In this document: positions 1 through 27,433 of the stretch, piece after piece
Numbering within the stretch: the stretch's first letter is position 1
Layout of the letters: every line of letters begins with the position of its first letter
Virus record (IMG/VR): IMGVR_UViG_3300034759_000319
Location: 1 to 27,433 of that record
Strand: one strand, 5' to 3'
Length of the DNA: 27,433 nt
Origin: a virus
Translations under genes and position numbers: made by a program
The notes under the pieces: generated by a model
What the model was told of the DNA's origin: nothing
The model's input: only the letters and a program-made list of their open reading frames with translations
The model's database searches: none

Positions 1-937
1 CGAGCAAGCCGCTGCCTGCCCTCACTACACCGATAACATCATCAGGGGTTACCCTGTCCCCAGGTTTAACCAGCAAATTTTCATCAAGGCCTGCATAGGC
101 CGAAGCATAGCCATCATCGTGTTCGATGATTACGTAGGGGCCGTAGCCACGTATGGATTTTGCAAAAACCACACGGCCTGGAGCGATGGGCCTTACTGGT
201 GCCCCGTCTTCGGCACGCATCACAACTCCAGGGTTGAAGAAAGGCAGGTTATAATAACCTGGGTCTTTGTGTTCACCAAAGGGTAGCTCGATTGATTGCT
301 TTACCCATTCAAGGTTGGTAAGTGGTACCGCCTTGCTTAAATCTATCTGTTGTGGCTTTTCAGAAGCCCTTCCACCAAAGACTTCTTTCTCCATGCGGGT
401 TAGCTTTGGTGTGATGAATTGCTCAAAATGCTTTCTCTGCTTCTCCAGCTCTTGCTGTCGTTGCCATCTCTCCTGGTTTCTGCTTACCTCTTCCCTGAAC
501 TTTAAATCCAGCGGTGATAGTTCTCTCCTGGTAGTGGTTGTGGGTTGAGTTAGGGTGAGTTGTGGTGATGAGGGTGGTGCTATTGGTGGTGCCGTCCTTG
601 CCACAAGGCTTCCGCCTGCAGTTAGTGTGGTGCCTGGTGTAGTAGGTGTAACCCCAGCCCTGAGGCTCCTTACCCCTTCCCTCAAGCTCTGGTTTATCCG
701 CCGTATATCCTCGAGTATCGCACGCAGCCTTGCATACCGCTCACCGCTGCTCTGAGGCTTGGTCGCAACCCTGGCTTCAGCCTGTATTCCGCCTCCACCG
801 CTAACACCAGCGCTCGCACCACGGTATGCAGGCCCTGTGGTTGTAGCTGTGGTGGTTTCTGCAGAACCCCTCAAGCGCTGATTGATTTGCCGTATTTCCT
901 CGAGTTTCCTCCACAGGTCAGCATATTTGTCTTCCAT
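1..937 (-). CDS. Virion-associated protein with degenerate M23 (LytM-like) domain, 3' end cut by window
   Basis: The frame is open from an ATG at 937 to the left edge, giving 312 visible codons. An AGGAGG ribosome site lies 7 bases upstream, and the gene starts 11 bases after the stop of the large ejection protein. The N-terminus has two similar helical segments: LEEIRQINQRLR near residues 12-23 and LEDIRRINQSLR near 67-78. A Thr/Pro/Gly-rich stretch follows, then a charged helix. From about residue 225 the pattern matches lysostaphin/LytM (M23) domains, with APVRPIAPGRVVFA, then YGPYVIIEHDDGY, then a lysine-Pro-Gly-Asp turn and VIGVV. The HxGxD zinc ligands are absent in the visible part and the usual YAHL reads YAGL, so catalytic activity is doubtful. 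The usual HxH would lie beyond the window. It probably acts at the cell wall during DNA entry or in the tail tip; this role is inferred. Confidence 0.8.
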   Translation of the reverse strand, partial: MEDKYADLWRKLEEIRQINQRLRGSAETTTATTTGPAYRGASAGVSGGGGIQAEARVATKPQSSGERYARLRAILEDIRRINQSLREGVRSLRAGVTPTTPGTTLTAGGSLVARTAPPIAPPSSPQLTLTQPTTTTRRELSPLDLKFREEVSRNQERWQRQQELEKQRKHFEQFITPKLTRMEKEVFGGRASEKPQQIDLSKAVPLTNLEWVKQSIELPFGEHKDPGYYNLPFFNPGVVMRAEDGAPVRPIAPGRVVFAKSIRGYGPYVIIEHDDGYASAYAGLDENLLVKPGDRVTPDDVIGVVRAGSGLL

Positions 938-948
938 TTCGCTTCCTC

Positions 949-3900
949 CTATTCATAGCCAACCCTTGCGAGTATGCTCCTCAAAGAGGCATAGATTTTC
1001 TTGAGAAGCTCCTTATCGCCTTCTTGCTCAGCCTTAACCATAATCGGTCTGAACCTCTTATAGAGGTTGTAAACCCTCTGTAGCACCCTGTACCTGCGCA
1101 ATTCTTCTTGAGTGGCAATATCGGCATTCTTGCGCTGGCTCAATCTTTCCCAGTCAGAAAAGAATGCATTGAGCTGCTTGCGTGGATAGTCCTTGTCTCG
1201 CAATATGAACCTGGATATAACAGGTATTTCTGATAGTTCCTTGCTGACTGGTGGCTTTACTTCCCTGAAGAAACCACCTGTGTAGCTCGTGAGTAGGTAA
1301 TCTATCTGGACTGGAGAAACCTTGATTCCCAGCTTATCAAGGGCTTTGGATAACACTCTCGCAATTTTGCTCGTGTAGTAGCGTACTCTTTCGGTCGGAT
1401 ACAGGTAGCGCATTCCTTCGGTCTCTATGGGGTTTCCGAGGTAGTCTTGGTTGGTCATCACGTCGTATATCGGCTTTATCACGGCAGGTATAACGTCTGG
1501 CAACTGGCTCTTGGCTATGTCTATAAGACCCTCGATGGCCTTGTCATCACCTCTGTGCATATCGAGTGCAACTTGAGGAGCTGCTATGAACACCATCCCC
1601 AGCTCAAAGGGGATGGGCAACCTTATCACGGTGTCTCCAACCTCGAAAAATATGTTGTTGTATTTGTAAGCAGGAGGCAGGTTCTTATACCAATCCTTAT
1701 CTCTGTTCTGCAACCAAGTCCAGAGGGCAAGAGTGCTTAGATAAGCAAGGCCTCGAACGGTAGTTCTTATCGGGTGTTCCTTGAACAACCTGTAGGTCTT
1801 ATCAAGGCCCTGAATGGAAGCATTGAAGAAGGGGATAATCTGGTTGATTACCTTGCCCCAGCTACCGCTCCTTGAGAAATTGATAGTTACGTCTTGAGCA
1901 TCGATAAACGCCTGGACAAAGGCATCTTCTTCTGTCCAGTCTGGGTGTTCCTTCTTCCATTCGGGAGAAGTGTAGTATTTGTATCTCTTCTCAAGTTCCA
2001 CAGAGCGTGGTCCAAGCTCGGTAAGGGAGAATATATCTGATAATGCGTCTATCGGGTGCTTGATGACCTTGAGAACCTTGCCTTTGGCACCGAGCTTATC
2101 GAGGAGGACTTCATCGTAAGTCCTCATTGTGGAAGCTCTGTCAAAGCCCACCTGGGTAGAAACGCTACCACCCAGAGCCTTGAACCGCCAGATGACCTCG
2201 CCCGGCTTGGCCTTTATTGATTTGTAAGCACCAATGATTGGTTCATAAATGAGCGCTGCTGGTCTTTCGGTAGTCAATTGGTAAGTTAGGGCATCACGGA
2301 AGGGGTTGGCTCCAAAGGCAAAGGATGGTCGTAGCCCAGTAGCACCCATGCGGATTATTCGAGCAAAAGGAGCAAATAGCCTTACCACGGGGTCAAGTCT
2401 CAAGGGCTCTACTCCCTTGAGCGCCTCATAGAGTTCTCTATTGATTTCGTAGAAATGCCTTTTGCCATTTCTCCAAATGCTCACAATGTAGTCTTTGCCG
2501 TTGTATTGCCAATCTTGGGTAAAGAAGGTCAGGAAGCCATCCAGGTCGTCGAATACTTGGGCAGGAATATCGGGATTTATGGCCTTAAGCGCTTCCGCTA
2601 CCTCCTGAGCGCTGACCTTAAAGACTTTGGTCGGCGGGGGAACCCTCTGCACGAATTCGCCAATGTCTCCGTACTGGTCTGCAAGGTCTGCAAATAACCT
2701 TGCAATGTGTATCTTCTGTGCCCTGCTGATGGTCTCTGTGGCATAGGTTACAAGCGCTTCCAGCGGATTGATTACAGGCCTACCGCTTCCCTTCAAGTGC
2801 TTAACTCCTCGCCCTGTATCTACGCCCTTTCCAGTTCCCTGTGGATAGCGCAATCCCTCTATGAACACACGTTTGAATGGAATGTATATAGGGTTAAGGT
2901 CTCTTATGACTTGCGCAAGCGACTTATCGAGAGAGCCAGCGTTTATAAGCCAATCCAGCAAGTGGTCTGACCATTCAGTTACTTGCTGGGCCACCTTATC
3001 CCAAGTGGGGTTCTTATATTTCTCTATAACGTATTTTATATCCTCGATGTTGAAGCCGCTGGTTATACCCCGCTTCTCGAGGTTCATTGCCTTGAGGGCA
3101 GTAAGGTAGATGGTGAACTGTGGCATTTGCTCGTAGGGAATAGGCTCGAGGATTTCCTTAAGCCCTGGACCGACCACCTTGCCAGTCCAATCAATGGCTT
3201 TCTCCATTACAAAGGTTCTTGCAATGGCTCCTGCTTTGGATTTGTAGTAGGTAGCCATGATGTAGGGATTCTTGCTGGGTGGGAGCTTTTCGCCAATGCG
3301 CCGCTCCACCTCTTCGGTTATCTTGCGAATAGTGTAGAACTCATCTATGAAGCGGGTCTGGAAGAGCTTAACGGCTCTGGCTACTTTGTCTTTGAGGGTT
3401 TCGGCCTGGTGCTCTCCCCTCCAGTCAATCTGGGCTGCTATCCTGGCTTCAGCTCCCTGCTGGCTCCAAATAGAGTACATCTTGCGCATTTTAGCAATGT
3501 TGGTGCGCAGTTCGGGATACTTGGCAAGCACCCTACCAAAGTATTTGGTGAAGTTGGGAGCGTTGGTCTCAAGGCCAGAGACCAGCAGTCTGAAGTATTC
3601 TGCAAAACCTTCTTGCAAATTTCCACGCTGGCTGTAGTCGAGCTTGTAGAGTTCCCGCTTGGCTTCTTCGGGTGCAGCCTTCAGCCAATCAGAGCCTTCC
3701 TGCTTGTATAGCATTTCGTCTATGTGGTGGGCTACTTCGTGGGCAAGGGTGGCCAAGTCTCCCCATGTACGCAGTCTTACCAGCACTTCACGTGGGTAGT
3801 ATTTACCCTTTAATGCACTTTTCCACTTCTCAGTAGCCTTGCCACGCAAGGGCACCTGGAAGGTCTTCTGGACCCACTTCACAATCTGGGTCTTAGTAAT

Positions 3901-6138
3901 GCGTTCTTTGGTGCCTTCCTCGAGGATAAGTGGCAGCTCGCTGCCTATGCTCTCCACTTCCTCCCCTTTCTGCGGAGCACCCTTGTAGTAGAGTGGTTGC
4001 TTGGCTTTCATTCTCTGGATTAGCTCGAACAGGTCATCTGCGGTGTGTACGGGGAGGCCATACACTTCCCTCAGCTCATCAACCATGTCGTCGAGGGTGC
4101 GCCCTGTCTCCTTGCGCTTCAGGTATGAGGGGATATCTTCATAATGTGGGTCGTTTATGCCGCCCATCTCCAGTATGGCTTTGCGCAATAGCTTGTGCTG
4201 TTCTTCAGTCACTCGCTGTATATCTCTCTCTGCTTCAGTAAGCATTTCTTCTGGTGGGGCTTCGTAAACCAGCTCTTCTTCTGGGGCTGCCTGCTTTGCC
4301 TCTTCGAGCACCGCTTCCTCTTGGATTTCCTTTACACCAAGAATTTCTTCCTCTGGGGTGGCTACCACTTCGAAACCTTCTTCGGTTTCCACCATCTCTG
4401 GTGCTTCAATTTCATAGAGCTTGGGGTGGCTTAAAATAACGTCCCAGGGAACATCTTTGCCCTCCTCGATGGCTTTCTTGACCATTGCCACCCATTCGTC
4501 CACTTCAGCGTCGGGGTTTATCCTCTTCACATACTCGTCATAGGTGAGCTTCCACGGCTCCTTGATTGTTTCTTCCATCGTCTTTGCTGCATGTTCTGCT
4601 TCTGCCTGTAGCCTTTCCTGCTCTTCTATGGTCTGCTGTGCCCAACGGTAGAAGTCTCCGAAATTTATCCTGTCAAAGTAGACATCCACCGCTTCTCCAG
4701 CTTCTCTGCCAAAGGCAAGGTCTTGAATGTACTGCTTGAGCTCGCTGACCTTGCTCGGGTCTTGCTCGATTACCTTTCGCCAGTACTGGATTTCACGTGC
4801 AGAAGAAGGCTTGGTCTCTACTTCTTCGGCTATCTCAGAAATGGGAATAGCTTCGGTTTCTGGTGGAATTTCGGTAGGTGGAGCTACAGCAGGTTCAGGC
4901 CTTGCGGCTTCAGGTGCCAATTCGGAGATGGGGACAATTTCGGTCTCTGGAGGGATTTCGGGCTTGATGGTTTCTGGAGCTACCTCTGCTTTTTCTTCTT
5001 CCTCGGTGAGCTTTTCTTCGGTAGTAATGGCTTCTCTAATGTTTCTGGTCTGTGATAGCCTGTCGAGGCTTATCGCTCCAGCACCGAGGCCGCCGATAAT
5101 GAGAGCCATTGCAAGCCCGCCCCTTGCGGCATCGGTCATATCCCTGGCAATAGAAGTGATTGACCAGTCTTGAGGAAGTCCAAGGGTTTGCTTTATCGCC
5201 CGCTCAATGGGCTCCATCTCGGCTTCCTGGGCAGCCTCGAGGAGCACATCCTTTGTGAACTCTACGGCTTTCTCCCCAAAGGTATTCAGAAGCTTTTCGG
5301 CTCCCCTGTTGACCGCATTCAGAATGCCAGCGCTTTTGAGCAGTTTTGAAATTCCTGCATAAACCGGCATTTCAGTGGCCACTTCTCCTGTTCCGCCGAG
5401 AAGCCCGCCAACCAAGCGTTTCCAGTAAGGAGCTTCTTTGCCAACTGCTTCAAACTCTTTTTCTATATTATAGGCATGGGCACCAGTGGCAAGGGCTCCG
5501 AACGGTATCATCTTGGCAAGGCTACCAGCAGCCCCTGGAACACCAGTTCCGAGGAACATAGCTGTAATTACTTCAGGGGTGGCAACCAAGCCTTCTTTTA
5601 TGAATTCCAAGAACCAATTCTGAGTTGTGGCTTTCTTGTAATACCTTTCTTCAGATTCCTTGGCGGCATTACCCAGGCTCTTAATAGTTTGCAATACTAC
5701 ATCTTTCTCTGGAGAATAGAGGTTCTTATCGGCAAGGTCGGTTATGGCATCGGTGAGTTTACTTGCGCCTTCATAAACAAGTTCAGTAACCTTCCAAAGG
5801 TCTCCAGCAGTACGAAATACTCCAGCGGTGAGGGCGTATTTGATAACGTCCCAGGGAGTAACTATGCCTTGCTTTTCTTTTGTTCTTTGCTCAACGTCCT
5901 TTGCTATTTCCTCGTATGAAAAAGGCTTTAGCTGCGGTACTTCCTTAATTGCCTGGGAAAGTTCCTGGTCTCTCTGCTTCAAATAGTCGACAATTTCGTC
6001 CCAGCTCATACTGGCAGCAAAGCTACCAAGGTCTTCTTGCGGAGGTTCAACAGAGAGCCTCTTGTTCTTAACTATGGATACAATTTCATCCCAAGATAAG
6101 TCTTGGGGTCTCCTGAGCTCTTCCTGGCTAATGCTCAC
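949..6138 (-). CDS. Giant ejection/internal virion protein with HExxH metalloprotease motif
   Basis: The protein has 1729 residues. The GTG start overlaps the preceding stop (GTGA), so translation is probably coupled. Near the N-terminus SWDEIV occurs twice (about residues 15 and 45). Gly/Ala-rich hydrophobic segments near 185-265 and 340-360 could insert into membrane. A Glu/Pro-rich linker covers about 370-450. HEVAHHID at 800-807 is a zinc-metalloprotease HExxH motif, and EGFAEYF at 843-849 can supply the third ligand. The C-terminal part, from about 1270, resembles the large polyvalent-protein domains of phage ejection proteins (from memory, the LPD38 type), with NFSRSG and an aromatic-rich hydrophobic stretch. 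Size and place at the end of the tail genes match T7 gp16-like core proteins that cross the host envelope. The peptidase may cut host envelope or virion proteins. The function is inferred; the gene is certain. Confidence 0.9.
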   Translation of the reverse strand: MSISQEELRRPQDLSWDEIVSIVKNKRLSVEPPQEDLGSFAASMSWDEIVDYLKQRDQELSQAIKEVPQLKPFSYEEIAKDVEQRTKEKQGIVTPWDVIKYALTAGVFRTAGDLWKVTELVYEGASKLTDAITDLADKNLYSPEKDVVLQTIKSLGNAAKESEERYYKKATTQNWFLEFIKEGLVATPEVITAMFLGTGVPGAAGSLAKMIPFGALATGAHAYNIEKEFEAVGKEAPYWKRLVGGLLGGTGEVATEMPVYAGISKLLKSAGILNAVNRGAEKLLNTFGEKAVEFTKDVLLEAAQEAEMEPIERAIKQTLGLPQDWSITSIARDMTDAARGGLAMALIIGGLGAGAISLDRLSQTRNIREAITTEEKLTEEEEKAEVAPETIKPEIPPETEIVPISELAPEAARPEPAVAPPTEIPPETEAIPISEIAEEVETKPSSAREIQYWRKVIEQDPSKVSELKQYIQDLAFGREAGEAVDVYFDRINFGDFYRWAQQTIEEQERLQAEAEHAAKTMEETIKEPWKLTYDEYVKRINPDAEVDEWVAMVKKAIEEGKDVPWDVILSHPKLYEIEAPEMVETEEGFEVVATPEEEILGVKEIQEEAVLEEAKQAAPEEELVYEAPPEEMLTEAERDIQRVTEEQHKLLRKAILEMGGINDPHYEDIPSYLKRKETGRTLDDMVDELREVYGLPVHTADDLFELIQRMKAKQPLYYKGAPQKGEEVESIGSELPLILEEGTKERITKTQIVKWVQKTFQVPLRGKATEKWKSALKGKYYPREVLVRLRTWGDLATLAHEVAHHIDEMLYKQEGSDWLKAAPEEAKRELYKLDYSQRGNLQEGFAEYFRLLVSGLETNAPNFTKYFGRVLAKYPELRTNIAKMRKMYSIWSQQGAEARIAAQIDWRGEHQAETLKDKVARAVKLFQTRFIDEFYTIRKITEEVERRIGEKLPPSKNPYIMATYYKSKAGAIARTFVMEKAIDWTGKVVGPGLKEILEPIPYEQMPQFTIYLTALKAMNLEKRGITSGFNIEDIKYVIEKYKNPTWDKVAQQVTEWSDHLLDWLINAGSLDKSLAQVIRDLNPIYIPFKRVFIEGLRYPQGTGKGVDTGRGVKHLKGSGRPVINPLEALVTYATETISRAQKIHIARLFADLADQYGDIGEFVQRVPPPTKVFKVSAQEVAEALKAINPDIPAQVFDDLDGFLTFFTQDWQYNGKDYIVSIWRNGKRHFYEINRELYEALKGVEPLRLDPVVRLFAPFARIIRMGATGLRPSFAFGANPFRDALTYQLTTERPAALIYEPIIGAYKSIKAKPGEVIWRFKALGGSVSTQVGFDRASTMRTYDEVLLDKLGAKGKVLKVIKHPIDALSDIFSLTELGPRSVELEKRYKYYTSPEWKKEHPDWTEEDAFVQAFIDAQDVTINFSRSGSWGKVINQIIPFFNASIQGLDKTYRLFKEHPIRTTVRGLAYLSTLALWTWLQNRDKDWYKNLPPAYKYNNIFFEVGDTVIRLPIPFELGMVFIAAPQVALDMHRGDDKAIEGLIDIAKSQLPDVIPAVIKPIYDVMTNQDYLGNPIETEGMRYLYPTERVRYYTSKIARVLSKALDKLGIKVSPVQIDYLLTSYTGGFFREVKPPVSKELSEIPVISRFILRDKDYPRKQLNAFFSDWERLSQRKNADIATQEELRRYRVLQRVYNLYKRFRPIMVKAEQEGDKELLKKIYASLRSILARVGYE

Positions 6139-7340
6139 CTTACATACCCCTTGATGTTTTTGATTAGGTCGTTATACTGTTCCTCTGTGATGTAACCCCT
6201 GCGTCGTGCTTCTTGCAGGGCTTTCCACCTTTCTTCCGCCGTTGCTCCTCCCAGAATGGCAGTTTTAAGTTCGTCTTCTGTGTAAGACTCAATGGATTTA
6301 ATACCACGCATTTTGAAAAGGCTTTCAACGTATTGCTGTACCTCTGGGGGATAATCATTTTTCACCGAAAGCCATCGCCCATAGGCTTCTTTGTTTTGTT
6401 CTGGAGTGGCTATTGCTGGGTCTAAAGCACCAATGCTTTCATAGAGGTTCTTGAATACGGCCTCACCATTTGTTCTCACTTCGGTAGGAGACAATCCCCT
6501 GCTTCCACCGCTTGTGCTTGTGTCTGGTAGCTCATACTCAACGTAATAAACGCCTTTGTTGCGGTCAAATACAGGCTTTTTAATAAAGCCAGCAATATCT
6601 GGTGCGTTTCTCAGGGCTTCAACAGCCGTTTTATAACCTATCTGCGCCTTGGCCATATCTTCGTATCTAATGTCCTTAACGAACTCAAACCCCGCTTGTT
6701 CCAGCAGCTTCCTTGCTTGCTCAAATGCTGCAGGATTATCAGTAAATTCCTGTAGCATTTGAAGAGCCCTTATCTCATCCTCTGGAGTTGGAGCTTGGCC
6801 GAGCACTCTCCTTTGCTCATATGGTAATCCTGCTTGTTCCACCAATTCTTGCTGTTTTTGTTTTTCAGCAAGTCTTTCAGCAATTTTCTGAAGAGCAAAT
6901 TGCCCTTCCTTGGTTTTTAGTGGAATATTGTTTTCAACATACCTGAAGACATCTTCAAACGGTGCCCCACTTTTAATCATATCTGCAAGCATTTCAAACC
7001 TTTGTTTTGTAAGTTCAAGCGCTTGCTTCACATATTCTGGCCTATCCTCGATAATCGCCTTGTGTATATCCTTAGATAGTTCACGTGCTTCTGGGGATAA
7101 CCCTGCAAAAATAACAACGTAATTATCAAACTCGTCTGGAGTAAGTTGTCCGTCCTGGAGGGCTTCATCAATAAAGTTGGCCAACTTCTGGGTCTCGAGT
7201 GCTAATTTTTGACTTAACTCATCAGCTTCCTTGCGCAATTTCCTTTTCTCACGTATAGCCTCAAGTTGAGTGTAAAGGTTAACCCCTGACTGAAGTCCTT
7301 GTGCCAAGCCTGACCAGAAGTAACCAGCGCCTTGTGGCAT
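6135..7340 (-). CDS. Helical internal virion/ejection protein (gp15-like position)
   Basis: The protein has 401 residues. The ATG directly follows the previous stop (TAAATG), with GGTGA upstream. It is almost wholly helical and charged, with coiled-coil potential around residues 25-60 and 150-180 and a short Ser/Gly linker near 285. The C-terminal segment GYITEEQYNDLIK resembles the SHOCT-type short helical hairpin. A similar segment occurs at the N-terminus of the Ala/Gln-rich protein two genes upstream. No enzyme motif is visible. Its position between the acetyltransferase-like protein and the giant ejection protein suggests a component of the internal core or ejection complex. I do not recognise the family; the role rests on gene order. 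Confidence 0.8.
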   Translation of the reverse strand: MPQGAGYFWSGLAQGLQSGVNLYTQLEAIREKRKLRKEADELSQKLALETQKLANFIDEALQDGQLTPDEFDNYVVIFAGLSPEARELSKDIHKAIIEDRPEYVKQALELTKQRFEMLADMIKSGAPFEDVFRYVENNIPLKTKEGQFALQKIAERLAEKQKQQELVEQAGLPYEQRRVLGQAPTPEDEIRALQMLQEFTDNPAAFEQARKLLEQAGFEFVKDIRYEDMAKAQIGYKTAVEALRNAPDIAGFIKKPVFDRNKGVYYVEYELPDTSTSGGSRGLSPTEVRTNGEAVFKNLYESIGALDPAIATPEQNKEAYGRWLSVKNDYPPEVQQYVESLFKMRGIKSIESYTEDELKTAILGGATAEERWKALQEARRRGYITEEQYNDLIKNIKGYVR

Positions 7341-7751
7341 TTACATCACCTTCTCAAAGACTGCATATTTTTTACGGAAGCCATACTTGCCGTATTTGCG
7401 TAGAAAGGCTTCTTCGTTGCGAATGGTCGGTATAAGAACCCTTTTCACTCCGAGGTTGTCCACGTATTCGAGGTAAACCCTAAAGAGCTTTGGATAATGC
7501 GGGTCTATCCACATAAAGTCTATGCTCACAAAGTCCTCTCCATCGAGGGTGGTACCAAAGGTCATCACGCTAACGCTTGTCAATCTTTCCCCGTTCCTGG
7601 TTACCAGGGCCTTTGCTCTGCCTATCAACACTTCGGAGCGCAGGCTCACATAGTAGTTGTCGGCATTTATCTCATTGGGAAGCTCTCTTGCGGCTATCTC
7701 GGCTATTTCACGCAAGAGAGCATCGTCTTGGACAGTAAGCTCCTCTATCAT
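7341..7751 (-). CDS. GNAT-like protein of the virion cluster (gp13-like position)
   Basis: The protein has 136 residues. The ATG overlaps the previous stop as ATGA. The layout suggests a GNAT-like N-acetyltransferase fold: an N-terminal helix, a central strand set with FVSIDFMWIDPHYP near residues 73-86, then a helix and a C-terminal strand YGFRKKYAVFEKV, like the closing strand of GNAT proteins. The usual acetyl-CoA-binding RxxGxG/A loop is not evident, so it may be a structural rather than catalytic relative. Genes for GNAT-like small proteins in the tail/core cluster are familiar from T7-like phages (the gp13 position). A packaged or assembly role is more likely than metabolism. The family call is tentative; the gene is well supported by coupling on both sides. 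Confidence 0.75.
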   Translation of the reverse strand: MIEELTVQDDALLREIAEIAARELPNEINADNYYVSLRSEVLIGRAKALVTRNGERLTSVSVMTFGTTLDGEDFVSIDFMWIDPHYPKLFRVYLEYVDNLGVKRVLIPTIRNEEAFLRKYGKYGFRKKYAVFEKVM

Positions 7752-8878
7752 TTTGCCGCTGCCAACCCGTAACCGATAGCATTACCCACGAGCTGCCCTT
7801 TACCCGTATACCTGGCAATGTTCTCCTGGGCATCAATTTGCATTTGCAAGAGTTCACGGTCATATACGTGCTGTTGTGCATCTCTTTGCATGGCCAATTG
7901 GTGAGCGAGTACAAGGTTCTGCTGTTCATAAGCTTGTGCGATGGCCAACTTTTGCATTTCCACCTCAGCAGCATACTGAGCCAGCTTAGCTTGAACATTT
8001 GCGGTGTACTGCCTGAGCGCTGCTTCTTGCTCCATCTGCCAGGTGGCTAATTTGGGCCTATATGCTTTTTCGGATTCCACAGAAAGGTAAGAAAGAAATT
8101 CAGCGGTAGAGGCCAAAGCACGCTCAAAACTTGCCATTTTGAGAAGCGCCGATTGAATGCGTACATCACGTATGCTCTGAGCCAGAGCCAAGGTGGTACT
8201 GGAGCGTATCTTCTGCTCATTAGCAAAAACAAGGCCAGAGTTGGTTAAACCCCTGCGCTCCATGTTCAAACGCATAATCCTTATGTCTTCTGCTTCCTTA
8301 GCTTTCAGTTGTTCAGTAAGGCCCTGAATTATCTGCTGTTGGGTTTCCTCTGGGATGCCATAACCACCAGCCTCTACCCATTGCTGCAGTTGCTGGGAAT
8401 ACATCTCTTCCCACGCTTTCTGCTCTGGGCTTTTTTCGTACTCTGGAGCAGGAGTAATTTGGGGTGCTGCAAAAGTGGGTGCTGGTGGAACGGTGCCCAC
8501 TTCTACTGGTGGTAGTTGAATAGCGCCACCAATTGTCGTTGCTGGAGCTGTAGTGGCTGGTGCAGTTGTAGTTGGTGTTGTAGCAGTAGTAGAAGTAGCA
8601 TGCGATGTCCTCGGAGATGTGCCCGATGTTGGTCTCGGTCTCGGAGAGGTCGTACCTGTGGTGCTTGTGCTTGGTGGCCAAGATGCTCCAGCAGAAAAAC
8701 CAACCCCCACTCCCGCACTTGCCCCAGCAGAAAGGCCTTTGGTGTAAGGAGCAAGGTTTATGCTGGGATTGGAGCGGACAAGGCTGAGAAGGCTTGCATA
8801 TTGAGCTTTGGTTATATCGCCACGCTGTAGAGCGTTTTGCAGCTCCTGTACCTTTTTCTGATAATCGGTGGTTGCCAT
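7748..8878 (-). CDS. Ala/Gln-rich internal virion protein (gp14-like position)
   Basis: The protein has 376 residues, starting at an ATG with AGGTGA six bases upstream. An N-terminal helical pair (RGDITKAQYASLL, about residues 19-31) resembles a SHOCT-type motif. A low-complexity Ser/Thr/Pro/Gly linker runs over about 50-150. The rest is long helices rich in Ala, Gln and Met, with a Gly/Ala-rich C-terminus (GNAIGYGLAAAK). Long Ala/Gln-rich helices with a glycine-rich end are typical of small ejected core proteins such as T7 gp14, but there is no sequence motif to prove homology. The Thr/Pro linker is encoded by repetitive codons, which makes several other frames look open; those are shadows. 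The role is inferred from position and composition. Confidence 0.8.
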   Translation of the reverse strand: MATTDYQKKVQELQNALQRGDITKAQYASLLSLVRSNPSINLAPYTKGLSAGASAGVGVGFSAGASWPPSTSTTGTTSPRPRPTSGTSPRTSHATSTTATTPTTTAPATTAPATTIGGAIQLPPVEVGTVPPAPTFAAPQITPAPEYEKSPEQKAWEEMYSQQLQQWVEAGGYGIPEETQQQIIQGLTEQLKAKEAEDIRIMRLNMERRGLTNSGLVFANEQKIRSSTTLALAQSIRDVRIQSALLKMASFERALASTAEFLSYLSVESEKAYRPKLATWQMEQEAALRQYTANVQAKLAQYAAEVEMQKLAIAQAYEQQNLVLAHQLAMQRDAQQHVYDRELLQMQIDAQENIARYTGKGQLVGNAIGYGLAAAK

Positions 8879-8883
8879 TCAAA

Positions 8884-9705
8884 TCACCTGCTCATATCAA
8901 CCTTTATTTCAATTTGTGTGCTTATACGAGTAAGGGTTGTGGACTCAAACTTCAAAATGTTGACGCTTCTGTAATCCACGAGAGAAGTAATTTCAACGTG
9001 CAGTTGGTTTTGGGTATAGCTGCCAACGGGGATATAAAGTCCTCCGTTATCCTTGGAAACCGAAAAAGCAATAGTCGGCGAGCCAGAATACTCGTGAATT
9101 CCGAAATCTATGTCGTGGCTGTGGGGGTCTATGGTGTGCTGGTGGGGAAACTCATGGGTATGGTTCATGCCGTGACTATGTGCGTCAATAGTAACTCTTA
9201 CTATATGTCTGTGCCTGTTTAAGTTGGATGCGCCTGTCCGAGACAGTATCCACAGCTCGGTAGCCTCAGATTCATAATCGGGAACGGTATACCCGCTAAT
9301 TCCAACCCACTGTGCCGGATAACCAGATGCTACGCTTGTGGTTGGGGCAGATGTGTACTCACTATCAACACTACCACCGCTCAGCGTTGTAGTTATTGAG
9401 CTTGATCCCGTAGTGGTTGTTTCGTTTTGGTTAGCAGTTAGCTGTGGCGAGCTCTGCACGGTTTTGCTGTAAGCCCTGAAAGGCTTAATAAAAAAGTTAA
9501 CCCTCACCTGCACTATTTTGGTGGTGCCGGCGGGCATGGTAAATGGCACAAGCATTGGATGGTCGGCATCCAAACTGTCTTCAGAACACACCACATAAGC
9601 GGTTCTTATTGTCTTCATGTTGCGATGGGTTAAGCCGCCATATACCAGGTCTTTAATTTCTTGAATGATGTTCATTAATACATTTTCTTTGGTAAGCTCT
9701 ATCAT
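8884..9705 (-). CDS. His-rich fibre- or collar-like structural protein
   Basis: The protein has 273 residues. The ATG abuts the previous stop (TAGATG), with AGGAGG five bases upstream. The first 95 residues look globular. Residues around 90-125 are a Thr/Ser-rich linker. A dense histidine block lies near residues 170-205, with HSHGMNH, EFPHQH and DPHSH. Spaced HxH motifs of this kind bind metal in trimeric phage fibre domains (HxH motifs of T4-type fibre tips are the known example). The C-terminal 60 residues are strand-rich. It sits after the tail-tube gene and before the internal-protein genes. A fibre, collar or receptor-contact protein is likely, but I recognise no named family. Confidence 0.75.
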   Translation of the reverse strand: MIELTKENVLMNIIQEIKDLVYGGLTHRNMKTIRTAYVVCSEDSLDADHPMLVPFTMPAGTTKIVQVRVNFFIKPFRAYSKTVQSSPQLTANQNETTTTGSSSITTTLSGGSVDSEYTSAPTTSVASGYPAQWVGISGYTVPDYESEATELWILSRTGASNLNRHRHIVRVTIDAHSHGMNHTHEFPHQHTIDPHSHDIDFGIHEYSGSPTIAFSVSKDNGGLYIPVGSYTQNQLHVEITSLVDYRSVNILKFESTTLTRISTQIEIKVDMSR

Positions 9706-11427
9706 CTATGCCTCCTGAGCCGATACGTCAAACTCAATCATCAAACCGCTGATTGCGAAAGCATAAGAAGAGGTTTCAGTCGGTTTTAGAGAGATTGACC
9801 TCCCCCTTACTCCACCTGGGAAGCGAATTCTGTACCACTTTTCGGTGTTTTGCTCAAGAGAAATGTCAACATAAGCCTCATCATTGTCGTCGGTGTGATA
9901 GTAGAGCCTCAAGCTGTCGTTTTGGGTGGTAATGCACTTCAGGTAAACGGAATAAAAAATCTTTTCCCGATCGGGAATACCAAAGTCAAGCGGTGCAAAT
10001 TCAACGTGCATGGAAATGTCCGAACCGTTGTCAGAAAGCGCTTCTCCCACCTTGTAAACAATGCCGTTTTCGTTGTCTCCAGCGTAAAGCTGAATGCCGT
10101 CTCCGCTTCTGTCCCAGCGTGAATAACAAGCAAAACCAAAACTGTAAACGCCGGTTGCCCCCGTGCGGAAGTCGATATAAACCGTCTCGTTAGGAACGCT
10201 TGAATCCCCCTTTGGGTAAGAAAGCAAGTATTTGTTGTCGAAAAAGCAAGCACAGGAAAGATGGGCGTACTCGGTGTTGATGTTCTCCTTGATGTACTCT
10301 GCAAGTGGAATGTTGATGAGCCTTGCGGTTATACCGTCAAAAACGTAAATACCATCGCAACCGAGATAAAGCAAAAGGTTTTCGCAGTTCACCAAAGAGC
10401 GGGTAGCGATACAACCCTCGCTTGAGTAAGCGTTTACAAATTCAAAGTTTTCCTCGTCCTGACCGATTAGCCTTTCAATGCTGTCTGCCGTGAACACCGC
10501 AAGCGATTCCTGCTGTTCCATCAACCCGGTTATTCTCTGCCTTGCTCCGGTATAAATTACCCAAGTGGCTGGGAAATACTCAACATCAGCAATTTCTGAG
10601 AAGTAAAAAGCGCCTCCATCGGCAATCATCAACCTGGAACGCCTCTTGGCAATAAGGTGAGCGGTTGCTGGTGGAGCATCGTGATTATCGTGGAGGATCG
10701 TCCCAGCGGACAAGGAAGTGTCTGATTGGGTAAGCTCCACGTTGGTTGTGGTGTTGTCGCTGACTTCGGTATCAAAATAGTAAAGTGCGCCGTTTGCTGT
10801 GGTACGGTAAATCCTTCTTGCCACAACTTTCGGGTCAGAAGACGTGGCAATAGTCAGATTTATCTTGTCTCCAGCGTTGGTAGTAATCGAGAATTCTGGA
10901 GAAGCATTGCTCTCATAGCCGTCGATATCCACAAAAGTGTATTTGATGAGGTAGGTGCCAGCGGAGAGTGAGCCCCCAGCGCTCGCTGTTCCAGAAGGAG
11001 CTGAGCCTGGGGGCTCGATGCCAACGCTGTTGAAGTTGCTTCCATCATACTTCTTAACACCGTCTGCCCCCGTGACCATGTAGCACTTGTTGTAGTAGTT
11101 CACGAAATAAACATCGCTGCCACTCAGGGCTTCGGTGTTTATCGCTGTGGCGCTGTGCGGTGCGTTGTCGTCGATAGAATAGATGTACCCACCGTGGGCT
11201 ACCAGAAATTCCTTATGCCCTCCAACGCCATAGAACCTGTGCATTCCCTGAATTTTACCGCTTCCCAGAGAGCTCTCATTGTACTGAGCGTATCCCTTCC
11301 TCTTGGTTATCCTTCCGTAGTGGTCAAAATAGCAGTTGTAAAGGGAATTGGGATATCTTGGCAGTCCTGTTAGTTTGTCCCGAGATGGAGATAAATTGTC
11401 AAGGGCTCGATATATCTGTTTGGCCAT
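9706..11427 (-). CDS. Tail tubular protein B-like (podoviral tail tube/stabilization protein)
   Basis: The protein has 573 residues. I chose the ATG at 11427, which overlaps the adaptor stop (TGATG) and begins MAKQIYRALDNL. A longer open frame upstream lies over the adaptor gene and is noise. The N-terminal pattern, with NLSPSRDKLTGLPRYPNSLYN and a following RKGYAQYN, is typical of podoviral tail-tube and stabilization proteins. These bind the adaptor ring and form the stubby tail nozzle. The rest is beta-rich with repeated strand-turn segments, as in beta-propeller-like nozzle proteins. Near residues 140-210 there is a fibronectin-like stretch (SAGTYLIKYTFVDIDGYES). The neighbouring adaptor gene and coupling support the role. 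Confidence in the exact family is moderate, in tail function high. Confidence 0.82.
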   Translation of the reverse strand: MAKQIYRALDNLSPSRDKLTGLPRYPNSLYNCYFDHYGRITKRKGYAQYNESSLGSGKIQGMHRFYGVGGHKEFLVAHGGYIYSIDDNAPHSATAINTEALSGSDVYFVNYYNKCYMVTGADGVKKYDGSNFNSVGIEPPGSAPSGTASAGGSLSAGTYLIKYTFVDIDGYESNASPEFSITTNAGDKINLTIATSSDPKVVARRIYRTTANGALYYFDTEVSDNTTTNVELTQSDTSLSAGTILHDNHDAPPATAHLIAKRRSRLMIADGGAFYFSEIADVEYFPATWVIYTGARQRITGLMEQQESLAVFTADSIERLIGQDEENFEFVNAYSSEGCIATRSLVNCENLLLYLGCDGIYVFDGITARLINIPLAEYIKENINTEYAHLSCACFFDNKYLLSYPKGDSSVPNETVYIDFRTGATGVYSFGFACYSRWDRSGDGIQLYAGDNENGIVYKVGEALSDNGSDISMHVEFAPLDFGIPDREKIFYSVYLKCITTQNDSLRLYYHTDDNDEAYVDISLEQNTEKWYRIRFPGGVRGRSISLKPTETSSYAFAISGLMIEFDVSAQEA

Positions 11428-12122
11428 CAGTCGAACACATCCGTTCTCCCGTAGCGCACCGAGTAAGTGCTGCCACGATGGTATCCTGGTGAGGGAATAA
11501 TCCTTCCGCCCTGGTCTTTGTGCCCAGTCAAAATGTTGATGGTGTTGTAAACTCCCATTTCGTACCTTGCCATCATGTCTGCGTACTTTTGCATTTCGTT
11601 CTTCTTGTACCAACACATGGCTACTGCATAATCACGGATATAGCGTCGGAGGGCTATAACACGGTAGTCCCCTGATAAGGGGGCTATATCACCACTCATA
11701 GGAGTGGGCCGCTCTATGCCATAATATGATACGGTGTCGCCCGCCGATGGCTTGGGGTAGAAACCAATCATATCCCCCCGCAAATAAAAATGAGTTGGGG
11801 TTCCTGTGGCATTCCGCCAATTAATATCCCACTCCCTCAACATAACTGGTGATACCCTTATCAGGGGCTTACCGTTGTAGTAAACTCCGCCTTCATCGAG
11901 AGCGACAAAGTCCGAATTAACACGTATCTCGTTGCCGTTGATAATATCGCTCTCGGCAAGAACCTTGGTATAGTAGCTACTCAAGCACTTGGTGCGGGTG
12001 GCAAAATCATCAGCAGCCTCGAGCAGCCACCTCTGTATCTCTGCATCAGTCCAGAAAGAAGGGCTGGGTTCGTTAATTAGAGAGCGAACATCCGCTATCA
12101 GTTCGCTTATGTTTGCCAGCAT
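11427..12122 (-). CDS. Head-to-tail adaptor (gp11 / tail tubular protein A-like)
   Basis: The protein has 231 residues from an ATG at 12122. The N-terminal helical pair ISELIADVRSLINEPSPSFWTDAEIQRW matches the start of podoviral adaptor proteins, which attach below the portal ring and receive the nozzle. Further features are a Phe/Tyr-rich strand section with YLRGDMIGFYPKPSAGD (about 115-131) and a helical section RRYIRDYAVAMCWYKKNEMQKYADMM (about 162-187), both usual in this family. The gene overlaps the start of the tail-tube gene by one base, which fits coupled production of the two partners. The short coiled-coil ORF upstream overlaps its 5' end. Confidence 0.82.
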   Translation of the reverse strand: MLANISELIADVRSLINEPSPSFWTDAEIQRWLLEAADDFATRTKCLSSYYTKVLAESDIINGNEIRVNSDFVALDEGGVYYNGKPLIRVSPVMLREWDINWRNATGTPTHFYLRGDMIGFYPKPSAGDTVSYYGIERPTPMSGDIAPLSGDYRVIALRRYIRDYAVAMCWYKKNEMQKYADMMARYEMGVYNTINILTGHKDQGGRIIPSPGYHRGSTYSVRYGRTDVFD

Positions 12123-12246
12123 CTTTGCTTACCTCGGCGAGAATTTCTTTCTTTAGGTTCTCCATTTCTTCGATGATGAGGCTTCTCAGGTCTTCCCTGA
12201 ACTCTTCGAGGGCTTTGAAAAGCTCATCCCTCCCAATTGGTATCAC
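12073..12246 (-). CDS. Short coiled-coil protein overlapping the adaptor gene
   Basis: This frame starts at a GTG at 12246, directly after an in-frame TGA, with AGGTGG upstream, and gives 57 residues. The middle is an amphipathic charged helix (FKALEEFREDLRSLIIEEME, then NLKKEILAEV) of coiled-coil type. The last 50 bases overlap the adaptor gene in another frame, and there the composition loses its helical pattern. It fills the only otherwise empty gap between the small beta protein and the adaptor. Coding is plausible because of the regular heptads and the ribosome site, but it is short. The function is unknown; a small assembly factor is one possibility. Confidence 0.5.
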   Translation of the reverse strand: MIPIGRDELFKALEEFREDLRSLIIEEMENLKKEILAEVSKDAGKHKRTDSGCSLSN

Positions 12247-12256
12247 TCACACCACC

Positions 12257-12535
12257 TCACAGAATTTCGTAGAAAATGACAAAGTCACCTTGAGCTGCTG
12301 ATAGAACTGCATAGATACCGTTAAAGCAGCGTATGGGAGCTGGAAGCATTCCCGAGTTGTTAACGTTGTCGGAGGCTACACAGTAATCGATGACCTTACC
12401 ACTTCCCTGAGTGTTGTCGTATACGGTAAGGGTTACTGTGGCTCCTGCATCGTTAATGAGCTTGGCTCCCCAGAAGTTGCATTGCCCAGTATGGATAAGG
12501 GCAGAGGCGCCTTTGGTATCAGAAGACACAATCAT
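12257..12535 (-). CDS. Small beta-rich virion protein
   Basis: The protein has 92 residues, and its ATG overlaps the stop of the basic protein before it (ATGA). It is predicted to be all beta: an N-terminal GASALIHTG, a central TVTLTVYDNTQGSGKVIDY, and a C-terminal FNGIYAVLSAAQGDFVIFYE. Small phage proteins with this plan (a turn carrying a YDN-type motif, then an NGIY strand and a closing strand) commonly sit between capsid and tail genes and may decorate the head or form part of the neck. No enzyme residues are evident. I do not recognise a named family, so the structural role is inferred from fold pattern and context. Confidence 0.7.
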   Translation of the reverse strand: MIVSSDTKGASALIHTGQCNFWGAKLINDAGATVTLTVYDNTQGSGKVIDYCVASDNVNNSGMLPAPIRCFNGIYAVLSAAQGDFVIFYEIL

Positions 12536-12747
12536 TTCTTCTTCGCCTTCCTTTTCCTGCCTTTAGCAGCAAGTTCTTGAAACCGCTTTTTGCCATACTT
12601 TTTCCTGCCAATCCAGGCTGCCAAGGCCTTGGGATTTTTCGCACCTTTAGCAGCAAGTTGCTTGGTAAGCTTCTCGAAACGCTCACCGCTTCCGAGAGGA
12701 GGCTTTTTTTCTTCCTTTTCCCTTGCCCTTTTTCTTTTTCTTGCCAT
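12532..12747 (-). CDS. Lys/Arg-rich small phage protein
   Basis: The protein has 71 residues, is very basic, and has its ATG preceded by GGAAGG. It begins and ends with Lys/Arg clusters and carries a conserved-looking middle, AKNPKALAAWIGRKKYGKKR (about residues 35-54). I have met this pattern in small phage proteins encoded near capsid genes. Such basic tails suit binding of packaged DNA or acidic capsid surfaces, but the function is not known. Its first 65 bases overlap the end of the preceding basic gene in the +1 frame, and its stop overlaps the next start, so the three small genes form one coupled set. Confidence 0.7.
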   Translation of the reverse strand: MARKRKRAREKEEKKPPLGSGERFEKLTKQLAAKGAKNPKALAAWIGRKKYGKKRFQELAAKGRKRKAKKK

Positions 12748-12898
12748 GGGTTTTTCCTTCCTTTTTCTTTCTGGCCCGCTCAGGCAAGGATTTACCCTTG
12801 GTCTCTCTTTCCCATTCTTCTACCGTATCCCACGGTATGAGGCCTTTCCTTGCCTGATCATAAAAAAATCTACGCTGGGCTTTAGACTTAAATGGCAT
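12683..12898 (-). CDS. Small basic phage protein of the MPFKSKAQRRFF type
   Basis: The protein has 71 residues. I chose the ATG at 12898, preceded by AAGGGA at good spacing. A TTG 15 bases further upstream is less likely. The N-terminus MPFKSKAQRRFFYDQARKG matches a widespread small phage/prophage protein type, continuing with a Trp-Glu-rich helix (TVEEWERETKGKSLPERARK). The final 30 residues are almost only Lys, Arg and Gly. It is the first gene after the capsid gene, from which it is separated by about 100 bases with a strong hairpin. The function is unknown; the extreme basic tail suggests DNA or capsid binding. Confidence 0.72.
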   Translation of the reverse strand: MPFKSKAQRRFFYDQARKGLIPWDTVEEWERETKGKSLPERARKKKEGKTHGKKKKKGKGKGRKKASSRKR

Positions 12899-12966
12899 GG
12901 TTATCCCTTCCAAATCCTTGAGCTATGGTCGCCAAATCACATTACTTCCTACTTGTATTTCAGCAA

Positions 12967-12987
12967 GGGGGAGGGAAACCCTCCCCC
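12967..12987 (-). terminator. Strong hairpin after the major capsid gene
   Basis: On the minus strand GGGGGAGGG, a TTT loop and CCCTCCCCC form a perfect 9-bp stem 10 bases after the capsid stop. The bases that follow (TTGCTGAAATAC) are not a T-run. It is therefore more likely a leaky terminator or an mRNA 3'-end stabiliser that raises capsid transcript over the downstream genes than a full stop. Confidence 0.6.
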
Positions 12988-12997
12988 GTTACGTGGG

Positions 12998-14182
12998 TTA
13001 AGCTATGTTTGAAGCACCAGAGATGAGAGTTACACCCCAGAGAGAGTTGAGTACTGCAGCGGTGAAGTAAACTCTCCAAGCAACGACAGAGAAGGCATTA
13101 ATCGGGTTGCTGGTATCCTGAGGTCCTGGTATCTTGATAAAGAGCTTATCAGGAGCACCATCGAGCCTTACACCAGCATAAGCATGTTTCCCGAAAATCG
13201 GTGTGTGGTGTACGGATCCGCCATCAACGTAAGTTCCGATTGTGCCAGGAGCCTCGGTCCATGGGTCGGTATCCTCTACCCATCTGACACCGCCCCAGCG
13301 CCCGATTTCGCCCTCGAACAACTGGGTAGAACCAGCATATTCAGAAGCACTCACCCATGCGGAGTCGTTCATAAAGTCGTACTCCACGTAGGGTGAAATT
13401 ATACCGATATAGTATTTGCCGTCATAGCGTGGGCAATGGTTGGCTTTCAGGAAAGCAACTGCCCTCTCCACCGCTGCGCAAGTGATAACGTTGCTTGAGG
13501 TGATGCCTGTGCTGGTGACAATCCTGAAGGTATCGTTTGGAGATGGTGCAGTTGCCAGAGCTGGGCTGAAAGTCACCACGCCGTTGGTCTGGGCAAAGTT
13601 GGTAACATGCACCGCCATGCCCTTGTTGACTCCAGAAGTGAACACGACAGTTCCGCCATTCCAGAAGTCGTCAGCCTGGTTGAGGTCGGTGTACATGCTG
13701 GTGGTTGTGGCAGTTGCTCCAACGGTGCCAGTTACAGCGTAGGTGGTTGAACCATCTACACGCATTGGGTAGAAGTATGTGGCCATTTCTTGCCGATAGA
13801 GCCTGTTAATGGAAAGGCCCATGTTTTCACCCATTTCCTCGACTGCTGTTTTGAGAACATCATCGATGGCCATAAGCTGGATTTCTTCAGTAGGGGTGAT
13901 TGCATTAGCGTATTTGGCCAGAGTCTTCTCAAAGCGTATTGCTTGCAAGGTTACTGCTTTGGGATTGGCACCTTCAGCGATTGGGTTGGTAACTGGCTTA
14001 AGCGGTATATAGCGCTGGAAGGAAACAGTTTTGCCCTCGTGGGTTGGGATGTCCCTGCTCTTATCGGCAAACTGTTCCGCTACCAGCTTTGGCCTTGCGA
14101 CCTCAAGGAACAGCTTGTCGTAGTAAGTTTTTATCAGTGTAGAAAGGGTAGTTGTAGTGGTTTTGGTATCTGGATAGGCCAT
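12998..14182 (-). CDS. Major capsid protein, N4-gp56 family
   Basis: The protein has 394 residues, with an ATG preceded by AAGGAG. The N-terminus shows the hallmarks of the N4-gp56 major capsid family (HK97 fold): LIKTYYDKLFLEVARPKLVA, then a FADKSRDIPTHEGKTVSFQRY-like stretch (about 42-62), then PITPTEEIQL-type and VEEMGENMGL segments around 95-125, the long spine helix region. The middle contains a Thr/Gly-rich insertion (about 150-215) that probably forms a surface loop. The C-terminal part is the P-domain-like beta region. It lies directly after the scaffold gene (15 bases from stop to start), the standard order. It assembles into the icosahedral shell around the scaffold. Confidence is high. 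Confidence 0.93.
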   Translation of the reverse strand: MAYPDTKTTTTTLSTLIKTYYDKLFLEVARPKLVAEQFADKSRDIPTHEGKTVSFQRYIPLKPVTNPIAEGANPKAVTLQAIRFEKTLAKYANAITPTEEIQLMAIDDVLKTAVEEMGENMGLSINRLYRQEMATYFYPMRVDGSTTYAVTGTVGATATTTSMYTDLNQADDFWNGGTVVFTSGVNKGMAVHVTNFAQTNGVVTFSPALATAPSPNDTFRIVTSTGITSSNVITCAAVERAVAFLKANHCPRYDGKYYIGIISPYVEYDFMNDSAWVSASEYAGSTQLFEGEIGRWGGVRWVEDTDPWTEAPGTIGTYVDGGSVHHTPIFGKHAYAGVRLDGAPDKLFIKIPGPQDTSNPINAFSVVAWRVYFTAAVLNSLWGVTLISGASNIA

Positions 14183-14196
14183 TTAAATCACTCCTT

Positions 14197-15159
14197 CTAA
14201 CTCCCTGTAAGTCTTCTGATTAGTTTTTCGAGTTCTTCGAGGCTCATGTCCTCGTAGTTGGTGATAGGGCCTTCGGAAGCTCCTGAAGGCCCAGGTGATT
14301 CGGTGTAGGTTGCACCCTTCTTCTGAAGCTCTTCAAGCGCTTCCTTTTTAGCTCTTTCCCGTTCTTCCTTGATGCGCCTTTCCATCGCCTTGGGGAACTC
14401 CTGCTTGAAGTAGATGTCATAAGCTACTTCAAATGCTTTTGAGCCGTAGATTTCGAACAGTTCATTGCGTCCATCTTCTCTGTTAAAGCTCTGAATGATT
14501 TTGTTAACCGCTTCTTCGTTGTAGGGCACGATGGAATCATTAGTGCTTTCCTTAAGCTGACGAATCACTTCTTCGTTCTTCTGCTTCGCAACTTGCACCA
14601 GTAAGGGGTCGAGAACCTTTTTGAGTATGGGCTTTGCTGCCTGGTCTGGGTTTTCTGAAAGAACCAGAGCATCGTAGAGCTGCTCCCTTTCCTCATTGGC
14701 CAGTTGTTTGATAGCCTGCTCCAAAAGCTCATCGGCTATCAGCGAAACAGTTGGTTCGGCTTGCTTCTGCGCCTCTTCAAGCTGCTTTTTGAGCTTGCGC
14801 AGTTCCCCAAGCTCCTGGTCTTGGCGCCCTTTGAGTTTGCGCAAGTTCACGAGCTGCTTGATAAGCTCCTCTCGAGATTTATCCCGTAAGTCTTCGGGGA
14901 CCTCGAGTTCATCTTCTGAGGGCTCCTGGTCTTTTGCTCCTTCTTCTGGAACTCCTTCTGCTGTTTCTTCCTGAGTTTTTTCCTCTGGCTTTTCTTTCGC
15001 TGGTGCTTTTTCCTGTGTTTGAGTAGTGCCTTCAATGAGCTTTTGCAGCTCTTCGAGGCTCATGTTCTGCAAATCTTGCTGCTTCTCTTCGCCAGCCTCA
15101 AGGTGGGTTGTCCCTATCGGGGCCTCCTTGGGGTTGTTGGCCTGTTTGGCTTCGGCCAT
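14197..15159 (-). CDS. Capsid scaffolding protein
   Basis: The protein has 320 residues, is acidic and mainly helical, with GGAGGTG before the ATG. It lies between portal and major capsid protein, the canonical scaffold position. Residues about 45-105 are Glu/Pro/Lys-rich and probably disordered. About 105-150 form a coiled coil (LVNLRKLKGRQDQELGELRK). The middle is helical, and the end is a charged helix followed by a short C-terminal module. MSLEELQKLI at 33-42 recurs as MSLEELEKLI at 305-314, so the same short helix sits at both ends; such helices often contact the capsid subunit. The protein is expected to guide shell assembly and then leave or be cleaved. No protease domain is visible. 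Confidence 0.87.
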   Translation of the reverse strand: MAEAKQANNPKEAPIGTTHLEAGEEKQQDLQNMSLEELQKLIEGTTQTQEKAPAKEKPEEKTQEETAEGVPEEGAKDQEPSEDELEVPEDLRDKSREELIKQLVNLRKLKGRQDQELGELRKLKKQLEEAQKQAEPTVSLIADELLEQAIKQLANEEREQLYDALVLSENPDQAAKPILKKVLDPLLVQVAKQKNEEVIRQLKESTNDSIVPYNEEAVNKIIQSFNREDGRNELFEIYGSKAFEVAYDIYFKQEFPKAMERRIKEERERAKKEALEELQKKGATYTESPGPSGASEGPITNYEDMSLEELEKLIRRLTGS

Positions 15160-15164
15160 TGCTA

Positions 15165-15434
15165 TTACACCTCCGTTTTATGATTAAGGGCCTGTCGAGC
15201 GATTTCTCCGTTATGTATCAGGCCCTGTATCTCTGCATAGATGGAGTCGATTACCTGGATTCCTGCCTGGTAAAAGAGCACATCTTGCATGTCTTTGACC
15301 ACACAGAGTTTCTCCAAATAAGCCTCACGTGTTTTCTGAAGGAAAGAATCCAACACCTTCCAGCCCTGTGAGGCCAGCAGGGCTTTCAAGAAATCAGCGG
15401 TTTGTACTGCTTCACGATAGCTGTCTTCGCTCAT
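15165..15434 (-). CDS. Small helical protein between portal and scaffold
   Basis: The protein has 89 residues, and its ATG overlaps the portal stop (ATGA). It is predicted as two or three helices (YREAVQTADFLKALLASQGW, then a long middle helix, then IQVIDSIYAEIQGLIHNGEI). Composition is balanced and there is no metal or catalytic motif. Small genes at this place in podovirus head clusters are often of unknown function. Coupling to the portal gene suggests a role in head assembly, such as a portal or scaffold partner. I do not recognise the family. Confidence 0.7.
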   Translation of the reverse strand: MSEDSYREAVQTADFLKALLASQGWKVLDSFLQKTREAYLEKLCVVKDMQDVLFYQAGIQVIDSIYAEIQGLIHNGEIARQALNHKTEV

Positions 15435-17278
15435 TGTCCACCTCTAAGCAATCCCAGAACGCTGGGCAGGCTTATATTCTGGGGATTTGGTGGCTGTATT
15501 GGCATCTTATTGGAAGGAATGGGATTGGTGCTTGCTTCTGGCTGCTCCCTAAGTGAAGGAATGAGTTCATCAAGGTTGTCGATATTCATCTTCTCTGCTA
15601 TGCGCTTTACAATCTCCTTCTGGTCAACCAGAGGCACCATCATCGGCTGGCCATCAGGCCCGAGTACTGGCCTGCCCATCGGGTCGGTCTGAGGAACCAG
15701 AGCCGACTGGGCCAGCTTCCACATGTTCATCAGGTTTTCTATCTCTATTTGCCGCTCTGAGAAAACAGTAACGCCACGAGGCCTGAAGTCGGGATTACCG
15801 CTCAAGCGAATATCGCTACTGGTAATCTCCGCTTTGGCCTTCTTCTGTATGTAAGCAGCGGCATTCTTTTTGCCCAAAACCTTGTAAGCAGAGGTCTTGC
15901 TCAAAAACTGCAAATTGTGTTTGTAGAAAATTTCCAGAACCCGCTGGAAGAATGGCTCCAGGCAATGCTTTACCGTGTGCTTGATAGGCTCTGCAGCATT
16001 GCTCTGCATCATCAAGGTCGCCCCAAGGGTTTCTGGCAAGCCCTTCTTGTTCACTACTGGAGAGATAACAGGCACGGCATGGGAAATCTTCTGGATTTTC
16101 TCTTCCAGAATATTGATTAGGGTAATCAGCGGTGTGAGGGCTATGGCCTGAGCTCGGGTGTCGATGAACTGCAGAGCATTGGAAACATTGTCCACGTTGG
16201 GATTAGCATAGAAAACCTTGCCTGGGCAAGCTGTAATTACCGCCGATGAGAAGCCAGAGACCTTGGCTGGGTTTACCACGAACATGGGATTGGAAATCAG
16301 GTTAATGCAGTCGGTCAGCTTGTTGTGGGCATTGGTAAGTTCCTCAGCCATGGCCTGGATGTCTTCGGCAGTACCACACCCAAAGGTTTCGTTAGGCATA
16401 CGGTCTTTGGCAGCATCGACAAAGATGAGCCCGCTGTCGTAAGGATAGGGAACGGCACGTATACAGACCTTGCGGTTGGCTATGGTCACTATGGCATTAA
16501 CATACTCATCATCATAAGGATTTACGGTGGCCTCATCGAAAGCATTGCCCTCGAGCAAGTCTCTGGGCACTTCTCCGTGGTACTCGAGGAGCTCCACCCT
16601 GTCCTCAATCAGCTTGCTGTAGTCAGGGTCTTCATCTTCCCTGGGCTGGGAAGTGTCCTTGAGAAGAGAAATGGAGTGGTAAACCCCTTGCTTCTCCATC
16701 TGCTTCAGGTAGGATACGAAAACATCTCTCTTGCGCACTATCACCCAGGAAGAGGAGATGTCCAGAGCTTGTGGGTCGGGGAAGAACGAGAAAATATCAA
16801 TGACCTCGATATCGGGGCCTTCGAAAATAACGGTTTTGCCCGATTTCTCCACCCTCCAGGGCACTTTGGCCACCGAATAGCCAAAGATTTCAAACTGCTT
16901 CAGAAAGGCTTCCATAACCCCAAAGAAGCCCCCACGCCTTCTCCCAACATTCTCGAGCTGGTAGATGAGCAAGTCCTTGAGGTAAGGAATGATTTCCTCA
17001 TCCTCTTCGCTCCCTGGCTCGATGTCAAAGCTCTTTATGCCGTTGGCAAAGAGAATGTTGGCATAGAGAGGCACTTTGGTTCTCACAATGTCTTTAAGGG
17101 TGGGGATTATGAAGTTGGCTTGCCAGGGCTCCTTGTTGGGCCTCCTGGTGCCACGGTAGTCGTCATAGTACTCTCTCCACTTTTCACGCAGCGGAGCAAG
17201 TTCATTCTTGCTGTATTCGAAACGGCTCAGTACAAAGCGTACCAGAGCTTCGCCTTTGGTAGTGGTCTTTTTACCCAT
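15431..17278 (-). CDS. Portal protein
   Basis: The protein has 615 residues, with AAGGGGC before the ATG. It starts 12 bases after the terL stop and is followed by scaffold and capsid genes, the standard head-module order. The N-terminal region, with LREKWREYYDDYRGTRRPNK and PWQANFIIPTLKDIVRTKVP (about residues 29-69), and the helix-rich stem region match podoviral portal proteins. These form the dodecameric DNA entry ring and connect to the adaptor. A tyrosine/proline-rich patch near 340 and the helical wing around 380-430 are also expected. The C-terminal 60 residues, with many Pro and Asn, probably form the crown or barrel end. I would expect 12 copies at one capsid vertex. Confidence 0.88.
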   Translation of the reverse strand: MGKKTTTKGEALVRFVLSRFEYSKNELAPLREKWREYYDDYRGTRRPNKEPWQANFIIPTLKDIVRTKVPLYANILFANGIKSFDIEPGSEEDEEIIPYLKDLLIYQLENVGRRRGGFFGVMEAFLKQFEIFGYSVAKVPWRVEKSGKTVIFEGPDIEVIDIFSFFPDPQALDISSSWVIVRKRDVFVSYLKQMEKQGVYHSISLLKDTSQPREDEDPDYSKLIEDRVELLEYHGEVPRDLLEGNAFDEATVNPYDDEYVNAIVTIANRKVCIRAVPYPYDSGLIFVDAAKDRMPNETFGCGTAEDIQAMAEELTNAHNKLTDCINLISNPMFVVNPAKVSGFSSAVITACPGKVFYANPNVDNVSNALQFIDTRAQAIALTPLITLINILEEKIQKISHAVPVISPVVNKKGLPETLGATLMMQSNAAEPIKHTVKHCLEPFFQRVLEIFYKHNLQFLSKTSAYKVLGKKNAAAYIQKKAKAEITSSDIRLSGNPDFRPRGVTVFSERQIEIENLMNMWKLAQSALVPQTDPMGRPVLGPDGQPMMVPLVDQKEIVKRIAEKMNIDNLDELIPSLREQPEASTNPIPSNKMPIQPPNPQNISLPSVLGLLRGGQ

Positions 17279-17290
17279 CGTATCGCCCCT

Positions 17291-18703
17291 TTAGAAGCCA
17301 GCGTACTTGCTGGCCATACTACGCACATAATCTTGAGCCACTCGCTCATAGCGCAAGGTCATAACTTCAGCCTGGGCAAGCCTCTGGGCATAAAGGCCCA
17401 TGATGTAAGCATCAGCCTTGTCTGGAGATTTGCCCAGCCTGCGCTTCACATCTTCTTTCCCCTCTATCTGCACCTTCCCGTTCTTGAATGCATACTGCAC
17501 ACAAGAAAGCTCCTGCAGAAGCTCTTCATCTGGCCAGGAGAGATAGACCTCTTTCTCCTGGAAGAGCTTGCGGGCTTCCCACCACATCTCAGCACGCAGA
17601 TTCTGGTACATGGTGGAGTCGGAAGCTCTTGCAGCGCTGTTTATGTCCAGAACGTTGTTGCCCATCTCACGCAGCCTGTCAGCCACTCCAGCTCCAACCC
17701 CGATAACATCAACGGCTATGGTAAGTGGGTTGTGCTTTCTGGCCAGGATATGCACCGCTCCAGCCACATACATCGTGTCTTTGTTGGTGAGGATAAGCTC
17801 TTCGATAATGTCGGTGCCTTCCATAACATAGGCTACAGTTCGGTCATCACCAAAGCGAGCAACATCAACCGCAATAACTTTTTTACCCTCGAATTCAACC
17901 CTGGTCGCCTCTCTTGCGCTCCTGAGCCAGGCAATGGGCAGAACACAATCTATAGCGGTGGTCGGGAACTCTCCCAGGCACTTTATCTGGAAGAGCGGCG
18001 ACTCTTCTCCCCATTGAGCCCGCTTTTCTTCAACCCACTCTGGAGTAACCAAGTAGGGCCTGATGTTGCCCCTGCCCTGGAAATTGGGGGTATCGTAGCA
18101 GGAAATATGGATTTTGTTGTACTCAGGAGCATGGTGAGAGCGGTAGAACTCACCAGAAATATGGTTGGGGTTGCCGATGAGAAGCATTTTTGCGCCTTTG
18201 GAAGTCATGAAACCTTCAACCGCTTGAAAAATCTCCTCGGGCACGTCGGAAGCCTCATCGACAACCACCAGAATATCCTCAGCATGGTATCCCTGAAACC
18301 TTCCAGGCTTATCGGTGGAGAGTCCAATTGCGTACCAGTTGGCATCTATCTCCATTTTGGTGCGTAAGACCTTGCTCCCCAAGGGTATTTTGGCCTTAGC
18401 GTGTTCGCTGCGAATCTCACGCCAGAGTTGGTTTTCCACCTGAGTCCAGGTAGGAGCGGTGGTGATAACCACGCTCTTGGGCATGGTGTGCAGATACCAG
18501 AGGACAGCCCAGGCAGCGGTTTTGGTCTTGCCAGCACCATGGCAGCTCCTGACAGAAGTTCTCTTGTTCTTGGCCACGCTCTCCAGGATTTCCATCTGCT
18601 TATCCCATGGATTGGCACCAAGAACATCCACAACCCAGGCCACAGGGTCGTGTTGATATTTAATCAGGAGCTTCTTGGCAATTTCCTTATCCGCTCTGGG
18701 CAT
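17291..18703 (-). CDS. terL: Terminase large subunit (ATPase and nuclease)
   Basis: The protein has 470 residues, and its ATG begins 3 bases after the terS stop. It packages DNA into the prohead. The ATPase domain has Walker A SCHGAGKT (53-60), Walker B ILVVVDEAS (144-152, catalytic Glu 150) and the coupling motif IGNPN (176-180). The RNase H-like nuclease domain follows with VDVARFGDD (Asp 280), a second acidic site VDVIGVGAG (Asp 332) and a third in SPDKADAY (Asp 431). Both domains are complete and no key residue is missing. Small terminase upstream and portal downstream confirm the assignment. A very long open frame on the opposite strand over this gene and the portal gene is a codon-bias shadow. 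Confidence 0.96.
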   Translation of the reverse strand: MPRADKEIAKKLLIKYQHDPVAWVVDVLGANPWDKQMEILESVAKNKRTSVRSCHGAGKTKTAAWAVLWYLHTMPKSVVITTAPTWTQVENQLWREIRSEHAKAKIPLGSKVLRTKMEIDANWYAIGLSTDKPGRFQGYHAEDILVVVDEASDVPEEIFQAVEGFMTSKGAKMLLIGNPNHISGEFYRSHHAPEYNKIHISCYDTPNFQGRGNIRPYLVTPEWVEEKRAQWGEESPLFQIKCLGEFPTTAIDCVLPIAWLRSAREATRVEFEGKKVIAVDVARFGDDRTVAYVMEGTDIIEELILTNKDTMYVAGAVHILARKHNPLTIAVDVIGVGAGVADRLREMGNNVLDINSAARASDSTMYQNLRAEMWWEARKLFQEKEVYLSWPDEELLQELSCVQYAFKNGKVQIEGKEDVKRRLGKSPDKADAYIMGLYAQRLAQAEVMTLRYERVAQDYVRSMASKYAGF

Positions 18704-18706
18704 AAA

Positions 18707-19180
18707 TCAATCCTCCGCCATGCGCATAAACTCGGCCCAAGAGTACATAGCATCCGCTTTTTTGCCCTCTGGGTCTTCTCCGAGAGCAGTCTTACCAATG
18801 CTCTGGAACAGCTTCAGTATGTTGCCCAGCTTTTCCAGGAGCCTGATTTCCTTTTCCTTAATCATATCCTGGGGTAGAGTGCGCAATTGCCTGATTTTCT
18901 CCTCCACCAGAGAAGCAGCCATTTCAGCAGCCCTGAAACAGGTGGCATCAAAGCTCGCTGCATCAGAAGCCAACTCTTCCGTGCGCTTCTCCTTGCGCAG
19001 TATTTCGACCTTGGCACGGTACAACTTGCGCTCTTGCAGCCAGTTCTCTTTTGCAGAGCGCTTGGTAATGCAACCATACGACACATACTTTTTGTATGTA
19101 TCGGCAAGTTCCTGGAGGGTCATATTGCCCTCAACATAAACCCGCTTTATCTCATCCCATGGTATCTTCTTGCGGCCCAT
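18707..19180 (-). CDS. terS: Terminase small subunit
   Basis: The protein has 157 residues. The N-terminal 45 residues look like a helix-turn-helix (WDEIKRVYVEGNMTLQELAD, then TYKKYVSYGCITKRSAKENW), the DNA-recognition domain of many small terminases. The rest is helical and would form the oligomerisation core. A conserved-looking LLEKLGNILKLFQ segment lies near residues 113-125. The gene is first in the late operon. Upstream lie a GGGGTGAT ribosome site and a terminator-like hairpin 64 bases before the start codon. It recognises the packaging site and hands DNA to the large subunit. Confidence 0.87.
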   Translation of the reverse strand: MGRKKIPWDEIKRVYVEGNMTLQELADTYKKYVSYGCITKRSAKENWLQERKLYRAKVEILRKEKRTEELASDAASFDATCFRAAEMAASLVEEKIRQLRTLPQDMIKEKEIRLLEKLGNILKLFQSIGKTALGEDPEGKKADAMYSWAEFMRMAED

Positions 19181-19243
19181 TTTCCCAAATCACCCCTTTT
19201 GGGCTACAAAAATAAAAAACGGCTTTCGGGCTTTTGAAATCGG

Positions 19244-19271
19244 AAAAAAGGGGGGTATGGGGGTACCCCCC
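19244..19271 (-). terminator. Attenuator-like terminator in the terS leader
   Basis: Read on the minus strand, GGGGGGTA and TACCCCCC form an 8-bp stem with a CCCCCA loop (19258-19263). The stem is followed at once by TTTTTT (19244-19249), which is the form of a strong intrinsic terminator. An outer arm GGAAAAAA / TTTTTTCC (19242-19283) extends it with a 4-base bulge. It lies upstream of terS, not after a gene, so it would stop leftward transcription before the virion genes unless it is bypassed. Confidence 0.7.
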
Positions 19272-19288
19272 TCAATTTTTTCCTAAAC

Positions 19289-19331
19289 AAAACAATATTT
19301 TTCGGGAAAATAAAACGATATTTTTCGGGAA
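19289..19331. repeat. Tandem 20-bp direct repeats
   Basis: AAAACAATATTTTTCGGGAA (19289-19308) and AAAACGATATTTTTCGGGAA (19312-19331) differ at one base and have a 23-bp period, close to two helical turns. They lie in the leader between the C-rich hairpin and the terminator. They may be protein-binding sites on DNA or RNA, for example for an antitermination factor. The function is inferred from position only. Confidence 0.65.
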
Positions 19332-19352
19332 GCAGGGGTACCGTCATGTGGG

Positions 19353-19386
19353 CCCCAGGCAAGGGGGGGAGGGGGGAGGCCTGGGG
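19353..19386 (-). promoter_or_regulatory. Hairpin with C-rich loop; possible antiterminator arm
   Basis: CCCCAGGC (19353-19360) pairs with GCCTGGGG (19379-19386) around an 18-base loop that is almost all G on the plus strand and CTCCCCCCTCCCCCCCTT on the minus strand. In leftward RNA the loop contains CCCCCCUC, an exact complement of GAGGGGGG in the 5' arm of the terminator at 19244-19271. The G-runs on the plus strand could also form a G-quadruplex. Confidence 0.55.
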
Positions 19387-19460
19387 GGTACCCTCCGCAT
19401 TTCGTTTCCGCTTCAACCATTTCCATTTCCGTATCTCCATGAAATCTGACCATCCTTGAT

Positions 19461-19485
19461 GTTCAGAAAACATCGTTTTCTGAAC
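19461..19485. promoter_or_regulatory. Perfect 11-bp inverted repeat (operator-like)
   Basis: GTTCAGAAAAC (19461-19471) and GTTTTCTGAAC (19475-19485) are exact inverted repeats with a 3-base spacer. No T-run follows on either strand, so an operator for a dimeric repressor or activator is more likely than a terminator. It lies 8 bases from a DnaA box. Confidence 0.65.
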
Positions 19486-19492
19486 ACTCTGC

Positions 19493-19501
19493 TGTGGATA
19501 A
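19493..19501. promoter_or_regulatory. DnaA box (single, consensus)
   Basis: TGTGGATAA is the exact reverse complement of the consensus DnaA box TTATCCACA. It is the only exact match I saw in non-coding DNA of the window. With the AT-rich and pyrimidine tracts to its right it could belong to a replication origin, but one box is weak evidence. Confidence 0.45.
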
Positions 19502-19905
19502 CTGCATGAAAACGTTTTCTTTTGCCCTACAACGCACGTTTCTTTCTCGGGTAAGGGATAATACTTCTTCGAAGTTGAACGGCGTTTCTTGGGCACAAAA
19601 TCGCTGTTTGGTGCAAAGTTTTCGTGGCGTTGTGACGTTGTGCTGGACGTTTCGGCATTGCGTTGTAACTGAAGAACACAAGGTTTTTCGAGAACAGCAT
19701 TTTTGGAAGAGTTGGGAGAGTGTTTTTTTGCTTCTCTCGGATCTCTCGCACAATACAATTCTTTCAGCATTGTCGCTTGCAATTCGCTTCTCATGCGGAT
19801 TTCAGGGTGTTGGCTTCTTGAGAAGAATACGCTTCTTCTGGGAATCTGTGCTGGGAACGAAGAAAATTTCTTTTCTCGTACGAAACACTTTTCTTTTCGT
19901 TTTTA

Positions 19906-19988
19906 CTCTTCTCTTTCTCTTTCTTCTTCTTTCTTTTTCTTTTTCTCTTGCCTTCTCTCTTGTATTGCTCCCTCTATATATATATATA
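19906..19988. repeat. Polypyrimidine tract followed by a TA run
   Basis: Positions 19906-19949 are 44 consecutive pyrimidines on the plus strand, inside a wider pyrimidine-rich block (about 19886-19974). The block is followed by TATATATATATATA at 19975-19988. Such a pair melts easily and can form triplex (H-) DNA. It may be an unwinding element or just low-complexity DNA between operons. Confidence 0.6.
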
Positions 19989-20065
19989 GCGAGTGCGCAA
20001 AAGGCGCTATTCATGCGCCTTCCAGGCCATTACGAAAAAATTTCAAAAATTTTTGAGAAAGGGGG

Positions 20066-20094
20066 TTGACAGAGCAATGACACTGTTCTATACT
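20066..20094 (+). promoter_or_regulatory. Sigma-70 type promoter of the rightward early operon
   Basis: TTGACA (20066-20071) is exact to consensus, followed by a 17-base spacer and TATACT (20089-20094). Transcription would start near 20101, about 27 bases before the first start codon. An imperfect inverted repeat, ACAGAG and CACTGT around CAATGA (20069-20086), overlaps the spacer and could be a repressor operator. Confidence 0.85.
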
Positions 20095-20127
20095 ATAATC
20101 GCAAAACAATGAAAGGGGGAATGACAA

Positions 20128-20478
20128 ATGAAAATAAGAGTGGACGGCTTTCTAACCAAGAAAAATGTAAACCTTCGGGAAGTAATCAAAGAAGCAGGAT
20201 TTACCTGGAACAGAAGAAGCGCATCGTGGGAAAAAGCAACCACGCCACGCCAAGCCGTAGAAATTATTAAAAACCTTCGCTCATATGACATCCCGCCACG
20301 CGCCTTCGAGGTAGTAAGCGACGACGGGAAACCGGGTAGGGAATGCCAAGATGGAACGCCAGAAAAGGAAACCGGGCGTTGGCTGTACTTTTTCAAGAAG
20401 GCCCTGTACGACACAAGGGCCAAAGAAGAAGTGGAAAGAATTGAAGAATACCTATTGAAGAATACCTTTGAGGGATAA
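20128..20478 (+). CDS. First gene of the early operon, unknown function
   Basis: The protein has 116 residues. The ATG has GAAAGGGGG upstream, the ribosome-site type shared by the next genes. The N-terminal half reads as a small alpha/beta unit (MKIRVDGFLTKKNVNLREVI, then KEAGFTWNRRSASWEK, then a helix PRQAVEIIKNLRSY). The aromatic AGFxWN and SWEK pattern resembles short phage domains that I cannot name with certainty. The C-terminal helix is charged (RAKEEVERIEEYLLKNTF). No catalytic motif is evident. Its position right after a strong early promoter suggests host takeover or regulation. The last codons and stop (GAGGGATAA) coincide with the 3' half of the intergenic repeat element. Confidence 0.75.
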   Translation: MKIRVDGFLTKKNVNLREVIKEAGFTWNRRSASWEKATTPRQAVEIIKNLRSYDIPPRAFEVVSDDGKPGRECQDGTPEKETGRWLYFFKKALYDTRAKEEVERIEEYLLKNTFEG

Positions 20479-20480
20479 AC
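20463..20480 (+). repeat. Degenerate copy of the intergenic CRISPR-like element
   Basis: TACCTTTGAGGGATAAAC spans the end of the first early gene and resembles the 3' half of the element (CCTATGAGGGATAGAAAAAC). It includes the stop codon. It is followed by the palindrome GTGGGTTTAAGCCCAC (20484-20499) and the ribosome site of the next gene. It could be chance. Confidence 0.35.
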
Positions 20481-20516
20481 ACCGTGGGTTTAAGCCCACA
20501 AAAAGGGGGATTCAAA

Positions 20517-20765
20517 ATGTACATTTATTACAAAAGAATTAATCATAGGCGTGACTATTGTGAGCATTGCGGAAGACAAGGAACGAAAGTTCAGGTCGTT
20601 AGATGGGTTGTGCCCGGCGTGGCGTCATATGTAGCCGGGCACAATATCAAACCGATAGAATATTGTTCTATCAAATGCGCAAAAGCCGAAGAAGATCCAG
20701 CTAAATGGGTAAGGGTTAGGAAAAACACCATCGAGGAAATTAACAAAATGGGCTATCCAGCATAA
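20517..20765 (+). CDS. Small zinc-finger-like protein
   Basis: The protein has 82 residues. I chose the ATG at 20517, which has AAAAAGGGGG at good distance. A start 33 bases upstream would include a hairpin and lacks a site. CEHCG near residue 15 and YCSIKC near residues 49-54 provide a CxxC and a CxxxC pair, a pattern for one structural zinc. The strand between them (KVQVVRWVVPGVASYV) and a C-terminal helix complete a treble-clef-like layout. Similar small zinc proteins are common among phage early products and often bind nucleic acid or host proteins. The specific function is unknown. Confidence 0.72.
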   Translation: MYIYYKRINHRRDYCEHCGRQGTKVQVVRWVVPGVASYVAGHNIKPIEYCSIKCAKAEEDPAKWVRVRKNTIEEINKMGYPA

Positions 20766-20772
20766 ACCCCAC

Positions 20773-20797
20773 GGGGATAGGGTTATTCCCTATCCCC
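20773..20797 (+). other. GC-rich hairpin after the zinc-finger gene
   Basis: GGGGATAGGG, loop TTATT and CCCTATCCCC form a perfect 10-bp stem 7 bases after the stop codon. There is no T-run. It directly precedes the best repeat copy (20799). Confidence 0.75.
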
Positions 20798-20798
20798 T

Positions 20799-20825
20799 GT
20801 AGCTTCCCTATAAGGGATTGAAAAC
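20799..20825 (+). repeat. CRISPR-repeat-like element, copy A (most complete)
   Basis: The element has the core TAGCTTCCCTATAAGGGAT followed by the tail TGAAAAC, so the last part reads ATTGAAAAC, with TCCCT/AGGGA forming a small stem. It follows the pattern I know from thermophile and clostridial CRISPR repeats (ending CCTATRAGGRATTGAAAC), with one extra A and without the leading GTTT. It is bounded by two hairpins. Confidence 0.65.
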
Positions 20826-20844
20826 GGAATGGGAAACCATTCCG
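20825..20844 (+). other. Hairpin with GAAA tetraloop after copy A
   Basis: CGGAATGG, loop GAAA and CCATTCCG form a perfect 8-bp stem closed by a GNRA tetraloop. It starts at the last base of the repeat. The ribosome site of the next gene follows. Confidence 0.75.
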
Positions 20845-20868
20845 AAAAAGAAAAAGGGGGAATGGCAA

Positions 20869-21255
20869 ATGATAAGGAAAACCTTTTCTAATGATGTAGG
20901 AATTAAAAAAGGGTGGATACTGGACTTGGGAGAGTATGGAGATTTCGAACACAACGGGGAAGTACTCCTAGACGAAGATTTTCTGACAGCAACCATCCCA
21001 GGAGCGTACATCCTCTTCGGCTGGGTCTTCTGCCCAGCCGAAATAACGATCGACCTGGATGAGAAGACGTTCAATCAGTGCCTTCAAGATCCAGATACTA
21101 TTCTCGAAATTGGTTGGGGGGATAACTGGGTCGTAGAGCCCAGCGACTCCTGCGAAGTGGTTGAGGAAGGGGATGAGGACAAAATCGAGGAAATCCTGGA
21201 AACGGGTTTCGGGGAATATCTCAGGAAATATCTCAGGAAAAAGGGGCGGGCGTAA
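20869..21255 (+). CDS. Acidic early protein, unknown function
   Basis: The protein has 128 residues. The ATG at 20869 has AAAAAGGGGG upstream; an upstream TTG would lie inside the repeat element. The protein is strongly acidic, with clusters GEVLLDEDF (about 31-39) and CEVVEEGDEDKIEEILE (about 94-110), and ends in a short basic tail (RKYLRKKGRA). Trp and Gly in the middle (ILFGWVFCPAE, EIGWGDNWV) suggest a compact beta fold. Acidic early phage proteins sometimes mimic DNA and block restriction or CRISPR systems. That is only a possibility here, raised by charge and by the flanking CRISPR-like elements. The stop codon lies in the loop of a hairpin. Confidence 0.72.
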   Translation: MIRKTFSNDVGIKKGWILDLGEYGDFEHNGEVLLDEDFLTATIPGAYILFGWVFCPAEITIDLDEKTFNQCLQDPDTILEIGWGDNWVVEPSDSCEVVEEGDEDKIEEILETGFGEYLRKYLRKKGRA

Positions 21256-21265
21256 TGCCCGCCCC
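21243..21265 (+). other. GC-rich hairpin enclosing a stop codon
   Basis: GGGGCGGGC, loop GTAAT and GCCCGCCCC form a perfect 9-bp stem. The TAA stop of the acidic protein lies in the loop. No T-run follows; the next repeat copy starts 3 bases later. Confidence 0.75.
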
Positions 21266-21267
21266 TC

Positions 21268-21295
21268 GTAGCTTCCCTATGAGGGATAGAAAAAC
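21268..21295 (+). repeat. CRISPR-repeat-like element, copy B1
   Basis: This copy has the core TAGCTTCCCTATGAGGGAT with the tail AGAAAAAC. It is identical to copy A over the core except for the A/G position, and the tail has A for T. CGGAAT follows, as in copies A and C. Confidence 0.65.
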
Positions 21296-21299
21296 GGAA

Positions 21300-21323
21300 T
21301 AGTTTCCCTATAAGGGATAGAAG
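21300..21323 (+). repeat. CRISPR-repeat-like element, copy B2
   Basis: This copy reads TAGTTTCCCTATAAGGGAT, then AGAAG. It lies only about 32 bases (start to start) from copy B1. The space between them is too short to be a CRISPR spacer, so this is not an ordinary array. Confidence 0.6.
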
Positions 21324-21345
21324 CCCACGGGCTCAAGCCCATGGG
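21324..21345 (+). other. Hairpin after copy B2
   Basis: CCCA and TGGG close an inner stem GGGCT / AGCCC with loop CA; one mismatch lies between the two stem parts. It is followed by the AAAGGGGG ribosome site of the next gene. Confidence 0.6.
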
Positions 21346-21370
21346 TAAATTTAGAAAGGGGGTTTAAAAA

Positions 21371-21877
21371 ATGAAAGAGGAAATCAGAAACGAGGAAACC
21401 AGAACTGAAGTCGAATTGGAGTTGACCAAGCGTGGGCTTCCCGCCCTGTGGGAATGGGGCGGGGGCTTCACCAATACGGGGGAGGCCCAGGTCGTCGCTG
21501 GGCCTCACGGGGAGGCTCTCAAGCCTCTCTATGTGCGGCGCAAAGGTCACTTGGCCAACCAGGAACACGCTCTTTTCGTGGTCTACCCAGGGTGTTTTGT
21601 AATTCGTGGAAGTCATCACAGAAAAGACTTTGAAGTTGATGTGTTTAGGGTTGAAGCAATAAACGTCGAGGAAAAGAAGGCAATCCTCAGGAGGATTGCT
21701 AATTTCTCAGAGGGTGAGTGGGATATAGAGCCTCCTGAATTCCTCGTTGAGGCCATTCAGGAGGCCGCTGATAAGGCGACCTGCTACCATTGCAGGGAGC
21801 CACATTTTGCAAATCTTGAAGAGCCACGACTGCTCTGCTGGAACTCAAGCCTCAGGGCAAAGCTACTTCAGCCTTGA
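21371..21877 (+). CDS. Early protein of unknown function with C-terminal Cys cluster
   Basis: The protein has 168 residues, with an ATG preceded by AGAAAGGGGG. The first half is probably a beta-rich domain: TKRGLPALWEWGGGFTNTGE (19-38), then YVRRKGHLANQEHALFVVYP and a strand CFVIRGSHHRKDFEVDVFRV. Histidines around residues 59-83 and the cysteines CYHC (about 142-145) and a later Cys near 159 might bind metal, but the spacing does not match a standard zinc finger that I know. The middle helix is charged (VEEKKAILRRIANF). It is followed by a strong terminator, so it ends the first transcriptional unit of the early operon. The function is unknown. Confidence 0.72.
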   Translation: MKEEIRNEETRTEVELELTKRGLPALWEWGGGFTNTGEAQVVAGPHGEALKPLYVRRKGHLANQEHALFVVYPGCFVIRGSHHRKDFEVDVFRVEAINVEEKKAILRRIANFSEGEWDIEPPEFLVEAIQEAADKATCYHCREPHFANLEEPRLLCWNSSLRAKLLQP

Positions 21878-21916
21878 GGCAATTGGATGATCACCCTCGG
21901 GCACGGCAGCAAGCCA

Positions 21917-21952
21917 GGCCCACGGGATTTACAAATCCCGTGGGCCTTTTTT
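21917..21952 (+). terminator. Intrinsic terminator
   Basis: A 13-bp stem (GGCCCACGGGATT with AATCCCGTGGGCC), a loop of four bases and TTTTTT at 21947-21952. It lies 40 bases after the preceding stop. A strong stop or a leaky one between early genes; the following genes need read-through or their own promoter. Confidence 0.9.
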
Positions 21953-21965
21953 ATTTGTGGCGTTC

Positions 21966-21984
21966 ATGTGAGGGATAGAAAAAC
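21966..21984 (+). repeat. CRISPR-repeat-like element, partial copy C
   Basis: ATGTGAGGGATAGAAAAAC keeps the 3' half of the element. The 5' half (TTCCCT) is lost. It shares GAGGGATAGAAAAACGGAAT with copy B1. Confidence 0.6.
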
Positions 21985-22003
21985 GGAATGGAATTCCATT
22001 CCG
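21984..22003 (+). other. 20-bp perfect palindrome after copy C
   Basis: CGGAATGGAATTCCATTCCG is self-complementary throughout. It matches the stem of the hairpin after copy A (CGGAATGG / CCATTCCG) with AATT instead of GAAA at the centre, so the repeat-plus-hairpin pair was probably duplicated as one unit. Confidence 0.75.
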
Positions 22004-22028
22004 AAAAAAACGGAAGGGGGTTGTAAAG

Positions 22029-22445
22029 ATGACAAACAACAGCTTCAAACTTGATGAAGCAATAGGAAAATTCGAGGAGGCGAGCAAACGCATGGCACAG
22101 GCAGCAAGCGAGCTGCTGGCTCTGGTGAACAACTGTAAACGCAAAGTATACGAGCGTTTCGAAAAAGCAGGAATAAACGGCAATGACGTTGCGCAATTCA
22201 TCAATCCAGCGTTGGAAAGGGCAAATATTCGCTTCAGGGTAAAGGCGAGCGATTATTGGGAAACTGAGGGAAAATTGCGCATAGAATACAACGGAAAACG
22301 CATTCCTGGTTCGGTGGAATGGTTGAGCAGAGAGGGGAAAATAGGCCTTGCAGAGCTGATACAAGTAGCTAAAGAACTGCCACGCTTCATTGAGGCTGTT
22401 AGTGAGGCATTGGCTGAGATGGAAAATAAGATAAAACGAAAATAA
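22029..22445 (+). CDS. Helical early protein of unknown function
   Basis: The protein has 138 residues, with GGAAGGGGG upstream of the ATG. An N-terminal coiled-coil helix (KLDEAIGKFEEASKRMAQAA, continuing to about residue 45) is followed by a middle alpha/beta part (NIRFRVKASDYWETEGKLRI) with a short lysine-arginine turn, and a C-terminal helix (ELPRFIEAVSEALAEMENKI). No enzyme motif is visible. It lies between two terminators and so forms a unit of one gene, probably expressed from the space upstream or by read-through. The function is unknown. Confidence 0.72.
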   Translation: MTNNSFKLDEAIGKFEEASKRMAQAASELLALVNNCKRKVYERFEKAGINGNDVAQFINPALERANIRFRVKASDYWETEGKLRIEYNGKRIPGSVEWLSREGKIGLAELIQVAKELPRFIEAVSEALAEMENKIKRK

Positions 22446-22470
22446 GATAAAACAATTGTTTTAAACCTGA

Positions 22471-22499
22471 AAAGGCGGGCTTTCCGCCCGCCTTTTTTT
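22471..22499 (+). terminator. Intrinsic terminator
   Basis: AAAGGCGGGC, loop TTTCC and GCCCGCCTTT form a 10-bp stem that runs into a seven-T tract (22493-22499). It lies 26 bases after the preceding stop codon. Confidence 0.92.
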
Positions 22500-22530
22500 G
22501 GAAAATTAAAAAGAGGTTAATGAAGATGGT

Positions 22531-22550
22531 GTAGCTTCCCTATGAGGGAT
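22531..22550 (+). repeat. CRISPR-repeat-like element, copy D (core only)
   Basis: GTAGCTTCCCTATGAGGGAT is identical to the core of copy B1. The usual tail is displaced by a hairpin (22552-22566, CTGGGC, loop TCG, GCCCAG), after which TAGAAAAAAC resumes, as if a hairpin had been inserted into the element. Confidence 0.62.
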
Positions 22551-22592
22551 TCTGGGCTCGGCCCAGTAGAAAAAACAAAAGGAGGTATTAGT

Positions 22593-23237
22593 ATGTGCGA
22601 ATTTCTCTCTTTCAGTATTACAAAAGACGGACGGATCCTTGCCCTACTTGGGCAGGATAGGGTTAAGGCTATCGAAAGCGACCTTAACCCAGACAGCCAC
22701 TCAGTAATTGCTGAGTGGTTCGGTGTCAATGAAGATGACTGCTGGAAATATGAAATTCCAATTTCCAGTGTCGATGAAATTAATGCTGATGGTATTGATG
22801 CCCTACTGGAAAAGATGAAATATGATGGCGGTCAGCCAGAGGGAGATATTCCGCTGTCGTATATTCGGAATATCAAGTCGTTTCTACAGCAAAATATAAA
22901 GCTAATTAATGCAGTAGCTATGCAGCACTTTGGTGTGCCTCTTGACTTTTTAGAAAGTGCTATTCTCAACGGCGAAGAAAGAACCTTCTTTCTTTCTTTC
23001 CCCGTTGAAGTTCAGCTTAAGAATGATGTTTGTGTGCTTGCAAGAAGTATCAAGGGAAAATATAACATTCCTGTTATCGTAACACCAAAGCGTGTTGATG
23101 ATTACTATCAAGGCAGGCTTTGGGTAATTAGTATCTATAAGCACTATCTGCCCAATGCTATTGTGGAGGGCAATCCTGATCTCAGGGCTTTTGAGTACCG
23201 GGTTCAGGTTTTGCCGGTGGACGATATCGTGGAATAG
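22593..23237 (+). CDS. Phage protein of the MCEFLS type, unknown function
   Basis: The protein has 214 residues. I chose the ATG at 22593, preceded by AAAGGAGG at good distance; an upstream ATG would lie in the repeat. The start MCEFLSFSITKDGRILALLG, then DRVKAIESDLNPDSHSVIAEW and a WKYEIPIS strand, recalls small phage proteins that begin MC(K/E)FxS and contain a DSH motif (from memory). Removal of Met would expose a Cys at the N-terminus, which in other families serves as a nucleophile; this is untested here. The second half is helical, then strand-rich. It follows a terminator, so a nearby promoter is probable. I cannot assign a reaction. Confidence 0.75.
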   Translation: MCEFLSFSITKDGRILALLGQDRVKAIESDLNPDSHSVIAEWFGVNEDDCWKYEIPISSVDEINADGIDALLEKMKYDGGQPEGDIPLSYIRNIKSFLQQNIKLINAVAMQHFGVPLDFLESAILNGEERTFFLSFPVEVQLKNDVCVLARSIKGKYNIPVIVTPKRVDDYYQGRLWVISIYKHYLPNAIVEGNPDLRAFEYRVQVLPVDDIVE

Positions 23238-23250
23238 GGGGGACGAGGCA

Positions 23251-23592
23251 ATGATTAGAGACGCGATTGGTTTCGGCCTCTCGCAACTCTGGAAAACGCT
23301 TTCTTACTACCCAGAGCCAATTCGGGAAGACGTCCTGCGTGAATACGAGGACCTAAGAGAATATTTTGCCCTCGCTCTTTTAGAGCGGGGGCTTTCCCTT
23401 AATAACGTTTCAGAGGAGAACATAAAGGATATTTTCCGCTCTCTGGGACGTGCAATTTACCAGACCGCTAAGTTTTGCGGCTGGAAGTATACGAGGACTT
23501 ATGGTTGGGTAAGGGTTGAGCGGTGGGATGTGGACAATGAAAAACGAAGACGAAAAAATGCTCACAGAGATTATCAGGAAGGCCATCGCTGA
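23251..23592 (+). CDS. Helical early protein of unknown function
   Basis: The protein has 113 residues, with an ATG 13 bases after the preceding stop and GGGGGGACGAGG upstream. A longer frame beginning inside the previous gene is unlikely to be used. The protein is helical at first (IGFGLSQLWKTLSYYPEPIR, then EDVLREYEDLREYFALALLE) and becomes basic at the end (VDNEKRRRKNAHRDYQEGHR), which would suit nucleic-acid contact. Its 3' end overlaps the next gene by about 55 bases. The function is unknown. Confidence 0.7.
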   Translation: MIRDAIGFGLSQLWKTLSYYPEPIREDVLREYEDLREYFALALLERGLSLNNVSEENIKDIFRSLGRAIYQTAKFCGWKYTRTYGWVRVERWDVDNEKRRRKNAHRDYQEGHR

Positions 23593-23707
23593 AGGTAAGC
23601 TATTCGAGCTTGTCTTCAGCGAAAACGGAAAGAGGCTCTGGTCTTCCTGGCCAGAAGAGCGTTTCAAGGAAATGGTGTTAAAAGAATTAAAGCGGAAGGA
23701 GACTTAG
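23537..23707 (+). CDS. Small charged helical protein
   Basis: The protein has 56 residues from the ATG at 23537, with GGTGGG 9 bases upstream; an ATG 9 bases earlier is an alternative start. It has an amphipathic helix (NEDEKMLTEIIRKAIAEGKL), then a short strand with an aromatic turn (LFELVFSENGKRLWSSW), then a basic helix. The 5' end overlaps the previous gene in another frame. It is short, but the regular helix and dense packing of the operon support coding. The function is unknown. Confidence 0.58.
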   Translation: MKNEDEKMLTEIIRKAIAEGKLFELVFSENGKRLWSSWPEERFKEMVLKELKRKET

Positions 23708-23710
23708 GTA

Positions 23711-23794
23711 ATGTGTAAGTTCTTCAGTTTGCTTTTAGGGAGGTGTTTTAAATGGCTCTCAATCCTAATGCCAGATACGTTCAGGTCACTTTGA
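23711..23794 (+). pseudogene. Possible remnant start of a second MCKFFS-type gene
   Basis: The frame reads MCKFFSLLLGRCFKWLSILM and ends after 27 residues. The first six residues match the MCEFLS start of the larger protein at 22593, and it begins 4 bases after the previous stop (TAGGTAATG). Further on it contains the ribosome site and start of the next gene in another frame. It may be a leftover 5' end of a paralogue or a chance reading. Confidence 0.3.
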
Positions 23795-24183
23795 ACAAGG
23801 AGCTGAGAAGCTTTCTCGAAAAACACGACCTTGGCTCTGCAAGCACCACAATTAAGTTCATGTTGAAGGTGTTTCAGAAAGCGATGGAGAAAGAACTACA
23901 GAGGCTTAATCTCAGTGTAAACGAACTGAAATGCGTACTGGATGCACTAAACGGTTTCATAGGAGACCCAGACACAATTGAGTACTTATGGGCCGAGATA
24001 CAGGAAGCAATAGAGCTGGATGGACTCGACAAAAAATGGGGCATTGATGGGGAAAAGCTGGTGAAGAAGTTGCGCAATGCTTCACCAACAGCACTATTCG
24101 CACTATATGACATGGCCCAGCGTTTTTACAAAAAGCCTGGCACATGGACAGATGAGGAAATTGAAGAGTTGAAGGAGTTTTAA
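23752..24183 (+). CDS. Putative ribbon-helix-helix regulator, last gene of the early operon
   Basis: The protein has 143 residues, with GGGAGGTG upstream of the ATG. The N-terminal 45 residues (YVQVTLNKELRSFLEKHD, then LGSASTTIKFMLKVFQKAM) fit a ribbon-helix-helix unit: one strand with alternating polar residues, then two helices. Such proteins bind DNA as dimers. The rest is helical and acidic and may serve as a partner or oligomer domain (LDALNGFIGDPDTIEYLWAE). It could repress the early promoter or act on the inverted repeats in the control region. It ends just before the convergent terminator. The family assignment is tentative. Confidence 0.7.
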   Translation: MALNPNARYVQVTLNKELRSFLEKHDLGSASTTIKFMLKVFQKAMEKELQRLNLSVNELKCVLDALNGFIGDPDTIEYLWAEIQEAIELDGLDKKWGIDGEKLVKKLRNASPTALFALYDMAQRFYKKPGTWTDEEIEELKEF

Positions 24184-24224
24184 CCTTCCCTGCCGGGAAG
24201 TCCCCGCCCTTCCGACGGAAAAAC

Positions 24225-24461
24225 TCAATCACAGGCAGGCCTATAGGCCTGCCTTATTTTTTTCATCTCCAGCCTCACCAATGCTTCTGAAATCCTCAAC
24301 CTTCTTCCAATCTCCCTCAACGAATAGCCCTCAGCGTAAAGCTCAAGTATGCGTTTTTGCCTTTCGGTGAGAACCTTGCCCAACACCTTGATAAACAATC
24401 CCGAAAAATCGGCACTTGCACAGGTGCTTATACTGTATTCTTTGATTTCTTCAATGCTCAT
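24225..24461 (-). CDS. Helix-turn-helix protein (sigma region 4 / LuxR-like)
   Basis: The protein has 78 residues from the ATG at 24461, which overlaps the previous stop by 11 bases. A longer frame from TTG at 24551 is an alternative. The C-terminal half has a clear helix-turn-helix: LTERQKRILELYAEGYSLRE, then IGRRLRISEALVRLEMKKIR, the layout of sigma-factor region 4, LuxR-type and ArpU-type phage regulators. With only one DNA-binding domain it could act as an activator of late genes, as small phage proteins of this kind do. The late operon lacks an obvious sigma-70 promoter, which would fit such a role, but this is inference. It is the last gene of the operon. Confidence 0.72.
   Translation of the reverse strand: MSIEEIKEYSISTCASADFSGLFIKVLGKVLTERQKRILELYAEGYSLREIGRRLRISEALVRLEMKKIRQAYRPACD
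24233..24263 (+). terminator. Terminator between convergent operons
   Basis: AGGCAGGCC, TATA, GGCCTGCCT is a perfect 22-bp palindrome (24233-24254), followed on the plus strand by TATTTTTTT. It ends the early operon. The palindrome also encodes the last residues of the convergent minus-strand gene, so the terminator and the coding sequence share bases. Confidence 0.88.
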
Positions 24462-24774
24462 CCAGTTCTGTGGATAGCTCTCTATTTCCTGCAGCCCTTC
24501 CTTCTGCAATAAGCAGTCGTAATGCTTCAAGATATTCTGCTTTTTGCTCAAAAAACCAGCCCTCCTCTACAACTTGTAGGTAGCGCACAATTTGCCTTGC
24601 GTTCTCGCAACCGTGAGCAAGGGCCCTATCGAGGTCTATCTTTGCAAGCAGGGCCTCATTTTCCCCAGGAGGGATGAGAGCATAGAGAGAAGCGGTGGTG
24701 AAAGGCTCTCTCGCCTGCAAGTAACAGCGCAATACTTCAGCCACTACTTCTACCCAGCTTTCTCTTGAAATCAA
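24451..24774 (-). CDS. Helical protein of unknown function
   Basis: The protein has 107 residues. The TTG start overlaps the previous stop (TTGA) and has AAGGGGA upstream. It is mainly helical and acidic, with WVEVVAEVLRCYLQAREPFT at the start and a later helix pair (RQIVRYLQVVEEGWFFEQKA, then EYLEALRLLIAEGRAAGNRE). No motif is recognised. Tight overlap on both sides indicates translation coupling in the replication operon. The function is unknown. Confidence 0.65.
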   Translation of the reverse strand: MISRESWVEVVAEVLRCYLQAREPFTTASLYALIPPGENEALLAKIDLDRALAHGCENARQIVRYLQVVEEGWFFEQKAEYLEALRLLIAEGRAAGNRELSTELDEH

Positions 24775-24962
24775 ATCTTGCTTCCCCTTGACGTGTAGTC
24801 GAGATATCTTCCCTCGGCATCATGGGTCATTTCCCAGGCAGCATCAAACCACCCTGGATCTCCTGGAACGTTTTGCAGGTCTTCTTTGCTTATTCCGAAC
24901 GCTTGCAACAGCACCAGAAACACTTCCGGCTGCTTCTCACGCAAAATCTCGTGTACAAGCAC
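24771..24962 (-). CDS. Small protein of unknown function
   Basis: The protein has 63 residues. I chose GTG at 24962 because GGAGGTGCGAG precedes it at good distance. A GTG 60 bases upstream gives a longer, very basic N-terminus without such a site. The chain begins MLVHEILREKQPEVFLVLLQ, likely a helix, and ends with Asp/Gly-rich turns and DYTSRG. It overlaps the end of the preceding gene by 26 bases. No known motif; the function is unknown. Confidence 0.6.
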   Translation of the reverse strand: MLVHEILREKQPEVFLVLLQAFGISKEDLQNVPGDPGWFDAAWEMTHDAEGRYLDYTSRGSKI

Positions 24963-25137
24963 CCTCGCACCTCCAAAAAAGAAAGGCCGCTTTCGGAATT
25001 TCCTCGTTAACAAGCTGCCCACAGTGGAAGGTATAAATCAGGTCGCCAAACTCTATGCCGTATTCTCTGCCTATCTCCTCAATAAAATTATATCGCTCGT
25101 CTCTTTGTGTTTGCGGCTTAGTCACAATATCCATCAT
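24937..25137 (-). CDS. Small protein of unknown function
   Basis: The protein has 66 residues, with GGAGG directly before two ATG codons (25137 and 25134; the second has better spacing). It reads RYNFIEEIGREYGIEFGDLI as a probable helix-turn segment, and Cys residues occur near 39, 57 and 61. The 5' end overlaps the zinc-ribbon gene by 20 bases. It has no recognised motif. The function is unknown. Confidence 0.58.
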   Translation of the reverse strand: MMDIVTKPQTQRDERYNFIEEIGREYGIEFGDLIYTFHCGQLVNEEIPKAAFLFWRCEGACTRDFA

Positions 25138-25303
25138 CCTCCAACCAAATTACACTTCTGGATTCTTTCTTTGTGCTCTTCATGACAATCTCCTCGTAGC
25201 ACTCTCGGCAGTACCAGCTATCGGCAAGGCAGCGCATATCTTCGTAATACACAACCTTGCCACAGCGCTCGCACTCGCAATGAAAATCACCAATCCCTGC
25301 CAC
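25118..25303 (-). CDS. Small zinc-ribbon protein
   Basis: The protein has 61 residues from a GTG, with GGAGG upstream. It has CERCG (about residues 11-15) and WYCRECY (about 30-36): two CxxC pairs separated by about 17 residues, a typical zinc ribbon, plus an extra CxC at the first knuckle. The C-terminus is acidic and includes one late Cys. Zinc ribbons of this size in phage replication operons usually bind nucleic acid or polymerase. It is not assigned to a named family. Confidence 0.7.
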   Translation of the reverse strand: MAGIGDFHCECERCGKVVYYEDMRCLADSWYCRECYEEIVMKSTKKESRSVIWLEDDGYCD

Positions 25304-25305
25304 GC

Positions 25306-25527
25306 TTAATCCGCCTCCTTCTTCAACTTAGCTATCTCGGCGAGTAGGTCATCCACGGTTGTTTCCAAGCTATCAATTTCTCCAATCACATTTTTCAACT
25401 CCTCTTCTGCTTGGTCTATATCTCCAAACGCCAGGTAACGGTGCACACCATAGGCGCACCGTTCCAAATACGTTGCAACATCAACCAACACCGTCGCCAT
25501 ATCAATCATCAGTTTTTTCACCATCAT
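25306..25527 (-). CDS. Coiled-coil protein of unknown function
   Basis: The protein has 73 residues, with GGAAGGAGG before tandem ATG codons (25527 and 25524). The second half is a regular heptad helix (QAEEELKNVIGEIDSLETTV, then DDLLAEIAKLKKEAD). The first half is a more hydrophobic helix (MATVLVDVATYLERCAYGVH). It is likely an oligomeric helper. The gene overlaps the end of the zinc-ribbon gene before it by 26 bases. The function is unknown. Confidence 0.68.
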   Translation of the reverse strand: MMVKKLMIDMATVLVDVATYLERCAYGVHRYLAFGDIDQAEEELKNVIGEIDSLETTVDDLLAEIAKLKKEAD

Positions 25528-25774
25528 CTATCCTCCTTCCACAGAGTGGACAATATTGAGCATAAATCACCATAGGCTCCGTGCTGATTCCTTTACCGCC
25601 GTTGTTCCGCCAACAATCATCCACCGTCCAGTAGATGAGCGAAACCACCACATGGTCGCAATGTTTACAATATACACCCCGAAACACATTCGTAAGACAC
25701 AGAGGCGCCTCGTAATAGGAAATTGAGCCATCTTTTTTCTCCCGCATGGGAATCACTTCCTTAACCTTGCACAC
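25502..25774 (-). CDS. Zinc-ribbon protein
   Basis: The protein has 90 residues. The GTG start has GGAGGAG upstream and overlaps the resolvase-like gene; an ATG at 25747 is the alternative. CKHCD (about residues 36-40) and CPLCG (about 75-79) form two CxxC knuckles about 35 residues apart, a common layout of phage zinc-ribbon proteins. The segment between carries conserved-looking aromatic and basic residues (SLIYWTVDDCWRNNGGKG). It may bind DNA or RNA. The named function is unknown. Confidence 0.7.
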   Translation of the reverse strand: MCKVKEVIPMREKKDGSISYYEAPLCLTNVFRGVYCKHCDHVVVSLIYWTVDDCWRNNGGKGISTEPMVIYAQYCPLCGRRIDDGEKTDD

Positions 25775-26096
25775 CTTCTCCTCCTCCCCTCTTTTTCGCC
25801 CTCATAAAAACCAGGAAATGCCTCAGCGGCATTACCACCAGCGGTTCTAAGCGATAGCCACCCAGGATAACACCGCACAGGCCTTGGGATAGGGCCTTAT
25901 CCACCCACTGCCTCAGTATCGCAAAGCCGTTCCCCCGATACTTGCATTCAAATTTAAACCCCGCTATCTCTACATCTCCTTTTTCCTCCGCTGAGCCAGA
26001 AAGCACAATCCGCCTTGCAGGAAGCCCACATTCCTGCGCCATCCGAACAACCCGATATTCAAAATTCCTACCCCGAACTCTTTCCTTCTTGCCCAT
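25761..26096 (-). CDS. Holliday-junction-resolvase-like PD-(D/E)xK nuclease
   Basis: The protein has 111 residues, with GGAGG upstream of the ATG. RGRNFEYRVVRMAQECG (8-24) carries the early Glu (E13). RRIVLSGSAEEKGDVEIAG (28-46) carries the key Asp (D41), followed by FECKYR with E50 and K52. This E, GD and ExK arrangement is that of the archaeal Hjc-type and phage Holliday-junction resolvases. The following helix (GFAILRQWVDKALSQG) fits the fold. In phages such enzymes resolve branched DNA before packaging or during recombination. The catalytic set is complete. It sits in the same operon as the sliding clamp, which supports a role in replication and recombination. Confidence 0.82.
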   Translation of the reverse strand: MGKKERVRGRNFEYRVVRMAQECGLPARRIVLSGSAEEKGDVEIAGFKFECKYRGNGFAILRQWVDKALSQGLCGVILGGYRLEPLVVMPLRHFLVFMRAKKRGGGEGVQG

Positions 26097-26505
26097 TCAC
26101 AATGCCTCCTCCCTCAATAAAAAATAGGTCTTCTCCCCTTTTGTAAACGAACTCTACTCCCAGTTCAGCTCCAATCTGGTATAGAAACCACCTTTTATCC
26201 CACCAGCCTAAACTTCTCAGTTTTTCAATCTCCTGACGGGACAGCTCATAGAGGAAAACAGTATTACCGTCCATTTCCCAGGAACAGTTTAAGAATGGGC
26301 ATAAATTATCCACAATTAGTAGCCTATTAACCACCACATACGTGCCACCAAATAGCTCCTTAATTAACCAACGAAAGAAAGCAAACAGCTTCACAGAGAA
26401 CCATCCCCTTGGGCGGTACACCAAATACCACCACAAATAAGCTTTTAAAGCACCCATCCAGCGTGGAAACCTTCTGAGAGTACCTATCAGTTCCTTCACC
26501 AACAT
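26068..26505 (-). CDS. Aromatic-rich, possibly membrane-associated protein
   Basis: The protein has 145 residues, with GGAGATGA before the ATG. The first 65 residues are unusually rich in Trp, Tyr, Phe and basic residues (RRFPRWMGALKAYLWWYLVY, then GWFSVKLFAFFRWLIKELFG), consistent with amphipathic helices lying on a membrane. They are not a clean signal peptide. The rest is globular, with one helix (YELSRQEIEKLRSLGWW) and strands. Its 3' end overlaps the resolvase-like gene by 29 bases. The function is unknown. Confidence 0.66.
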   Translation of the reverse strand: MLVKELIGTLRRFPRWMGALKAYLWWYLVYRPRGWFSVKLFAFFRWLIKELFGGTYVVVNRLLIVDNLCPFLNCSWEMDGNTVFLYELSRQEIEKLRSLGWWDKRWFLYQIGAELGVEFVYKRGEDLFFIEGGGIVNGQEGKSSG

Positions 26506-26530
26506 CGGTCATCTCCAGAAGAAACTTTCT

Positions 26531-26806
26531 TTATCTTTTCTCAACATCAACACCCTTCCCTTCCTCTAAACACTGGCCCTGCCTGGTAAGAAAGCGCTCC
26601 CAAAACACACACTCTTCACGCTCCAACCCAAGCGCACATTCGTTGTTCTGCCAATAGGCGCATTCTTTGCAGAATAACTGTGGCCATAGCGAGTATAAAA
26701 CCATCTCACACTCCGCCATAATGTTTCCAACCCTACAACCCCTGCCATTATTAAAGACGCACTTTCTGCACAATGCCTTTGCGTTGCCCCAGCTGTGTCT
26801 ATGCAT
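26531..26806 (-). CDS. Cys-rich protein with two identical zinc-binding patterns
   Basis: The protein has 91 residues. The ATG directly follows the dnaN stop (TAGATG) with AGGAGGAAG upstream. The cysteines are at 13, 16, 24 and 33, and again at 46, 49, 57 and 66: twice C-x2-C-x7-C-x8-C, an exact duplication of spacing with different residues between. Two small zinc sites or an iron-sulphur cluster are both possible. The aromatic residues next to each set (FNNGRG, YWQNNE) are also similar. The family is not recognised; coupling to the clamp gene suggests a replication-linked role. Confidence 0.74.
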   Translation of the reverse strand: MHRHSWGNAKALCRKCVFNNGRGCRVGNIMAECEMVLYSLWPQLFCKECAYWQNNECALGLEREECVFWERFLTRQGQCLEEGKGVDVEKR

Positions 26807-27433
26807 CTATTCTTCCTCCTCAACAACGCTCAAGGGCATTACCAAATACTCATAATCCTCAGCAGTAAGCATCGCTGGCTGAACCTCACCAACAAAACTC
26901 ATCTGCACACTGCTATCGTTAACCGCTTTTAAGGGTTCAATCAGTTGTTGTGGATGGAAAGCCACTTTCAGCGTTTTGCCTTCAGCGCTCCAGGAAACGT
27001 TACTGAGCTGGATATCTTCTGCAAACCTTTCTCTTTCGCCACTTGCGCCAACGCGCAGTGTGTTGCCCTCTATCGTAAACACCACAGCGTCTCCGTTAAT
27101 AACTCTTGCTCCAGCCAGTGCATCAAGAATACCTAACCTATCAATTTCCATTTTTAAGCAGAAACCGCTGGGAAAAATCTCCCTATAGCTGGGGAAGCTT
27201 GCGTCAAGCAACCTTATAGATATTTGCTGTTTAATGTTGTTCTCGTAATCTTGAGAGGTAAACATCACCAGCTTTTCTCCAAGCGCAATTTCAACCTCAT
27301 CGCCGATTAGAGAACTCTTTGCTTTTCGCAGTAAAACGGATGGAACGAGAGCGCTTTTGTTTGTGTCAACCGCGCTGACCATTGTTCTTGCCAGTCTTTT
27401 TCCATCTGTTGCTACAAAATAGAGGACTTCTCC
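26807..27433 (-). CDS. dnaN: DNA polymerase III sliding clamp (beta subunit), 5' part outside the window
   Basis: The frame is open to the right edge, so the gene starts outside; 208 codons are visible. The first visible residues (EVLYFVATDGKRLA) carry the clamp signature TDGKRLA. SFPSYREIFPSG (about 82-93 of the visible part) is the next landmark, followed by domain 3 with FHPQQLIEPLKAV and the C-terminal EYLVMPL motif. The shape is that of a normal clamp; the short acidic tail SVVEEEE is unusual. Beta clamps encircle DNA and tether the replicative polymerase. The gene lies in a phage operon beside a resolvase-like nuclease, not beside dnaA and recF, so it is most likely phage-encoded. Confidence 0.9.
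   Translation of the reverse strand, partial: GEVLYFVATDGKRLARTMVSAVDTNKSALVPSVLLRKAKSSLIGDEVEIALGEKLVMFTSQDYENNIKQQISIRLLDASFPSYREIFPSGFCLKMEIDRLGILDALAGARVINGDAVVFTIEGNTLRVGASGERERFAEDIQLSNVSWSAEGKTLKVAFHPQQLIEPLKAVNDSSVQMSFVGEVQPAMLTAEDYEYLVMPLSVVEEEE

Follow-up and report, generated by a model that had tools for sequence, protein, structure and literature searches.

Gene layout and the gap between the divergent operons

The stretch analysed here (the window) is one whole IMG/VR virus record of 27,433 bp, which is probably incomplete. A block of leftward genes runs from 19180 down to position 2 and encodes TerS, TerL, an SU10-like portal, the major capsid protein, an SU10-like adaptor, a 1729-aa LPD38 protein and an M23 peptidase. 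Small rightward genes occupy 20128-24183, and beyond them, up to the record end, lies another leftward block, beginning at 24225, with genes for a sigma-region-4-like HTH protein, a RusA-like protein and a DnaN-like clamp. The following features frame the start of the virion operon.

17291..18703, minus strand: terL, large terminase subunit (phrog_2, E 2.1e-46)
18707..19180, minus strand: terS, small terminase subunit, first gene of the virion operon (phrog_1206, E 7.7e-8)
20066..20094, plus strand: sigma-70-like promoter of the divergent rightward operon, TTGACA-17-TATACT (11/12 matches)
24225..24551, minus strand: 108-aa HTH protein like sigma region 4, candidate late regulator (GerE 4.7e-7, Sigma70_r4_2 1.5e-6)

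The divergent gene blocks are separated by 947 bp (19181-20127) that carry no coding signal. The longest open reading frames in this gap have codon scores of -0.25 to -0.01, as compared with 0.12 to 0.48 for the genes of the record, and a 196-aa leader reading frame was ruled out as a gene by its codon score. On the minus strand of the gap, a promoter scan found no sigma-70-like promoter with at least 9 of 12 matches. A long polypyrimidine tract followed by TATATATATATATA lies at 19860-19990 on the plus strand of the gap.

The predicted terminator and the C-rich hairpin upstream

Two stem-loops in the leftward RNA, about 80 nt apart, lie in the leader of the virion operon.

19244..19249, minus strand: U tract of the terminator, 6 U (from the sequence)
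19249..19272, minus strand: intrinsic terminator hairpin, 9-10 bp stem and 6-nt loop (fold -18.1 kcal/mol, z -3.1, 0/200 shuffles as stable)
19266..19273, minus strand: GAGGGGGG, 5' arm of the terminator (from the sequence)
19353..19386, minus strand: C-loop hairpin, 8-bp stem and 18-nt C-rich loop (19361-19378) holding CCCCCCUC at 19369-19376 (fold -15.2 kcal/mol)
19332..19398, minus strand: outer stem GCGGAGGGUACC / GGUACCCCUGC enclosing the C-loop hairpin (MFE fold, all partial transcripts; z -1.45 vs shuffles)

Read leftward, AGGGGGGUA-CCCCCA-UACCCCCCU (19272-19249) forms a stem that runs directly into six U, and the terminator ends 63 nt from the terS ATG (19180). The combination of a stable G/C-rich hairpin and an immediate U tract on the sense strand marks it as a predicted intrinsic terminator, strong and well formed, in the non-coding leader immediately before terS, just where the first-pass annotation had placed one. 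Leftward RNA begun upstream would thus halt before the virion genes. The G/C-rich stem, short loop and U tract that follows at once are those of bacterial intrinsic (Rho-independent) terminators, from which nothing essential differs, although the arms here are homopolymer runs and the site is terminator-like on the plus strand as well. A scan of the whole record found just two strong terminators on the minus strand, the second being antisense within the rightward operon, and plus-strand terminators at 21916, 22472 and 24233, each downstream of rightward genes, a placement that would be anticipated with a bacterial host. The arrangement is not general in the family: a survey of 44 relatives with a TerL gave no case of a terminator lying 350 nt or less from the putative terS (random stretches, 20/420), and none of the 44 has a leader like that of the window.

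The first-pass annotation went further, proposing base pairing between the C-rich loop and the 5' arm of the terminator, mutual exclusion of the two structures and release of the operon by this pairing alone. If true, RNA pairing would turn on late genes in a new way that requires no additional factor. The loop and its complement were indeed found: the stem CCCCAGGC/GCCUGGGG (19386-19379 / 19360-19353) closes the loop CUCCCCCCUCCCCCCCUU (19378-19361), within which CCCCCCUC (19376-19369) is exactly complementary over 8 nt to GAGGGGGG (19273-19266). Moreover, the duplex energies favour neither partner, at -18.4 kcal/mol for loop and arm and -18.3 for the two terminator arms. The complementarity is nevertheless not beyond chance. 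Dinucleotide shuffling of the 186 nt upstream produces an 8-nt complement to the arm in 13.5% of cases; the figure is 5% over the whole 853-nt leader, and 45% when C and G runs of at least 5 are kept intact and their order alone is changed. The loop matches the arm because both are homopolymer runs. Five of the record's eight G or C runs of at least 6 lie within the 139 bp of 19250-19388, a clustering that makes many pairings possible; the arm can also pair with other upstream C runs and with GGUACC palindromes, and GGUACCCC at 19342-19335 pairs with it at -15.9 kcal/mol. The outer stem of the C-loop hairpin itself consists of two GGUACC-bearing segments.

Which of the two structures would the RNA adopt? 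RNA folding had been suggested as a check, and nested folds favour the terminator by far over the loop-arm pairing. In the full leader, the mean pair probability of the terminator is 0.975 at 37 C and 0.893 at 75 C, against 3e-11 and 5e-4 for the pairing of loop and arm, and forcing that pairing on the full-length RNA takes the energy from -58.4 to -41.7 kcal/mol, 16.7 worse. Two mutually exclusive structures of comparable stability, the hallmark of an attenuator, thus do not emerge from nested folding. Folding of partial transcripts predicts early burial of the G run, first in a local GGGGG-UAC-CCCCC hairpin and later in the terminator. The most favourable moment for the proposed switch comes when the 5' arm alone has been transcribed, at which stage the forced pairing costs 3.5 kcal/mol in nested folding. 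This small cost makes a transient pseudoknot possible, pseudoknots being outside the model of folding programs that consider nested structures.

A short-lived trap of loop and arm may therefore form, though nothing suggests that it is regulated. One could imagine a kinetic switch acting alone, in which the C-rich loop would hold the 5' arm by way of a transient pseudoknot formed as transcription proceeds, and the speed of the polymerase, as set for example by host growth temperature or nucleotide supply, would determine the level of virion mRNA; we consider this the least probable of the readings discussed here. The leader also offers nothing to sense: it has no Rfam family match, and its reading frames, without coding signal, provide no leader peptide. 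Searches for a homologous leader likewise came back empty (see below). With the complement at chance level and the terminator dominant from 37 to 75 C, release of the operon by RNA pairing alone is very improbable, and a role for the C-rich hairpin as an anti-terminator is not supported. Of the antitermination form that had been proposed, the terminator ahead of the virion genes stands, and the control by RNA pairing, which would have neither sensor nor leader peptide, is not supported. Our literature search found no paper on RNA-paired attenuation of terminase operons.

Perhaps, instead, the terminator is controlled through the C-loop hairpin or the outer stem, to which a protein or trans-acting RNA would bind. 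The whole 163-nt leader is more stable than 200 of 200 shuffles (z -4.0), and the exposed 18-nt loop would make a possible binding site. However, the terminator itself accounts for much of the excess stability, the C-loop hairpin and outer stem alone reach z -1.45, and neither a binding factor nor an Rfam family was identified for the leader. We regard such a trans-acting control as unlikely.

Known phage systems provide useful comparisons. In the immunity system of phage P4, RNA pairing controls termination by way of a separate CI RNA. The likeness is that RNA-RNA pairing in a phage leader would decide termination; the difference is that the analysis of the present leader revealed neither such a separate RNA nor a conserved pairing. 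In the late control of lambda, the terminator tR' is passed by Q, and a terminator ahead of late genes and a non-coding leader are common to both cases (PMC6606751). Unlike in lambda, no Q protein, late promoter or pause site was recognised in the window; Q profiles match the 24225-24551 protein weakly, over the HTH, with E values of 0.008-0.011 that fall under the Pfam curated cut-off. The put RNA of HK022 resembles the present case in that stem-loops precede a terminator in a phage leader RNA that is still being made, but put acts on the polymerase rather than by pairing to the terminator (PMC9378689). The leader of the window gave no Rfam match.

Proposed control of the virion operon or a possible DNA site next to terS

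The feature is probably an ordinary terminator. We give roughly even chances to the full form of this reading, in which the leader of the leftward virion operon carries a plain intrinsic terminator that blocks leftward RNA until a phage protein or a downstream late promoter takes over. Any leftward transcript, whether begun at an upstream promoter or arising from stray transcription, would end before terS, and the virion genes would stay silent early; their later expression would depend on a phage protein that allows polymerase through or on a phage-dependent promoter located within or past the leader. We infer that leftward RNA crosses the terminator, and likewise who might relieve it: the obvious candidate would be the sigma-region-4-like protein encoded at 24225-24551. 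Three relatives found via the capsid protein (L088, L090 and L092) have a sigma-region-4-like gene immediately before a terS-like gene, an arrangement that points to protein control of late genes; the window protein is 25-32% identical to theirs. Terminators ahead of phage late operons are well known as points of control, and the present case would add one example from a poorly studied phylum. Against a plain terminator stand the failure to recognise a leftward promoter upstream, the lack of any counterpart among the 44 TerL relatives, and the presence nearby of GGTACC motifs, tandem repeats, a dyad and a DnaA box, which fit a DNA site too.

19285..19330, no strand assigned: two 23-bp tandem repeats AAAYAAAACRATATTTTTCGGGA, 91% identical
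19460..19486, no strand assigned: perfect dyad TGTTCAGAAAAC-atc-GTTTTCTGAACA with 12-bp arms, operator-like (repeat search)
19493..19501, minus strand: DnaA-box consensus TTATCCACA (exact match)

These elements raise the question of whether the region serves as DNA rather than as RNA. In such a case, the G/C-rich dyads, the 23-bp repeats and three GGTACC sites would belong to a site next to terS for terminase recognition, a genome end or a replication origin, and the terminator-like hairpin would be a by-product or a minor part. The non-coding gap of 947 bp is conspicuous within a compact genome, three of the record's five GGTACC sites fall within 131 bp, the G and C runs cluster as described above, and tandem repeats, a perfect dyad and a DnaA box are all present. 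GC skew changes sign at the gap, but the skew tracks gene direction, and DnaA-like boxes are spread over the whole record. A putative packaging site (cos, pac or terminal repeat) would fit the position next to terS, and phiM5, a TerL relative, has a 357-bp terminal repeat directly before terL. On the other side, a U tract right at the 3' base of the stem exceeds what a DNA site needs. Altogether, a DNA site is an alternative to which we assign a clearly smaller chance than to the plain terminator. A palindrome, GAAAACGTTTTC, lies at 19508-19519 near the dyad, and one or both are probably operators of some regulator.

Relatives that might have revealed covariation in the leader were sought by several routes. 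No relative of TerS turned up in viral or species-genome contigs, and searches with TerL alone or the portal alone gave none in viral contigs. An alignment search with TerL gave 80 distant loci (best about 44%), none with a similar TerS, and a search with the major capsid protein gave 15 loci at 55-71% identity, those reaching upstream of the portal apparently having another terminase and leader. The DNA patterns of the operator and terminator had no match in viral contigs, and no homologous leader was found by any of these searches (TerS, TerL, portal, capsid protein and DNA patterns). In the three relatives named above and in L099, capsid and portal are 55-59% identical to those of the window and the terminase upstream of the portal is apparently different, so that the packaging module has apparently been exchanged within the lineage.

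Host lineage and solitary CRISPR repeats

The analysis also links the phage to an Atribacterota host. Positions 25398-25433 match, at 36 of 36 bases, the first spacer of a type I-B CRISPR array in a closed or near-closed genome of that phylum (G025; main contig 2.27 Mb), and two other spacers of the array match in part, at 15915-15939 and 21353-21374; reversed spacers gave no matches. The array has 31 repeat copies in the stretch read and lies beside cas8b, cas7, cas5, cas3 and cas1, subtype I-B. These spacer matches identify the host lineage as Atribacterota, and a bacterial host in turn supports the application of intrinsic-terminator rules. An archaeal host, raised by the best TerL match (vir525, Methanosarcinales), was ruled out by the bacterial beta clamp (DnaN-like) and the spacer match. 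No prophage relative was detected by major capsid protein or TerL in 50 Atribacterota genomes.

An element repeated within the rightward operon proved to be the core of the CRISPR repeat.

20799-20824, 21268-21293, 21299-21324, 21957-21982 and 22531-22556, plus strand: five solitary copies of the repeat core GTTTGTAGCTTCCCTATAAGGGATTGAAAC, some degenerate, in non-coding leaders of rightward genes

Solitary repeat units have been described as RNA anti-CRISPRs (PMC10651486), and those of the phage resemble them. By this resemblance, they are candidate RNA anti-CRISPRs (Racr-like) or, alternatively, candidate Cas6-processed leader elements, and these host-type repeats may merit more attention than the terminator. 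The copy at 20799-20824 agrees at 26 of 26 bases with the repeat of the type I-B array of an Atribacterota genome, and the GCTTCCCTATRAGGGATWGAAA pattern occurs in one contig only of the species collection, in the array of an Atribacteria MAG.
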